DNA from: Ignavibacterium sp.
Lineage (GTDB): Bacteria; Zixibacteria; MSB-5A5; GN15; PGXB01
Reading direction: 5' to 3'
NCBI GenBank assembly: GCA_020724775.1
Contig: DYGG01000013.1
Span: forward strand, 1 to 63,614
Length of the DNA stretch: 63,614 bases
Shown here: in pieces, positions 1-63,614 of the stretch
Layout: each line of letters starts with the position of its first letter
How positions within the stretch are numbered: position 1 is the stretch's first letter
Translations under genes and position numbers: made by a program
Notes under the pieces: model-generated
What the model saw: only the letters and a program-made list of their open reading frames with translations
The model's database searches: none
What the model was told of the DNA's origin: nothing

Positions 1-50
1 CAAAAATGGCAAAATAAAAAAAGGGCGTCGACCATTTTGTCAACACCCTG

Positions 51-74
51 AGGCGGCATCAAAGCCGCCTTTTC
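51..74 (+). terminator. Rho-independent terminator for a gene left of the window
   Basis: A perfect 7-bp stem (51-57 with 64-70, AGGCGGC/GCCGCCT) closes a 6-base loop and is followed by a T-rich run on the plus strand. It therefore ends a rightward transcript that starts outside the window and converges on the leftward gene at 95-2728. Confidence 0.7.
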
Positions 75-94
75 TTTTGGGGCGCTTATTGACT

Positions 95-2728
95 TCACAT
101 AATTATGACAAGTTTGCCCATCTGATTGCCGTAGGGGGATTCCACCACCCAGTAGTAAATTCCGGAAACGACCGCCTGCGTATTTCGGGTGATTAAGTCC
201 CAGTCGGCGACCATACTCTGTGGAGAACCGGGGACTTTGTCGTGGTCGATTTCGCGCACCAGGTCGCCATCCAGGGTAAAAATCCTGATTTTGCACTTGG
301 GCGGCAGGTTGGCAAAATGGATTCGCCGCACGCGGTCATCAGGATAATCCTCCAGCCCGCGCCCTTCAAAACCGCCCCCTTCTACTCTGCGGTAATTGGC
401 GTCCAGACGATACGGGTTAGGAAATACGACCACTTTCAATCCCTCCGATTCAATTATGGCGCTGTTATTGAGCGGATATTCCGCCACCATGTTAAGGGAC
501 GGCGAACTTTCGAGCGATGCCAATCCGCCGCTGGGAGAGCCGAAATCGAAGGCGGTAACAGATACATAGTACAGCTGCGACGGCAGCAGATTGCGAATAG
601 TGTACTCATACTCAAAATATTTGAACAGAGTATCCTCCACCAGCGCGTCGGGGCAATACTTTTTTGCCGAGTCGGGATGGAGTGAACAGGGAAACAGTTC
701 ATCGGGATAGACTTTATGAATCATCATGGTGTCCCTAAGTTCCGTCATATTCCAGTCTTTTCGCGTGAAGAAGAAGACCGAATCGCCCCACCGGAAAGGA
801 TAATCGCGAGAATAAGCCAGCGGCTCAAAAGCGGGACCATAGAGTTGTCTTAACGAATCAAGTGTATAAGGAATATCTTTAATCACAAACTTGCTCAAAC
901 GCCATTCCCAGATATGCTTGTCATAATCTTCGAGGTCATAGGAAGCCTGAAGAACAAAATCACTGGCGCGTGAGGAAAGCGATTGATAGACCCGATATCC
1001 TTCAAAATCGATAATGCCGGAGAAGACGTCTTCAGTGGTCTCGGTGCCGAGTTCGTGGCCATTCCATCTGATGCGCAGTTGTCCGCGATTGAATTCATCG
1101 ACGCTGGGGAAAATTCTAAGTCGAGGCGCCGGAGGCGGAGTAGCGCCGCGAAAGTCGGGGATGCCGTCCCCTTCATAGTATGAAATCTCGGCGAACTTAA
1201 TCCAACCATCTTCGATGATAACAGTGTCCGCAGATATCTTGGCGACACCGGAGCCGACAATCGGTTTCCCCAACGTATCCGGTATGGAATCGTAAACCCA
1301 AACCCGGTACTTCCCTTTGTAGCCGTCACCGTCCGTATCATACCCCGGATTATCATAAATCCAGGATGCCCAAAGGGAATTAAGGCCGAAATCCTGGAAA
1401 TTGAGTTTGTTGTAATAGGCTTCGGGGAAGTATGGGTCGAAAGTGTTCTTGAAGGCGTTGCAATCGACGTGAAAATCCTGACCGGCAACATAGGCAAAAC
1501 TTATCGGTAGGACTTCGCCGGGGTCAATATCAAAAGGACCGAAAGAGAGGAGATAACGGGTGTCGAACCCATCGGCAAAATCGGGAGCCCCCTCCGGAGG
1601 GGGGAGCCATCCTTCACCGGTGTTATTGCGGGCGGAGAACAATTGGTCGTAGTCGAATTCTTCGTGGCGCATAATGTAATATTTGACACGATCTCCTTCG
1701 GGAGTTCCCAGATGAGCACCGAAGGGGCGGAAGGGGTCATCGGGAGTGCCCGCTTTACGGGGACCGAAATCTTTCGCCGGGTCGCCGTTAGAAATCCACC
1801 AGTTGAAGGAGTATTTTAGAGAATCAGAAGGGGTGCGCACAACGCGAATGCCGGTGATGGAGGTGGGATATCTGACCGGGTCGTACGGGCAGGGGTCATT
1901 GTCATATTGCTTGCCGTCATTGTCGGCGATATAGGCTATGTTAATAGTGTCGATGAAACCGCGACCGAAAGATGAGGGTATCTCGCGTCGGAAACCGCAG
2001 ATATCATCCTGATACCCATCGGAGCCGCCTGGGGTATTGGTTACATCACCATCGACATAAAATCCCATATAGACGCCACGGAGTGTCCTGTCGCCGATAT
2101 TCTTAATGTCATAATCGAAGAGGACAAAATCTTCGGCATATTCGTAACTCCAGGAATAAGAGCGCTGCGTGATTTCGGCATGAAGCGGCATATGGGGACG
2201 ATTATCGATAGGGTCAGCGTCAACCAAAAGCGGATTGGTCAAAGTATCGGTATAAATAGCAACAAAATCCTGCTCGGAAATGGCGTCCAGGTCATTTGGA
2301 TTGGTTATGGTTCGATGAATTATCCGGCCGCGGGGATAAGGGTCAGGATATAATTCTTCCGTTCCGCCCCAGCCGTCGGCGCCGACCGAGACTAGAGTGT
2401 CACGGCCCACCACTGCGCCAATCCAGAAAGCGCCTGCGAAAAGATAATTGAGTATTCCGGGAAACGGGTAAATACAGGATGGCGCCGGACCGCCGTCAAT
2501 CGGGTTGGAGACACCCGGAATATAGCCGTTGCCGAAATGCCCCTGATTCGATACGGTCAAACCGATTTTACCGATATTATGCACGCCGACAGTGATATAA
2601 GGCTCGCTGGCGGTGATTTTCTCGACCCGCTGGAGTTTGGAAGTCTTATCATACAAAGAGCGGCCGAAAGATGGGATTGAAATCGCCATAACAGCGACAA
2701 GGAAAAAAACGGGAACTTTCATTTTCAT
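95..2728 (-). CDS. Large exported protein with Fn3-like region and FlgD-like C-terminal domain
   Basis: 877 residues. Residues 1-22 form a signal peptide (basic start, hydrophobic core, SFG), so the protein leaves the cytoplasm. Around residues 530-750 there are fibronectin-III-like strands (PPAPRLRIF, FEGYRVY, YYVSVTAFD). The last 100 residues start at VVFPNPYR and contain KIRIFTLDGDLVREI, the pattern of the FlgD-Ig/type IX-like C-terminal domains common on FCB-group surface proteins. The middle has repeated acidic DxDxDG-like loops (YDTDGDGYKGKYRV) that could bind calcium. No catalytic motif is visible. It stands alone, and no good ribosome-binding site precedes the ATG. The function is unknown; a surface or extracellular structural or binding protein is the most I can infer. 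Confidence 0.85.
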   Translation of the reverse strand: MKMKVPVFFLVAVMAISIPSFGRSLYDKTSKLQRVEKITASEPYITVGVHNIGKIGLTVSNQGHFGNGYIPGVSNPIDGGPAPSCIYPFPGILNYLFAGAFWIGAVVGRDTLVSVGADGWGGTEELYPDPYPRGRIIHRTITNPNDLDAISEQDFVAIYTDTLTNPLLVDADPIDNRPHMPLHAEITQRSYSWSYEYAEDFVLFDYDIKNIGDRTLRGVYMGFYVDGDVTNTPGGSDGYQDDICGFRREIPSSFGRGFIDTINIAYIADNDGKQYDNDPCPYDPVRYPTSITGIRVVRTPSDSLKYSFNWWISNGDPAKDFGPRKAGTPDDPFRPFGAHLGTPEGDRVKYYIMRHEEFDYDQLFSARNNTGEGWLPPPEGAPDFADGFDTRYLLSFGPFDIDPGEVLPISFAYVAGQDFHVDCNAFKNTFDPYFPEAYYNKLNFQDFGLNSLWASWIYDNPGYDTDGDGYKGKYRVWVYDSIPDTLGKPIVGSGVAKISADTVIIEDGWIKFAEISYYEGDGIPDFRGATPPPAPRLRIFPSVDEFNRGQLRIRWNGHELGTETTEDVFSGIIDFEGYRVYQSLSSRASDFVLQASYDLEDYDKHIWEWRLSKFVIKDIPYTLDSLRQLYGPAFEPLAYSRDYPFRWGDSVFFFTRKDWNMTELRDTMMIHKVYPDELFPCSLHPDSAKKYCPDALVEDTLFKYFEYEYTIRNLLPSQLYYVSVTAFDFGSPSGGLASLESSPSLNMVAEYPLNNSAIIESEGLKVVVFPNPYRLDANYRRVEGGGFEGRGLEDYPDDRVRRIHFANLPPKCKIRIFTLDGDLVREIDHDKVPGSPQSMVADWDLITRNTQAVVSGIYYWVVESPYGNQMGKLVIIM

Positions 2729-2858
2729 AGGTTGCCGGGCGTTACATTATTTCAGACGACAGAGATACCAGTTCTGTAAAATCATAAAAGTAACTTTATA
2801 GATCAAATTTACACCAAATCTTTCTCCGGCGCAAGCCCGATATATGGTTGGAGAAGAT

Positions 2859-2885
2859 AAAAAATGCCGGCGGCCTCCCGCCGGC
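2859..2885 (-). terminator. Terminator after the outer-membrane barrel gene
   Basis: A perfect 8-bp stem (2866-2873 GCCGGCGG with 2878-2885) has a 4-base loop. Read on the minus strand it is followed by an A-then-six-T tail. It lies about 65 bases past the stop codon at 2951. Confidence 0.75.
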
Positions 2886-2950
2886 GAAAAACACTCTATC
2901 ATCCGATTCCCTCAACAGGGTGACCGGAGAGCGATTTTGGGGTGAAATTA

Positions 2951-3985
2951 TTAGAATCCCGCGGCAAACTGCAGGCTCAAAACATCGGCAATCCCTTGGT
3001 CATTTATGCGGTATTCGGCGCGGAGTTCGGCGATACTGCCGACAACGTAGCCGCATCCCAAAGAAAGATGCTCATACCAGAATTTGTCCCGTTCGAAATT
3101 GACACCGCCGTATCTCAGGGCAAAGAAAGGGGCGCCAAATGAATACCAGCCCTGAAGATAGAAACCTTCATTCGTCTCGGGGCTGACAGAGCGGTTCTTT
3201 TCATGAGAGATATACTCGGCACGGGCGTGAAAAGACGCGACATCGAGGGCGAAATCAGCGCCCCGGAGGTTCATCTCCGGGCGGTCAGACTGGTTGATTC
3301 CTACGGCGTAGGAAAAGCCCAGTTCGACTGGGATAGCCGGAGTGACTCCGACCCGTCCGCCGTAGGCATTTTCAGGGGTGGTATTTATAATTTCAACGAC
3401 TTCTTCGTACTGCCCGGTGGCGAGATTGAATTCCATCCAGGTTGACTCTGCCTCGCTTTCGAAGCCATTGACGGCGTAAAGGGTAATATTGGCATATTGC
3501 CAGGTGGAATACAACTGGATACCCAGGTCGTTCCAGGAATCATGAGTCGCCTCAACCGCCGAGGGAGCCGAAATCATTTTTCGGGTAATGGAACAATAGT
3601 CGTGCCATTCAATTCCGAAGGGGATGTCAAATTGCCCCGCAATAATGCCGGAACGCTCAATATTCCAGAGTCGTTTGAGATATCCTTCGTCGGCGCCAAA
3701 GAGATGCAGATCAATGGTGGCGGAACCGACGCCAAAGTTGCCGGCTTCATTGTCGTAACAGACAGCAACAGCCGCTTCCATTCGCTCTCCCAGTTTTCGG
3801 GTGAGGTCGATTTCAGCCTGCCCCAGGGAATAGTTGCCGTTCTTGAAGGCGACAGCGCTGTATTCGGAAACGACGTCAAAAAAACCGCTGATTTCTATAT
3901 CGTTTTCTGCCGAAACGGTTCCGCTTATTACCAGTCCGGGCAGAAGAATCATCAAGATGATGAAGTATCTGGCTAAGTTACTCAT
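2951..3985 (-). CDS. Outer-membrane beta-barrel (porin-like) protein
   Basis: 344 residues. A signal peptide (residues 1-26, hydrophobic core ending VSA) is followed by alternating polar and aromatic strands typical of a transmembrane barrel. The chain ends in phenylalanine (QFAAGF), the usual outer-membrane assembly signal. The GQFDIPFGIEWHDY stretch resembles the inner-loop region of phosphate-selective/carbohydrate-type porins. The ATG is preceded by GGGAGG at a good distance, which supports this start. The substrate cannot be told. It is followed by its own terminator and seems monocistronic. Confidence 0.8.
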   Translation of the reverse strand: MSNLARYFIILMILLPGLVISGTVSAENDIEISGFFDVVSEYSAVAFKNGNYSLGQAEIDLTRKLGERMEAAVAVCYDNEAGNFGVGSATIDLHLFGADEGYLKRLWNIERSGIIAGQFDIPFGIEWHDYCSITRKMISAPSAVEATHDSWNDLGIQLYSTWQYANITLYAVNGFESEAESTWMEFNLATGQYEEVVEIINTTPENAYGGRVGVTPAIPVELGFSYAVGINQSDRPEMNLRGADFALDVASFHARAEYISHEKNRSVSPETNEGFYLQGWYSFGAPFFALRYGGVNFERDKFWYEHLSLGCGYVVGSIAELRAEYRINDQGIADVLSLQFAAGF

Positions 3986-4049
3986 AAGTTGCCTCCCGTT
4001 AGGAAAAGATAGAATTTCGCTTCAGAGAGTGGCGGTACTTGAATACCCA

Positions 4050-4083
4050 CCGGGGCGCGGAGGAGGGGTCAACCGCGCCCCGG
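4050..4083. repeat. Strong GC-rich hairpin between chemoreceptor and porin genes
   Basis: An 11-bp perfect inverted repeat (4050-4060, CCGGGGCGCGG, with 4073-4083) encloses a 12-base loop. There is no T-run on either side, so it is not a classical intrinsic terminator. It could still pause transcription or protect the 3' end of the chemoreceptor mRNA, which stops at 4114. Confidence 0.5.
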
Positions 4084-4113
4084 CAACTGCCACGCGCGGG
4101 CGAAGATTCCCCG

Positions 4114-5790
4114 TTAGAAAGTAGCCATCTCCTCTTTTTCAAGGGGAATGATTTCTTCCGCCTTGGGCGCCCCTGAGAGAGGCTCCGTCGCTTTCCTGTT
4201 TTTCGGCGTCGATACAGCCGGTTTCTGCTTGGTCGCCAAAGCGTGAATCCTCTGTTTGAGTTCGACGCCCCGTTCAGCGAAACTGGCATGAGCGGTTCGC
4301 GATTGATGCGGGCGCGTATGCGAAATCGCGGCATCGGTCCGGTAACTGCTCTGCACTGCCTTTCTGCCTCCGACAATGGCTTTAAGTTGTCCCACAATTT
4401 CCTGCATCTGCTGCGCCTGCGCCGCCAGTTCTTCACTTGCTGAAGAAGATTCCTCGGCATTAGCAGCAACCTGCTGGGTAACCTGGTCCATTTGCGCCAC
4501 CGCCGTGTTAATCTGATTTATTCCCTGCGCCTGTTCGTCGGATGCCGCCGAGACCTCGCCGACCAGCCCGGTCACTTTCTTGACGCCGGCGGTGATTTCG
4601 GCAAGAATTGATTTCAGTTCTTCGGTGGCGCGGACGCCGTTCTCAGAATTTTTCTGCGAGCCTTCGATGAGGGCGGCGGTATTCTTTGCCGCCTCAGCGG
4701 AGCGCTGCGCCAAATTACGAACCTCCTCGGCAACCACGGCGAACCCTTTTCCGGCTTCACCGGCGCGAGCCGCTTCTACCGCGGCATTTAGCGCCAGGAG
4801 ATTGGTCTGGAAGGCGATTTCATCGATTACTTTTATTATTTTGGCGGTTTCATCGGATGATTTCTTGATTTCCTCGATAGCGAGCGACATCCCGTCCATC
4901 GCCCGAACGCCTCTATCGGCGGCGCCGCTGGCGTCACCGGCGAGAATATTTGCCTGTTTGGCGTTATCGGCATTCTGCTTGGTCATGCTCGACATCTCTT
5001 CGAGCGAAGAAGAGGTCTCTTCAAGGGAGGAGGCCTGCTCGGAGGCGCCTTCGGCGAGCGACTGGCTGGCGCTGGCGACCTGCTCGGAGGCGGAACCGAC
5101 CTGCTCGGCACCTTCGCTGAGAAGCCCGATCACATGATTAACTGGTCGAGTAATAGACGCAGAAAGGAGAATTCCCAATCCTAACGCCAGGAAAGTGCCC
5201 AGAACTACACTAATTACGGTGGCCGTCTTGTAGCCTGAGGCTCTGGCCCTACTCTGACTGTCAACTGATTCTTCACGATCTTGTACTATCTTTCTTATTT
5301 CTTCAAGCAAGGCACGTACATCTCCAAGGTACTTTTCCGTATGCTCAACGAAGTAAGTGACAGCGATGCGTTTGCCGTCGTGTCCATTCCGAAGATTCTT
5401 TTCAATTTCTACTGCCGATTGATGCAGTAATCGATGGGGCTCCTCAATCTGCGCGAGCAGAATTTTGACCTCCGGAATCATGCTCTCCGTTTCTCGACGA
5501 AGGTCGCCATAATACCATTTGCCGAACCCGCATTTATGTTCGTCCTTTACCACATCCAAACTTGTAACATCGTCACTTAAAATAAATTCAGAAGCTTTCA
5601 TTGCCCACTTCAAGTGGTCGATTTCTCTCTGAGTGAGTTCTTGTCTAACGGCACTGAATGCCGTTATGTGGCCGAACAATTCATTGGTTTGGTTCACCCC
5701 CGTCCATCCAATAATGCCGACTATGAATGTCAATAAGGCAACCATTATAAATCCACCAATGAGTTTAATACTTAGACTAAGTCGTTTCAT
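4114..5790 (-). CDS. Methyl-accepting chemotaxis protein with N-terminal CZB-like sensor
   Basis: 558 residues, an inner-membrane chemoreceptor. TM1 is at about 8-30, a sensor domain at 31-188, TM2 at 190-213, a short HAMP-like linker follows, then the long coiled-coil signalling domain. The signalling hairpin tip ([22 protein letters not shown] split over residues about 322-350, then [13 protein letters not shown]) is perfect. The sensor holds HLKW near residue 58 and CGFGKW near residue 87, the zinc-binding pattern of CZB domains. Here it sits between the two membrane segments and not at the usual cytoplasmic C-terminus. The tail beyond residue 480 is basic, low complexity and ends EEMATF, possibly a tether. 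The start has GAGAGG five bases upstream. CheW is encoded just upstream on the same strand. Confidence 0.93.
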
Positions 5791-6254
5791 TGTACACCTC
5801 TCAGTAGATGCTGATTTTCAAACCGTATGCAGTTGTTGTTTTGACTTAAGAGTGATTTATTACTTGGTTCTGGTGTTGCACAAACCTCCCTTTGCTGTAA
5901 TTGCTGTAGTTGATTGTTGTTCTTTAACTAATATTTGACGTTCAGTATTCTCTGTTGCATTGCCAAACTTACCAGAAACTCCGTGCCGGCAGTGTTATCA
6001 GATATGATGACAGCGATAACGAATGAAGTCAAAGGAACTGAATTGTCGCCGACCAGCAGATTGGTGGAGTATGTAATCTTAATTGCTCTCTGAGAACTGA
6101 CAATTGAGTTGTATATTCTTGTCATAGAATTCTTATGCGCTCTCTATAAGATTATTCCGCAGACTAACATTATTGACTGTAGTAGTCACTCCTGTGTGAA
6201 GCGAAGAGTTCCTCGTTGGTCTTCCTCATTATTTACCCAATCTTGATCAACTAG
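5791..6254 (-). other. Intergenic region between cheW and the chemoreceptor gene
   Basis: 464 AT-rich bases without a convincing gene. It holds an 11-codon mini-ORF (5881 down to 5846, GTG start) with AGGGAGG three bases upstream, possibly a leader peptide for the chemoreceptor. A 65-codon minus-strand frame (6125-5928) has no recognisable homology or ribosome-binding site, and I do not call it a gene. No terminator is visible, so cheW and the receptor may be cotranscribed. Confidence 0.4.
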
Positions 6255-6773
6255 TTATTTTTCACTGATATAGTCGACAAGTTGAAAGGCCTCAAGGCAA
6301 ATCACCCGGTCGATATCAAGAAGGAGTTTGACAGCCCCCTTGACCTTGCCGATGCCGAGTATGAAGTCGGTATTAATATGGGTACCGAATTCCGGGGCAT
6401 CCTGAATTTCCTCGTCGCTAATGTCAAGAACCTCCGAGACGGCATCAACGAGAAGCCCCATCAGAACCGAATCGCCGTTGGAGGCGACATCGACAACTAT
6501 AATGCATGATTCGTCGGTGTCGGCGGCGCCTTCCATGTCGAATTTCTGGCGCAGGTCAAGCACCGAAATCACTTTCCCCCGAAGATTAATCACACCCCGT
6601 ACATATTGGGGAGTGCGCGGAACAGCGGTGATGGACATCAAGCCGATTATCTCGCGGACTTTGAGAATCTCCAAGCCATACTCTTCAGCGGCAAGTTTAA
6701 AGGTGAGATATTTTCCGGCTCGTTGCCGGAGTGCCCCCGCACGCCCAAGTACAATAGCGGAATCGCCTGTCAT
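6255..6773 (-). CDS. cheW: Chemotaxis coupling protein CheW
   Basis: 172 residues, cytoplasmic. CheW links chemoreceptors to the histidine kinase CheA. The fold is clear from KYLTFKLAAEEYGLEILKV near the start, the conserved PRTPQYVRGVINLRGKVI core (residues 50-70), then the VLMGLLVDAVSEVLDI and ILGIGKVKG segments. GGGAGG stands seven bases before the ATG. It is transcribed leftward toward the chemoreceptor, and no CheA, CheR, CheB or CheY is in the window. These two are therefore probably an accessory pair serving a kinase encoded elsewhere. Confidence 0.95.
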   Translation of the reverse strand: MTGDSAIVLGRAGALRQRAGKYLTFKLAAEEYGLEILKVREIIGLMSITAVPRTPQYVRGVINLRGKVISVLDLRQKFDMEGAADTDESCIIVVDVASNGDSVLMGLLVDAVSEVLDISDEEIQDAPEFGTHINTDFILGIGKVKGAVKLLLDIDRVICLEAFQLVDYISEK

Positions 6774-7140
6774 TCTAAGCCTCCCTTACTTTATGACCGG
6801 TTAACCCAATTTGAAAATAATTCCAATTACGGTCCAAATTCAGCCCACATGGAATTATCTGTACTATCCTGCTTCTTCGGAAGAGAGAGAAATATATTGA
6901 GGCGTTAATTGTCTATTATCGCAAAATTGTGGCGCTCTGTACCTGAATTGCACAGCAATTCATCTACAGTATATATTATCGGATAAATCACTCCACTATC
7001 GGCGATGACAGAGTTTCCTGTTTTGTATTAATTCTCAACGAGTTACAAAATATAGCGGGGAGGGATGATTCTAAAGATTCGCTCTGTATATCCGTGAATA
7101 AAACGAGTCTGAATTCTCGTCTGAATGGTGATAGGAAGAC
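6774..7140. other. Intergenic region upstream of cheW
   Basis: 367 AT-rich bases between the stop of the response-regulator gene at 7141 and cheW. It must carry the cheW promoter, but I could not find a convincing -35/-10 pair or a sigma-54 GG-GC site. No RNA gene or ORF is supported. Confidence 0.3.
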
Positions 7141-8517
7141 TCAGTCAATCTGAATATTGAGAGCGCGAATCATTCGTTTGAGATTGGAGCGGTCAAGACC
7201 CAGCAGACGGGCCGCTTCACTTATATTGTTATTGGATTCGGCGAGGGCTTCGATAACACACTGCCGCTTGAATTCTCGCATGCGACGAGCCAGGTCTCTC
7301 CGGGTCAGTTTTGTGTCCTCCTCCGGCGTCCGGTTCCTCGTCATATAAGAGCGGACATCGGCCTCCATAATGATATCGGAATCGGTCAGCACCATATGGG
7401 ACTCGACCGTGTCAAGCAACTGGCGGACATTACCGGGCCAATCGAACTCCATAAAAGCTGCGATCGCGGAGGGGTCAAAGATTTTATAATTGAGGTCATC
7501 ATTCATTACCAGCCGGTCGCGAAACCGCTCCACCAACAGCGGAATATCTTCTTTCCTTTCGCGCAACGGAGGAAGATTTATCATAACGCCGCGCAGCCGG
7601 TAATAGAGGTCTTCACGGAAATGATTGGTAGCAATCAGACTTTCCAGGTTGCGGTGGGTGGCGCAAATAAGACGGATATTGGTTTTCTTAGGAATCGGCG
7701 AGCCGACCGTTTGAAATTGACCCGTTTCCAGGACTCGCAGCAGTTTTCCCTGTGTAACCAGGTCGAGGTCGCCAATTTCATCCAAAAAGACAGTGCCGCC
7801 ATCGGCATATTCGAATAAACCGAACGCAGTCTCGACCGCTCCGGTAAATGCCCCCCGGGTGTGCCCGAAGAGTTCCGATTCTATAATATCGGGTGATTTA
7901 TAATTGCAACTGAAAGGGACAAAGCGCGCCTCACGCCGTCCGCTATTATAATGTATCGCTTGCGCCACCAACTCCTTGCCGGAGCCGGTTTCACCGAGTA
8001 TGACCACCTTCTTGTCACAGGCGGCCACCTTGCTGATGAGTCGGTAAACCTGCTGCATGACAGCGGAGCGTCCGACCATTCCGTACAGCTGTTCGGCGGT
8101 CTGCACGATTGCCCCTCCCCCCCGTTTTAGAATATACCCCTCAAAGCCGTTGCGAACCGCCCGCATCAGTTTGACAATCGGTTCCCCCTTTTCGATATAG
8201 TCGAAAGGCTTTTCCTTTTCGTCTATTTCCTCTTCATCATACTCGCCGGGATAGCCGGTATGAAAAACCACCGAGATATCGGGATTGATAGCGCGAATCT
8301 GGCGGGCGGCGGCGATACCGTCCATCCCCGGCATTTTGATATCCATCACCACCACAGCAATATCGCCGTCATTATTAAGATATTGCAGCGCCTGCTCACC
8401 GGATTCTGCCTGAAGAACGCTGTAATCTTTGCGGAAGAGTTCCTTGAGCATATTGAGCACTGCCGCATCATCATCAACCAAAAGTATTTTCAGACTTTCG
8501 TCATTCTGTTCAAACAT
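7141..8517 (-). CDS. Sigma-54-dependent response regulator (NtrC family)
   Basis: 458 residues in three domains. A receiver domain (about 8-125) has the phospho-acceptor aspartate in [13 protein letters not shown]. The AAA+ sigma-54 activation domain (about 150-385) has Walker A GETGSGKE, the sigma-54 contact loop GAFTGA, Walker [12 protein letters not shown] and an arginine-finger region. A Fis-type helix-turn-helix (about 420-456) has [17 protein letters not shown]. It activates promoters read by sigma-54 RNA polymerase. It begins three bases after the stop of the giant histidine kinase, so the two are cotranscribed and translationally linked and almost certainly form a two-component pair. 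Target genes are unknown. Confidence 0.96.
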
Positions 8518-8520
8518 ATT

Positions 8521-11500
8521 TTACCTCGCCAGAACCAATTCGACCGTCAGAATGGTGCCGATGCCAGGCGCACTGGAGACATTGAGCGCGCCGCCATACA
8601 GTTCTATCACCTTTTTGGACGTAGCCAACCCTAACCCGGTTCCTCGATTCGGTTTAGTTGAGAAAAACGCTTCAAATATACGAGAAATATCTTTTTCGTC
8701 AATACCGACTCCGTTGTCTTCAAAAGTAACGCGGCAAGATTTTTCGAACCGGAAGGCGTGAATATTAAGCATTGGATTTTCACGCCCTTCCAGGGCATCC
8801 AGGGCATTAATAAATAGATTATTGAAAGCCATGAACAATTGTCGGCGATTGGATATGACCTCCAGGCAGTCGGAGCAGTTCATAACCAGCCGCACTTTCT
8901 GCTCCTCCACCCTGAACTGGTTGGCGCTGATGACCTCGTCCAGCACCGCCCGCACGTTGACTTCTTCCGGGTACCTTTCCGTGTCGAGTTTGGTGTATTT
9001 GGAGATAAGGGTGGTAATGTCGATAGCGCGGGTAATGGCATCATCGGCAATGCTGTAATAGTTGTACAGATGTCCTCGCTCGACCAGGTTTTCGCAAATC
9101 AATTTCTTGAGCAGGCTTAGCGAGCCGCGGGCGGGAAAGAGGGCATTGCGAATTTCGTGAGCAAAACCGCCGGCGATCTGTTTCGCCTGACGGATTTTCT
9201 CGGCGTTTATCCGGGCAATCTCCTGCTCCGCAATCGACTTCTGAATAGCGCTGGTGAAGATTTCGCCGATAATTCGCAATAGAGCCATAATTTCTTCGGT
9301 CCATACCTGCTCCCGGGACAAAGTAGCGAAGGCGAGAGCGCCGACCAGCTGCCTCTGAAAAGAACAGGGGACAATGACCATAGATTTTACATCATGAGCA
9401 AGAAGGGCTTCTTTTTCCGCATTGGCATCATCAGGCAGTTCCGAGACTCTCGGTATATGAATGGTTTCGCCGCGGAGCGCCCGCTCCAATACCCAGCGAA
9501 ATGATTCCAGCGGAAAGACCTGTCTTATCTCGGGCGGACTTTCCGCCAGGGGGGAAATCCAGATATGCGAAATCGAAAGTTCGGCGCGGTCTTCGCTTAT
9601 CAGGAAAAGGAGGCTGACGTCGACAGCGGCGAAATTACCGATCTTTTCCAGAGCCGTGTTGATACCGAGGTCGATTTCAGCGCTCGGCGTATTCACAAAA
9701 TTGGAGGAGATGCCGGTGATTAGTGTCTCAAATTCAAGACGGTATTTCAGCGCCTGTTCGGCGAGTCGCCGCTCCGTAATATCTTCCGTATGCACCATAA
9801 TGCTATCAGGCGGCACAAAGGCGTAATTGACCGATAGGAATTTGTTTAGATTAGTGGTCACATAATGGTATTCCATTTCCCGGTGAAGCGATTTTCCGGT
9901 CTTGATACAGTAGTCAAAATCATCTTTAAATTGGGGCATATGAGCGTACATTACGGAGATTCTCTGCCCGATGAACTTTGAAATTCCGCCTTGAGTGATT
10001 TCTGCGGCGGCATCGTTGTAATCGGTAAGAATATAGTCGCCGTCAATTCTCTGCCAGGTATAGGTGGGCAGGGGGATATTTTTGAACTGTGCTCGGAATC
10101 GCTCTTCACTGGTGCGCAGAGCCGCTTCAGCCACTTTGCGATCATGGATATCAAGCAAGACCACATGGCTTGCCGGGAAGCCGTCAAATAACACTCCTTG
10201 CGAGTACACTTCATACCAGCGGTATTCTTTGCCTCCGGTCAGAATGCGTAACTCGTACCTGTTGGGGGAGCCGGGGCCATCAACATGGGCGGCAAAACTG
10301 CTCAGGGCTCGCTCCAGGTCTTCGGGATGTAACAAAGACTTAATGGTTTCGCCGGGATGGCTGTTTAAGAACTGCTCTTTCGGATAGCCGGTCATTTCGA
10401 TAAAGAGTTGGTTGGCGAAGAGTATCCGGTCGCGGGTGGCAATAAGAATTCCCTGAAGGGAATGTTCGGCGAGGTGGCGGAATTTGGCCTCGCTCTCTCT
10501 GAGAGCTTGTTCCATAAGATGGCGCTCGGTGGTATCGCGGGCGATACCGAAAATCCCGACAATCTTGCCGTCTTTATATAGGGGCGATGACACAAATTCT
10601 GCCGTCCGGTGGGAGCCGTCTTTGGTCATGATCCTCAGTTCGTAAACTGGCGGAAATTCGCCGTGAAGAAGGCGCGCGGTGGTCTGCTGCGCCATTTCCT
10701 TATCTTCGGGATGAATGATTAGCAGGAAGTTTTTCCCCAGCCAATCTTCGATTTTCCAACCGGTGGCTTTTTCAAATGAGGGATTCAGGCTGGTGATGAC
10801 GGCGTTGGGTGACAAAGTATAAATTACGTCAATAGCGTTATCGACCAGATTACGGTATCGCTCCTCAGATTCGCGGAGAGCGATATTCGCCAGCGCCAGC
10901 GCCTGACGTTCCAGATTCAGACGTTCCAAACTGCGCAATTCATTAACTTTTTTGGCGACGATATCGACCAACTCCTCGAGTGCGACAATAATATCCGTAT
11001 CGGGTCGTTTGCCGTTGAAGGGAGTGTCAACAGAAAGCCAGCCGTCGTAATTGCCATGAGCGCTCAGAATCGGAACAAAAAGTTCGTCACCCGGACGCCA
11101 GGCATGTGAGGAATTCCCGGGTGACTCCTCTTGAGGAATGGCGCGCTCCAAGTCAGTCACACCCAAACCTTCCTCCTCCGGTATGAAATAAGAATAACTG
11201 ATACGGTACTTGTCCTGAGTCATACGCTTTGCCATTTCAGCGTTGGGGGCTTTTCCTCGGCGCGCCTGCTCGACAATAGCCGGGTCAAGACCGACCTGAC
11301 CGAGATTAATAATCTCACGCTTTTCATTGTGAAGGGTAAGAACCGCCCGCCTGAACAGTTCGGCATCTCTTATTGCCAAGCAGCCGAGTTCCAGGCAACG
11401 GTCAATCGATTCGGCTGTCCGCAGGCGCGTCAAGAGGTCCAATCGGGCTTTGGCGCGTATTTCATTCCGTTTGCGGGCAGTAATATCGGTGGCAATTGAC

Positions 11501-14112
11501 AAATAATAGGGCTCAGATGAACTGGAAAGCAGTATCGGTTGCGCATTCACCCAGTACCATAATCGTCCGTCTCTGGAATCGTAGGGGATTTCCAAAGACA
11601 TGCTCTTTCCTGATGCAAAGAGCTGATCGACGACCGTCTCGAAATGCTTCACCTGTGGTCCCAAAGGCAACTCCTCAATTTTTTTGCCGACAAAATCCTC
11701 GATTTTGCCCCCCAGGACATTTGCCGCCGCTCTATTCAGAATGGTTATTCGGTGATTGGAATCTATCATGGTGATAACTTCGGTAGCGTTCTCAATTAGA
11801 AGACGGTATCTCTCTTCACTCTCACGAAGCGCTTCACGGAACTTTTTCCGCTCGGTGATATCATGGCCGATAGCGACGGCAGTCAGTTCACCGGTGAGCG
11901 GGTCGAACTGCAAGGAATTGGACCACAAGATATACCGGATCTCCCCCTTCTTGGTAAGGATTTGGTCTTCCAAACGGTCGGCCGGATGGGCGCGCACCCA
12001 CTCGGCAAAATTATCAAGCCCGGGATGGTGCAACTCCGGCGGGAGCATAAGTTCCGGCCAACGTTTTCCCAGAACCTCCGCTCGGCTATAGCCGGTTACC
12101 CGTTCGCATTCGTCATTGAAAACGGTAATTCGGGCATTCCCGTCGAGACAAAGAATCAGGCTGTTGGAAGTCCGCAGGAGTGATTGCGTAAAGTCCCGTT
12201 CCTTGAGAGCCAGTTTCTGCGCTTCAATCACAGGAGTGATATCAGAGGCAATCGCCAGAACCGAACGACATCTTCCATCAGCGCCTGTAAGCGGTTGAAT
12301 GCTTATTCGAAAGTACCGTTGCATCCCCTGTATGACGGTCGGCTCCTCGAGTATTGTTCCCTTGCAGGTTTCGATGACGGCTCTGATGTTTTTCATCTGA
12401 CGGTCGGCAATCTCTTTGGGAAAGAAATCCCACATAGTTTTTCCGTTGAATTCGGAGGATTTTCCACCCAGAACTTCGGCGGTATGCTCATTCATAAAGA
12501 CGAATCTGCCGTCATAATCGAGCGAAAATATGGAATCCCCCGCTCCTTCCACCAGCGTGCGATACATCTCCTCACTCTCGCGCAGTTTGATGGCGATACG
12601 GAGGCGGCGGTAGTTTACAATGATAATTCCGACCGAAAGAGCCAGAAGCGAAAGCAGGATGTAGATATGATATTCCCAGAAAATAATGGATGCTAATTCC
12701 AAGGCGGTACGACGTTCGATAGTTCCGATAACGGCGCTATTGGGACCGCCCAGCACGAATCTGGTTGTATTTCCCTGACTGTCATATTCCAGCGGTTGAA
12801 ACATCATGGTGGCGAGGGCATTAATTCCCCCCAGTTTCTTAAATTCATCGCTATATAAATCGACCCCGCCGGTGCGGCTCATCACGAATATCGGTTTGCT
12901 CTGACCTTTTATTCTAATTCGCCCCAGCATATATCCGAGATTAGTCGGATTCGATTGCGCCAGCAAAGTCAGCGTGGAGTCATAAATCAGCAGACGGCCA
13001 TCATTCCAGGTGGTATATATCTGATTCCCCGGCAGTTTGTCATACTCGGCCAACCAGGAAAAGATTAACCTTCCCGGCACCGGACTGGAATTATGAATTT
13101 CTCCGTTTTCGTCAATGACTACCAGCCTGCTTTCCGGGGTGGGCAGGGAGGCGGTGTCACGATAATCATTCAGCGGTAACGTTAGGTGCAGGCAGAAACG
13201 TTGTCGATTGTCATCGACGGGAATAATTTTGGAGCCCCCATAATCAGCGGCAACTATCTTGTTAAAAACCACTTCACCACGGCTGTTGACTTTGGTCAGG
13301 TATCCATAGAAATCACTGAAATAATTGTCGGTAACGCCGTTCTTGGGACCGTAGGAAGTGAATAGCACAGACGGGGTCTCACCGGCGCATTTCACCAAGC
13401 ATTCTTCGCCTATGACAGATGCGACCGGCAGCGACCATTCTATCTTCATCTCCTCAATGTCAATGCAGAATAAGACTCGGGGTTCCAGGTCGCGTCCCGG
13501 CGTAACCTGCACGAACAACTCCCCGTTGCCGTCATCGTCGTAGTCAGTATAAGTTATTATATTTACCGATGGCTCCCACTCGCCGTTTCCGGTCCGGTCC
13601 ACCCCCGATGTCAAGTAAAGCAGTTTTATCCTGCCTTCTGTCAGTACATCTTTAAGCACAAAGGCGGAATCGTTGCGGAAACAGCCTCCGGCAAGACAGA
13701 TTTGCCCGTAAAGTGAATCAAAGTAGAGGCAGTAATCAACGACTGTTACATAAATCGGGTCTTCGTCGATTACTGCCCACCTTGTCAGGTTCTGTACAAC
13801 TATGGCACCAGGGGTGTCGTCGTTGTACCGCTTGTTAAAGACGCGGGCAATGATAGCCGTCTCATGAAGTGAATCACGCGACTGCATCACCTGGAGAGGA
13901 TTGAAACTGACCCTCCGCTCGGCGCCGTAATTAACGACTTCAACGGCCTCGAGTTTGTACGGAAGAAGAGTCTCCTGGCGATTATAATCAATGAGCAGTC
14001 GGTCGGCGGCAGAGACGCTTCCGAAAAACAATAAAAGGATGGGAACGGAGAAAAGAAGCATTTGCCGCGCTCTGAGCGCGGCAGCCATTGATATAACTGT
14101 CCGAATAGACAT
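8521..14112 (-). CDS. Giant multi-PAS/GAF sensor histidine kinase
   Basis: About 1863 residues. A signal/TM segment (17-37) is followed by some 440 extracytoplasmic residues with propeller-like strands and a DYDDDGNGELFV motif of the FG-GAP type, then a second TM (about 480-502). The cytoplasmic part has PAS domains near 515, 645, 765, 1085, 1208 and 1338, most opened by an RESEERYR-like helix. GAF domains lie near 890-1060 and 1455-1620, the H-box GGFAHEIRN near 1650, and the ATPase domain at 1725-1864 (NLFINALDA, DNGVGI, GTGLGLA). It autophosphorylates on the H-box histidine and should pass phosphate to the adjacent NtrC-type regulator. The ATG at 14112 has no clear ribosome-binding site; a TTG lies one codon upstream. 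The size is exceptional for the family. Confidence 0.94.
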   Translation of the reverse strand: MSIRTVISMAAALRARQMLLFSVPILLLFFGSVSAADRLLIDYNRQETLLPYKLEAVEVVNYGAERRVSFNPLQVMQSRDSLHETAIIARVFNKRYNDDTPGAIVVQNLTRWAVIDEDPIYVTVVDYCLYFDSLYGQICLAGGCFRNDSAFVLKDVLTEGRIKLLYLTSGVDRTGNGEWEPSVNIITYTDYDDDGNGELFVQVTPGRDLEPRVLFCIDIEEMKIEWSLPVASVIGEECLVKCAGETPSVLFTSYGPKNGVTDNYFSDFYGYLTKVNSRGEVVFNKIVAADYGGSKIIPVDDNRQRFCLHLTLPLNDYRDTASLPTPESRLVVIDENGEIHNSSPVPGRLIFSWLAEYDKLPGNQIYTTWNDGRLLIYDSTLTLLAQSNPTNLGYMLGRIRIKGQSKPIFVMSRTGGVDLYSDEFKKLGGINALATMMFQPLEYDSQGNTTRFVLGGPNSAVIGTIERRTALELASIIFWEYHIYILLSLLALSVGIIIVNYRRLRIAIKLRESEEMYRTLVEGAGDSIFSLDYDGRFVFMNEHTAEVLGGKSSEFNGKTMWDFFPKEIADRQMKNIRAVIETCKGTILEEPTVIQGMQRYFRISIQPLTGADGRCRSVLAIASDITPVIEAQKLALKERDFTQSLLRTSNSLILCLDGNARITVFNDECERVTGYSRAEVLGKRWPELMLPPELHHPGLDNFAEWVRAHPADRLEDQILTKKGEIRYILWSNSLQFDPLTGELTAVAIGHDITERKKFREALRESEERYRLLIENATEVITMIDSNHRITILNRAAANVLGGKIEDFVGKKIEELPLGPQVKHFETVVDQLFASGKSMSLEIPYDSRDGRLWYWVNAQPILLSSSSEPYYLSIATDITARKRNEIRAKARLDLLTRLRTAESIDRCLELGCLAIRDAELFRRAVLTLHNEKREIINLGQVGLDPAIVEQARRGKAPNAEMAKRMTQDKYRISYSYFIPEEEGLGVTDLERAIPQEESPGNSSHAWRPGDELFVPILSAHGNYDGWLSVDTPFNGKRPDTDIIVALEELVDIVAKKVNELRSLERLNLERQALALANIALRESEERYRNLVDNAIDVIYTLSPNAVITSLNPSFEKATGWKIEDWLGKNFLLIIHPEDKEMAQQTTARLLHGEFPPVYELRIMTKDGSHRTAEFVSSPLYKDGKIVGIFGIARDTTERHLMEQALRESEAKFRHLAEHSLQGILIATRDRILFANQLFIEMTGYPKEQFLNSHPGETIKSLLHPEDLERALSSFAAHVDGPGSPNRYELRILTGGKEYRWYEVYSQGVLFDGFPASHVVLLDIHDRKVAEAALRTSEERFRAQFKNIPLPTYTWQRIDGDYILTDYNDAAAEITQGGISKFIGQRISVMYAHMPQFKDDFDYCIKTGKSLHREMEYHYVTTNLNKFLSVNYAFVPPDSIMVHTEDITERRLAEQALKYRLEFETLITGISSNFVNTPSAEIDLGINTALEKIGNFAAVDVSLLFLISEDRAELSISHIWISPLAESPPEIRQVFPLESFRWVLERALRGETIHIPRVSELPDDANAEKEALLAHDVKSMVIVPCSFQRQLVGALAFATLSREQVWTEEIMALLRIIGEIFTSAIQKSIAEQEIARINAEKIRQAKQIAGGFAHEIRNALFPARGSLSLLKKLICENLVERGHLYNYYSIADDAITRAIDITTLISKYTKLDTERYPEEVNVRAVLDEVISANQFRVEEQKVRLVMNCSDCLEVISNRRQLFMAFNNLFINALDALEGRENPMLNIHAFRFEKSCRVTFEDNGVGIDEKDISRIFEAFFSTKPNRGTGLGLATSKKVIELYGGALNVSSAPGIGTILTVELVLAR

Positions 14113-14160
14113 CAAACTGACATCGCGCAGTCCGGCTTATTCGGAACTAGTAATCGCCCT

Positions 14161-14192
14161 AAAAAATGTCGCGACCCGGAGCGGAATCCGGG
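14161..14192 (-). terminator. Weak terminator-like hairpin after the C10 peptidase gene
   Basis: A 6-bp stem (CCCGGA 14175-14180 with TCCGGG 14187-14192) precedes, on the minus strand, a palindromic GTCGCGAC and then a run of T (14161-14166). The T-run is eight bases from the stem, so termination may be partial and the downstream kinase could still be read from upstream. Confidence 0.35.
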
Positions 14193-14210
14193 GCAAGATT
14201 CAATCGATAA

Positions 14211-16328
14211 TCACGGACAAGCCGGCGCCGGTCCACTCTTATATAAATAAGTTATCAAATAGGTCGCATCGAGAATATTCACAATGCCGCTGCCGTTGGC
14301 ATCGCCCGCCATAATAGGCGAAGGAGCATGCCCTCCCCGAAAGAGAAACGCCAGCAGGTAAGTGGCATCAAGCATGCTTATATCGCCGTTGCCATTGGCG
14401 TCACCGCAAGTGAAAGGAAGCGACACCAGTCCGACATCAAGTTTCGGCATATATTCGAGCACCGGTCCCGCAAAGTTGGGGAAATGGGTGCTGAAGCCGT
14501 CAAACTTGATCCGACCCAGCTGCGACGCGTCAGCCGTCGCCGGAATATTAAAGTACAGTCTTAACACCGGACCGTATCCGGGGGCAAGGTCGGGCGTGCT
14601 GGGAGAGGTATTGAAAATATAAAAGACTCCCTGATTATTGCTGGGGTCGAATACCGGCATAGTCTTCTGGTCGAAGCCGGAAGTGCGGCAGCCGTCAAAT
14701 GAGTAATTGGCGAGGGTCATCCCCAGATCGCCTTCAAAGGTGACAGGTATTCGAATGCTTCGCAGGGGAACAGTGTTGCGGGCGTTGACGATGACTTCTA
14801 CCTGCGTACCGGCAGCACCCTGGGCATCGGCCGCCGACAAGGTATCGGCAAGAATAGTGATATACTTGGTGGCGCGGTAAGTGCGGCTATCAGCGCCGGA
14901 TATTACTTTCAGAGTGACATCATATCGCCCGGAATTTCTGTAGGTATGAACAGGTGACTGCACAAAAGCGGAATCGCCGTCGCCAAAAGCCCATATCCAC
15001 TGGTCGGTGGAAGGCAGGGTGCTGCTGCCGGTGAAGCAGACGTCAAGGGGCAGATAGCCCCAGGTGGTATCGGCGGTAAGAAAGACCCCCCGGTCGGGGG
15101 TGATCTTGGTGAGCATCTGCTCCACGGAGGGAGAGCAACCTTCCCAGTTGCAATAAAGGTCGTCAATGGTATACCAGGAATTATTGCTTCCGCCCCAGCC
15201 GTAATTCATATGCACCTGGTCGATAGGAAGAACCGATTGCCAGCCGTCACATACAATTGAGTGCATACTGATTTTATACTGAATGGGTCGGTCGGCTTCT
15301 ATTTCGGCTTTTATCATGTCGGACCAGGCTTTAAGTCCATATTGATTTCGGTCGTGCAGCTCGATTATGTCGAGATAACGGAAATAATCGGGGAAAACAT
15401 ACCGGGCATTAGAGGTATAAGCGCCGGAGCCGCAGCGGCCATAGTCCATCGAGAAAGCAACTCCAACTTCATAATTCAGTTCCGCCAGAGCGTTCTGCTG
15501 GGCGGTATTGCACGTGGGGCTGCAGCCGTTGGGGATATTGTCCCAGTCATACGGGTCGGTGAAGTCGGCGGTCAGGAGCATTCCCGGAGTGTAACCGTCG
15601 CAGGAATTGTCCCCATTCCACCAGTATGTTCTGGTGCCAGTTCCTTCCATAGGCCAGCGGTGATACGCCAGTATTTGAGCCGCCGCGGTCGCCACGCAGC
15701 CGACAACGGTTCGACCGCCATCGCCAATCGGACAGAGATTGTTGTAAGGCGCGCTCTGGTGCCAGACCGTTGTCAGCAAAGGACCGACAGTCTGCATCGC
15801 CGTAACCTTTCTCAGGGAAACAGCGGCATTAAATTCAGCCGGATTGAGGGCGTAAAGGTCCCACATATCCCGTTGCGCCGGACCATAGAGCGGGTTTTCA
15901 GCCGGCTGCACCGCATCAAGAGAGCCGTACCTCCGGACAAAAAGTTGGTTGCGATCGGTGAGAACTTCGCGAATCATCGCCGCAAACCCATCAATCTCGT
16001 TTATATCAAGGTCGTTCTCATCGGAATATGCTTTTACCGGAGCCAATTCTTTGAGAATCGGCACAATAACGTATCCGACCGGCTCAATGGAAAAGAAGTG
16101 CCCTACCACTTCCCCGCCGGCGACAATTTCGACTTCAAATTTAATTTGCGGCGAGACCGCGCCGCCCCAACTTCCTTTTTGGGAGACTATATATGAGAGC
16201 CAGTTGCGGCAGGCATTCTGCATCTCTTCGGATGATGCTCTTTCGGAGCGAGCCGGCGCAGCAATGACCAGAATTATTAGCGTCGTCAGAATGACGAAGG
16301 CGGAAACTGACCTGAATTTGTCGGACAT
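14211..16328 (-). CDS. Secreted C10 (streptopain-type) cysteine peptidase with PKD, cohesin-like and dockerin-like domains
   Basis: 705 residues. A signal peptide (1-28) and a propeptide-like region containing GYVIVPILKELAPV come first. The catalytic domain is of the SpeB/streptopain family: the nucleophile Cys is near 210 in VGCVATAAAQILAYHRW, the catalytic His near 355 in HSIVCDGWQ, and the conserved HMNYGWGG follows. A PKD domain (about 412-482, WAFGDGDSA, HTYRNSGRYDVTL) comes next, then a cohesin-like beta domain (490-625). The C-terminus carries a pair of dockerin-type calcium loops (GDANGNGDISMLDATYLL and GDANGSGIVNILDATYLI), ending GPAPACP. It should degrade protein outside the cell. 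The TGAGGAAG ribosome-binding site fixes the start. Confidence 0.92.
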   Translation of the reverse strand: MSDKFRSVSAFVILTTLIILVIAAPARSERASSEEMQNACRNWLSYIVSQKGSWGGAVSPQIKFEVEIVAGGEVVGHFFSIEPVGYVIVPILKELAPVKAYSDENDLDINEIDGFAAMIREVLTDRNQLFVRRYGSLDAVQPAENPLYGPAQRDMWDLYALNPAEFNAAVSLRKVTAMQTVGPLLTTVWHQSAPYNNLCPIGDGGRTVVGCVATAAAQILAYHRWPMEGTGTRTYWWNGDNSCDGYTPGMLLTADFTDPYDWDNIPNGCSPTCNTAQQNALAELNYEVGVAFSMDYGRCGSGAYTSNARYVFPDYFRYLDIIELHDRNQYGLKAWSDMIKAEIEADRPIQYKISMHSIVCDGWQSVLPIDQVHMNYGWGGSNNSWYTIDDLYCNWEGCSPSVEQMLTKITPDRGVFLTADTTWGYLPLDVCFTGSSTLPSTDQWIWAFGDGDSAFVQSPVHTYRNSGRYDVTLKVISGADSRTYRATKYITILADTLSAADAQGAAGTQVEVIVNARNTVPLRSIRIPVTFEGDLGMTLANYSFDGCRTSGFDQKTMPVFDPSNNQGVFYIFNTSPSTPDLAPGYGPVLRLYFNIPATADASQLGRIKFDGFSTHFPNFAGPVLEYMPKLDVGLVSLPFTCGDANGNGDISMLDATYLLAFLFRGGHAPSPIMAGDANGSGIVNILDATYLITYLYKSGPAPACP

Positions 16329-16386
16329 ATCTTCCTCAGATTTTCTAAAGTGTATTTAAAGCGGACATTTCGAGGCATTTTAGAGA

Positions 16387-16414
16387 AATATAGTCACAAA
16401 TCAGTTTATGTCAA
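16387..16414 (-). promoter_or_regulatory. Sigma-70 promoter of the C10 peptidase gene
   Basis: On the minus strand TTGACA (16414-16409) and TATATT (16392-16387) are separated by 16 bases. Transcription would start near 16380, about 50 bases ahead of the ATG at 16328. Confidence 0.65.
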
Positions 16415-16476
16415 GCAATACGATGAGCGGCGCACGAGAATAGCCTCTCGGCATAAATCTATACAAAAGAGGAATG

Positions 16477-16506
16477 AAAAAAGGGACATCGCCGGGGATG
16501 TCCCTT
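16477..16506 (-). terminator. Terminator after the DUF5916 gene
   Basis: A perfect 10-bp stem (16481-16490, AAGGGACATC, with 16497-16506) has a 6-base loop and is followed on the minus strand by TTTTC. It lies about 25 bases past the stop at 16530. Confidence 0.75.
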
Positions 16507-16529
16507 CAACCAAAAACAGGAGGATGACC

Positions 16530-18809
16530 TCAGATCTGGAACAGATACTGAAGTTTCATGAAATACTGCCGGGAACCGAGCCGCCATTTTGCCGGCAGGT
16601 CCCGGTTTTCGGCAAAATCGATATAATCGTAACTGGAGCCGGCATAGAAAACGGAAAAGGGGCTGAGACGATAGGTCAGAAGCGGGTCAACATCCCACCA
16701 GCCGTCAAAATCGTCGTACTGGAGGACCAGTCTTAGCGATAACTCCCGGGTAGCCTGGAAAAGGAAACGGGTACGGCTGATATATCCCTTGTAGAGTTCA
16801 ATTCCGGTTTCGGAATGATAACTGGCAAGATAACTTAAAGTCGGCTCTATGACCAAACGGTCGATCGGTTTGAACCCCAGTTCAACATCGATGCCGGTCT
16901 CGGTACCGGTGGTCATATAGCGTCGGGCAAGGGCTTTGCCGTAGTGAACAAATATGCCGGTTCCCAGCATATTTCCGAATCGGTTGTTAATACTCCCCTC
17001 CAGACGCCAGAGACCGCTGAAATCTCGTCCGCGCCAGGTTTCGGAACTTCCCTGATAGAAAAGACCTAACGAGGTCTGTGCCATCCGCAAGTTGGCATTT
17101 GCTCCGAAATTCAAATTTTCATTCAATCGAACATCATCAAAATTCCAGCGGCGGCCCAAATACAACTGCGGGGTGAGCCGCTCGAGAATACCGTCGGCAA
17201 AGAAGATGTTATACATGTTGTAGAGCGAAAGATTGCGGTAGTTGACGACCGGATCGAAGCCGACCTGGGTCCTATATGAAGGATTGACCTGGTTGTAATC
17301 CAGAATCCAGTTCCAGTTGCGGGCATTGCGGCGCAGTCGAGAAATGAAAGCCGTTCCCCAGTACGATTCACCGTCCAGGGCAAGAGTCTTGGTGCCGCGG
17401 TCGATAGTCATTTCGGCGAAATTGGATGTAAGGGCCGGCTTATCCGGCTCGCCGGTGTAGGTGAGTATGTACTGCCCGTCAATACGGTAATTGCGGGTGA
17501 GGCGGATATCGAAATCAAGAGCCCCGACGCTTGCCGAACCGTCACCTTCAAAATTCCGCTGACTGAGCATAACGCCAATGCGAGAGTTCTGGCCGAGAGT
17601 CTGAGCTCCGCGAAAAACCCCCACCAGACTCTTGCCGGTATTGACCAGAAGACTCGCCTGGTCGAGGGGAATTATATAAGGGGTATTCTCATCTTCAGCC
17701 ACCAGAAGAGCGAAACTCCGCCGGGCGGTTCGTCCGGCTACCTTGGCGGCGAACTTGGGGTCATTCACGGTACGGGTATAGAAGGAATTGAAGAGAGTGC
17801 GAAAGATATCGCTACCCTCCTGAAAGAATGGGCGTCGCTCCGGATAGAAAAGGGCGATAGTGGTGTTTACGTCAATTTGAGCGGCATCGGCTTCAATCTG
17901 ACTGAAATCAGGGTTATAAGCGGCTTCAATAGTGATATCGGAATTTACAGCATACTTGCCGCCGAGAGACAAGTCGGCATCCGGGTCCTGATTATCGAAT
18001 TTAGATTCGGGGTTGGCAAAATCGCTTTTCAATCCGGATTGATTGGCGACCAGCGCCGGAAGAAATTCCACTCCTTTCCCGGGATGGGCGTTAGCAATGC
18101 CGGATACGGTTCCCCACTGACAGGGCCAGCATTGCTCGTTGCGGTCGTACGCTGCCCAGGAGTACTGCTTGAAACTCTCGCGCGGTCGATTCCGCCAGAA
18201 ATCCATCTTCCAAGATTGAATATTCCGGTTGGGGAAACGGAGACTGGAGAAAGGAATGGCTATCTCCACCTGATAACCGGAATCGGTTACCTGTGCCGCT
18301 GATTCCCAGATGAGGTCAAATCCGAAATCCTCACCCCCGACAGCCGACCAGAGGGCATCTTTCTGTACGCCGTAAGGATTGACAAAAAATTCATAGGCGC
18401 GAGTGGCATCGCCGTAAGTGTCAAGAAGAAGGCAAATAGCATCATCTCCGTAAAACTGGTCTCTCTGGCACATGGTTGCCCGCAAATCGGCGGTATTGTC
18501 AAAGCAGATGAAGGCGACGTACAATTTATCCTCATCAAAAGTAACAAAAGCCCGCGTTTCCGCTTCGGGCGGGGTATTTTCACCGGGGTTTCTCTCCACG
18601 AAATTCTCGACTCGCCCGGCTGACTGCCACCCGGCATCGGAGAGATTACCGTCAACATTTATCTTCCCGGTGGCCCGGAAAATGTCCAGGGTAGGTTTGA
18701 ATACCGGTTGAAAACTTTTGCCGGCGAATGCAGATAGAGAGAGAAAAAGAATAATCGGCATAATCAGGCAGATTATCTTTGTCGGGGTTACCAGGGAACG
18801 ATTTGACAC
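16530..18809 (-). CDS. Exported CBM9-like/DUF5916 outer-membrane protein
   Basis: About 759 residues from the GTG at 18809, which has AAAGGA eight bases upstream. An ATG at 18860 in frame lacks a ribosome-binding site. A signal peptide (core ICLIMPIILFLSLSAFAG) is followed by a carbohydrate-binding-module-9-like domain (about residues 40-235: INVDGNLSDAGW, DKLYVAFICFDN, YQVEIAIPFSSLRF). A long C-terminal region of alternating aromatic strands follows, matching the DUF5916 family, which is predicted to form an outer-membrane barrel. The CBM9 fold suggests sugar or glycoconjugate contact, but no substrate or enzyme activity is known for this family. It has its own terminator and no operon partners. 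Confidence 0.88.
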   Translation of the reverse strand: MSNRSLVTPTKIICLIMPIILFLSLSAFAGKSFQPVFKPTLDIFRATGKINVDGNLSDAGWQSAGRVENFVERNPGENTPPEAETRAFVTFDEDKLYVAFICFDNTADLRATMCQRDQFYGDDAICLLLDTYGDATRAYEFFVNPYGVQKDALWSAVGGEDFGFDLIWESAAQVTDSGYQVEIAIPFSSLRFPNRNIQSWKMDFWRNRPRESFKQYSWAAYDRNEQCWPCQWGTVSGIANAHPGKGVEFLPALVANQSGLKSDFANPESKFDNQDPDADLSLGGKYAVNSDITIEAAYNPDFSQIEADAAQIDVNTTIALFYPERRPFFQEGSDIFRTLFNSFYTRTVNDPKFAAKVAGRTARRSFALLVAEDENTPYIIPLDQASLLVNTGKSLVGVFRGAQTLGQNSRIGVMLSQRNFEGDGSASVGALDFDIRLTRNYRIDGQYILTYTGEPDKPALTSNFAEMTIDRGTKTLALDGESYWGTAFISRLRRNARNWNWILDYNQVNPSYRTQVGFDPVVNYRNLSLYNMYNIFFADGILERLTPQLYLGRRWNFDDVRLNENLNFGANANLRMAQTSLGLFYQGSSETWRGRDFSGLWRLEGSINNRFGNMLGTGIFVHYGKALARRYMTTGTETGIDVELGFKPIDRLVIEPTLSYLASYHSETGIELYKGYISRTRFLFQATRELSLRLVLQYDDFDGWWDVDPLLTYRLSPFSVFYAGSSYDYIDFAENRDLPAKWRLGSRQYFMKLQYLFQI

Positions 18810-19247
18810 GGCGCCATTCCTTTCATTCAGATTGAGATATTCAATTATGCGGGATTTCATCCCTACATCAGCGGCAGGTCTTAAGCCGAGCAGAAACGCC
18901 GATGGCTCAGTACAAGCCTTGGCTCGCTCTTTTGTTCCCTGTTGTCAGTTTACGGATATCGTCGGGATTTGTTCTTAAAATCTTGGAGAAAGTGATTACC
19001 TTTGAGTCTGATTTCACAACTTTCTTGCCTGTAATGGATTAACCAATCGCAAAAAATGCCGGACTGCCGCACTGACGATCAAAAGGGAGAATCAATCTTA
19101 ATTAAAAAGGTCTCAAAAATCTGACTTGCCTTTTTGCCCAGATGATATTCATTTATTCCTTGGGACCATGTGAAACCGGTCTAATCGGAAATAACCGGAA
19201 ATAATGCAAAAGCCGGTGACTATAAACAGAGCGGAGAGATTGAAATT
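18810..19247. other. Divergent intergenic region upstream of the aldehyde dehydrogenase
   Basis: It separates the leftward DUF5916 gene from the rightward dehydrogenase gene. Apart from the degenerate Rex-like site listed separately (19002-19019) I see no ORF, RNA gene or clear promoter hexamers. The plus-strand T-rich TTGCCTTTTTGCC stretch near 19120 could serve as a weak promoter. Confidence 0.3.
19002..19019. promoter_or_regulatory. Degenerate Rex-like site upstream of the aldehyde dehydrogenase
   Basis: The right half TTCACAA is perfect and the left half TTGAGTC matches 4 of 7 positions of TTGTGAA. The halves are four bases apart, as in Rex operators. Acetaldehyde/alcohol dehydrogenases are classical Rex targets. 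By itself this site is weak; it is listed because two better sites occur in the window. Confidence 0.3.
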
Positions 19248-20714
19248 ATGGCGAATATGGGTTACAGGAATGGGGTTGATATCGACGGCATAATGGATAA
19301 GGCGGTGGCGGCGGCGGCCGCTTTCAGAACCTATTCTCAGGAGGCGACCGACCGGATTGTAACGGCCGTCTATCATGCCGGTTTCAATAACCGGGTTCGT
19401 CTCGCCAAGATGGCGTATGAGGAAACCGGTATCGGTATCTGGCAGGACAAGGTTATCAAGAATGCCATCGCCACCCGGTTTGTTTATGAAGATATCAAGA
19501 ACATGAAGACGGTGGGTATCATTTCGGAAGATCCCCAGAACGGCGTAATCGAAATCGCTCAGCCATTAGGACCGATTTTCTGCGTTACTCCGGTTACCAA
19601 TCCGACTTCGACAGTACTCTTCAAGATTCTGATATCTCTTAAGTCACGCAATCCGATTGTCATACGCCCGCACGGGGCGGCAAAGAAATGCTCCATTGAA
19701 GCGGCAAAAATCTGCTGCGAAGCCGCCCTGGCGGCGGGAGCGCCGGAGAACTGTATTCAGTGGGTCAAAAATTCGACCGAAGAGGAGACACTTCAGTTCA
19801 TGCGGCATCACAAGACCGCGCTGGTGCTTGCCACGGGGTCAACATCGCTGGTGCGCGCCGCTTACAGTTCCGGTAATCCGGCGATCGGGGTCGGTCCCGG
19901 GAATGTCCCGGCTTTTATCGGAAGGACAGCCGATGTCCCCTTTGCCGTGGAGCAGATTTTTATCTCCAAGACTTTCGACAACGGCACTATCTGCGCCAGC
20001 GAGCAAGCTCTGGTGGTCCGGTCGTGCCACGTTGAGGCAGTTATTGAAGAATTCAAGAAACGGAAAGCATATTTTCTCTCACCGGAAGAGATAAAAAGAC
20101 TGGAGCCAGTAGCATTCAATTTGACGACAAGAACAATGCGGACAGAAGTTATCGGGCAACCGGCGCCCAGAATAGCCGAAATGGCTGGATTTTCGGTACC
20201 GCCCGATACTACCTTGCTGATTGCAATTTTAGAAGAGGTCGGCCTGCACTCTCCCCTGTCGCTGGAGATTCTGGCGCCGATACTGGCCTTTTACAAAGCG
20301 GACAATTTTGAGCAGGCGGTGGAACTCTGCCGCAAAATCAATCATAACGGCGGCCTGGGGCATACGATAAGCATCTTTTCCAATAGCGAAGAGCGGATAA
20401 TGCATTTTGCCTCGGTTATGAATGCCGGCAGAATCCTGGTCAACACCCCGGCTTCGCACGGCGCCATGGGAGGAACCTTTAATGCCCTTAGGCCCTCGTT
20501 GACTCTTGCCTGCGGCTCCGGCGGAAAGAACATCACCACCGATAATATCACCGCGCGGCATCTGCTCAATATTCAACGGGTGGCGCGCCGTCAGGCGCAT
20601 CCCTGCTTTCGTCCCGAGATGATTCAGTTGTGTCTCGATGAAACGGTCGGTGCTGAGACGTTCGAGCATCATTGCAACCGCAAGAGCAACTCAGTCCGCG
20701 ATAATCACAATTAA
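19248..20714 (+). CDS. CoA-acylating aldehyde dehydrogenase (AdhE N-terminal-domain type)
   Basis: 488 residues, cytoplasmic. The sequence follows the aldehyde-dehydrogenase half of bifunctional AdhE and stand-alone acetaldehyde dehydrogenases: EIAQPLGPIFCVTPVTNPTS, the NAD-binding TGSTSLVRAAY and GVGPGNVPA, and the catalytic Cys near 247 in FDNGTICASEQ. The reaction is aldehyde + CoA + NAD+ to acyl-CoA + NADH, reversible. The iron alcohol dehydrogenase half of AdhE is absent. No microcompartment shell genes are nearby, and it lacks a microcompartment-type targeting extension. GGAGAG lies ten bases before the ATG. It is monocistronic and converges on a lipoprotein gene. The preferred aldehyde cannot be read from sequence. 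Confidence 0.92.
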   Translation: MANMGYRNGVDIDGIMDKAVAAAAAFRTYSQEATDRIVTAVYHAGFNNRVRLAKMAYEETGIGIWQDKVIKNAIATRFVYEDIKNMKTVGIISEDPQNGVIEIAQPLGPIFCVTPVTNPTSTVLFKILISLKSRNPIVIRPHGAAKKCSIEAAKICCEAALAAGAPENCIQWVKNSTEEETLQFMRHHKTALVLATGSTSLVRAAYSSGNPAIGVGPGNVPAFIGRTADVPFAVEQIFISKTFDNGTICASEQALVVRSCHVEAVIEEFKKRKAYFLSPEEIKRLEPVAFNLTTRTMRTEVIGQPAPRIAEMAGFSVPPDTTLLIAILEEVGLHSPLSLEILAPILAFYKADNFEQAVELCRKINHNGGLGHTISIFSNSEERIMHFASVMNAGRILVNTPASHGAMGGTFNALRPSLTLACGSGGKNITTDNITARHLLNIQRVARRQAHPCFRPEMIQLCLDETVGAETFEHHCNRKSNSVRDNHN

Positions 20715-20723
20715 AGGCTCGCA

Positions 20724-20758
20724 TTAGCGGCGCGATAGTTTGATAACGCTGCCGCTAA
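20724..20758. terminator. Hairpin between convergent genes
   Basis: A perfect 8-bp inverted repeat (TTAGCGGC 20724-20731 with GCCGCTAA 20751-20758) sits between the stop codons of the dehydrogenase and the lipoprotein gene. It could act for both directions, although neither side has a proper T-run. Confidence 0.35.
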
Positions 20759-21459
20759 CGACTCTGGGGCGAAAGACTTCCACCTGAGACAGATTGCAGA
20801 CCAGGCTGATGAACCGAAATTGCTGATGGCGGGTCAGACATCTGCCAGTTATTGGGATTGGAGGGGTCGCCGCTTCGGTAAGTTACCCGCCAGTAAAATT
20901 CAATCGGAACATAGTTGGCCCAGTCGGAACTGTAATACTCCAGATAGCCGTAGATGTCATAGACATTGGCGGAAGGGTGGGCGATTTCCATCTGAGAGGG
21001 GGTAATATAGAAGATATACCCATCCCCCCAACCATATTCCTGACTGACAAAATCCAGGACCAGCGGGTCGGTGTGATACATCATAGCCGCGACGGCAAGC
21101 GGGGATGTGGGAGAATATTGTGTTTGAAGAACCGTGTCAATTATAACCACGGTGTCATATCGGTCCCGATAGACCAGCACCGTATCATGAATAATTGTGG
21201 TAATTCGGATAGTATCGTGAATGACAGAATTCTGGTAAATGGTGTCGAGCAGGAAAACAGTGTCGCGAAGGTTAATATAGGAAGTATCGGATGAAAAGAC
21301 AGTGTCAATCATCCGGACCGTATCGGGGGGCATCTCGATATATTTGGTATCATGAACATACTCGGTTGTGGTGACAATCTTCTCCTTATCGCAACCCCAG
21401 AAAATCAGAAGTAAAACCGGAAGAGCCAGCCCCGAGAAAAACCGCGATTTGCTACGCAT
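20755..21459 (-). CDS. Lipoprotein with D-T-V periodic repeat region
   Basis: 234 residues from the ATG at 21459, which has TTGGAGAG four bases upstream. A lipoprotein signal ends in the lipobox LIFWGC. The mature protein then has about 85 residues of short repeats in which valine or isoleucine alternates with Asp-Thr pairs (PDTVRMIDTVF, RDTVFLLDTIY, HDTIRITTIIHDTV). This suggests an extended beta stalk or a solenoid holding the C-terminal part off the membrane. The C-terminal 110 residues contain a Fn3/PKD-like string (YLEYYSSDWANYVPIEFYW). No homologous function is recognised. Confidence 0.8.
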   Translation of the reverse strand: MRSKSRFFSGLALPVLLLIFWGCDKEKIVTTTEYVHDTKYIEMPPDTVRMIDTVFSSDTSYINLRDTVFLLDTIYQNSVIHDTIRITTIIHDTVLVYRDRYDTVVIIDTVLQTQYSPTSPLAVAAMMYHTDPLVLDFVSQEYGWGDGYIFYITPSQMEIAHPSANVYDIYGYLEYYSSDWANYVPIEFYWRVTYRSGDPSNPNNWQMSDPPSAISVHQPGLQSVSGGSLSPQSR

Positions 21460-21660
21460 GATACTCTCCAATCACGTTAACGAGATTTATCCAGGCAGAT
21501 GGGGCGCAAGCGGCTTGCCACGGGCGGGTGAATCTATGCCTATTTTTAACATATTGCGGGAAAACGGATTAAGAAGCAGTATTAAACCGGAAAACCTGCC
21601 ACCTTCTTATCAAATGAGCAATAAACTGCGGGAAATTTCATCTATTGTCACGTCTATCAA

Positions 21661-22470
21661 TTAGAAAGACTCTGCGCTGAACTGGACAATACTCCCGTTT
21701 TCCAGATTGCGACGATAGACATGCAGGAAAAGGAAATAGGCAGAGGCAAGATAGAAAAGAGCCAGGACCGCGGCTATCAACAGTTGGAACAGTATCGCCG
21801 TCGAAAGGGAGTGACCGGAAACCACCGCACGGACGCTTTCGAAGACGTATGATGCCGGGATTATTCTGGCAACCAGTTGTAACGCCGAAGGAAGTGTCCC
21901 TACGGGGTAAAAGACGCCGGAAAAAAGCGACAGTACCAGAGGGATAGGCCAACCGAGCCATTCCGCAGTCGGACCAAGACGGAAAATAAGAGCCGATACG
22001 ACTACCCCCATTGAAATCCCGAAAACAAAGAGAATTGCCATCGAAGGTACCAACAGAATTCCGATGACCAGGATATCATATCCAAATGCAACCGCGGCGA
22101 CTACGATAACCATCAGAAATCCGAGAAGGCCGGTGGCAAGGCTGGTCAGGACGGTGCCGCCCAGATATTCAGAAAGGCGCAAGGGCGAGGCAAAGTAGTT
22201 GATAAAATTCTGGCTCCAGACATCCTCCAGAAATCCGGTCATCATCCCCTGCTGCACGCGGGTGACAAATTCCCAGAGAATTATAGCCCCAAGAATGACC
22301 GTCGTGAAACTGAAAGTCGCCTGTCCCATGGAGCCGAGATATTTGCTGATGAATCCCCAGAGGGTGACATCAACCAGAAGCCAGAGAAAGACACTTGCCA
22401 GCCGGGAGGGATTATTTCTAATGAGATAGATATGGCGAAGTGATACGGCACTGATACGGGCAATGGACAC
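21661..22470 (-). CDS. ABC-2 type transporter permease
   Basis: 269 residues with six predicted transmembrane helices and the typical ABC-2 layout, including a proline/glycine-rich PLVLSLFSGVFYPVGTLPS before helix 5. It forms the membrane half of an ABC exporter with the ATP-binding protein encoded six bases upstream. The start is GTG with GGAG about ten bases before. Substrate is unknown; relatives export drugs, lipids, polysaccharides or heme. Confidence 0.93.
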   Translation of the reverse strand: MSIARISAVSLRHIYLIRNNPSRLASVFLWLLVDVTLWGFISKYLGSMGQATFSFTTVILGAIILWEFVTRVQQGMMTGFLEDVWSQNFINYFASPLRLSEYLGGTVLTSLATGLLGFLMVIVVAAVAFGYDILVIGILLVPSMAILFVFGISMGVVVSALIFRLGPTAEWLGWPIPLVLSLFSGVFYPVGTLPSALQLVARIIPASYVFESVRAVVSGHSLSTAILFQLLIAAVLALFYLASAYFLFLHVYRRNLENGSIVQFSAESF

Positions 22471-22476
22471 TGACTA

Positions 22477-23223
22477 TTACTCCTTCAAAGAAACTGGTTC
22501 GCGGGCGACGGCAATAAATAATTCCTCCAGGTCTTTCTTGCCATTGGCGGAGGGCAGGAGGCGAGGGTTACCCGATAACAGAATTTTCCCATGAGACAGA
22601 AACAACACGCGGTCGCAGACTTCTTCGATTTCCCGCATGTTATGGGAAGTCCAGAGGACAGCGGTATTAGTATTCTTAACGAAATTGCGGATCTTTTCAC
22701 GAATATAAAGAGCGATGCTGGGGTCAAGCGATGCGGTCGGTTCATCCAGAAGCAGCAGGCGCGGATTGTTGATTATCGCTTTAGCAAGACTTAGACGGCT
22801 CATCTCCCCCGAAGACAGTAAGCCGGCTTTAGTGTCGGCAAATTCAGTTAACTCGAATTCGGCAAGCAGTTCTTCCACCCGTTTCTTAGGGTTCGGGATT
22901 CCATAGAGCAGAGAAAAGACGCGAAGGTTCTGACGGATAGTCAGGTTGGGAGGCAACTTAGCATAGACAGCGGCGAAGTTCAGTTTCTCGCTTATTTCCG
23001 CTCGAAAGGCGAGGGCATCTTTGCCGAAAATTTCAATGTTTCCCGAATTCGGCTTCAGAATCCCCAGAATCATATTGATAGTGGTCGATTTACCGGCGCC
23101 GTTGGGTCCCAGAAGTCCGACAATTTCTCCTGCGCTGACAGTGAAACTGATATTGTTCACGGCCCGCAAGGAGCCGTACTCTTTCACCAGGTGAGTGACA
23201 TTGAGGACTGATGAATTAGTCAT
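22477..23223 (-). CDS. ABC transporter ATP-binding protein
   Basis: 248 residues. Walker A GPNGAGKST, the signature LSSGEMSRLSLAKAI (LSGGQ replaced by LSSGE), Walker B LLLLDEPTASLD, and the switch His in WTSHNMREIEEV are all present. The frame stays open for 16 more codons upstream, but those codons run into the tRNA-Met gene, so the ATG at 23223 is the likely start. It lies only 18 bases past the tRNA 3' end and has no good ribosome-binding site. It powers export through the ABC-2 permease downstream. Confidence 0.93.
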   Translation of the reverse strand: MTNSSVLNVTHLVKEYGSLRAVNNISFTVSAGEIVGLLGPNGAGKSTTINMILGILKPNSGNIEIFGKDALAFRAEISEKLNFAAVYAKLPPNLTIRQNLRVFSLLYGIPNPKKRVEELLAEFELTEFADTKAGLLSSGEMSRLSLAKAIINNPRLLLLDEPTASLDPSIALYIREKIRNFVKNTNTAVLWTSHNMREIEEVCDRVLFLSHGKILLSGNPRLLPSANGKKDLEELFIAVAREPVSLKE

Positions 23224-23241
23224 AACGTTACCAATAAAAAA

Positions 23242-23315
23242 TAGCGGTGCAGGGATTCGAACCCCGGACACGCGGATTATGATTCCGCTGCTCTGACCAA
23301 CTGAGCTACACCGCC
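23242..23315 (-). tRNA. tRNA-Met (CAT anticodon, elongator type)
   Basis: A 74-base cloverleaf reads on the minus strand. The acceptor stem is GGCGGTG with CACCGCT (first pair G-U) and the discriminator is A. The D-arm is GCTC..GAGC, the anticodon stem GCGGA/TCCGC with loop ATCATAA, and the T-loop GTTCGAATC. The anticodon is CAT. The body matches elongator tRNA-Met more than initiator or the lysidine-modified tRNA-Ile. CCA is not encoded; a T-run follows the discriminator base. Confidence 0.95.
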
Positions 23316-23335
23316 ATTACTCTACAAGGGAAATA

Positions 23336-23363
23336 AATTTAACATTTGACCGATAATTGTCAA
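23336..23363 (-). promoter_or_regulatory. Promoter of the tRNA-Met gene
   Basis: On the minus strand TTGACA (23363-23358) and TAAATT (23341-23336) are 16 bases apart, placing the transcript start about 14 bases before the tRNA. The ABC exporter genes follow without another visible promoter and may share it. Confidence 0.6.
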
Positions 23364-23403
23364 GGAGTTTGGCGGTATAAGCCATTGACTGACCGCACGC
23401 AAC

Positions 23404-24204
23404 TCAGTTCAGGCAGCGGATTATTGCCTGCTCTATCGAAGAAAGGTCAACGCAGGTGTTCTTACAGGGACCCTCGGGACGTCGGTTGGGGAAACCGATG
23501 ACCGGAATGTAGGGATTGACCTCTCTGAAGCCGGAGATAAGGTCGCGCTCACAGGCGATGGCGATAACCACCCGGGGGCGAATCTCTTTGATTTTGAGAC
23601 GGGCTTCGGTGCCGCCGTCAACGGTCGCCATTTGGAATCCGAACCGGTCGCGCAGTTCACGGAGACGGATGTTATTCTCTTTGGTCAGGCAGCGTGGCAT
23701 CAGGACCAGAAGTCGTTTCGGCTCGGTTCGTGGCGGACGGGAGCCAAGAATCATATTATGGATTTTGAGAAAGGAATTAGTGAGACGGTCCTTTGAGATG
23801 CCAAGCAGTTTTCCGATAGTCATGACGATTGATAGAAGACGGTTTACGAGAGTGGGGATGATTATAAGGCGGGTGGCGGGCCACTTGAAAACGGCGGAGA
23901 CCACAAATATAATCAGCCAGAATATCAGGACAATACCAAAGGCGAGGAAGAGAAATGAAATCAGTTTTGCGGGCAACGACCCGGCTGATGCCAATCGGGG
24001 ATAAATCAGCCAGAGAAAGGCGCCGGCCGCAAGAATCAAGAAGATAGTCGCCAGAACCGCCAGCCCAAGGAAAATCCGATAATCGGATTCGGAGGACTCG
24101 GCGTCATGGCTTCCGTCCCAGTCAAGCCATTCGTCGCCGAGACGTCGGTCAGGTTTCTTAGGGTCGGCGGCAGGATTCTCCATCTTTTGAATATAAGTGG
24201 TCAA
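23404..24204 (-). CDS. DUF116 membrane protein
   Basis: 266 residues. Two membrane helices lie at about 45-70 and 85-110, followed by a C-terminal DUF116 domain (LLVLMPRCLTKEN, VDGGTEARLKIKEIRP, IAIACERDLISGF, IGFPNRRPEGPCKNTCVD). DUF116 proteins have no proven function; several family members carry a CxxCG-type metal site in the middle, which is missing here. The first codon is TTG; an ATG seven codons inside (24183) is an alternative. Neither has a clear ribosome-binding site. Confidence 0.85.
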   Translation of the reverse strand: MTTYIQKMENPAADPKKPDRRLGDEWLDWDGSHDAESSESDYRIFLGLAVLATIFLILAAGAFLWLIYPRLASAGSLPAKLISFLFLAFGIVLIFWLIIFVVSAVFKWPATRLIIIPTLVNRLLSIVMTIGKLLGISKDRLTNSFLKIHNMILGSRPPRTEPKRLLVLMPRCLTKENNIRLRELRDRFGFQMATVDGGTEARLKIKEIRPRVVIAIACERDLISGFREVNPYIPVIGFPNRRPEGPCKNTCVDLSSIEQAIIRCLN

Positions 24205-24683
24205 CAGCGCCGGGTCAATCCAACGCCGTATAGGAAAGGACTCATTTTGGGATGAAACAGAGCGATTTTGTACAAACTAAAAGGAGCTCCTCCCTCACTT
24301 AAGGAGCTCCTTCATCCCCACCTCTTAAATACCCTTCACCGCCATACTATTTAAGAGTAACTAACTTCAATGATATTTATATCAAGATTTGTGCCCGCGC
24401 TGGATTGAAGTCAATAGAAAACGATAATCTCTTGAATCACAGTAGATTGTAGTGATGCGGCAAGGTTTTGCCCGGTCCTCAATCGAGGATTTTTCGCAGC
24501 AACTGCGACAATAAAGGCGACAGTGCCCCAGCCAGAATTTCAATTGGTTGAATCATAACATCTTATAAAATGCACGATATGCGGTTTCCTAATCGCAGAA
24601 TGACAATTTCTGCGACTGCAATAGGAAGATATCAAAAAAATAGCCCATATCCGGAGATACGGGCTTAAAGAGAATAAAGTATT
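24205..24683. other. Gene-free region with short inverted repeats
   Basis: 479 bases without a credible ORF. AAGGAGCTCC occurs twice (24281-24290 and 24301-24310); each copy is itself nearly palindromic and together they can form a ten-base-pair stem. A 7-bp hairpin CGCAGAA/TTCTGCG lies at 24594-24614. I found no RNA gene. Confidence 0.4.
24634..24665 (-). terminator. Terminator of the small lipoprotein/barrel operon
   Basis: The stem AGCCCATAT/ATACGGGCT (24642-24650 with 24657-24665) reads on the minus strand with one G-U pair and is followed by seven T. It lies just past the stop at 24684. Confidence 0.75.
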
Positions 24684-25229
24684 TTACTTCTTCACTGTCA
24701 CGGTCACTATTACGCGGGCCGAGTCGATTTCGATGGCATAGGGCAAGGTAGTCGTGATAGTATAAACCGCGAACCTGCCCAATTCGGCGTAGGTCCGAAG
24801 TTTGTTCAGATCAGTGACATGCCCCAGCGATGTGGACCAGTCGATATGGGTCTGGGTCTGCGGCGCAGCGGAAAGGTTATCGAATACCACGTCAGTATTC
24901 TGGCGGATAGCAGTGGCGCTGGCATGCCCGATATCGTCATAGTCGGTGATATACAACTCGGCGGTCTGAACGCCGGTGGTAGGATTGGTAATCCAGAGTT
25001 CGACGCCGACATTGTCAATATTTTTTATTTCGTCTTTATGGTCTTTCCAGACATCTTCGTCGGTCAGGTCAACCTGGAAGAGGTCCCATTCGCTTCCGCT
25101 GGTGATATCGATGTCATAAATCATATAGTCGATTACAAAAGTCCCGCTCAAGAGCGAGTCGCATCCCGGCAGTATCGCGAAAGCCAGGAGGGCAGATAAG
25201 GCTGCAAAGAGACTGATTTTCTTCATCAT
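24684..25229 (-). CDS. Small lipoprotein of unknown function
   Basis: 181 residues. A lipoprotein signal with lipobox FAILPGC puts it on a membrane. The mature part is acidic and beta-rich and ends with strands DSARVIVTVTVKK. GAGGAGGTGG precedes the ATG. It is 14 bases downstream of the outer-membrane barrel gene and shares its terminator, so the two are an operon and may act together at the outer membrane. No family is recognised. Confidence 0.8.
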   Translation of the reverse strand: MMKKISLFAALSALLAFAILPGCDSLLSGTFVIDYMIYDIDITSGSEWDLFQVDLTDEDVWKDHKDEIKNIDNVGVELWITNPTTGVQTAELYITDYDDIGHASATAIRQNTDVVFDNLSAAPQTQTHIDWSTSLGHVTDLNKLRTYAELGRFAVYTITTTLPYAIEIDSARVIVTVTVKK

Positions 25230-25243
25230 TATCTACCACCTCC

Positions 25244-25777
25244 TCAATAGCCGATATAATATGTTAAGCCGCCGGTCACGGCAGCCGATTTCTTGGTTCC
25301 TCCCCCTTCGGAACTGATGACATTCAACTTCCCCCGGATATCCAGCCCGATAGTCGGTGAGAAGCCGATTTCGAAACCGAGGCCGGTCGCCCACCCGAAT
25401 TTGCTGGCGTCTTCATCATTGTCACGGGTAGTGCTGTAGATACCGGCGCCAACCAAACCGTACATTTTGAATCCGACCGTTCCCATTCCGGCGCCGACAA
25501 CGGCGTCAATGCCGTAAGAAGTGACTTTGGAGCCTTCGCGAGTGGCGCCGAAATCGAGTTCGGCATCGCCGAACTTGGCAAAATTGAGGTTCGGCTCGAG
25601 CGATATTCCCGGGATCAGGCTTAGTTTTCCTTTCAAACCAAAAACGGTGCCGGAGCCCTGGTCTTCCTGAACGATGGGGATATTGGCGCCGCCGTATGCC
25701 CCGACGCCCAGTTGCAGGGCTGATGCCGAGGACACCACAGCCACCGTCAAGAATGACAAAAGAAGCAATCTCCGCAT
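25244..25777 (-). CDS. Small outer-membrane beta-barrel protein (OmpA/OprF-barrel type)
   Basis: 177 residues. A signal peptide (1-20, VSSASA) is followed by about eight amphipathic strands of a small barrel (GVGAYGGANIPI, FGLKGKLSLIPGISLEPNLNF, GFKMYGLVGAGIYS, AAVTGGLTYYIGY). The C-terminal aromatic residue fits outer-membrane insertion. GGAGG sits five bases before the ATG. First gene of a two-gene operon with the downstream lipoprotein. It could be structural or an attachment protein. Confidence 0.82.
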   Translation of the reverse strand: MRRLLLLSFLTVAVVSSASALQLGVGAYGGANIPIVQEDQGSGTVFGLKGKLSLIPGISLEPNLNFAKFGDAELDFGATREGSKVTSYGIDAVVGAGMGTVGFKMYGLVGAGIYSTTRDNDEDASKFGWATGLGFEIGFSPTIGLDIRGKLNVISSEGGGTKKSAAVTGGLTYYIGY

Positions 25778-25823
25778 TTTTCCTCCGATCTTATGGAGTA
25801 ATTAAGTTATTGAATATATTATA

Positions 25824-25851
25824 ATTATAATGTTCGGTTAAAAGAAGTCAA
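25824..25851 (-). promoter_or_regulatory. Promoter of the outer-membrane barrel operon
   Basis: On the minus strand TTGACT (25851-25846) and TATAAT (25829-25824) are 16 bases apart; a second TATAAT follows directly (25823-25818). This is a near-consensus sigma-70 promoter about 50 bases before the start at 25777. Confidence 0.75.
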
Positions 25852-25936
25852 TGGATTTCGCAGGTATTCGGCAGAAGCGGCTTTGCCGAGCGTTTATTCG
25901 GGGAAAAATTTTTGGTCTCCTCCACGTAAACCTGAG

Positions 25937-25980
25937 TTAAGTATATTAAACCATAACCTTAAGTATAATAAACCATTACT
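25937..25980. repeat. Tandem 22-bp repeats, candidate operators
   Basis: Two adjacent copies (25937-25958 and 25959-25980) share 19 of 22 bases and begin TTAAGTATA. At 22 bp, the spacing is about two helical turns, so bound proteins would lie on the same DNA face. They lie between the two divergent promoters and could bind the XRE-cupin regulator encoded next door. Confidence 0.55.
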
Positions 25981-26067
25981 GCAGAAAACATCTACCTTGC
26001 CACTCCATTATAAGCAACCAGCATCGGTTTTCCAAGAGAAAAATGGGATTTTTTGGTAAATTTTTTC

Positions 26068-26104
26068 TTGACAGCGCCGTAAATAAACGTAGTTTTGGGA
26101 AACT
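26068..26104 (+). promoter_or_regulatory. Promoter/operator of the polyamine operon
   Basis: TTGACA at 26068-26073 is a good -35 box, although the -10 box is unclear. The inverted repeat AGTTT-TGGG-AAACT (26091-26104) falls where the -10 and start site would be, as expected for autorepression by the XRE regulator. Confidence 0.4.
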
Positions 26105-26137
26105 TTATTAAACTTTTGCTTGTTTTTTGCTAAACTG

Positions 26138-26680
26138 ATGAGACTGGAGATAGGAGAGAAGATTAAAGCCTTGCGACTGGCGTCGGAATTAACACAATCC
26201 GAACTGGCCGCTCGGGCCCGGCTGACCAAGGGGTTTATCTCACAGGTGGAGCGTGACCAGACCTCGATATCGCTGGATTCGCTGCTGGATATTCTGGAAG
26301 CGCTGGGGGTCACCATAACCGAGTTTTTCGGCAATATCGGTCAGTCACGGGTAGTCTTTTCTCCCAAGGAGCGAGTGGTGGTAACAGACAAGGGAGTCTC
26401 CAAGTTTGAGATACTGATACCGGGAAGCACCAATAATCTGATGGACCCGATTATGATTGGGCTGACACCGGGTGAAGAGCTCCCGACCGAGGGTCCCCAT
26501 GCCGGCGAGGAATTTGGGTATGTTCTTTCCGGCGTGCTGACTTTGGTGCTGGGGAAAAAGGTGCACAAGGTGCCCCCGCGGCATTGCTTTTATTTTGAAG
26601 CCGAGCAGGCTCATCAGTTCGTTAACCGAGGCAAAATAGGAACTAACTTCCTATGGGTAACATCACCGCCTCAAATGTAA
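26138..26680 (+). CDS. XRE-family regulator with cupin domain
   Basis: 180 residues from the ATG at 26138; a TTG six codons earlier is less likely. The N-terminal helix-turn-helix (about 5-60: LTQSELAARARLTKGFISQVERDQTSISLD) is of the Cro/CI type. The C-terminal cupin (about 100-178: GEELPTEGPHAGEEFGYVLSG, PRHCFYFEAEQAHQFVN) forms a small-molecule pocket. Such XRE-cupin proteins, PuuR among them, often control polyamine or amine genes. Here it is the first gene of an operon with speD, ornithine decarboxylase and speE, so polyamine-responsive control is a reasonable inference. Confidence 0.9.
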   Translation: MRLEIGEKIKALRLASELTQSELAARARLTKGFISQVERDQTSISLDSLLDILEALGVTITEFFGNIGQSRVVFSPKERVVVTDKGVSKFEILIPGSTNNLMDPIMIGLTPGEELPTEGPHAGEEFGYVLSGVLTLVLGKKVHKVPPRHCFYFEAEQAHQFVNRGKIGTNFLWVTSPPQM

Positions 26681-26716
26681 TTTTTATCACCCCTTTTTAA
26701 GAAGGAGGGATATAAG

Positions 26717-27136
26717 GTGAAAATACTTGGACGTCATCTGCTGGCGGAGCTGTCCGACTGCAATGCCTCCATCCTGAACAATCAGGAGGAACTTCAGCGG
26801 ATAATGCTGGAGGCGGCGCGCAATTCGGGCGCTACGGTCGTGGATTCGGTATTTCATCATTATAATCCCCAGGGCTTATCCGGCATAGTGGTCATAGCCG
26901 AGTCGCATATCTCGATTCATACCTGGCCGGAATATGGTTACGCCGCGGTCGATTGTTTCACCTGCGGCTCCAGCGTGAACCCCTGGAAGGCGCTGGAATA
27001 TTTGAAAGAGAAGTTGGGAAGCCGCGCGGTGCAGGTAAAAGACCTCAATCGCGGGATTCCGTCGGCTTCCGATGAGGTAATTGCCCACAAGGCTAACGCG
27101 GAGCCGACCGCTCCGACCAAGCAATTAACCCATTAA
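26717..27136 (+). CDS. speD: S-adenosylmethionine decarboxylase proenzyme
   Basis: 139 residues. It makes the aminopropyl donor for spermidine from S-adenosylmethionine. The self-cleavage site that creates the pyruvoyl cofactor is the Ser in AESHISIHTWPE, and DCFTCG follows as in the short bacterial SpeD class. The start is GTG with AAGGAGGG seven bases upstream. It lies 36 bases after the XRE gene and 15 before the decarboxylase gene. The C-terminal 20 residues beyond NRGIPS are low complexity. Confidence 0.96.
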   Translation: MKILGRHLLAELSDCNASILNNQEELQRIMLEAARNSGATVVDSVFHHYNPQGLSGIVVIAESHISIHTWPEYGYAAVDCFTCGSSVNPWKALEYLKEKLGSRAVQVKDLNRGIPSASDEVIAHKANAEPTAPTKQLTH

Positions 27137-27151
27137 CCGGGGGAACGCGCG

Positions 27152-28315
27152 ATGATTAAAGCAATTGATGTTCTCAATCCCAGCGCCAGCACGGAAACTC
27201 TGACAGCCGAATATGAGCGGGCAAGCCGCATTCTGGGTCAGGCTGAGGTTCGCACTCCCTTTCTTTTGCTGGAGCGCTCTAAAATCCGTCAGAATCTGAA
27301 GCGGCTTTCTCATTCTTTGCCTCGGGTTGCTATACATTATGCAATCAAGTCCAACAATCACCCGGCGGTTCTGGAAGAGGTCGCCCGGGCGGGGCATCGA
27401 TTTGATATTTCCTCCTACCAGGAATTGCTTTTGGCGGTGGAGGCCGGCGGGCATGTCCGTGAGCAGATTCACTCACACCCTATAAAATCACCGTACGAGA
27501 TAATTGACGCTATCAATGCCGGCGTGGAAATTTTTGTTGTCGATAATCCCGATGAAATCGACAAGTTTATCCCGTATGCCGGCAAAGTCCGCCTGATGAT
27601 TCGCTTTAAAGTGGAGAACAACGACGCCGTCGTGAATCTTTCTTACAAGTTCGGCTGCCTTCCTTCGGAAGTGGTTGGTCTGGCGGAGAGAATCCGGATG
27701 CGCGGTCTTGATTACTATGGGCTGGCGTTTCATGTTGGAAGCCAATGTCTGTCTAATGATGTCTATCTCAAGGCTGTCGATATAGCGGCCGACCTGATTA
27801 AAGAGTTGGATTGTCGTGGTTTGGAAACCGGCATACTCGATATCGGCGGCGTTTTTCCGGTTCCATATACGGAAGATGTTCCTCCAATTGAGGAATTCTG
27901 CAAGCCGATTCATGCCCGCTTGGAGGAGAAAATCTCTCATGACATCAGACTGGTATGTGAACCGGGACGGTTTATTTCGGCAACGGCTGTAACGCTGGTG
28001 GCATCGGTAATCGGTAAATCGGTCCGCTCCGGGCGGAGATGGTATTTTCTTGATGATGGCTTATACGGCTCTTTTTCCGGACGTCTTTATGACCATTGCA
28101 AATACCAGATTCTGACCAACCGGAACACTACCTGGAAGCGCTCGGTGCTTGCCGGGCCGACCTGCGATTCATTTGATGTGGTCTATCGGGATATAATTCT
28201 CCCGCCGCTGGAAATCAGCGACCTTCTGATATTCCCGGCGATGGGGGCTTACTGTGCGGTCTCGGCATCGTCGTTCAACTGCTTGCGAAAGGCGGAATAT
28301 CTTGTCGTCGACTAA
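27152..28315 (+). CDS. Ornithine decarboxylase (alanine-racemase fold, PLP)
   Basis: 387 residues. It is expected to convert ornithine to putrescine. The PLP lysine is in HYAIKSNN, the glycine-rich phosphate loop in ILDIGGVFP, and CEPGR and the substrate-side motif GPTCDSFD with the active-site Cys are present; the end has MGAYCAVSASSFN. This pattern fits the eukaryote-like ornithine decarboxylases and not the large fold-I enzymes. Relatives include lysine/ornithine and carboxynorspermidine decarboxylases, but the CDxxD motif and neighbours (speD, speE) favour ornithine. Its end overlaps the possible TTG start of speE by 14 bases. Confidence 0.92.
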   Translation: MIKAIDVLNPSASTETLTAEYERASRILGQAEVRTPFLLLERSKIRQNLKRLSHSLPRVAIHYAIKSNNHPAVLEEVARAGHRFDISSYQELLLAVEAGGHVREQIHSHPIKSPYEIIDAINAGVEIFVVDNPDEIDKFIPYAGKVRLMIRFKVENNDAVVNLSYKFGCLPSEVVGLAERIRMRGLDYYGLAFHVGSQCLSNDVYLKAVDIAADLIKELDCRGLETGILDIGGVFPVPYTEDVPPIEEFCKPIHARLEEKISHDIRLVCEPGRFISATAVTLVASVIGKSVRSGRRWYFLDDGLYGSFSGRLYDHCKYQILTNRNTTWKRSVLAGPTCDSFDVVYRDIILPPLEISDLLIFPAMGAYCAVSASSFNCLRKAEYLVVD

Positions 28316-28358
28316 GAAAAAAAGCAGCTACGAGGAGCCGTATATTGAAGAGTCCTCC

Positions 28359-29213
28359 ATGGGCGACCTCTGGGACCTTTGGATGACAGAACTCCATCAG
28401 GGGAAAAGCGGCCTGACGGTGAAAATCAATGGACTGGTAGAATCATATCAGTCAAAATTTCAGCGGATAGATATCCTCGATACCGCTGATTTCGGGAAGA
28501 TGCTGGTGCTTTATGGCTCGATGATGGTGGCGGACAGGGACCTGACATCATATAACGAGATGATAACCCATGTGCCGCTGTTTACACACCCCAGGCCCAA
28601 TAATGTCCTGATTATCGGCGGCGGCGATTGCGGCGCCCTCACCAACGTGGTGAAACATCCCGAAGTCAAGAAAGTAACGATGTGCGAAATCGATAAGATG
28701 GTGGTGGAGGTTTGCAAACGGCACTTTCCCCTTCTTACCGCCGGCACTAAGGACCGTCGGGCAAAACTGGTCTTCCGGGATGGCAAAGATTTCATCGCAA
28801 AAGGTAAAGAGAAATTTGACGTTATCATGCTCGACCTGTCCGACCCGATTGGACCGGCGGCGGATCTGTTCCAGAAGAAATTCCATCGGCAGGTTTATAA
28901 TCGATTGAACAGCGATGGGATTCTGGTGGCGCAGTCGGAGTCGCCTTATTTCAATCCGGAGACGGTGAAGCAGATGTACAGTAATCTGCGGGATATCTTC
29001 CCGATAGTGAAGATGTACACGGCGCACGTGCCGATATACCCGTCGTCGTACTGGTCATTTGCGTTTTGCTCCAAGAAATATCATCCGATAGATGATTTTG
29101 ACGCCGAGCGGTACAAACGGCTGCGGCTGAAGAATAACTATTATAATGCTGATGTGCATTTAGGGGCATTCTGCCTTCCGGAGTATGTGAAACGGCTGAT
29201 TGGGGAGAGATAA
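28359..29213 (+). CDS. speE: Spermidine synthase
   Basis: 284 residues from the ATG at 28359. It transfers the aminopropyl group to putrescine. Seen are ESYQSKFQRIDILDT, the nucleotide-binding GGGDCGALTNVVKH (the usual GGGDGG has Cys for one Gly), CEID, and the catalytic region DLSDPIGPA. The frame is open further upstream. A TTG at 28302 with GGCGGA in front would overlap the decarboxylase end by 14 bases and add 19 residues, so the true start is uncertain. It is the last gene of the polyamine operon and is followed by a strong terminator. Confidence 0.93.
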   Translation: MGDLWDLWMTELHQGKSGLTVKINGLVESYQSKFQRIDILDTADFGKMLVLYGSMMVADRDLTSYNEMITHVPLFTHPRPNNVLIIGGGDCGALTNVVKHPEVKKVTMCEIDKMVVEVCKRHFPLLTAGTKDRRAKLVFRDGKDFIAKGKEKFDVIMLDLSDPIGPAADLFQKKFHRQVYNRLNSDGILVAQSESPYFNPETVKQMYSNLRDIFPIVKMYTAHVPIYPSSYWSFAFCSKKYHPIDDFDAERYKRLRLKNNYYNADVHLGAFCLPEYVKRLIGER

Positions 29214-29233
29214 ATCGGTCTTGATAGATTCAG

Positions 29234-29259
29234 AGGGCGCCTCAACAGGCGCCCTTTTT
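29234..29259 (+). terminator. Terminator of the polyamine operon
   Basis: A perfect 9-bp stem (AGGGCGCCT 29234-29242 with 29247-29255) has a CAAC loop and is followed by five T. Confidence 0.9.
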
Positions 29260-29627
29260 CATTTGGGGATTCGTCATTCCCGATTGGGTGTTCCTAAAAC
29301 GCCAGGAGAGACTGCTTGCGACCAAAAAAATCAGGCTCGCCTCGCAATAACTGGGACATGCCATATTCGGACATTTGTGACGCCCTATTTCTTGATGGAA
29401 AACACTCGAGTAGGTCGAAATCCTTCTTAGGTTTCGACACGAAACAGATTCAAAACCTCGAGACACGCCAGGCATCTTGCCAACGAATCTGAATTCATAT
29501 GTATTGTCAAGTTTGTGATATGCATGGCCGAATCTTATCGGTTTTGTGTCGTCTCTTGCTCAACTCACGTCGAGCCGTGACCTGACGGATACACCGCACA
29601 ATATTGTCAGAGGCGAAATCGCGTGCG
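29260..29627. other. Gene-free region with one dispersed repeat copy
   Basis: About 370 bases between the converging speE and TolC-fusion genes. It holds one copy of the GGATTTYGACC repeat (listed separately). Two short ORFs here overlap the repeat and look spurious. Confidence 0.4.
29402..29437 (-). repeat. Dispersed GGATTTYGACC repeat, copy C
   Basis: On the minus strand it reads GTGTCGAAAC, then AAGGATTTCGACCTAC, matching the two copies at about 48385-48418 and 49829-49862. It is probably a small dispersed element of this genome. Confidence 0.5.
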
Positions 29628-31964
29628 CTACTCTCTTATATATCTTTCCAGCCTCTGGTAGAATTCCGACTCTTCCGGGCTGCCGTGCAACATATATCCT
29701 GTCCCGATTTCGTGGAACAGGTCAACATAGGCGCGGAAGAAATCGAAGCGGTCGTTAATGGCGCGGTGTGCCGAGGCAGAACTTTTCTCTTCCAGAAAGA
29801 CAAATTCAGACATCGTGAGATTCCCGGCATCCAGTTTCTCGCGGGAGGCGCCAAGCGCCGCCGATGAAAGATTGCGGTGGAAATAGTTCATCGGAAGCGT
29901 GGTAATCCGGGTTATAAGATTTTCCAGCGAAGATTTTATCTGAGTCATTTTATCGAACCGCAGGGCGTCTTTGCGGTAAATAGATTCTTCCAGGCGGGCT
30001 TTCTCTCCCCCCTTGCCGCCCAGAATATTTCTTCCGAAATAAAGCGGGAATTCCAACACTCCGCCGACTATCCAGTAATCACGCCGTTTGCTCACCTTCG
30101 GGTAAAACTCAATCCCATAAGAATACCCGCCTTGAAGGCTTATCTCGGGCAGGTACCATTTTCCTTTCTGGCTCAGGAGATTTCGTTGAAGACCGATGGA
30201 GAGTTCTGATGCCGCCAGCTCCGGCGCGCGGGCAATACCGACTTCGACAAAATACTGCTCCAGACGTTTCTCTTTCCTGCTGTCCGCCAAATACTCTTCA
30301 TATTTTCGCACCATTAGAGACATAATATCCGGCTGAAACTCGGCGCGGTCCAAAGCGAGATTGTTGATACCGGGCCGATTGATGAGGACGCTCAGGATTG
30401 TCCGCGCGACTTTCAAATCCTGCCGGTATTCAATCTGGTCGATTTTGGCTTCGGTGAGACGTTGCTCCACAAGAGGAAGTTCCTCGAGGCTGGCGTAACC
30501 AGCTTTAGCGAGGGCGGTCAATGATTCTCGTAAGTCGAGCAGGCGGTCGGTGATTTCAACCTGTGTCGCAAGACGGTCTTCAGCCTCCAGCACCCCGAGG
30601 TATCCTTTTATCACCGCCGTCCTCAATGCCAGTTTTGCTTCATCAAACTCTAACGCCCCCAGTTGCTTTTTCTTTCCGGCAATTTCAAGTTCTTTTATGG
30701 CCGGATAGGAGAAGATTTTCTGACGGGCGAATACCCCCCACTCATATTTGCGGCGGAATTGCTCGTCGAAGCGGGACGACAGAACCGCATAATTCGATTG
30801 TGCTGCCGAAAGTTCGAGATTGATTTCCGGCAGGAAGGCGGCAACGGCGCGGGAGGCATCGGCAATAACCCGCTCAAAAGATTGGCCTTCGGCAAGATAT
30901 CCGGCGTTTTCGTTAAGAGCCTGTTCCATTGCGACCGAGAGTGTCAGATTGAGGGCGCTATCGGCGGTTCGTGCCGGAATAGTCTTGGCATCCAGAATGA
31001 CTCGTCGGCCAACCTCGGCGCCGATTTTGGATATCGCTTCCAGATTCAAACAGAGGTTTTCGGTTTCTTCCAGGATGGTCGGAAGAGATGCGGGAGAGGC
31101 GCCTTCAGCGATGGCAATTACTTTCTTGGCGCAAAAGGCGGCCTCGGCACGATAGGGCCAGATTCCGTTAGAGGCGGTTGCATCCTTCTCCAGCATTAAA
31201 AATCCCTCAGAACTAAAAGTGGCAATCTTCGCGCTCTGCGTTTCAAAAAAGAACGCCCGTATCTGCTCCAGTTCCAGGCTCCAGAGCGGCGGAAGGTACA
31301 AGACAGTGGTGCTTCGCGGCATCTTCTGGAGCGAGACAAAATAACTGAACTTCTCTTGAGCCGTAACCTCCCGGGCAAACATTATCTCGATGCCAAGACC
31401 GGCGGCTACCAGTTCGATCTTCGCTTTCAGCCGTTCGTACTGGTCGCCATCGGGGTAGTATATAAACCCGACTTTGCGGTCGGGGAAAATCCGTTTAATC
31501 GCCGCCAGGTCATTTCGGAGTTTGTTGGGTCGATAGGTCAGAGTGAGATTCGGTGCCACCGGTGTGCCTTCAGCATCAATCAAACCGGCAGATAACGGGT
31601 CGAACTGGCAGATCGCAACAATCGGTTTATCAAATCCGGCAGCAAGGAGGTCTTCCACCACCCAGGGCCCGGCGGCAAGAATCATATCAATCTCCCTGTT
31701 TCGTTTCAACTCGCGCGCCATTGCCCGCGAATGTACCCGATCCCAGTTGGCGGAAAAATAACCGCTGGGTGCAAACTCAAATAGATACCGGTCGCCGGAG
31801 TAGATACGCAGTTTTTCTTTGAATTCGTTTGAAGTCACTTTGTGCATGAAATAGGCGCCGCTTTCAAAATAGCCGAAGATTACTTTGCGGGGGGTAGTAT
31901 CGCCGAAAAGAAGCGGCGCGAATATTAAGATGACCGACAGAGAAATAATAATCCTATTTTTCAT
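29628..31964 (-). CDS. ABC substrate-binding domain fused to a TolC-like outer-membrane efflux protein
   Basis: 778 residues. A signal peptide (1-22) is followed by a periplasmic-binding domain of the ABC_sub_bind/TrpX type (about 25-330: MILAAGPWVVEDLLAAG, KPIVAICQFDPLSAG, LRNDLAAIKRIFPDRKVGFIYYP). From about 345 to 770 the sequence is TolC-like. It has long amphipathic helices (RTAVIKGYLGVLEAEDRLATQ), a strand segment (LPEISLQGGYSYG) and the typical second repeat. The fusion puts a solute-binding module on an outer-membrane channel. No pump partner genes adjoin; the upstream gene is a glycosyltransferase. Export or sensing of a small molecule is possible, but nothing shows which. Confidence 0.88.
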   Translation of the reverse strand: MKNRIIISLSVILIFAPLLFGDTTPRKVIFGYFESGAYFMHKVTSNEFKEKLRIYSGDRYLFEFAPSGYFSANWDRVHSRAMARELKRNREIDMILAAGPWVVEDLLAAGFDKPIVAICQFDPLSAGLIDAEGTPVAPNLTLTYRPNKLRNDLAAIKRIFPDRKVGFIYYPDGDQYERLKAKIELVAAGLGIEIMFAREVTAQEKFSYFVSLQKMPRSTTVLYLPPLWSLELEQIRAFFFETQSAKIATFSSEGFLMLEKDATASNGIWPYRAEAAFCAKKVIAIAEGASPASLPTILEETENLCLNLEAISKIGAEVGRRVILDAKTIPARTADSALNLTLSVAMEQALNENAGYLAEGQSFERVIADASRAVAAFLPEINLELSAAQSNYAVLSSRFDEQFRRKYEWGVFARQKIFSYPAIKELEIAGKKKQLGALEFDEAKLALRTAVIKGYLGVLEAEDRLATQVEITDRLLDLRESLTALAKAGYASLEELPLVEQRLTEAKIDQIEYRQDLKVARTILSVLINRPGINNLALDRAEFQPDIMSLMVRKYEEYLADSRKEKRLEQYFVEVGIARAPELAASELSIGLQRNLLSQKGKWYLPEISLQGGYSYGIEFYPKVSKRRDYWIVGGVLEFPLYFGRNILGGKGGEKARLEESIYRKDALRFDKMTQIKSSLENLITRITTLPMNYFHRNLSSAALGASREKLDAGNLTMSEFVFLEEKSSASAHRAINDRFDFFRAYVDLFHEIGTGYMLHGSPEESEFYQRLERYIRE

Positions 31965-32018
31965 AAATGATTCCTTATTTCGAATCCTGACTTTCTGTCA
32001 TATTAAGAAGTTCTATAA

Positions 32019-33128
32019 CTAAATCAATTTAAGGTTTAAAAATAAGGGAAACAATTTCAGAAGCGAAATCGCCAGGCCTGACAAGATGTACAGGATTTTG
32101 AACCATGTCGGCCGTGAAGAAGCAGCCATCATCAGATAGAGGGGGAAAATTATCAGATAGTGACGATACAGTGACATGGTGGTGCCGGTGGCGGGAGAAA
32201 AAAGAAACATTATCACTGAAAAAGAGAACAATTCAGTTCCTACACGATATGGATAAAATAAAAGGAAGGCCAGGCCGTACCATAGCAGAGTCAAATTCTC
32301 CGGGGTATGCCAGGGGTAGTGGCTGAAACTATGGAAGATGACGGTTAGCGGGAAATCCCAGGTTCGCTGATATTTCTCCTGAAAATGCAATTGCAGGAAG
32401 AAATCGTCAAACTTGAAATAAAAAAAACTCCAGAGAAGCAATGGACCGAGAATGAACGGAAGAATGTAAAGTATCTGACGCACCCAGAATGATGCCGATT
32501 TCAGCCCGCCTTTTTCGCGCAGTCGTTTCCTCAAATTTCCGACCAACGGAATTACCACGAGAAGGAGTCCGGTTGGGTAGGTCAGTGAAATCCCGAGAGC
32601 AATCAGAAACAGGCAGGCCATGCGAAAGCGGAAATTGTCATAATAATAGAAATATAGATAGAGTACGAATAGAAGGACAAAGAGGGCGTAGGGGAATCCG
32701 GAGAGAAGGTAGAATCCGGAGGGACTAAAAGCGAGGGCGGCTACCGCCAGTGTTGCGGTTGTTATGTCATACGCGCGTTGCAACCAGTGGTATAGAAGTT
32801 GAAATGACAAAAAAGTGAATAGAAAAGCCAGCCCTATAAAAGCCAGTTGCGAGGAACCGCCCAGAAGCGGCCGAAAGAGTTTTGCAACCAGCGGCCAGAA
32901 AGGATACCACCCGGCATTCCCACAGATTTTCCCCGCCGGGTATTCGACTCCGGGAGTACAGGGATGAACCTGATAGCCAACCTCCGATATTGACAAATAA
33001 TGGTCGACATCCCAGACCGGCAGAAAAAGATTATAGTTATTCTGATAAATGGAGATAGATAGATATATCCCGGCGAAAATCAGGAAAAGGACAGCAGGCA
33101 TTGCCGTATTCGCCCAATGCTTCTTCAT
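32019..33128 (-). CDS. Polytopic mannosyltransferase-like protein (PIG-V/Gpi18 related)
   Basis: 369 residues with about nine to ten hydrophobic helices. The first loop has WDVDHYLSISEVGY and later NAGWYPFWPLVAKLF, the pattern of GT-C glycosyltransferases of the PIG-V type, in which the first acidic residue is catalytic. These use polyprenyl-phosphate sugars and act on the outer face of the inner membrane. The acceptor is unknown. It lies upstream of the TolC-fusion gene with a 54-base gap. Confidence 0.75.
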   Translation of the reverse strand: MKKHWANTAMPAVLFLIFAGIYLSISIYQNNYNLFLPVWDVDHYLSISEVGYQVHPCTPGVEYPAGKICGNAGWYPFWPLVAKLFRPLLGGSSQLAFIGLAFLFTFLSFQLLYHWLQRAYDITTATLAVAALAFSPSGFYLLSGFPYALFVLLFVLYLYFYYYDNFRFRMACLFLIALGISLTYPTGLLLVVIPLVGNLRKRLREKGGLKSASFWVRQILYILPFILGPLLLWSFFYFKFDDFFLQLHFQEKYQRTWDFPLTVIFHSFSHYPWHTPENLTLLWYGLAFLLFYPYRVGTELFSFSVIMFLFSPATGTTMSLYRHYLIIFPLYLMMAASSRPTWFKILYILSGLAISLLKLFPLFLNLKLI

Positions 33129-33210
33129 AGTGAGGAAAGGTATCCCTATTGTGCCGGTTTTGGCAATTGTTTTTTGTGGGGTTTAGGCGGTCAAAATAGA
33201 GCGTTTCCTC

Positions 33211-33219
33211 ATTATACCA
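33211..33219 (-). promoter_or_regulatory. Extended -10 promoter for the glycosyltransferase gene
   Basis: On the minus strand TGGTATAAT has a perfect -10 hexamer (33216-33211) with the TG of an extended -10 element. No good -35 is seen, as is common for this promoter class. Confidence 0.45.
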
Positions 33220-33356
33220 TATCCTTCTGCAACTTTTTTGAGGCAATTGATGTCTAAGTTCATTAATATGGGCTTTGCTTAAACGATTTTGGAGAATAGA
33301 GTGACCAAATGTTTAGAATGCCTTTAATTCAACAATTCTCATCTGTTGGAGGTTTT

Positions 33357-35492
33357 GTGAAATTGCTAATCGCGGGCTTGGTTTCAAAAGTGGCGCTGCT
33401 TGCCGCGGTTCTGTTGTTTACGTTATCCTCACTGTCGGCTCAGGAAGTTCCTGATTTGAGTGGACGCTGGGACGGCCGAATTGAAATTCCGGGAATGACG
33501 CTGGAAATTACGGTCCATCTGAGCCGCGATAGCGCCGGAATGCCGCAGGGGACAATCGATATTCCTCAGCAACAGGCACAGGGGCTTCCTCTGACAAATC
33601 TCGCTCTGACAAAAGACAGCGTATCCTTCGAAATACTCAATATCCCCGGACAGCCGCACTTTAAGGGAAAACTCAACAGCGAATTGAATGAGATAGCGGG
33701 CGATTTTTCTCAAGGCGGTTCGATTTTTCCGTACAGACTATCCTTTGTCGAGGAAGCACAGTTAGCCGGTGAGCAAGCCCGACTCGATTCAAGCCTGGCG
33801 CAGTTGCGACTGTTCATTGATTCTACATTGAAGAACTGGAAGGTGCCGGGGGGGGCAGTTGTCATTGTAAAAGACAATAAAGTAGTTTTGTCGGAAGGAT
33901 TTGGATACCGGAGTGTTAAAGATTCGCTCCCGGTCACATCCCGAACAATATTTGCGATCGGTTCTTCAACTAAGGCTTTCACCACCGCAGCGCTGGGGGT
34001 TCTGGCGGATGAAGGCAAGATAGACTGGGACAAGACGGTCAGACATTACTATCCGGAATTCAAGATGAAAGATGACTTCGCTTCCCAGAAAATGACTGTC
34101 CGCGACCTGGTCACTCATCGCTCGGGACTTCCCCGCCACGACCTCTCCTGGTATAACAACAACACGACCAGCCGTCGGGAATTTGTCAATCGCCTGGCTT
34201 ACCTGGAACCGAATGCCGATTTTCGCGCTACGTTTCAGTATCAGAATCTGATGTTCCTTACCGCCGGGTTTGTCGCGGAACTGGTGACGGGCAGAAGTTG
34301 GGAAGAGATAGTCAAAGAGAAGATTCTCGATCCGCTCGGTATGACTAATAGCAACTTCTCAGTGCTGGAATCGCAGAAGTCCCCTGATTATGCGCTGCCG
34401 TACCGCGATGAAGACTCCCTGGTGCGGGAGATTCCATTCCGCAATATCACCGCCATGGGTCCGGCCGGCTCGATTAACTCCTGCGCCGATGATATGACAA
34501 AATGGATGATGCTGCATCTCAATAAAGGAAAGGCGGGAGAACGGCAGATAGTCTCGGAAACGCAAATAGCGCAGATGCATACGCCGCAGATGGCAATCGG
34601 TCAGTCGCCCCGCTTTCCAGAACGCTCCCCTGTCTCTTACGGATTAGGGTGGTTTATGGAAGCGAACCGCGGGCATAATCGCATATATCACGGAGGGAAT
34701 ATTGACGGTTTTTCGGCGCTGGTGTCGTTCTATCCTTTCGATAATGTCGGAATAACGGTACTGGTTAATCAGGACGCCTCAGCGGTACCATCGCTCATCA
34801 CGCATCGGGCTTCCGACCTTCTTTTTGGTCTGGAGCCGATCGACTGGAGCGCCCGTATGAAAACTGAAGTCGATAAAGCCCGTGAAGAACAGAAGAAAGC
34901 CCAAGCAAGAGAACCGGATAGAGTAAAGGGTTCAAAACCGTCACACTCTTTGGCAGATTATGCCGGAGAATATGAAAACCCGGGATATGGTACATTGACA
35001 GTAAAACTGGAAGGCAAGAATCTTCAGGTTGAATATAACGGTATAGTTGGCATGCTGGAGCACTGGCATTATGATGTCTTCAACGCCAACGTTAAAGACT
35101 TCCCCGCCCAGAGACTTCTTCTGACCTTCAATATGAATTCCAAAGGGGATATCGACAGAGTCTCCGCCCCCTTTGAACTTGCCACACCTGAAATAGTATT
35201 TGCAAGAAAGCCGTCACAGGAGATGAAGAGCGCCGCATTCCTGTCGCGATTTGTCGGCGAGTATGAATTGAGCGGGCAGGCGATTAAAGTCGAATTGAAA
35301 GGGGATAGCGTACTGACAGTAACCATTACCGGGCAGCCGACCTATGAACTTGTTCCCTACCGGGGAAATGAATTTAACCTTAAAGATGTGACCGGGGTAA
35401 GCGTGGAATTCAGACTGGGCAGTGATGGTAAAGCGGCACAGGCGGTTTTCAAGCAGCCAAACGGGACTTTCATCGCGGAGAGAAAAAAGTAG
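33357..35492 (+). CDS. Serine beta-lactamase-family hydrolase with DUF3471-like tail
   Basis: 711 residues from the GTG at 33357, which has GGAGG four bases ahead; an ATG at 33309 would add 16 residues. A signal peptide ends LSSLSAQ. An N-terminal beta domain (about 25-150) precedes a class C beta-lactamase/PBP fold (about 165-500) with the nucleophile motif SSTK, the Tyr motif YQN and the HGG box (IYHGGNIDGF). Two C-terminal DUF3471-like barrels follow (DYAGEYENPGYGTLTV and FVGEYELSG). Members are esterases, D-aminopeptidases or peptidoglycan enzymes more often than true beta-lactamases. It stands alone. Confidence 0.92.
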   Translation: MKLLIAGLVSKVALLAAVLLFTLSSLSAQEVPDLSGRWDGRIEIPGMTLEITVHLSRDSAGMPQGTIDIPQQQAQGLPLTNLALTKDSVSFEILNIPGQPHFKGKLNSELNEIAGDFSQGGSIFPYRLSFVEEAQLAGEQARLDSSLAQLRLFIDSTLKNWKVPGGAVVIVKDNKVVLSEGFGYRSVKDSLPVTSRTIFAIGSSTKAFTTAALGVLADEGKIDWDKTVRHYYPEFKMKDDFASQKMTVRDLVTHRSGLPRHDLSWYNNNTTSRREFVNRLAYLEPNADFRATFQYQNLMFLTAGFVAELVTGRSWEEIVKEKILDPLGMTNSNFSVLESQKSPDYALPYRDEDSLVREIPFRNITAMGPAGSINSCADDMTKWMMLHLNKGKAGERQIVSETQIAQMHTPQMAIGQSPRFPERSPVSYGLGWFMEANRGHNRIYHGGNIDGFSALVSFYPFDNVGITVLVNQDASAVPSLITHRASDLLFGLEPIDWSARMKTEVDKAREEQKKAQAREPDRVKGSKPSHSLADYAGEYENPGYGTLTVKLEGKNLQVEYNGIVGMLEHWHYDVFNANVKDFPAQRLLLTFNMNSKGDIDRVSAPFELATPEIVFARKPSQEMKSAAFLSRFVGEYELSGQAIKVELKGDSVLTVTITGQPTYELVPYRGNEFNLKDVTGVSVEFRLGSDGKAAQAVFKQPNGTFIAERKK

Positions 35493-35606
35493 CACCCACG
35501 GATTTTATAGTCAGCGGTATAAAGGATGATTTTGTGGGACTCACACCCCAATATCAGTTGGGGGATAAGTCAATGATATAAAGGCCGGCGTTCTTGTCTG
35601 ATAATG

Positions 35607-35649
35607 GGAATATAATGGGCTTGACGAGACAGTATATTCCATCGATATT
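35607..35649 (+). promoter_or_regulatory. Promoter with operator-like inverted repeat for the TauE/SafE gene
   Basis: TTGACG (35621-35626) and GATATT (35644-35649) are 17 bases apart. The perfect inverted repeat GGAATATA (35607-35614)/TATATTCC (35633-35640) flanks the -35 box, so a repressor or activator may bind here. Confidence 0.5.
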
Positions 35650-35685
35650 CCCCCTCGATAATTTTATGATTGAAACATCGCCTCA

Positions 35686-36582
35686 ATGATAGAGTTCGCG
35701 CAGAGTGGAGTGCAAACGTACTGGTGGCTGCCCACCTTGGTCGCCTTTTGCATTTCCAGCCTGACTTCGACCGGTGGCGTTTCCGGAGCGGTGCTGATAC
35801 TCCCCTTTCAAGTAAGTCTTCTCGGTTTTGGCGGTCCGGCGGTTAGCCCCACTAATTTACTCTATAACATCGTTGCTGTTCCGAGCGGAGTTTATCGCTA
35901 CTATCGTGAGAAGAGAATGGTCTGGCCTCTTACCTGGACAATAATTATCGGCACTCTACCGGGAATAGTCGCCGGGGCGATTATCAGAATCAAATATCTG
36001 CCTGACCCGCGCGCGTTCAAACTGTTTGCCGGGCTGGTACTCTTCTATGTCGGCATGAGGTTATTCCTCGACCTTTTCAGGAAGAAGCAGGAAAATGCAA
36101 AAGGGAATGCGAATGCCGACTTTAATGTTAAACCACTGGAATTTAGCCTGAAGCGAATCGGTTATGAATTCAACGGACAACCTTACTACGCCTCGACAGT
36201 CGGACTTTTCATACTCAGTCTGATTGTGGGGATAATCGGGGGGACCTATGGCATCGGCGGCGGCGCCATAATCGCGCCATTCCTGGTCACAATGTTTCGA
36301 CTGCCGGTGCATTCGGTGGCCGGCGCGGCGCTTCTCGGCACCTTCATAACCTCCGTCTTTGGCGTGGCCGTCTACGCCTTCATCTCTCCCTTTTACTCCG
36401 ATGCCCAGATTCCGATTATGCCAGATTGGCTTCTCGGCCTCGCCTTCGGTGTCGGAGGCGCATTGGGCATGTATATCGGCGCCAGGATTCAGCGCTTTGT
36501 GCCGGCTAAGGCAATCAAGGCGCTCCTTGCCGCCTGCGTCCTCTTCATCGCGATTAAGTATGTAATAGAGTTTCTCAATTAG
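35686..36582 (+). CDS. Sulfite exporter TauE/SafE family membrane protein
   Basis: 298 residues with about eight helices. The two half-repeats carry STGGVSGAVLILPF and GGTYGIGGGAIIAPFL, the family hallmark. Members move sulfite, sulfoacetate or other organosulfur anions across the inner membrane. The ATG has no clear ribosome-binding site although a promoter lies 37 bases ahead. No sulfur-metabolism gene is adjacent, so the substrate is open. Confidence 0.92.
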   Translation: MIEFAQSGVQTYWWLPTLVAFCISSLTSTGGVSGAVLILPFQVSLLGFGGPAVSPTNLLYNIVAVPSGVYRYYREKRMVWPLTWTIIIGTLPGIVAGAIIRIKYLPDPRAFKLFAGLVLFYVGMRLFLDLFRKKQENAKGNANADFNVKPLEFSLKRIGYEFNGQPYYASTVGLFILSLIVGIIGGTYGIGGGAIIAPFLVTMFRLPVHSVAGAALLGTFITSVFGVAVYAFISPFYSDAQIPIMPDWLLGLAFGVGGALGMYIGARIQRFVPAKAIKALLAACVLFIAIKYVIEFLN

Positions 36583-36672
36583 ATATGAACTTGTAATGAG
36601 GAACGGTTAGCCGGACAGTAAATAGGCGTCTTCCGGACAAAGAGAAACTGACGTAGTTATAGACGAATCAGA

Positions 36673-37161
36673 TTATTTCTCTTCGTTATCCAATTCCCGC
36701 AGCGCCCGGAGAATTCCCAGCGCCGAATTGCCAGTCGCCAGTTGCTGAATTTTCTGAAGACGGATTCCATCTAACTCGAATTTCTTCCGCATCCGGGCTT
36801 CATACGCTTCTTTTAATGTCTCCAGCAGTTTGTCTATCTCGTACGGTTTGGGAAGATAACTGAAAGCGCCCAGTTTGGTGCATTCGACAGCGGAGTCGAG
36901 CGAACCGTGACCGGTGAGAATTATCACTTCCAGATATTTGTGCTCTTTCTTGAGAATCTCCAGCACCTGTTTTCCATCTATACCGGGCATCTTCAGGTCC
37001 AGCAGAGCCAGGTCAAATTTTCTGGCGGTCGCCCATTTCACTGCCTCTTCGCCGTTAATCGCCTTGGTGACGTCAAACCCCCGCATTTCCAGACGTTGCG
37101 CGATGGAGTCAAGGAACTTGACTTCATCGTCAACTATCAGCACTTTTATTTTATCCGGCAT
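36673..37161 (-). CDS. Single-domain response regulator
   Basis: 162 residues. Receiver domain (about 5-120) with the phospho-acceptor Asp in LALLDLKMPGIDG and the conserved Thr and Lys (LTGHGS, LPKPYEIDKLL), followed by a charged helical tail of 40 residues and no DNA-binding domain. It is probably controlled by the histidine kinase whose gene ends 57 bases upstream on the same strand. Without an output domain it should act by protein contact or phosphotransfer. Confidence 0.93.
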   Translation of the reverse strand: MPDKIKVLIVDDEVKFLDSIAQRLEMRGFDVTKAINGEEAVKWATARKFDLALLDLKMPGIDGKQVLEILKKEHKYLEVIILTGHGSLDSAVECTKLGAFSYLPKPYEIDKLLETLKEAYEARMRKKFELDGIRLQKIQQLATGNSALGILRALRELDNEEK

Positions 37162-37218
37162 TTCTATCTCCTGTCATCTATTTGCACGTTTATCGTTCTT
37201 TCAATATAGTCAATAATC

Positions 37219-38895
37219 TCAGTGGCGGAAAGGTAAAACGAGAATGAAGGTGCTTCCCCTTCCCGGCGCGCTCTCCACCATTATCTTGCCACCCAGACTT
37301 TTTATTATCCCGTAACTTACCGAGAGGCCCAGGCCGGTCCCTTTCCCGACCTGTTTGGTGGTGTAAAAGGGGAGGAAGATCTTGTCAACCTGCTCGGGAG
37401 TCATCCCTTTGCCGGTATCGGCAATGGCGATTCTTAGAAATTCATCCTGTCGGGAAGTAGATATAGTTATCTTGCCGGGTCCGGCAATGGAATCAACGGC
37501 GTTATTCAGAATATTGACCAGCACCTGCTGCAACTGATTAGTGTCAGTCACTACTGTCGGCAGTGAGGCATCATAATTCTTGGAAATGACAATATTGCTG
37601 ACCGCCATCTCCCGCCCGAGAAAGCCATCCACCACGGAGTCGATGACTTTATGAATGTCGTGCGGTTTCGGGTCAACATCGGTTCGCCGGACAAAAGAAA
37701 GCAGTTTGCGGGTAATATCGCAGCAGCGGAAAACCGCCTCATGAATAGCATCCAGATGCGGAGTCATCTCCTCCAATTTCGGATTGAGTTTGAACTGCGG
37801 GTCCATCATATCCTTCATCAGCCCGGCTTCCTCGCTTATAATTGCAAGAGGGTTATTTATCTCATGCGCAATTCCGGCGGCCAGTTCACCTACCGATGCG
37901 AGTTTGGCAGCATGCTCCAGTTGTGCTTTGGCGCGGTCCGATTCTATCTGCATCTGCACCAATTTGCGGGTGCGAAATACAATAATCACCAGCAAGCCCA
38001 GCATCACAACCAGCGAAATCAGAATCATCTGTAACTTAAATCCGCTTATCAGCCCTTCTCCGGTTGCTTGCGACCACTGGCTTATCAGTGCCCAGTCGGC
38101 TGTCTTCAGCCAGGTGTAGGCATAGGTGATAGAAGTTCCTTTGAGCCTGATTTCTTCCACGCCTATTCGGTTTTCGCGCGGAGGGATGATGGAGGATGCC
38201 TCCAGCGATATCCCAATATGCGGTGTTACCACCTGGTAGTACCCTTCGGAATTGACTATCGAAACATAAACTTCATTGGCGCCCTCAAGCGATGTAATAT
38301 ATTCATATATTTTTTCCGGGTCGAGCGTGGCTCTCAAGACAACGAACTGGTCGGAAATTATCCGTCTGACGGCGATAGTAAAATGCGGCTTCTGACGGAA
38401 ACCGAGATAGATATCGGTAATGATAAACTCTTTTTTCTCATCCTTCAATTGGCGGAACCATTCCTCGGAGCCGTAATTCCGCTCTTCCAGCGCCGGGAAC
38501 GGTCCGGCATAGTTGGTCTGAATTCCGGTAGAGTCGAAATAACCGATATCAACAAATGCTTCGCTGTTTCTTTTTAGTTTTTCCAAATATGCCGCCAGCA
38601 TCTCCGGCTCCGGGGGAACATGGAATTTGGGGTCATCAATAAGGTTGCCGAGGTTGACCAGACGCTCCGTCAGAAAGAGGTCAAAAGTATTTGCCTGGCT
38701 TTCGGCAATTGACTTAAGATGAAGCCGCCGTCCTTCTTCAACCAAAGCGTCATACTGATAATTGAAATATATGATAAGGATAAGAAGCGGCACAAAATAG
38801 GTCAGCAGAAGACGGGCGATATTGCGCCGCCTGACATCACGATAATACTTGCGGCTCATATATTCGGAAAGTTCTTCTTGGGATGCAGTTGACAT
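37219..38895 (-). CDS. Sensor histidine kinase with Cache-type extracytoplasmic sensor
   Basis: 558 residues. TM1 is at about 27-46 and a dCache-like sensor at 48-285 (VDIGYFDSTGIQTNYAGP, ITDIYLGFRQKPHFTIAVRR, ADWALISQWS). TM2 is at about 290-312. The H-box is ASVGELAAGIAHEINNPLAI, and the ATPase domain has N-box LVNILNNAVDSI, G1 IADTGKGM and G2 GKGTGLGLS. It senses a small ligand outside the inner membrane and is cotranscribed with the single-domain regulator downstream. Confidence 0.94.
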   Translation of the reverse strand: MSTASQEELSEYMSRKYYRDVRRRNIARLLLTYFVPLLILIIYFNYQYDALVEEGRRLHLKSIAESQANTFDLFLTERLVNLGNLIDDPKFHVPPEPEMLAAYLEKLKRNSEAFVDIGYFDSTGIQTNYAGPFPALEERNYGSEEWFRQLKDEKKEFIITDIYLGFRQKPHFTIAVRRIISDQFVVLRATLDPEKIYEYITSLEGANEVYVSIVNSEGYYQVVTPHIGISLEASSIIPPRENRIGVEEIRLKGTSITYAYTWLKTADWALISQWSQATGEGLISGFKLQMILISLVVMLGLLVIIVFRTRKLVQMQIESDRAKAQLEHAAKLASVGELAAGIAHEINNPLAIISEEAGLMKDMMDPQFKLNPKLEEMTPHLDAIHEAVFRCCDITRKLLSFVRRTDVDPKPHDIHKVIDSVVDGFLGREMAVSNIVISKNYDASLPTVVTDTNQLQQVLVNILNNAVDSIAGPGKITISTSRQDEFLRIAIADTGKGMTPEQVDKIFLPFYTTKQVGKGTGLGLSVSYGIIKSLGGKIMVESAPGRGSTFILVLPFRH

Positions 38896-39352
38896 AACCG
38901 TCTACACCGTTTCTCTTTCGCCCAAGAGGCGCCGGTATTGCAAGATGAAGGAACCGATTAACTTTGAACGGAATTCTAATTTAGAGGCGCATTCAAAGAG
39001 TGCCGGCATCTCTGTTACTCCTTCCTCGCTTCAGAAAACGGACCGGCGTCTCCTCAAAGGTGATGAAGTCTCTGCTATCAGTTGTAGTATAGAATTATTA
39101 TAAGAGGATGTCAAGGCGAATGGCCGCGGCGCCCGGCGCAAATTGTGTCGTTGGACAAGCGGCTTTAATCATTTTGGAAAGTATTTCAGGATAGATTTTG
39201 TATACATTCATAACGGCTTGCTCCGATTGAAATTGCTCCAAGAACCATCATCGTAAGTTGTCGGTAAATCCGACAGGACCACTTTTTGAAAAAATGGGAA
39301 TCAACCCTAAATTGAAATCACTGTACCAACCGTAAAAAAGAGAACCTTTTCC

Positions 39353-39381
39353 TTGACAGCGTTGTCTATGTTTTATAGATT
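39353..39381 (+). promoter_or_regulatory. Sigma-70 promoter of a short terminated transcript
   Basis: TTGACA (39353-39358) and TAGATT (39376-39381) are 17 bases apart. Transcription would start near 39388. Confidence 0.6.
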
Positions 39382-39387
39382 ATCCCA

Positions 39388-39505
39388 AGTAGCGAAAGGT
39401 GATGGCGGCGCAGAATTAAGGGTCGCCGGAGATCGAAGCGTACTTGATGAATAAGATTGTAAAAAGAGTTTAGAAGCACCACGCGGGGTTTACGAACCCC
39501 TTTTA
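39388..39505 (+). ncRNA. Candidate small RNA or attenuated leader upstream of the hydrogenase operon
   Basis: About 118 bases between a good promoter and an intrinsic terminator. The transcript can form the stem GGCGGC/GTCGCC (39404-39409 with about 39422-39427), and it holds only two mini-ORFs (MAAQN at 39402 with AAAGGTG just upstream, and MNKIVKRV). It matches no RNA family I can name. It may be a free small RNA or a leader whose terminator is bypassed to express the hydrogenase genes. Confidence 0.4.
39485..39504 (+). terminator. Terminator of the short leader transcript
   Basis: The stem GGGGTT/AACCCC (39485-39490 with 39495-39500) has a four-base loop and is followed by TTTTATT. Confidence 0.65.
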
Positions 39506-39517
39506 TTATGAGATGTC

Positions 39518-39535
39518 TTGTGAAATATTTCACAA
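39518..39535. promoter_or_regulatory. Perfect Rex (or CRP)-type operator
   Basis: TTGTGAAATATTTCACAA is an 18-base perfect palindrome. It fits the Rex consensus TTGTGAA-N4-TTCACAA exactly, and also the CRP core TGTGA-N6-TCACA. It lies about 290 bases before the hydrogenase operon. Rex represses hydrogen and fermentation genes when NADH is low, so the context favours Rex. Confidence 0.65.
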
Positions 39536-39826
39536 TGCTTCCCTTTCCGAGCCTCTTCCGGATGCAACCGCCTCATCACTTACTATGCTGGAATTATAAT
39601 TTCAGAACGGGAGACAGCATAGAGAGTCGGTGACGCCTTCTTGCCGTCCGAGGATAAGAAAGTTTTCACAGAATCATCCTCGCGATTGAAACCGGTCGTT
39701 GGAATTGAGCATAGTTCTCGATTTTGACAGCAAGATGCTCGTCGGCGCCTCGCCGCGAGAACTGGCGGATTCACTTCATCCCTCGGCTGCCCCGAATAAA
39801 CGGACTTTTGTCCGGAGGAGGTTTTC

Positions 39827-40456
39827 ATGCCTGTTTGGCGAGGATGGGATAAAATTAAATATCAGGCGCAACTGGACCCGGCATTCGCCGAGGAAGTCAC
39901 TTCGATTCCCGGAGGCGAGAAACTCTTTGACTGCATCCAGTGCGGCACCTGCAGCGGACTCTGTCCGCTCAGCCCGTACATGGATTTCACGCCGCGGAAA
40001 ATCATCGCTATGATTCGCGCCGGATTCAAAGGAGAGGTCTTAAGCAGCCACACCTGCTGGCTCTGCGCTTCTTGCTACGCCTGTACGGTGGAGTGCCCCA
40101 AAGGTGTTAAAATCACCGAGATCATGTATGCCACCAAGCGGCTGGCAATTCGCGAAGGAGTCTCACCGAAGAGATTTGCCATTCCCGTGCTGGCAGAGGA
40201 GTTTTTCCGTGATGTGGAATCTAATGGTCGCAACAGTGAAGGACGGCTGATTATGAAACTATATTTAAAGACAAATCCTTTCAAGGCGCTTAAACAGGCG
40301 ACCCTTGGTTTACGACTATGGTCACAGGGGCGGCTCGGTATCAGGTCCGACAGCATAAAGAGAAAAAGTGAACTGAAGACACTTCTCAAGAGCCTTGAAA
40401 AAGAGCGCATGGTCCGCTCGCGCCGGGAGACCGCTCACGCCGGGGAGGCAAAATGA
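39827..40456 (+). CDS. hdrC: HdrC-like iron-sulfur subunit of heterodisulfide reductase complex
   Basis: 209 residues. Two [4Fe-4S] sites are bound by CIQCGTCSGLCP and CWLCASCYACTVECP, separated by about 40 residues as in HdrC. The C-terminal 90 residues are basic and helical. GGAGGAGG stands six bases before the ATG. It passes electrons between HdrA and HdrB. It is the first of nine genes that overlap or nearly touch, all on the plus strand; its stop overlaps the next start by four bases. Confidence 0.94.
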   Translation: MPVWRGWDKIKYQAQLDPAFAEEVTSIPGGEKLFDCIQCGTCSGLCPLSPYMDFTPRKIIAMIRAGFKGEVLSSHTCWLCASCYACTVECPKGVKITEIMYATKRLAIREGVSPKRFAIPVLAEEFFRDVESNGRNSEGRLIMKLYLKTNPFKALKQATLGLRLWSQGRLGIRSDSIKRKSELKTLLKSLEKERMVRSRRETAHAGEAK

Positions 40457-41361
40457 ATTATCTATATTTCCCCGGCTGTTCCCTCAAAGGAACCGGGCGC
40501 GCCTATGAGGATTCCATTCTTTCCGTATTTAAAGGGCTCCAACTCCCGCTGGAAGAACTGGATGACTGGAATTGCTGCGGCGCGACTTCCTATATGGCAA
40601 TCAGTGAAATGAAAGCCTTCGCGCTGTCGGCGCGAAATCTTGCTCTGGCGGAAAAACAGGCTCATTCCCGTGAGAATTTCGGGCTGGTCACTCCCTGTGC
40701 CGCATGCTATCTTGTGCTGGTCAAAACGCAGAAATATCTTCAGGAATTCCCCGATATCGGCGACAAAATCAAAACCGCTCTGAAATCGGCAAATCTTGAA
40801 TACGGCGGAAAAGTACGTGTCCGGCATCCCCTCGATGTCTTAGCCAACGACTTTGGCACCGAGAAACTCGCCTCCTTTGTCAAAAAACCGCTAAAGGGCC
40901 TCAAGGTTGCCTGCTACTACGGCTGCCAGATTGTCAGACCATATGCTGAATTTGATGACCAGCATAATCCGACCACCATGAATCGTATCATGCATGCGCT
41001 CGGCGCGCGGACTATCGACTGGGCACTTAAGACTCGTTGCTGTGGCGGTTCACTTACCGGAACCATACAAGAAGTCGGCATGCGGCTCAGTTATATTCTT
41101 CTGCGTGAGGCTTCACGGCTGGGCGCCGATGTCGTCGCAACCGCCTGTCCTCTCTGTCAGTTCAATCTGGAATGTTACCAGAAGCAGATGAGTCGTGAAT
41201 TTGAAGATGCCATCAGCATTCCGGTGGTCTATTTTTCGCAACTGGTCGGCTTCGCCATGGGACTTCCGGCAAAGGAACTTGGCATGCAGAGGCTGTTTGT
41301 GCCGTTCAAATTCAATCCCGCGGCAGAATCGGTGAAAGGAGGCATCCATGTCCACTCCTGA
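40453..41361 (+). CDS. hdrB: HdrB-like catalytic subunit (two CCG domains)
   Basis: 302 residues. Both cysteine-rich CCG motifs are complete: YFPGCSL, WNCCGA and TPCAACYLV, then YYGCQ, RCCGGS and ACPLCQ. In methanogens these bind the non-cubane iron-sulfur clusters that split the CoM-CoB disulfide. In bacteria the disulfide is unknown, so the acceptor here is open. The end overlaps hdrA by 14 bases. Confidence 0.94.
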   Translation: MNYLYFPGCSLKGTGRAYEDSILSVFKGLQLPLEELDDWNCCGATSYMAISEMKAFALSARNLALAEKQAHSRENFGLVTPCAACYLVLVKTQKYLQEFPDIGDKIKTALKSANLEYGGKVRVRHPLDVLANDFGTEKLASFVKKPLKGLKVACYYGCQIVRPYAEFDDQHNPTTMNRIMHALGARTIDWALKTRCCGGSLTGTIQEVGMRLSYILLREASRLGADVVATACPLCQFNLECYQKQMSREFEDAISIPVVYFSQLVGFAMGLPAKELGMQRLFVPFKFNPAAESVKGGIHVHS

Positions 41362-43351
41362 AAACAAAACTAATGGTACTCCCAGAATCGGCGTTTATGT
41401 CTGCCACTGTGGAATTAACATTGCCGCCAAAGTCAATGTCGCGGAGTGCGTGGAATTCGCTCGAAGTCTTCCCTATGTCACGGTGGCGCGGGAGTATAAA
41501 TTTATCTGCTCCGATCCGGGACAGGAACTGATTCAGCAGGACATTCGTGACGGCAAGATTGACCGGGTGGTGGTGGCATCCTGCTCCCCTTTAATGCATG
41601 AAGCGACCTTCCGCAAGGCGACTCTTGCCGGCGGACAGAACCCCTTCTTTTTTCAGATGGCAAATATCCGGGAGCATGTCTCCTGGGTGACCTTCGATAA
41701 AGAGATGGCGACCCTCAAAGCCAAAGCGCTGATAGCCGGCGCCGTAATGAGAGTTGCCCGGCACAAACCGCTGGAAAAAACCAGAGTGCCGGTCAATCCT
41801 GATGTCCTGATTGTCGGAGGCGGTATCGCCGGAATTCATGCCGCCCTGACCATCGCCGACTCCGGCAAGAAAGTCTATCTGGTCGAAAAGGAACCGACCA
41901 TCGGCGGACATATGGCCAAGTTCGATAAAACTTTCCCCACTCTGGACTGCGCCGCCTGCATTCTGACACCGAAAATGTCGGCGGTTCGCTCCCATCCCAA
42001 TATCATTCTCTGGAGTTACTCCGAAGTCAGCCAGGTGGATGGATATGTCGGCAACTTCAAAGTCAAAGTCCGGCGAAAACCGCGCTATGTCGATGAAGAA
42101 CTTTGTGTCGGTTGTTACGAGTGCATCGAGAAATGCATTTTCAAGAAAGCCAAATTCGAAGATGAATTCAATATCGGGCTCAGCCAGCGCAAGCCGATAT
42201 ATATCCCCTTTCCGCAAGCAACTCCTCTGGTGGCATTGATTGACCCGGAAACCTGCACGGAGTTCCGAACCGGCAAATGCAAGAAGACCTGTGTCGATGC
42301 CTGCGAGCGGAAAGCGATTGACTTCCAGCAGAAGGAGGAAATCAAAGAAATCGATGTCGGCGCCATAATTCTGGCGACCGGATTCAAGATTTTCGATGCC
42401 ACAAGAATCCCTCGATACGGCTACGGCAAATATCCCAACGTATTTACCAGTCTCGAAATCGAGAGGCTGGTCAACGCCTCCGGCCCCACCGGCGGCGAAG
42501 TTAGATTGAAGGATGGTGGGAAGCCCAACTCGGTAGGGATTATTCATTGTGTCGGCAGCCGCGATATCAATACCAATCGTTACTGCTCCCGTCTCTGCTG
42601 CATGGCATCGCTTAAACTGGCGCACCTGATAAAGGAGCGAACCGGCGCCGAGGTATATAATTTTTACATCGATATCCGCGCTGCCGGAAAAGGGTACGAA
42701 GAGTTTTACGATAAACTTCTCAAAGAAGGGGTGCATTTCATACGCGGCCGGGTGGCAGAAGTCAGCGATTGGACCATGACCGCCGACGAAGAAGGAAAAC
42801 TGGTTATCCGCGCTGAGGACACTCTTATAGGAGTCGTTCGAAGAATACCGGTTGATATGGTGGTACTGGCGGTTGGCTTGGAACCGTCAGCCGATGCCGA
42901 CAATATCCGCCGAATGTTCAATATCAGTTGCAGTTATGAAGGCTGGTTTTTGGAGCGACATCCGAAACTGGCGCCGGTATCTACTTTTACCGATGGCATT
43001 TCGCTTGCCGGGGCATGTCAGGGTCCCAAAGATATCCCCGACAGCGTGGCACAGGCGGGAGCGGCTGCCGCCGAAGCGCTGGCGCTAATCGATAAAGGCT
43101 TTGTGGAACTGGAGCCGAACACTGCCTTTGTGCAGGATGAGTTCTGCTCCGGCTGCTGCACTTGTGTCGCCCTCTGTCCGTACAGCGCAATCAGTTTCAG
43201 CGCCGATAATAATCGCGCTTCCGTCAATGGCGCCCTCTGCAAAGGATGTGGCACCTGTGTTGCCGCCTGCCCCTCGGGCGCCCTTCAGCAGAATCTCTTT
43301 ACTGATGAACAGATATTCGAGGAAATCAGGGGAGTAATGAACTATGTCTGA
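41348..43351 (+). CDS. hdrA: HdrA-like FAD-binding electron-bifurcating subunit
   Basis: 667 residues. The N-terminal motif VYVCHCGINIA, the FAD fold GGGIAGIHAAL, the insertion TLDCAACILTP, a ferredoxin site CVGCYECIEKC, another Cys-rich stretch (CKKTCVDACERKAI) and two C-terminal clusters (CSGCCTCVALCP, CKGCGTCVAACP) are all visible. HdrA is the site of flavin-based electron bifurcation. Electrons from hydrogen, delivered by MvhAGD, split between ferredoxin and HdrBC. It overlaps MvhD by eight bases. Confidence 0.95.
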   Translation: MSTPENKTNGTPRIGVYVCHCGINIAAKVNVAECVEFARSLPYVTVAREYKFICSDPGQELIQQDIRDGKIDRVVVASCSPLMHEATFRKATLAGGQNPFFFQMANIREHVSWVTFDKEMATLKAKALIAGAVMRVARHKPLEKTRVPVNPDVLIVGGGIAGIHAALTIADSGKKVYLVEKEPTIGGHMAKFDKTFPTLDCAACILTPKMSAVRSHPNIILWSYSEVSQVDGYVGNFKVKVRRKPRYVDEELCVGCYECIEKCIFKKAKFEDEFNIGLSQRKPIYIPFPQATPLVALIDPETCTEFRTGKCKKTCVDACERKAIDFQQKEEIKEIDVGAIILATGFKIFDATRIPRYGYGKYPNVFTSLEIERLVNASGPTGGEVRLKDGGKPNSVGIIHCVGSRDINTNRYCSRLCCMASLKLAHLIKERTGAEVYNFYIDIRAAGKGYEEFYDKLLKEGVHFIRGRVAEVSDWTMTADEEGKLVIRAEDTLIGVVRRIPVDMVVLAVGLEPSADADNIRRMFNISCSYEGWFLERHPKLAPVSTFTDGISLAGACQGPKDIPDSVAQAGAAAAEALALIDKGFVELEPNTAFVQDEFCSGCCTCVALCPYSAISFSADNNRASVNGALCKGCGTCVAACPSGALQQNLFTDEQIFEEIRGVMNYV

Positions 43352-43844
43352 TATAAATAAATCTGATAACGGTAATTTCGAGCCGCGCATTGTCGCCTTT
43401 TTCTGTAACTGGTGCACTTATACCGCGGCTGATTTAGCCGGTACGGCGCGGATGACTTATGCCCCCAACGCCCGAGTGGTACGGGTTATGTGCTCCGGTC
43501 GGCTGGACCCGCAGTTTATACTGATGGCACTGCGGGAGGGAGCCGACGGTGTTCTCATTGGCGGATGCCATCCCGGCGACTGCCATTACCAGGAAGGAAA
43601 TTACAAAACTCTTCGACGCTTCACCCTTCTCAAAAGGCTGTTACTGGATATGGGCATTGAGGATAAACGGGTGCGGATGGAATGGATTGCCGCCTCGGAA
43701 GGTGACCGGGTCCAGAGAGTAATGAATGAAATGACCGAGCAGTTGAAAAAACTGGGACCTTTACATCTGGAACCGGTATCAATTGATACCATCCACAAGA
43801 AAGTTGAAGAATCGGTGGCGCAGGCCGAGGGGGTGAAAATATGA
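43344..43844 (+). CDS. mvhD: MvhD-type hydrogenase iron-sulfur (delta) subunit
   Basis: 166 residues. FFCNWCTYTAADLAG, RVMCSGRLDP and GGCHPGDCHY supply the cysteines of the [2Fe-2S] cluster in this family. It bridges the MvhAG hydrogenase to HdrA. Four-base overlap with the next gene. Confidence 0.94.
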   Translation: MSDINKSDNGNFEPRIVAFFCNWCTYTAADLAGTARMTYAPNARVVRVMCSGRLDPQFILMALREGADGVLIGGCHPGDCHYQEGNYKTLRRFTLLKRLLLDMGIEDKRVRMEWIAASEGDRVQRVMNEMTEQLKKLGPLHLEPVSIDTIHKKVEESVAQAEGVKI

Positions 43845-44821
43845 GCAAGCCGAAAGTGGGGTTTTACTGGTGTGCTGCCTGCGGCGGTTGCGAGGAAGCC
43901 GTGGTGGACCTCCATGAAGAAATTCTGAATGTCGTCGCCGCCGTCGATATTCTCTTCTGGCCCGTGGCTTTGGATTTCAAACGGGAAGATGTTGAAAAAC
44001 TTCATGAGCGCGAACTGGCGGTTTCTTTCATTAACGGCGCCATTCGCTCGTCAGAGCAGTTTGAAATGGTCGAACTGCTGAGAAAGAAATCGGGATTGCT
44101 TATTGCCTTCGGGAGTTGCTCTCATCTCGGCGGAATTCCAGGACTGGCTAATCTCTTTAATAGAGAATCAATTCTTGCAAATTCGTATAAGGAAGCCTTC
44201 AGCGTCGAAAATCCGCAGGGATTTTATCCGCAGGAGTCAATTCAGGTTCCCGAAGGTAAGGTAACTCTTCCCGCTCTTTGGAACACGGTCAAAACGCTTG
44301 ACCAGGTAATTGACGTTGACTATTACCTTCCCGGCTGCCCACCGCCGGTAGAACTGATAAAAGAAGCGCTCGGGGCAATACTGGCAGGAAAACTTCCGGA
44401 GAAAGGAGCGGTCCTGGCGCCCGACAAGGCGCTCTGTGAGGTTTGCCCCCGCAAAGAATCGAAACCGGAAAAACCGCAACTGCGGGAATTTAAACGTCCG
44501 CACGAGATAGTAATCGATACCGAAAAATGCCTTCTGGCGCAGGGGCTGCTCTGTCTCGGAAGCGCCACCCGTTCTGGATGCGGCTCGGCCTGCGTCAACG
44601 GCAATATGCCCTGCACCGGCTGCATGGGACCAACCAGCCGGGTACTCGATTATGGCGCCAAAGCGCTCTCGGCGATTGCCTCACTGGTCGGCTCCAATGA
44701 CGAAAAGGAGATTGCCGCTATCTTAAGCAAAATTGCCGACCCGACCGGGACTTTCTACCGCTATTCGCTACCAGCGTCACTTCTCCACCGCGCTTATAAA
44801 CCGGAACAGGGAGGTAAATGA
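43841..44821 (+). CDS. mvhG: [NiFe]-hydrogenase small subunit (MvhG type)
   Basis: 326 residues, no Tat signal, so cytoplasmic. Proximal cluster ligands are in CAACGGCEE, GSCSHLGG and GCPPP. The C-terminal third carries further cysteine clusters (CEVCPR, CLLAQGLLCLGSATRSGCGSAC split over about 30 residues, CTGCMG). It wires the nickel site of the large subunit to MvhD. Four-base ATGA overlap with the large-subunit gene. Confidence 0.93.
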   Translation: MSKPKVGFYWCAACGGCEEAVVDLHEEILNVVAAVDILFWPVALDFKREDVEKLHERELAVSFINGAIRSSEQFEMVELLRKKSGLLIAFGSCSHLGGIPGLANLFNRESILANSYKEAFSVENPQGFYPQESIQVPEGKVTLPALWNTVKTLDQVIDVDYYLPGCPPPVELIKEALGAILAGKLPEKGAVLAPDKALCEVCPRKESKPEKPQLREFKRPHEIVIDTEKCLLAQGLLCLGSATRSGCGSACVNGNMPCTGCMGPTSRVLDYGAKALSAIASLVGSNDEKEIAAILSKIADPTGTFYRYSLPASLLHRAYKPEQGGK

Positions 44822-46296
44822 ATATGAAAAGAGAAATTCTGATAGACCCTATCACTCGACTGGAAGGACACGGCAAGATTGACATTTTCCTGAACGAAAA
44901 TGGGGATGTTGACCGCGCCTATCTGCAGATTCCAGAACTGCGCGGTTTTGAGAAGTTTGCCGAAGGACGTCCGGCCGAAGATATGCCGCAAATTACCTCG
45001 CGCATCAGTGGTGTCTGCCCGACCGCCCATCATATGGCGGCTACCCGCGCCCTAGACGACCTGTACAAGGTCGAACCGCCCGATTCGGCTAAGAAAATAA
45101 GAGAACTGATATATTCTTTATTCTTTGTCGAAGACCACGCCCTGCATTTCTTTTTCCTGGGGGGACCTGACTTCATTGTGGGACCGACCGCGCCAAAAGG
45201 GGAACGGAATATCCTGGGCGTTCTGGGAAAGGTTGGTATGGAGATTGGAAAAGAAGTTATCGGCGTGCGTAAAGAACTTCGCGAGTTGATATCTCTTGCC
45301 GGCGGCAAAGTTATTCACCCCGTTTTTGGCTTGCCCGGAGGCGTCGCCCGCCCGCTCAAGAAAGAAGAGCAGACAAAATTTATCGCCGGCGCCGAGCATG
45401 CTGTCAAGTTCGCCCAGTTTTCTCTCGGGATATTTAATGACGTTGTTTTGAAAAACAAGCAATATGTTGACTGGATACTCTCGGATACATATACCCACAA
45501 AACTTATTATATGGGATTGGTTGATGAGAACAACCGGGTCAACTTTTATGATGGCAAAATCCGCGTCGTTGCCCCGGAGGGCAAAGAATTCCTGAAATTT
45601 AAGCCGCAGGAATATCTCGAACATATCGCCGAGCACGTGGAACCCTGGAGTTACATAAAGTTCTGCTACCTGAAGGATATCGGATGGAAGGGATTTGAAG
45701 AAGGCGCTGACAGCGGTATTTATGCCGTTGCGCCGCTGGCGCGACTGAATGCATCCGACGGTATGGCGACCCCGCTGGCGCAGGAGGCTTATGAGCAGTA
45801 CTTTACAACTCTCGGAGGCAAACCGGTGCATCACACGCTTGCCAATCATTGGGCGCGGTTGATTGAACTCCTATATGCCGCCGAAAGAAGTCTTCAACTG
45901 GCAAAAGATCCGGAAATTGTCAATCCCAATGTGCGCACTATTCCTACAGAGATACCAACTGAGGGTATCGGTGTGGTCGAGGCGCCGCGTGGCACCCTTT
46001 TCCATCATTATCAAACCGACGAGAAAGGGATAGTAAAGAAGGCGAACCTGATTGTTGCCACCCAGAATAATGCGGCGCGAATGGCGATGTCGGTTGATAA
46101 AGCCGCGAAAGGACTGATAAAAGAGGGGCAAGTCGATGATGGTCTGCTGAATATGGTCGAAATGGGTTTCCGCGCTTATGACCCCTGTCACGGTTGCGCC
46201 ACACACTGCCTGCCGGGACAGACACCCCTCTGGGTGCGGCTCTTTGACGCCGAACATAGACTAATTCAGGAGATAAAACATAACGGTGGACTGTGA
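44818..46296 (+). CDS. mvhA: [NiFe]-hydrogenase large subunit (MvhA type) with Cys-to-Ser change in the L1 motif
   Basis: 492 residues, cytoplasmic catalytic subunit. The RLEGHGKI start and the C-terminal L2 motif DPCHGCATH (Cys457, Cys460, His463) are normal. The 29 residues after His463 would be removed by the endopeptidase encoded next, showing the protein is built for metal-centre maturation. The L1 motif is [11 protein letters not shown], where the family has R-x-C-G-x-C. Codon AGT at 45007-45009 gives Ser64 in place of the first terminal nickel ligand, while Cys67 (bridging) is kept. The protein is otherwise complete and in frame with its neighbours. Whether it oxidises hydrogen normally cannot be said. 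Confidence 0.93.
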
Positions 46297-46760
46297 AAGT
46301 ACTTGTGTTAGGGCTGGGAAATGAGTTACTTTCCGACGATGCCGTCGGAATTCTAACTGTCCGACGGCTCAGTGAGGAGTTGAAGGGCCAGGCTGATTTT
46401 GCCGAGAGCGCGGTTTGCGGCCTGGCTCTCCTCGATTACTTTATCGGCTATGATAAGGCAATTATTATAGACGCCATCAAAACTAGTCAGAATCCTCCCG
46501 GAACCGTGATGAGCCTTGATGCCGAGCATATCCCGCCCGTGGCCGCCCCCTCCCCTCACTACGCCGGTCTGCCGGAACTGCTGGCTATCTCCATGGAACT
46601 TAAAATCGATTTTCCCCAGGAGATAAGAATATTTGCCCTCGAAGTTAATGACCTGCACACCATTGGAGGCGCAATCACCCCGGCGGTGGTCAACGGAATG
46701 GGAGAACTTGTGAAAGTGGTCGCCCGTCAGTTGCGGGAGTGGAATATGGCTTATGCATGA
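46293..46760 (+). CDS. Hydrogenase maturation endopeptidase
   Basis: 155 residues, HybD/HycI family. GLGNELLSDDAVG, IIIDAIK and APSPHYAGL supply the nickel-binding and conserved residues. It trims the C-terminal peptide of the large subunit after nickel insertion. The GTG start overlaps the mvhA stop, and its own stop overlaps hypA by eight bases. Confidence 0.93.
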   Translation: MKVLVLGLGNELLSDDAVGILTVRRLSEELKGQADFAESAVCGLALLDYFIGYDKAIIIDAIKTSQNPPGTVMSLDAEHIPPVAAPSPHYAGLPELLAISMELKIDFPQEIRIFALEVNDLHTIGGAITPAVVNGMGELVKVVARQLREWNMAYA

Positions 46761-47094
46761 ACTCCGTATTGCCGAGAGCATTGTGCAGTCTGTCCTGGAG
46801 GAGATGGCTCGACAAAATCTACATTCGATTAAGACAATTGGCCTTCGAATTGGCGCTCTTTCCGGTGTCAATATCGATTCACTCCGGTTTGGATTTGAAT
46901 CGATTGTTCCCGAGACGGCTCTGGCTCACGCCAGGCTCCAAGTCGAAGAGGTAGCGGTGCAGGGGGAATGCCGCCACTGCGGCAAAAATTTCGAGGTCAA
47001 TGAATTTATATTTGTCTGCCCGCACTGTTTTTCTACCGATATGGCCATAAAAACGGGGCAGGAGCTAGACCTCGTGTACATTGAAGCGGAATGA
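46753..47094 (+). CDS. hypA: Hydrogenase nickel chaperone HypA
   Basis: 113 residues. The N-terminal MHELRIAESIV has the nickel-binding His2, and two CxxC pairs (CRHCGK and CPHC) form the zinc site. With HypB it loads nickel into the large subunit. Confidence 0.95.
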   Translation: MHELRIAESIVQSVLEEMARQNLHSIKTIGLRIGALSGVNIDSLRFGFESIVPETALAHARLQVEEVAVQGECRHCGKNFEVNEFIFVCPHCFSTDMAIKTGQELDLVYIEAE

Positions 47095-47117
47095 CTTTCA
47101 AATAGTGAAGACCCAAT

Positions 47118-47777
<660 letters not shown>

Positions 47778-47924
47778 TGCTCGGTCGGCTTCGAGTTAAG
47801 CGTCATTTGGTTTGGAATAATAGAAGAGATAGGTCAATTCTGCCCGCCGCGGCTGAGTCATGAAGAGAACTCCGTTTACTTAAACGTGATTCCCTTGCAT
47901 TAGAGCATTGGAAAAACGCAGAAC

Positions 47925-47991
47925 GTTATTGCAAGGAGCCTCGCGGCTTCCCCGTTTCAACGGGGAATGCACAGTGCGACGAAGCAATCTC
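47925..47991. repeat. REP-like palindromic element (GCGACGAAGCAATCTC family)
   Basis: The core is a perfect 9-bp hairpin TTCCCCGTT/AACGGGGAA (47948-47956 with 47959-47967, two-base loop). It is flanked on the left by ATTGCAAGGAGCCTCGCG and on the right by GCGACGAAGCAATCTC. I recall similar elements (ATTGCGAGGAGC...GAAGCAATCTC) scattered in intergenic DNA of many bacteria. Confidence 0.6.
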
Positions 47992-48010
47992 ATTGTGTCA
48001 TACCTATTCA

Positions 48011-48043
48011 TCCTGCGCCGTCAGGAACCGATTCCTGACGGAA
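48011..48043. repeat. 33-bp hairpin repeat, copy 1
   Basis: Identical to 48269-48301. Starts TCCTGCGC and contains the inverted repeat CGTCAGGAA/TTCCTGACG around a four-base loop. Confidence 0.8.
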
Positions 48044-48066
48044 GTCTGTGCGCGGCAGATGTCCTT

Positions 48067-48219
48067 GAGGCTGTCTCATAAGTTCGATTTTTGAGGTTGC
48101 GGCAGGTCTTGATTTCGCGGATCTGTACTGTAATCCCTTGGAATTACAGGTCTTGGTCCGCGAAATTGTGACCTGCCGCTCTTCCAAGGCTTGACTCTGA
48201 ATATTTACGGGACAGCCTC
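48067..48219. mobile_element. Complete 153-bp MITE with 5-bp target duplication
   Basis: Terminal inverted repeats GAGGCTGTCTC (48067-48077) and GGGACAGCCTC (48209-48219) differ at one base. Directly outside them TCCTT occurs on both sides (48062-48066 and 48220-48224), a clean 5-bp target-site duplication. Inside is a nested hairpin with stems 48099-48108/48170-48179, 48112-48121/48157-48166 and 48128-48134/48143-48149. It has no ORF, so a transposase must act from elsewhere. Confidence 0.85.
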
Positions 48220-48268
48220 TCCTTCATCTGCCCGTCCCCGTAATCTCTCACGTCCCCTCTTGCCCAAT

Positions 48269-48301
48269 TCCTGCGCCGTCAGGAACCGATTCCTGACGGA
48301 A
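48269..48301. repeat. 33-bp hairpin repeat, copy 2
   Basis: Identical to 48011-48043 over all 33 bases. The two copies lie on either side of the MITE. Confidence 0.8.
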
Positions 48302-48326
48302 ATTGTCCATATCTTCCCTTCTGCGG

Positions 48327-48418
48327 CGGGATTTCGACCTATTGAATCCACCTTCAGTGTCAAAACCCCCACTCGTCACCCGCGATGGACACGAAACTCG
48401 GGGGGATTTTGACCTACA
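48327..48418 (+). repeat. Dispersed GGATTTYGACC repeat, copies A
   Basis: GGCGGGATTTCGACCTA near 48327-48342 and, better preserved, GGACACGAAACTCG followed by GGGATTTTGACCTAC at about 48387-48418. The latter matches copies B (49829) and C (29402, minus strand). Confidence 0.5.
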
Positions 48419-48444
48419 CCGTTACGGACAAACCGGCTTGCCCT

Positions 48445-49675
48445 TTACAGGCAAACCGGCGCAGGGCCAGACTTATACAGGAATGCTATTAAATAAGTAA
48501 TATCGAGAATATTATCAATGCCATTCCCATCGACATCGCCCGTTGAAGGCGGAAGAGGGCCAGGTTCGCCCTTATACAGATAGCCGATAAGATAAGTCAC
48601 ATCGAGAATATTCAATCCGCCGCTTCCATTGACATCGGCGCAGTTGTAAAGAGGAAGATTGTATATGAATAGACCCCGCTGGTCGAGAAGATAGAGATAC
48701 TTGTTCTTTATGATGGCGGCATCCATCCCAACGTTGCCCGGAGTGTTAATCTCACAAGCGACGGTCATATTAGTTGGGTCAGAAATGTCAAGAATCACCA
48801 ATTCGCTGCCGTTGCAGGTGTAATTGCCTATCAAAGCATACTTGTCATGGAGCCTTATCTTCCAGGGGCGGTTGCAACTACCGGAATAGAAGCCGAGTTC
48901 TACAGGTTGAGCCGGGTCGCTGATATCGACCGCCGCCACCCCGGTATTTCCCACGGCAAGGTAGGCGACGGTGTCGCGGACTCGGACACACCAGACATAA
49001 CCGGAAGCCTCATAGAAACCGAGCCCAACCGGGTTAGCAAGGTCAGCGATATTGACAATTTTCATCCCGTTAAGGCCACCGACATAAGCGATAGTATCCG
49101 AAATCGCTACAGAGGTGGCTTCTTGACCGCCATAATATATCTCATTATAGAAACCGACCTCACTAATTTGATATATATCAGAGACATTCAGGATTCTCAG
49201 ACCGGCGGTATCGTCGGCGACATAGGCAAGGCTGTCTCGGACAACGATATCATGCGCTCTTCCCGGCATGTAATAATCGGGCAGAGGCTGAAGATTGGCT
49301 GGGGTCGGAGACATCGAAAACTCCTAAGGCGGCCATGAAAGAAAGGTAGGCGTAATTCCCCCCCACTTTTATGTCCTTCGGGTAAGTAAAAAGAGTGCCA
49401 TTGAGAAAGGTCGGATTTAGTTCATAACTCCATCCGGTACGGCTCTTAGGTATGGTGGAGATAGAAGTGCCTTCCTTATCGAAGGGAAAGGGCGAAAAGA
49501 GCTTCTCATACAGTTGTTCCGTGTCGGTGCTGTCAAGATCCATCATCCGGGAGAAGCGGGGACTGAAGAGTCGAAGAGAATCGAGTTCATTGTCAATAGA
49601 AAGAGTATCAGCGCTAACGGTTAAGGGAAAGAGAAGCAAAATCAGAATTGAGAACAAAGCGAATCGGCGGAACAT
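48445..49675 (-). pseudogene. Frameshifted LVIVD-repeat protein with dockerin-like C-terminus
   Basis: The gene starts at 49675 with a signal peptide (LILLLFPLTVSA) and runs to a LVIVD repeat ending VFDVSDP. There the frame is lost at the run of four G (49301-49304; C on the coding strand). The other frame continues perfectly from PANLQPLPDYYMPG through four more LVIVD repeats (AYVADDTAGLRILNVSD and similar). It ends in a dockerin-like pair finishing GPAPVCL at 48445. Removing one base from the run restores one open frame of about 409 codons. The intact product would be an exported beta-propeller. I cannot tell a true pseudogene from an assembly or sequencing error or phase variation. Confidence 0.82.
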
Positions 49676-49828
49676 AGCGACCTCCCCAAAATCTGCTCAC
49701 AGCCCGGATATGAAAACGCGATACACGACTGTTTCGTCTATAATAAATATCGGGCATTAAGAAAAATATGCAAGCGTTTTCTACCTTTGCCCGGCGGATA
49801 TTTTGACTGCCGCAGTCACATTCCGAGA

Positions 49829-49862
49829 TTGTCACCGAACTCGGGAGGATTTTGACCAACTC
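49829..49862 (+). repeat. Dispersed GGATTTYGACC repeat, copy B
   Basis: Reads TGTCACCGAACTCG then GGAGGATTTTGACCAAC, closely matching the copy ending at 48418. Confidence 0.5.
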
Positions 49863-49871
49863 TCTGGCAGA

Positions 49872-49932
49872 GGCGCACGGCTGTGCGCCCCTGCTATCTT
49901 GTCAGAAGTCCCGCTGCCGCACCGACAGCGGG
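49872..49932. repeat. Pair of hairpins downstream of the VOC gene
   Basis: GGCGCAC-GGCT-GTGCGCC (49872-49889) and CCCGCTG/CAGCGGG (49910-49916 with 49926-49932) are perfect inverted repeats. Neither has a T-run; they resemble dispersed intergenic palindromes more than terminators. Confidence 0.45.
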
Positions 49933-49968
49933 AAAAAGCGAAGAAGTTATCGCCCTTCCTATCCAGCA

Positions 49969-50352
49969 TCACTTGGCGTTTGGGTCGGGCTGCATCATCC
50001 CGAAAATATTCCCCTCAGAGTCCTTGCAATAGACCAGCCATCCCACTCCCGGTATTGGCGTTTTCGGCACGACCACAGTCCCGCCCGCTTTCGTGGCGCG
50101 GTCGGCATAATTATCCACCGATGGCACATCAACTGTGCAGACATAAGCGATTAACGAATCGCCGTTTATGGGGCCGCGACGTCTGACCAGGCCGCCATCA
50201 ATTCCGGGCTGGGAACGGTCCCCGGTCATAATCAACCAGTACTCCATCGGACCATCCCATTTCTGAAAATTCCACCCTAAAACTTCCGAATAAAACTTAA
50301 CCGCGCGGTCGGGGTTATCCGCCTGAATCTCAAAATGAATCACACGTGGCAT
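49969..50352 (-). CDS. VOC (glyoxalase/bleomycin-resistance fold) protein
   Basis: 127 residues. RVIHFEIQADNPDRAVKFY, VLGWNFQKW, PIPGVGWLVYCKDSEGN and FGMMQPD are typical of one-domain-pair VOC proteins, with His6 and a C-terminal acidic residue as possible metal ligands. The family covers lyases, dioxygenases and antibiotic-binding proteins, so function is open. It stands alone. Confidence 0.88.
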   Translation of the reverse strand: MPRVIHFEIQADNPDRAVKFYSEVLGWNFQKWDGPMEYWLIMTGDRSQPGIDGGLVRRRGPINGDSLIAYVCTVDVPSVDNYADRATKAGGTVVVPKTPIPGVGWLVYCKDSEGNIFGMMQPDPNAK

Positions 50353-50544
50353 AACTGCTTCCTCTGTTAAAGGTTGATTTCATTGAGCAATTGACAATTC
50401 TTTTATGCCGATTGTGAAAACCGGTCTATTCAGTTAAATTCTCTTTTCAGATTCTTAGAACCTTGTTGCTAACAATACGTAGATAAAAAGCATAGATTGG
50501 ACTATGGAATATCACATTTCTATCACTTCATTAACGGAGTCTTC

Positions 50545-53500
50545 ATGAAGAAACACTTTCTGGTAACGCTGCTTCTTTTGGTATTTTTTAGCCAACCGGG
50601 AGTGGCTCAGGATACCGACGAAGCGCGTCTGCTGCGTTTCCCGGATGTTTCCCGGGATAATATCACTTTCATTTATGCCGGCGATATTTATGTCGCCCCG
50701 CGTGACGGCGGACAGGCGGTTCGAATAACCAGCCATGAAGGATATGAGTTTTTTCCGAAATTCTCGCCCGATGGGAAAACCATTGCCTTCACGGGAAAAT
50801 ATGACGGTGATTACTCGGTCTATATAATTCCCACCGTGGGCGGAAGTCCCAAAAGGCTTACTTTTCACCCCGGTATTCAAAATACCAGTGAACGGTTCGG
50901 TCCTGAAAATATTGTCATGGGGTGGTCTAAGGACGGCTCGAAAGTTCTATTCCGCTCCCGCGCCGAAACGATGACCTGGTGGGACGGGCGAGCCTATCTG
51001 GTTGACACCGGCGGCGCTCTTCCCCGCCCGCTGCCGATGGCGGTAGCCGGATTTACCAGTTTCTCTCCCGATTCCAAGAAAGTCGCCTACTGCCCGATTT
51101 ACCGCGATTTCCGCACATGGAAAAGGTATAAAGGGGGGATGGCGCAGGATGTCTGGATTTATGACCTCGAAAATAATGGTTCAGAGAAGATAACCGACTG
51201 GGTCGGCACCGACAATTTGCCGATGTGGTACAGCGACAAAGTCTATTTCAACTCCGACCGGACCGGAACTCTGAACATCTTCTGTTATGACACCAAGACC
51301 AAAGAGACTCGTCAGGTTACAAAATTCACCGAATATGATGTCCGCTGGCCCAGTCTCGGCGATAACGCCATAGCCTTCGAAAACGGCGGGTTTATCCACC
51401 TTCTGGAACTTCCCACGGAGCAACTGCGCAAAATCGCTATTAATCTGATTACTGACCATCATACGGTCCGTCCCGAGTTTGTCCGACTGACTGACAGGGT
51501 AAGCGATTTTGACGTTTCTCCCGACGGCAAGCGGGGGCTCTTTGTCGCCCGCGGTGAACTGTTCACGGTACCGGCTAAAGAGGGCGAGACCCGCAATCTT
51601 ACCGGCCAGACCTCAGCGGCGCGGGAGAGCGCCGCCCGCTGGTCGCCCGACGGAAAATGGATATCTTATATTTCAGACGAGAACGGCGAGGACGAGATTT
51701 ACCTGGTCTCGACCAACGGGAAAGAGAAGGTGCGTCTCACCACCGACGGTCATTGCCGCCGCTTTACCCCGGAGTGGTCCCCCGACAGCAAGATGCTGGT
51801 CTTCTCGGACAAGGAACTAAATCTTTACTATATCGATATCGCTTCGCGGAAAACGACCAGAATTGACAAGTCGGAGCGCAACGAAATTCGTAGTTACGTC
51901 TGGTCGCCGGACAGCAAATTTCTGGCATATCATAAGACGCTGGACAATAATATCATGGCTGTCTTTGTCTATTCTTTTGCCGATGGCAAAGTGCGCCAGA
52001 TCACCCCCGGATTCACCAATGACTACGCGCCGGCATTTGACCCGGAAGGAAAGTATCTCTATTTCCTCTCGGAGCGAAATTTCAATCCGATGCTGGGCAG
52101 TTACGAATTTTTCTCCGTCAATAACGCCATTACCAATCTATACCTGATTCTTCTGTCGGCCGGTGAAAAGTCGCCCTTTGAGCCGAAAGATGAAGACGGC
52201 GTCGAAGAGAAGAAAGATGACAAATCTAAGGAGGGGAAGAAAGGAAGCAAAGAAGCGGCGCCGGAAGAGAAACCGGTGGAAGTAAAAATCGATTTCGATG
52301 GCATCTATGACCGCCAGGTTGCTTTTGACCTCCCGGCCGGCGAATATGACGGTATCTCGGCGATAAGGGGAGCGGTTTTCTACATTTCGTTCCCACTATC
52401 CGGTTTGAAAGGGAGAATTGGAAAGGATGAGACTGTCCTGCACAGATATGACTTGAAAGAGAAAAAGGATTCGGAATTTGCGGTCGGTCTGAATAACTAT
52501 TCCCTCACCTCCAAAGGTGACAAAATGATGATTCGGAAGGGGAACGATTTCTTCATCACCGAAACCGCCGGAAAGAAGGCTGACCTGGAGGAAAAGCGGC
52601 TGGATCTCTCTAAACTGGAAATGAAAGTTGACCATCTGGCGGAGTATCGTCAGATGTACGAAGAAGCCTGGCGCCTGGAACGTGACTATTTATACGACCC
52701 CGGCATGCACGGCGTCGACTGGAAAAAGATGCATGACCGTTATGCCGTAATGCTCCCCTTTGTCCAGCATCGTTATGACCTGACCTATCTCATCGGCGAA
52801 ATGATAGGAGAACTCTGTTGCTCGCACACTTACACCGGCGGGGGCGAAATGCCGCAAATCAGACCCAGCAGAATCGGACTTCTCGGGGTCGATTTCAAAG
52901 TAGAAGAAGCATCGAACCGTATTAAGATAGCCCGAATTCTGCAAGGGGAAAACTGGGATGAGCAGTTGCGTTCTCCTCTGCGCGAGCCCGGTGTTGATGT
53001 AAAAGAAGGAGAATACCTCCTGGCGATAAACGGCCATCCGGTAACCGCTGACATCGACCCTTATTCTCTGACGGAGAACATGGTCGGCAAGAAAATTACT
53101 TTGACTGTTGGCAGCCGCCCCGATATGAGCGGCTCCCGTGAAGTTACAGTCAAGCCGATTGCCGAGGAAGAAATCCTCCGCTACTATGATTGGGTGGAAG
53201 AGCGGCGTCGCTATGTTGATTCCGTATCCGGCGGGAAAATAGGATATCTTCACATTCCCGATATGGATACTTTTGGACTGGTGCGGTTTATGAAGATGTT
53301 CTACCATCAGATTCGCAAGGAAGGGTTGATAATCGATGTCCGGTACAACGGCGGCGGATTTGTATCGACTTTGATTCTTCAGAGACTTCGCCAAGAACTG
53401 CGCGCAATGGGAGCCTCGCGCAACTTCAAAGAGGGACCGCGCGGCGTTTATGCCCATATGATTACTTTGACCAATGAGTTTTCCTGTTCCGATGGGGATT

Positions 53501-53826
53501 ATTTTCCCTATTTCTTTAGAGAGTACAAATTGGGACCCCTGATGGGCAAACGAACCTGGGGAGGAGTGGTCGGCATTCGCGGATTTCCGGCTCTCCTTGA
53601 CGGCGGCTATTGCACTGTCCCGGAATTTTCGATCTATGACCTCAAAGGGAACTGGATTATGGAGAATGTGGGAGTGGTGCCGGATATGGAAGTCGAGAAT
53701 CTGCCGGAGCGATTGGTCGCCGGATATGATGACCAGCTTCTTCAAGCCATCGAGTACTTGAGCAAGAAGATTAAAGAGGAGCCTCGCATGTTGCCGTCGC
53801 GACCCGCTCCGCCCACCCCGCGGTGA
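50545..53826 (+). CDS. Exported tricorn-like protease
   Basis: 1093 residues from the ATG at 50545, which has GGAG upstream; 16 more codons are open but lack such a site. A signal peptide (LLLLVFFSQPGVAQ) puts it in the periplasm or outside. Two WD-like propellers (residues about 25-660, many FSPDGK, WSPDGKW, WSPDSK units) include a lysine/glutamate-rich insert (about 560-590). They are followed by the C1 domain with the catalytic Ser-His in CCSHTYTGGGE, a PDZ domain (about 770-870), and the S41 peptidase core with the nucleophile in NEFSCSDGD and ENVGVVPDMEVE at the end. It should cut unfolded peptides. A terminator follows. Confidence 0.94.
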   Translation: MKKHFLVTLLLLVFFSQPGVAQDTDEARLLRFPDVSRDNITFIYAGDIYVAPRDGGQAVRITSHEGYEFFPKFSPDGKTIAFTGKYDGDYSVYIIPTVGGSPKRLTFHPGIQNTSERFGPENIVMGWSKDGSKVLFRSRAETMTWWDGRAYLVDTGGALPRPLPMAVAGFTSFSPDSKKVAYCPIYRDFRTWKRYKGGMAQDVWIYDLENNGSEKITDWVGTDNLPMWYSDKVYFNSDRTGTLNIFCYDTKTKETRQVTKFTEYDVRWPSLGDNAIAFENGGFIHLLELPTEQLRKIAINLITDHHTVRPEFVRLTDRVSDFDVSPDGKRGLFVARGELFTVPAKEGETRNLTGQTSAARESAARWSPDGKWISYISDENGEDEIYLVSTNGKEKVRLTTDGHCRRFTPEWSPDSKMLVFSDKELNLYYIDIASRKTTRIDKSERNEIRSYVWSPDSKFLAYHKTLDNNIMAVFVYSFADGKVRQITPGFTNDYAPAFDPEGKYLYFLSERNFNPMLGSYEFFSVNNAITNLYLILLSAGEKSPFEPKDEDGVEEKKDDKSKEGKKGSKEAAPEEKPVEVKIDFDGIYDRQVAFDLPAGEYDGISAIRGAVFYISFPLSGLKGRIGKDETVLHRYDLKEKKDSEFAVGLNNYSLTSKGDKMMIRKGNDFFITETAGKKADLEEKRLDLSKLEMKVDHLAEYRQMYEEAWRLERDYLYDPGMHGVDWKKMHDRYAVMLPFVQHRYDLTYLIGEMIGELCCSHTYTGGGEMPQIRPSRIGLLGVDFKVEEASNRIKIARILQGENWDEQLRSPLREPGVDVKEGEYLLAINGHPVTADIDPYSLTENMVGKKITLTVGSRPDMSGSREVTVKPIAEEEILRYYDWVEERRRYVDSVSGGKIGYLHIPDMDTFGLVRFMKMFYHQIRKEGLIIDVRYNGGGFVSTLILQRLRQELRAMGASRNFKEGPRGVYAHMITLTNEFSCSDGDYFPYFFREYKLGPLMGKRTWGGVVGIRGFPALLDGGYCTVPEFSIYDLKGNWIMENVGVVPDMEVENLPERLVAGYDDQLLQAIEYLSKKIKEEPRMLPSRPAPPTPR

Positions 53827-53864
53827 TGACTTTTATTTAAACTATCAATAGATGACCCGATACT

Positions 53865-53898
53865 GAGGAAGGGAATTTCTCCCTTCCTCTTCTTATTT
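53865..53898 (+). terminator. Terminator of the tricorn-like protease gene
   Basis: A perfect 10-bp stem GAGGAAGGGA/TCCCTTCCTC (53865-53874 with 53880-53889) is followed by TTCTTATTT. Confidence 0.75.
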
Positions 53899-53920
53899 CG
53901 ATCAGTCGGTAAACAATAGA

Positions 53921-53948
53921 TTGACAATTTACCATTTTAGACTATACT
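53921..53948 (+). promoter_or_regulatory. Promoter of the M14 peptidase gene
   Basis: TTGACA (53921-53926) and TATACT (53943-53948) are 16 bases apart, giving a start near 53955. That excludes the in-frame TTG at 53953 as a translation start unless the mRNA is leaderless or starts earlier. Confidence 0.7.
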
Positions 53949-53991
53949 GGGATTGAATAAAAATTTACTGCAAACGTCTGACACGCAGACA

Positions 53992-55650
53992 GTGAAACGC
54001 ACCAAAGACAGATTTTCGCCATTCTTATCCCCGACCGGTTTTGTAAGAACGAACCCGATATGCGACATCTGTATGCTGCTGGCCTTAGTTCTTCTGCTGG
54101 TTCCCTCCCAGGTGGCGGCTGCAGAGGAGTATTATTTCAAGTTTCGCATCGATTCACGCGAGCAGATTGCGCAATTGACGCGGATAATCTCCATAGATAA
54201 TGTCCAGGGAGATACCGTATATGCGTACGCAAACAGTGATGAGATGAGTGCCTTCCAAAAATTGAATCTTTCATATACCCTGCTGCCTCATCCGGGAAAA
54301 CTTCTGGTCCCCAGAATGACAGCATCGCCGACCGCAATGCTCGATTGGGACAGTTATCCGACCTATACTGCTTATGTCGAAATTATGAACCAGTTTGCCG
54401 CCAATTACCCAGACCTCTGCACTATTTATAGCGCCGGGTCATCTCTCCAGGGACGTCAGATTCTCTTTGCTCGTATCTCGAACAATATCGGTGTCGAAGA
54501 AGATGAGCCGGAAGTGATGTACACCAGTTCCATACATGGCGATGAACTGACCGGATATGTTCTGATGCTGCGGCTGATTGACTATCTGCTGAGCAATTAC
54601 GGCGCCGATTCGCTTGTCACCCGGCTGGTTGACAGTTGCGATATCTGGATAAATCCGTTAGCCAATCCCGACGGTACCTATGCCGGGGGCAACAGCACCG
54701 TCTATGCGGCTACACGGGGGAATGCCAATGGGGTTGACTTAAATCGGAATTTCCCCGACCCGGAGAACGGAGACCATCCGGATGGCCGCGTCTGGCAGCC
54801 GGAAACGGTGGTTATGATGAATCTGGCGGCGGGAAGAAATTTTGTCCTTTCGGCTAATTTTCATGGCGGCATCGAGGTGGTCAACTATCCCTGGGATACC
54901 TGGCCCCGATTCCATCCCGATAACGACTGGTATGTCTCCGTCAGCCGTCAGTATGCCGAAACAGCCCAGACTTACAGTCCGGTCGGTTATATGAATGACT
55001 TGGTGGATGGGATCACGAACGGGTACGCCTGGTATGAAGTAAACGGAGGACGACAGGATTTTATGAACTGGTGGCACTACTGCCGTGAAGTGACTATTGA
55101 GATTTCTGCCACCAAACTCCTTAATCCGTCTCTCCTGCCGGCTCACTGGGATTATAACCGGGTCGCTTTTCTTGACTGGCTTGAGCACTCTCTATACGGC
55201 ATCCGGGGAATCGTTACCGATTTGTCAACCGGATTGCCGCTTAACGCCAAAATCAAGATTTTATCACATGATTTTGACAGTTCTGAGATCCGGACCGACC
55301 CGGCCATAGGAAATTACCATAGAATGATTTTCCCCGGAACTTATGATATCGAATTCAGCGCCGACGGTTACTTTCCTGACACCGTTCACTCGGTATCGGT
55401 GGCGGCATTCAGCGCCACTCGCGTTGATATCGCTCTGGAGCCGCTTTATCTCTGCGGGGACGCCAACGGCAACGGACTGGTGAATATTCTCGATGTGGCT
55501 TTCCTCTTGCAGTACCTTTATCGCAGTGGCTTACCGCCTGATCCATATGATGCCGGCGATGCCGACGGCAATGGCAGAATTAGTATTCTCGATGCCACTT
55601 ATATCATAGGATATCTATACAAGCAAGGACCGGCTCCTATCTGCCGCTAA
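53992..55650 (+). CDS. Secreted M14 zinc carboxypeptidase with dockerin-like C-terminus
   Basis: About 552 residues from the GTG at 53992; ATG 54073 is another choice. Signal segment MLLALVLLLVPSQVAAA. The M14 catalytic domain (about 100-400) has zinc ligands in SSIHGDELTG (HxxE) and the later ANFHGG His, NPDGT, RGNANGVDLNRNFPD, and the general base Glu in REVTIEIS. A CarboxypepD-regulatory-like beta domain (GIRGIVTDLSTGLPLNAKI) follows, then a dockerin-like pair (GDANGNGLVNILDVAFLL and GDADGNGRISILDATYII), ending GPAPICR. It removes C-terminal residues from peptides outside the cell, complementing the C10 and tricorn peptidases nearby. Confidence 0.92.
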   Translation: MKRTKDRFSPFLSPTGFVRTNPICDICMLLALVLLLVPSQVAAAEEYYFKFRIDSREQIAQLTRIISIDNVQGDTVYAYANSDEMSAFQKLNLSYTLLPHPGKLLVPRMTASPTAMLDWDSYPTYTAYVEIMNQFAANYPDLCTIYSAGSSLQGRQILFARISNNIGVEEDEPEVMYTSSIHGDELTGYVLMLRLIDYLLSNYGADSLVTRLVDSCDIWINPLANPDGTYAGGNSTVYAATRGNANGVDLNRNFPDPENGDHPDGRVWQPETVVMMNLAAGRNFVLSANFHGGIEVVNYPWDTWPRFHPDNDWYVSVSRQYAETAQTYSPVGYMNDLVDGITNGYAWYEVNGGRQDFMNWWHYCREVTIEISATKLLNPSLLPAHWDYNRVAFLDWLEHSLYGIRGIVTDLSTGLPLNAKIKILSHDFDSSEIRTDPAIGNYHRMIFPGTYDIEFSADGYFPDTVHSVSVAAFSATRVDIALEPLYLCGDANGNGLVNILDVAFLLQYLYRSGLPPDPYDAGDADGNGRISILDATYIIGYLYKQGPAPICR

Positions 55651-55760
55651 CAAATAATCAATATCCGAATCAGATACCGGCTCAAGCGAGCCAATCTTTC
55701 CATTGATACTTCTGCTGCCTTAGATACTATGCTAATTGTCCGACGTCTCAAGACGCGGAT

Positions 55761-55792
55761 AAAAAAAGGGAAGGAGCCGATGGTTCCTTCCC
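55761..55792 (-). terminator. Terminator of the OmcS-like cytochrome gene
   Basis: An 11-base stem (55768-55778 with 55782-55792, one mismatch) is followed on the minus strand by seven T. It lies about 20 bases past the stop at 55814. Confidence 0.8.
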
Positions 55793-55813
55793 TCAGAGAG
55801 TATATGGTCTAAA

Positions 55814-56899
55814 TTACAGAGTAACCTGAACGTGGCACTGTCCGCAGACAGCCTTGTAATTGGTGCCATCGCCATTCTCGCCATAGTTGGCCGCTCCGGT
55901 CGCCCAGATCAAACCAAAAGCGCGAGTGTTACCATGCGCCTTATGGCAGGACATACAGGACGGAGTCAAATCGGTCGGAGTGGATGCTCCCATAGCGGTT
56001 CCCCAGGTTCCCCAGTTGCCGGTCGGAGACATAACCTGTACCCGATAGGCGCGAGCGCCAAAAGCGCGGCTGATGCTGGAATGTCCACCACCCTGAGCGC
56101 CGATATTGGCATCTGCGGTGGGGTGACGATACCATTCCTGACCGGCGGTGCCGGCAGTATTGCGCATGTTGGCGTCAGATGACGAACCGTGGAAATTGGT
56201 ATGACACTGCTTGCAGAATGTGCCATAAGCGGAAGCGGTCGGATTCGGCTCGTTGAAATCAACGTTTCGAATATCGTAGTGGTCGCCGCCATAACTCGCC
56301 GAACGCTCGAATACGTCTCTACCCAGGTCATTGGTTCCTACTGCGTAAGAGACACCAGCGGTATTGGTGCCGGTAATATTAAAGGCAAGATTGCGATAAG
56401 CGCTGGTAGAAACTCCACCTGTAGGCGCCGGATTGCCACGACCATGCTGCGTATGACAGTTGATACAGTTGAGACCATCCGGATTTGACCAGGTCCCGCC
56501 GGGGGCATCGTCGGTGCTTCCCAGAGTATGACCGGTAGCGTCAAAATACGGCGCAACATTGTCGCGGTTCAGGGCGCCTGCCTGACGACCGTTTGTCGGA
56601 AGAGCTCCGCCGTTCTCAGCGAGAACATCGGGAGCAAACGACTGGTTATCATGGCAGGTAAGGCAGAGGTCATTAATATGATTTCTCAACAGGTAGTGAT
56701 AAGGACCATCAGTGCCCATATCAACCGTAATGCCGGTACCGTTGGCATTGTAGCCGTGGGTCTGGCTATAGTGCATGACATGGCATTCCTGACAGGCGAG
56801 AGTCGTTCCCGTGTGATAGTCACCGGCAACGGCGCTGCTTATCATCAATGCCACCAAAGCAGTTAAGAGATAAATCACCTTCCTCATTCTGTTTTCCAT
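55814..56899 (-). CDS. OmcS-like hexahaem cytochrome c, candidate filament (nanowire) subunit
   Basis: 361 residues from the ATG at 56899, preceded by AAGGAGGTG, a nearly perfect ribosome-binding site. A signal peptide ends SSAVAG. Six CxxCH motifs occur in order: CQECH, CLTCH, CINCH, CKQCH, CMSCH, CGQCH. Their spacing and extra histidines (CQECHVMHYSQ, GHTLG before motif 3, CHTQHG, CHTNFHGSS, RHPT, CHKAHG) follow the plan of Geobacter OmcS, whose distal histidines ligate neighbouring haems and, across the subunit interface, build a conducting filament. No lipobox or membrane anchor is present. It has its own promoter, leader and terminator and sits behind the cytochrome/barrel operon. Confidence 0.88.
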   Translation of the reverse strand: MENRMRKVIYLLTALVALMISSAVAGDYHTGTTLACQECHVMHYSQTHGYNANGTGITVDMGTDGPYHYLLRNHINDLCLTCHDNQSFAPDVLAENGGALPTNGRQAGALNRDNVAPYFDATGHTLGSTDDAPGGTWSNPDGLNCINCHTQHGRGNPAPTGGVSTSAYRNLAFNITGTNTAGVSYAVGTNDLGRDVFERSASYGGDHYDIRNVDFNEPNPTASAYGTFCKQCHTNFHGSSSDANMRNTAGTAGQEWYRHPTADANIGAQGGGHSSISRAFGARAYRVQVMSPTGNWGTWGTAMGASTPTDLTPSCMSCHKAHGNTRAFGLIWATGAANYGENGDGTNYKAVCGQCHVQVTL

Positions 56900-57062
56900 T
56901 TCACCTCCTTTCACTTTGAAATTCTTCATTCTGAAATTTTCCAGTCTCATAAATCCTCCCTTCACGATACAAGATTGAATCGACATTTCTTATCTTAATT
57001 GCGAATCCTTAAACTCTTCTGTTGCCGCATTTGCCCACTCTCAGTCTATTCCCAGGCATAAG

Positions 57063-57116
57063 AATGAGACCGTTATATGTTGTTCTGAAGCGGATGTTGT
57101 CGGCAACGGTCTCATT
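57063..57116 (-). promoter_or_regulatory. 12-bp inverted repeat in the cytochrome leader
   Basis: AATGAGACCGTT (57063-57074) and AACGGTCTCATT (57105-57116) are perfectly complementary, with 30 bases between. In the leader RNA this would be a long-loop hairpin; in DNA it could be an operator. Confidence 0.6.
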
Positions 57117-57190
57117 AAGGTGCTCGTATTCAGGAACTTGAAATTGGCGAGTAAATCTGTTTCTTATTGATACCAATCCTAACTTTTACC

Positions 57191-57208
57191 TTGTGAAAAG
57201 AATAACAA
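57191..57208. promoter_or_regulatory. Rex-like site overlapping the cytochrome -10 box
   Basis: On the minus strand TTGTTATTCTTTTCACAA matches the Rex pattern TTGTKAA-N4-TTMACAA at 13 of 14 defined positions. It covers the -10 hexamer, the usual position for repression. Confidence 0.5.
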
Positions 57209-57227
57209 AATTGTCCTGATTTGTCAA
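57199..57227 (-). promoter_or_regulatory. Sigma-70 promoter of the OmcS-like cytochrome gene
   Basis: On the minus strand TTGACA (57227-57222) and TATTCT (57204-57199) are 17 bases apart. Confidence 0.75.
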
Positions 57228-57317
57228 GCACAAAATTGGACAAATTTAATAATATTTGCGCCCCTGCTGAAACAGTTGTGGTTTATGATTACTTTAATGT
57301 AATGATTTGTCTTTGAA

Positions 57318-58292
57318 TCACTTAAGTAAAAATCGTTGGATCCTGTTTCCGACCTTCTCGGAAACGAAAAAGTGCCCGTCCCCTGTAAATGCAATACCGG
57401 CCGGATACTGATACTCCCCAAGTTTGTATCCAAATCCCCCCACTTGAACCAGCATATCTCCATCGGAATTATAGACTTTAATCACCTGACGTAGAGCGTC
57501 AGTAACCCAGATTAGGGTGCCATCAATAGAATCTTCTGAAACCGCGATTCCGGAGGGAAGAGATAAGTCCGGCTCCTCGATATCATGCCCGGCAAACCCG
57601 GAAATATAGTTACCGGAAGTGTCGAATATCTTAACGGCTGGAACAGAATAGAGGTCGGTCAGATACAATAGCCCTTCGCTCTCGGTAACGGCAAGGATTG
57701 TATTCAGTTCGGAAGGAAGAGGTCCCTTTTTGCCGATTACCCGAATCAATTTAAGGTTCTTATCCAGCATCAAGACCGCGGTCATTTTGCCGGTTACGCC
57801 GAGATAGAGGTTGTCGGCGGCATCAATTGCCAGGCATTCCGGTCGTGCTTTGATGGCGCTATCTCCCAGAATCTGCCCCACCGTGAATTTTTCCAGCGGT
57901 GTCCCCCGGAAATCGAGGACTTCCAGGTATTCGACCAGGTTATCGATGACAATAATCTCGCCGAGGCTGTTGACCGCCACCGCCTTCGGTTCCCCTTTGA
58001 CAATCATTCCAGTATAGCGGTCACGGACGAAATGGTCAAAGGAAAAAAGCGGTTTCAGATTCCGGTCGTAAATAATGATCCGATTATTGCCGGCATCGGC
58101 AACAGTCAGTTCGCCCGAGCGTCTGTCAAAAAAAATGGAGCGAGGGCTTCGCAAAGCAATCCCCATCCCATCATCAAAGGTAATGGCATCAAAGGTAATG
58201 CGTGAGGGGATATCACTTGCTACCGACAGATCAGGAATTATCAAAAGAAGAACGAGAAACAAGAACAGATATTGAAATCGAGATGTGCGCAT
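57318..58292 (-). CDS. Exported NHL-repeat beta-propeller protein
   Basis: 324 residues from the ATG at 58292, with AGGCGG upstream; a TTG five codons earlier overlaps the previous stop. A signal peptide ends LSVAS. NHL-type blades include RSPRSIFFDRRSGELTVAD, NRIIIYD, YPAGIAFTGDGHFFVSE and GNRIQRFLLK. It should form a six-bladed propeller in the periplasm or outside. It is the last gene of the cytochrome/barrel operon, which also contains another NHL gene at its upstream end. NHL proteins are often found with filament-type and other multihaem cytochromes, perhaps guiding secretion or assembly; that role is inferred. Confidence 0.87.
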   Translation of the reverse strand: MRTSRFQYLFLFLVLLLIIPDLSVASDIPSRITFDAITFDDGMGIALRSPRSIFFDRRSGELTVADAGNNRIIIYDRNLKPLFSFDHFVRDRYTGMIVKGEPKAVAVNSLGEIIVIDNLVEYLEVLDFRGTPLEKFTVGQILGDSAIKARPECLAIDAADNLYLGVTGKMTAVLMLDKNLKLIRVIGKKGPLPSELNTILAVTESEGLLYLTDLYSVPAVKIFDTSGNYISGFAGHDIEEPDLSLPSGIAVSEDSIDGTLIWVTDALRQVIKVYNSDGDMLVQVGGFGYKLGEYQYPAGIAFTGDGHFFVSEKVGNRIQRFLLK

Positions 58293-58299
58293 TTCCCGC

Positions 58300-58896
58300 C
58301 TACTCAAAAAGCGCTGTCAGGTCCCGTACCGCGTCTTCGACCATCTGACGGGCAAGCGCCTCCGAGGACTTTATCGCCCCGATGCCAAACGCCACTTCAC
58401 CTCGGTCGCCGCGCCCATTGTTGGTCGCCACCCAAACGGTCTTCTTGCTTCGGCAGTCAATCAACCGACAATTGAAAGAAACCTGCGGAACACGTCCCAG
58501 GTAACTGTTGTCATACTCTTCAAACTCCAGTACCGACCCGGTCAGGACAAAATCGAGATTCAAACGAGAGGCGAGAGTATCGACCTGCGCCTCGGTGATT
58601 TGCATTGATGAGCGGACCCGAAACTGGCGCAAAAGGTCATAAGTCTCGCCGTATTCAACTGTTTCAAATCTCTCATTTCCTTTCATGATTGTCTGGAAAT
58701 AATCGGTTATCTTTTCCGCCGCTTTATCCTTGCCGCTCAGATTTTCAAACGGTATTACCGCCACGCGCGATGCCGATGAAAACTTTTCTTCAATCCTCTT
58801 TCTGGCAGCCATCTGGGTAGCGCATCCCCCGGTCGCCAGCAGAAAAACCGCCGCCAGTACCAGCGAGACCGCTCCCTGCTTCAAACTCCGGTTCAT
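58300..58896 (-). CDS. CsgG/GNA1162-like lipoprotein B
   Basis: 198 residues. A lipoprotein signal with lipobox ATGGC is followed by ASRVAVIPFENLSGKDKAAEKITDYF, the opening strand-helix of CsgG/GNA1162-type proteins, then LNLDFVLTGSVLEF and NCRLIDCRSKKTVW. CsgG relatives form outer-membrane secretion channels, while GNA1162-like ones are periplasmic ring or assembly factors. This protein lacks the barrel-forming hairpins of true CsgG. The start overlaps the previous stop by four bases, so it is translated with the related lipoprotein upstream. Confidence 0.85.
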   Translation of the reverse strand: MNRSLKQGAVSLVLAAVFLLATGGCATQMAARKRIEEKFSSASRVAVIPFENLSGKDKAAEKITDYFQTIMKGNERFETVEYGETYDLLRQFRVRSSMQITEAQVDTLASRLNLDFVLTGSVLEFEEYDNSYLGRVPQVSFNCRLIDCRSKKTVWVATNNGRGDRGEVAFGIGAIKSSEALARQMVEDAVRDLTALFE

Positions 58897-59480
58897 TTCC
58901 GACTCCTGGCAAATGCCTTAACCGCCTCGCGGCAGACCTTAGCTGTCATCTCACCGAGGGTATGAGTTTCGCCGAAAGAGAAGACCGGAAATTTCGGGCC
59001 TCCCTTCTGTGTCTGCTCATAACTCCAGACCACTTTTCCGGTCTGACAGTCGATAAAGCGGACAATAATTGAAACCAGGGGAAATTCGGTCTGCCCGGAG
59101 CGAACCATGCCGTAATCCTTCACGGCACCGACGAAAATCCCCTCCACCTTTGCCTCCCGCCCGATAGCAATGGCGTCCTCACTCGAGAACGATTCCGGCA
59201 GATTGAGCGGCATCTCTTTTACAACTGCCCGTGTCGCTTTCGCGAAGTCACCGGCGTTGGCAACTTCAATCTCCTTTAGAAAAAGAAGTTCCGTCCGGAA
59301 ACTGGAGGTCACCTTCTCCCCGGCGTTGTTATCACTGCTTAGATTCGAAAAAGTCATGAGACCGACGCGGCTGTAGAAACCGAAATCAGCCTCTTCATTG
59401 ACATAGACCCGATTCCCGCCGCAGGACGATAGCAAGAGTAATAGGATGAAACTCGGCAGGAGCAAGATTGAGATTTTCAT
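58893..59480 (-). CDS. CsgG/GNA1162-like lipoprotein A
   Basis: 195 residues. Lipobox LLSSC. Same fold as its downstream neighbour: SRVGLMTFSNLSSDNNAGEKVTSSF, AKVEGIFVGAVKDYG, VRFIDCQTGKVVWSYE. The two are diverged duplicates and might form a hetero-oligomer at the outer membrane. It is 16 bases after the barrel gene. Confidence 0.85.
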   Translation of the reverse strand: MKISILLLPSFILLLLLSSCGGNRVYVNEEADFGFYSRVGLMTFSNLSSDNNAGEKVTSSFRTELLFLKEIEVANAGDFAKATRAVVKEMPLNLPESFSSEDAIAIGREAKVEGIFVGAVKDYGMVRSGQTEFPLVSIIVRFIDCQTGKVVWSYEQTQKGGPKFPVFSFGETHTLGEMTAKVCREAVKAFARSRK

Positions 59481-59496
59481 ATAATTTAACCTGTTT

Positions 59497-61218
59497 CTAT
59501 ATTTTTATATTCAAATTCATTTGAAGCGACCTGTTGATTGCTCTTCCCTCTACCGGGTACTCTGTCCGGCTGTATAGATATCCGGTAATCAGGGTTATCT
59601 GGCGGCTCAGGTAAGTCACCAGTTCGAGATTGAGGGTTCTGGGACGGGTTACCTTCTCTACCGGCGGCAGACCGAAAGCGGCGGATTCTTCCCTTGCCTG
59701 CTTCTGGCTATTGAAGGCAAAATAGAGGCTGAATGACCGGCGGAAACTGTAACTCATATATCCATTCCAGGCGCCGCTGCTGTTTCGAGTGCCGACATTA
59801 AACTCACTGTAAATGTAGGTGAGATTGAAGTTCAGGTTGGAACGAGGATTATAGGAAAGACCGAGATTGAAATTCTGAGAATAACTTCGTCCCAGTCGGA
59901 ATTCCGCCCCCTGGTATAGCGATGTAAATCCCACCCGTCCTTCCATTTTGCGGTTTATGGTCAGTCGCGTATCGATAGAGCCGTTACTCTGATACCGGGA
60001 GACGTTATCAATCGGGTCGCTGTTATGCATCACCGAGAAATCGACATAGGTGCGCATGTAATAGTACGGTTTGAAACTGAACGAGACAAAATAGTTGTCG
60101 AGAGCGTATTGGCTTTTATCAAGAACGGCAATAACATTGCCGGCGGTGTCGCTCACGGTAACAAGCCTATCAGACTGCTGGTAGACGGTGCGATTGAAAC
60201 TGAAGCGACTATCGACACCGCTTCGAAAATATCGACTCAGCCCGACCCCATATGAAATATACTCGACAATCCGGTTGCCGCGGCTTTCGTCGCTAATCTG
60301 GTAACTCTTGGTCACTTGAAGATTGAGATAGCCGGTTGGCGCCAGCCCAGCCTGCGCCGAAAAATTCTGATTTCCGGCGTCGAGTTCGCCGGCTCGATCC
60401 AGCACCTCGACAAATCGTCCCGAATATGCGGCGCTCACGCTCAACTTTCTAATTTCAAAACTGTTGAACAATGCTGTTGTCGAGTGTGTCCGGGAGCGCT
60501 GGCTGCGGACATCATCAACGAGGCGGTCAGTTTGATAGTAATTGTATGTGGCGGAGAAATTCCCGACCCTCCCCAGCATTTCGGTAACACCGGCTGAACC
60601 GGCGTATGTCCGGGTCACGGTCTCTTTGCCGCCCGGAAGGAAACTTGATTGTGTCAGATTGTTATAGTTGGCGCGAAGCGACACCACTCCCCTTTGGTAA
60701 ATCGATTCCGCCACAAAATTGCGGCTGCGGCCGTCATATCTTCTGGTCACTTCCTTGTCATAATTGGTCGTCTGATTATAGATTAGGCCGAGCGACGGGT
60801 AATCCGGATAATTGATATGCAACCCGCCTCGCCAATTACGATAATAGAGATAAAATGGCTTGTCCCCGGCGGGAGTGGTGGTCAACCTGCGATAAGGGGA
60901 ATAACTTAAATTGAGAAGATAACCGTAACTTTTAAGGTCAAAATAGAATATCGGGCGGAACTGGTGATAATCTGAATATGAAAATTCCTGCCGGTCAAGA
61001 TTTGCCGCCAGACGAATCCAATTCTTGACAAAAAGGTCATCCTCATAGTTGAGAAGAAAACTCTCACGAGTCAAGTCGTCCTTACGGTCAATCTGGTTTG
61101 ATTCGCTGATATGCTGATAATAAAACGCAATATTACCGTAAAGACGCCCCGATTCGGCTTCCCCGACGGCAGACAAGAAAATCAGTGAAATCAAACCAAC
61201 AGCCCGCAGGCAGTTCAT
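59497..61218 (-). CDS. Outer-membrane beta-barrel of the cytochrome locus
   Basis: 573 residues. Signal peptide (FLSAVGEAES) and then alternating strands rich in Tyr, Phe and Arg across the whole length (YGNIAFYYQHISES, RNFVAESIYQRGVVSLRANYNN, YYMRTYVDFSVMHNS, FNLNLTYIYSEF-like), about 24-28 strands. This size is close to the MtrB/PioB-type porins that hold cytochromes through the outer membrane, though the MtrB N-terminal CxxC is not seen. The start shares one base (TGATG) with the stop of the upstream cytochrome gene, so the two proteins are made together and probably act together. Confidence 0.83.
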   Translation of the reverse strand: MNCLRAVGLISLIFLSAVGEAESGRLYGNIAFYYQHISESNQIDRKDDLTRESFLLNYEDDLFVKNWIRLAANLDRQEFSYSDYHQFRPIFYFDLKSYGYLLNLSYSPYRRLTTTPAGDKPFYLYYRNWRGGLHINYPDYPSLGLIYNQTTNYDKEVTRRYDGRSRNFVAESIYQRGVVSLRANYNNLTQSSFLPGGKETVTRTYAGSAGVTEMLGRVGNFSATYNYYQTDRLVDDVRSQRSRTHSTTALFNSFEIRKLSVSAAYSGRFVEVLDRAGELDAGNQNFSAQAGLAPTGYLNLQVTKSYQISDESRGNRIVEYISYGVGLSRYFRSGVDSRFSFNRTVYQQSDRLVTVSDTAGNVIAVLDKSQYALDNYFVSFSFKPYYYMRTYVDFSVMHNSDPIDNVSRYQSNGSIDTRLTINRKMEGRVGFTSLYQGAEFRLGRSYSQNFNLGLSYNPRSNLNFNLTYIYSEFNVGTRNSSGAWNGYMSYSFRRSFSLYFAFNSQKQAREESAAFGLPPVEKVTRPRTLNLELVTYLSRQITLITGYLYSRTEYPVEGRAINRSLQMNLNIKI

Positions 61219-62321
61219 CAGTCCTCACCCTCCGACGGATTATGCACATTATTGGCACTGGGTCCTGAATAGTCCCGCCCGTGGCAGTCATAACAATGGC
61301 GTGCGCCGTTGAAGGAGTGGTCGGGAATCTCGCTTGGCAACGGCCGTGGGTTAATTCCTTCCACCGTGCCTCCCCCCTGTCGATCACTGGACGGATGGCA
61401 ACCAAAACAGAATCGTCGCACCTGGATGTTATCTTCTTTGATATTGGTCAAGCCGTACCATCCGGGACGCTGGTCGCTGAGAAGATAATCGTTACTTCCC
61501 TGACCGTTGTAACCTTCCGAGCCATGCGGGTTGTGGCAATCATAACAAGGGAGCCGAGCGCCGGACGGAACAAAGGACCCGCCGTGCGATAACCCGTGCC
61601 CGGTCCTTGTGCCGGGATTGACGGAACGGTCATAGTAGTCGGCGATATAACGGGAGGATTCATCCATTCCAACGGGTCCGTTGACACTATGACAGGTGAA
61701 GCAGAGCAGATAGTTATCGGTAGTAAAGCCGGTCTGAGACCCGACAATTCCCGAGTAAGTTGTATCGAGCATGTCATGCAGAGCGCTCCCGCCATGCACA
61801 TCGTGACAATTGTCGCAGGAGCCGAAACCGAGGGCATCTTTTAGCGGCATATCGGGGTCGCTGTAATGAGAGGAGAAAGCGGTGTTTTCCCAGATAATCT
61901 GCCCCGGCCAGCGCACCAGATTATGCGGCCCGGGCACTCTTACGCCGCCGCTGTTAAATTCAAAGTAACCGGGGTCACTGGAGCCAAGCGGCATCCGGTC
62001 CGATTCCTGTGCCGGATAACCGGAGGTCGCTCCGGCCGGTCGATCGGCGTGACATCCCCCCATGGACTGTGAAAAACAGAGTCGATTCGAATTCTCCTGA
62101 AAGAGGCCAAAGGGATATGCATTGCCGCCGTCATGTCCCTTATGGCACTGGGCGCAACTTCCTCTCGGATAGTCGCTGCTTCGCAGCACTCCAGTCATCG
62201 AGGAGCCATGCGGTGACTGGCTGTACCGGCCGTCAGCGACAGCAGAGGTCCAAACTCCGCTCAGAGCAACGACAACCACCGTAAATTTCGTCAAACTTCT
62301 CATATTGATACAAGACTTCAC
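61218..62321 (-). CDS. Multihaem cytochrome c with six CxxCH and one CX7CH motif
   Basis: 367 residues. Signal peptide ends TSAVA. Haem motifs in order: CAQCH, CFSQSMGGCH (about residues 80-89, CX7CH), CDNCH, CFTCH, CYDCH, CFGCH, CYDCH. If all are used it holds seven haems. The seven-residue gap in the second motif replaces the CLSCH/CLTCH found at the same place in the two hexahaem relatives. The C-terminal region is acidic and glycine-rich and has no anchor. It lies between a hexahaem gene and the outer-membrane barrel gene with four- and one-base overlaps. It may be the periplasmic or barrel-inserted link of the electron conduit. Confidence 0.88.
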   Translation of the reverse strand: MKSCINMRSLTKFTVVVVALSGVWTSAVADGRYSQSPHGSSMTGVLRSSDYPRGSCAQCHKGHDGGNAYPFGLFQENSNRLCFSQSMGGCHADRPAGATSGYPAQESDRMPLGSSDPGYFEFNSGGVRVPGPHNLVRWPGQIIWENTAFSSHYSDPDMPLKDALGFGSCDNCHDVHGGSALHDMLDTTYSGIVGSQTGFTTDNYLLCFTCHSVNGPVGMDESSRYIADYYDRSVNPGTRTGHGLSHGGSFVPSGARLPCYDCHNPHGSEGYNGQGSNDYLLSDQRPGWYGLTNIKEDNIQVRRFCFGCHPSSDRQGGGTVEGINPRPLPSEIPDHSFNGARHCYDCHGRDYSGPSANNVHNPSEGED

Positions 62322-63274
62322 TTATTATGACATTGCTGGCATCCGGAATTGAAACTGGCGCCTCCTTCTTTGAAAGGCCAGAGAAATGATGAAGCGTAAT
62401 TCCCGCCGTGAGCCTTATGGCAACTCCCGCAGAATACTCGGTCTCCAGAGGAAGGAAGCAGCGATGCCGCAAATCCGGTCGCCAGGGGCGATTCAAACGG
62501 CACGCGGCGGATGCCGCCGGCTGTAAGGTCGAAGCCGTCACCGGTACCTGTAATCCAGTGCTGTGGGTCAGCATGCTGGTCTCCAACAAACTGATTCATG
62601 GCGACCCGGTCAGGATGTCCGTTGAAATGTGCCGGAGGCACCGAACTTTCGTTTATTCTCAATATGTCGTGGCAACCGACACACCATTCCGATAAGCCGG
62701 AACGGTACCCAATATTACCGCGCTCATAGGCGGCGATAGAACCGGCCACTGTGGGGGGGATGTCCGGCAGACGTCCGGTCAGCACTTCTTTCCCCTCTTC
62801 AATTATCAGCGAATCGCCCACCCCACCGGGGTCATGAAGCAGATTCCGGTAGTTGCTGTTCCCATGAACGGCGTGACAACTGGCGCAGGTCAGGCTGTTC
62901 GATTTAGCCGCAGATTGAAGCGGCGTGAGCATAGTGATTCCAAGAGTATGATTATGCGAATCATACAATCCCCCATCCCGGAAAAAACCGGCGGCGCTTT
63001 CGCCTGAGAGGGTGCCGCTATACATCTCTACCGGGTGCGAAACATCCGGCGCAGTCGGGTCGGAGCCATCGTGACAGGAGAGACAGAGCTCATTGACCGA
63101 ACTTTTTACCAAGAGATAGGAATACGGCCCACCGGGAAGTTCCACCCCTTCTTCGGTAGAATGCTGCAGATGGCAGTCATTGCAGTGCGAGGTGGCGCCG
63201 ATATGCCAGTTCCCGGCGTAAGCAGAATCGCCAGCGATGAAAAGAAAGACAGAAATCAATAAAGAATGCCGCAC
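62318..63274 (-). CDS. OmcS/OmcE-like hexahaem cytochrome c, second candidate filament protein
   Basis: 318 residues from the GTG at 63274 with GAGG five bases ahead. Signal peptide SLLISVFLFIAGDSAYA. Six motifs: CNDCH, CLSCH, CASCH, CVGCH, CGSCH, CQQCH, with HNHTLG, CHAVHGN, NGHPDR and CHKAHGGN in the same places as in the 55814-56899 protein. It is thus a paralogue of that protein and shares its resemblance to OmcS. No lipobox. The start is just past the stop of the NHL gene upstream, and its stop overlaps the next cytochrome start by four bases. Confidence 0.88.
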   Translation of the reverse strand: MRHSLLISVFLFIAGDSAYAGNWHIGATSHCNDCHLQHSTEEGVELPGGPYSYLLVKSSVNELCLSCHDGSDPTAPDVSHPVEMYSGTLSGESAAGFFRDGGLYDSHNHTLGITMLTPLQSAAKSNSLTCASCHAVHGNSNYRNLLHDPGGVGDSLIIEEGKEVLTGRLPDIPPTVAGSIAAYERGNIGYRSGLSEWCVGCHDILRINESSVPPAHFNGHPDRVAMNQFVGDQHADPQHWITGTGDGFDLTAGGIRRVPFESPLATGFAASLLPSSGDRVFCGSCHKAHGGNYASSFLWPFKEGGASFNSGCQQCHNK

Positions 63275-63281
63275 GAGCACC

Positions 63282-63614
63282 TCAGTTCTCCCATTCGGTG
63301 GTAAGGAGTCCGCGAAATTCATCGATTATATATATTTGGCCACTAAATGTTATCGTCATGGCAGTGACACTGGATGGAGCATATCCCAGCGGCAAGAGTT
63401 TAATCTCTCGACCACTCTGGTCATATAGCCGAAGTTGCGAATTGGTGCGGTCAGCGACAATTATTCGTTCCATCCGGTCAACCGTCACCGCCGTCGCCTC
63501 CCACCCTCTCTCCACGCCCGGCTTGTCCCATCCGCCATAAAATAAGAACTGTCCGTTGCCGTTAAAAGCCTGAAGTGGATAATTTTTAAGGTCGGTGACA
63601 AAAAGTTTGCCTGA
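63282..63614 (-). CDS. NHL-repeat protein, 5' part beyond the window
   Basis: The frame is open from the window edge to the stop at 63282 (about 110 residues seen). Blades such as GKLFVTDLKNYPLQAF, RIIVADRTNSQLRLYD and GQIYIIDEFRG are NHL type. It is the first visible gene of the cytochrome/barrel operon. Confidence 0.85.
   Translation of the reverse strand, partial: SGKLFVTDLKNYPLQAFNGNGQFLFYGGWDKPGVERGWEATAVTVDRMERIIVADRTNSQLRLYDQSGREIKLLPLGYAPSSVTAMTITFSGQIYIIDEFRGLLTTEWEN

Follow-up and report, generated by a model that had tools for sequence, protein, structure and literature searches.

How bacteria control the building of extracellular electron conduits is poorly known beyond a few cultured models. 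The closest precedent for the control described here comes from Calderihabitans maritimus KKC1, a CO-grown Firmicute in which Rex-like motifs of the form TTGTGA-N6-TCACAA lie before hydrogenase clusters and before three CO-induced genes for extracellular multihaem cytochromes, and for which control by NADH was proposed, with high NADH inducing those genes (PMC7306483). The same text restates what is established for the family, that Rex leaves DNA when NADH rises (PMC7306483). The principle of Rex acting on cytochromes and hydrogenases is therefore already known as a proposal.

The locus that we describe shares such motifs before both kinds of genes, but it belongs to another phylum, the Zixibacteria; moreover, the part of the Calderihabitans report used here concerns a single genome with no cross-genus test, and describes no OmcS-type or 42-haem cluster (PMC7306483). 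With bacterial Rex operators generally, our locus has in common the regulator family, the palindrome, autoregulation, and respiratory and fermentative targets, and it differs from them in that an operator is merged with a -10 box, stands at a cytochrome cluster, and is found in uncultured Zixibacteria. A further point of comparison is OmcS of Geobacter sulfurreducens (structures 6ef8 and 6nef), with which the cytochrome studied here shares six haems, although the Zixibacteria gene shares its cluster with genes for a barrel-like protein and for a 42-haem cytochrome.

Results

In the sequence-only reading of the window, by which we mean the whole 63,614-nucleotide stretch of DNA analysed here, an 18-bp site before a cytochrome gene was said to fit TTGTKAA-N4-TTMACAA at 13 of 14 positions and to lie over a TTGACA-N17-TATTCT promoter. 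Both descriptions proved exact: there is a single mismatch, the spacer is 17 bp, and the -10 box falls entirely inside the site (Table 1), a placement from which a Rex operator would be able to block transcription. The left half of the operator at this promoter, P2, reads TTGTTAT rather than TTGTTAA (TTGTTAY in the operator-promoter composite generally), and we attribute this extra mismatch to one half-site also serving as the -10 box.

Table 1. Features of the locus, with positions numbered along the window
Feature	Position	Strand	Basis or remark
Rex-like operator TTGTTATTCTTTTCACAA (P2)	57191..57208	-	1 mismatch to TTGTKAA-N4-TTMACAA; matrix score; orthologs
-35 box TTGACA of P2	57222..57227	-	
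-10 box TATTCT of P2, wholly within the operator	57199..57204	-	
OmcS-type hexahaem c-type cytochrome with signal peptide	55814..56899	-	6 CXXCH; orthologs; OmcS profile match
NHL-repeat protein, final gene of the upstream operon	57318..58307	-	
Two small proteins (198 and 195 aa) with lipoprotein-like signal sequences	58300..59480	-	lipoprotein call by eye
573-aa protein, presumed outer-membrane barrel	59497..61218	-	conserved place in cluster; barrel inferred from sequence character
Two hexahaem cytochromes	61218..63322	-	cluster continues on contig C71 with 42-haem cytochrome and P1
Perfect Rex site TTGTGAAATATTTCACAA before the Hdr/Mvh hydrogenase operon	39518..39535	+	0 mismatches
HdrCBA-MvhDGA-type operon (Fer4, CCG, FAD/Fer4, FlpD, Oxidored_q6, NiFe hydrogenase, HycI, HypA, HypB)	39827..47777	+	

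Within two mismatches of TTGTKAA-N4-TTMACAA, the window holds only this site and the one at 39518-39535, which had been claimed as perfect and is so. Since 0.51 such matches are expected by chance, and 9 of 100 shuffles reach two, the count in the window alone is not decisive. By itself, the site at 57191 is weak (p of about 0.015, or 1.5%, by dinucleotide shuffles of the 500 bp upstream), and the case is built on comparison.

Between this genome (G000) and G001, almost no substitutions have accumulated in the block that starts above the -35 box and stops shortly below the operator, while the flanks diverge, and the part of the operator beyond the -10 box, TTTTCACAA, is identical. A block of about 37 bp upstream of the -35 box (57228-57264; GGGGCGCAAATATTATTAAATTTGTCCAATTTTGTGC) is also identical in the two genomes, its flank having diverged; it is perhaps a UP element or an activator site.

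The genome (3.07 Mb in 87 contigs) does contain the rex gene on which the sequence-only reading depended. It encodes one protein with a Rex DNA-binding domain, in a 225-codon frame at C74:8687, and this protein matches the NCBIfam Rex family at E 1.8e-78 and solved Rex structures in the PDB at E 8.7e-50. The gene is closely preceded by its own operator, TTGTGAATCAATTCACAT. Of 79 genomes in the order, 73 carry the domain, and TTGTGAA-N4-TTCACA(T/A) stands upstream in 30 of the 31 rex loci examined, at a near-constant distance and with variable central bases. These upstream sites therefore fix the motif independently of the finding at 57191.

We scored the window with position matrices from three training sets (rex-gene sites only; rex and hydrogenase sites of other genomes; this genome's other sites), each built without the P2 promoter, and all three ranked the site at 39518 first and that at 57191 second. 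The concern that equal scores might turn up at random places was not borne out: the 57191 site outscores the reversed controls, with no equal score in either the reversed window or 138 kb of loci from the same genome that were likewise reversed. Whole-genome pattern searches allowing as many as two mismatches returned 42 palindromes, versus 1 in the reversed control, and the genes behind many of them are redox genes, among them nuoA (twice), citrate synthase, sat (ATP sulfurylase), hemA (glutamyl-tRNA reductase), dehydrogenases, and other cytochromes.

Several of these sites deserve mention in their own right. The two nuoA-led operons are separate, and each has a Rex-like site (L011:1501, L030:894), while an identical 18-mer, TTGTTACTTTTTTCACAA or its complement, recurs at three loci: that of an FAD oxidase/CCG gene, that of an unassigned 374-aa gene, and P1 of the cytochrome cluster (L018:2990, L021:3422, and L034:2968, respectively). 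The site TTGTGAGATTTTTCACAA lies 68 bp before the glutamyl-tRNA reductase gene (L008:1501-1518) and would tie haem supply to the same sensor. Sites within coding regions (e.g., L009, L015, L019, L020, L032, L037, and L038) were taken as chance matches.

Translation of the gene behind P2 most likely begins at the ATG after AAAGGAGGTGA, at 56899, although the longest open reading frame begins at 56986; the leader would therefore be about 290 nt. The product contains six CXXCH motifs by count and a signal peptide as judged by eye. A profile built from 12 sequences, both orthologs and relatives, found a single significant solved structure, OmcS, at E 5.3e-8, with collinear N-terminal and middle stretches, whereas a single-sequence phmmer search against the PDB gave no cytochrome match; we call the protein a distant relative of OmcS for this reason. 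The earlier label of nanowire cytochrome thus holds only in the sense of this distant homology, and an AlphaFold2 model of the protein (pLDDT 35) was of too low confidence for use. The leader as a whole does not fold unusually (z -0.33) and matches no Rfam family. Within it, at 57063-57116, is a perfect 12-bp inverted repeat, AATGAGACCGTT-N30-AACGGTCTCATT, which is likewise without an Rfam match and present once in the genome; its arms are conserved in G001, and its loop has diverged.

The gene belongs to a cluster whose order is a 153-aa protein, a 42-haem cytochrome (about 1067 aa, with 42 CXXCH motifs), a 318-aa protein, two hexahaem cytochromes, a barrel-like protein (about 574 aa), two lipoprotein-like proteins, an NHL protein, and then the OmcS-type gene. 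In this genome the cluster is divided over contigs C71 and C37, the ends of which map 76 bp apart on G001. The OmcS-type gene closes the conserved cluster in G001, G023, G025, G030, and G032, and also in G044, for which gene calls are less complete; some genomes have one more cytochrome after it. The window's own copy of the barrel-like protein has no match in Pfam or NCBIfam. The 42-haem protein is similar to decahaem cytochromes of the DmsE type and also matches 6r2q chain A, which we take to be MtrA (the entry carries another protein's label). Proteins of about 1030 to 1077 aa with the same DmsE-type character and exactly 42 CXXCH motifs form a conserved family found in clusters of Zixibacteria, Latescibacterota, and Eisenbacteria (loci L167 [G000:C71:29500-34592], L090, L091, L093, L096, L097, L098, L103, L110, and L111).

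At P1, the promoter of the cluster that begins with the 153-aa protein gene, all ten testable genomes have TTGACA, 16 or 17 bp, and a TANNTT -10 box inside TTGTTAN-N4-TTCACAA, with the one exception within the composite of TAGTTAC in G044. Nine of these sites are at two mismatches or fewer, and one has three. When nine P1 sequences are aligned with P2 of the window, GTTA and TTCACAA are invariant, and because TTCACAA is situated past the -10 box, its invariance calls for more than promoter function. The P2 composite of this genus matches P1 nearly letter for letter, and P2 may have been remodelled in this genus after the pattern of P1.

Upstream of the OmcS-type gene itself, 9 of 10 orthologs within the order have a Rex-like site at two mismatches or fewer, with a perfect one in G018 and none at P2 of G033. 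In most other genera the site does not coincide with the promoter: in seven other genomes the P2 site is 85-155 bp further downstream than the -10 box, and these sites therefore do not qualify as positional homologs of the one at 57191. Judging from these comparisons, control at P2 appears to be conserved, but the place of the site has shifted. We also compared ten genomes from other orders of the same class: only G088 combines a clear site with this promoter arrangement, G120 has a weaker site, and most of the others have no site, several showing coding-like upstream DNA or a promoter that lacks one. Related clusters in Latescibacterota, Eisenbacteria, and other classes contain no convincing Rex sites. 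We therefore regard the link as characteristic of this order, with traces elsewhere.

A site at two mismatches or fewer precedes 14 of 15 close orthologs of the Hdr/Mvh hydrogenase operon, at varying distances, and five distant paralogs have no Rex site upstream. In G018, the Hdr operon, together with its site, adjoins the OmcS-type gene. The earlier proposal of one redox sensor for the hydrogenase and for electron export thus gains support from a link that is conserved across genera, and it is probable that Rex binds at the promoters of the cytochrome cluster as well as at that of the hydrogenase operon, as one sensor that would control both.

The downstream sites in the seven relatives would suit a different role, in which Rex acts on the cluster as an activator or a roadblock and not as a classical promoter repressor. 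We consider this unlikely, given that the operator lies over the -10 box at P2 in this genus and at P1 everywhere, where binding should exclude polymerase.

A separate question is whether Rex is the protein that binds. The outer letters and spacing of the sites equal those of a CRP box, and for this reason we considered a regulator of the CRP/FNR family acting at TTGTGA-N6-TCACAA sites. The genome has 17 TGTGA-N6-TCACA sequences, 10 of which miss at least one of the inner A/T letters preferred by Rex, and it encodes one clear member of this family. Yet the inner AA/TT is near-invariant in the sites before rex genes, and TTGTTA half-sites suit Rex better. In CRP, an arginine in the recognition helix reads TGTGA. 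The genome's only clear HTH_Crp_2 protein, at C65:9500, does not have such a helix (R-E-x-x-x-R); its ISETLSRNL (S-E-T-L-S-R) is of the FNR type, with serine in place of that arginine. Rex is favored on account of this FNR-like helix, and we find the involvement of a CRP/FNR protein quite improbable.

Lastly, a chance overlap, in which the TTGT and CACAA of an AT-rich promoter mimic Rex half-sites, would be in keeping with the modest shuffle statistics at P2 and in the window, but we hold it to be very improbable in view of the identity of TTTTCACAA in G001, the invariance of TTCACAA in the P1 composite of all ten testable genomes, and the presence in orthologs of Rex-like sites at other places ahead of this gene.

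Discussion

From the sites, the rex gene, their conservation, and the gene cluster, we infer that 57191-57208 is a Rex operator over the -10 box of P2, through which the OmcS-type gene would be repressed until NADH relieves that repression, and that P1 and the Hdr/Mvh promoter belong to the same set. We put the probability of this reading at roughly 0.83. At a low NADH/NAD+ ratio, Rex would occupy the operator and, because the operator covers the -10 box, should exclude RNA polymerase; as NADH rises, Rex would be released and the OmcS-type hexahaem cytochrome made. Given the composites at P1 and P2 and the site before the Hdr/Mvh operon, putative electron export and the hydrogenase would form one NADH-responsive set, with high NADH opening all three promoters together.

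A broader proposal is that NADH, via Rex, induces an OmcS-type nanowire, a 42-haem outer-membrane conduit, and Hdr/Mvh as a redox overflow valve that is conserved within this uncultured order and chooses between H2 and extracellular acceptors. We would give this even odds.

Our literature searches returned no paper on Rex with nanowires or on Rex with heterodisulfide reductase. To our knowledge, the cluster of an OmcS-type with a 42-haem cytochrome, its conservation across an order, and an operator merged with a -10 box are new. For a phylum whose members are known largely from assembled genomes, the comparative evidence links one well-understood NADH sensor with a nanowire-like cytochrome, with a 42-haem cytochrome, and with a hydrogenase.
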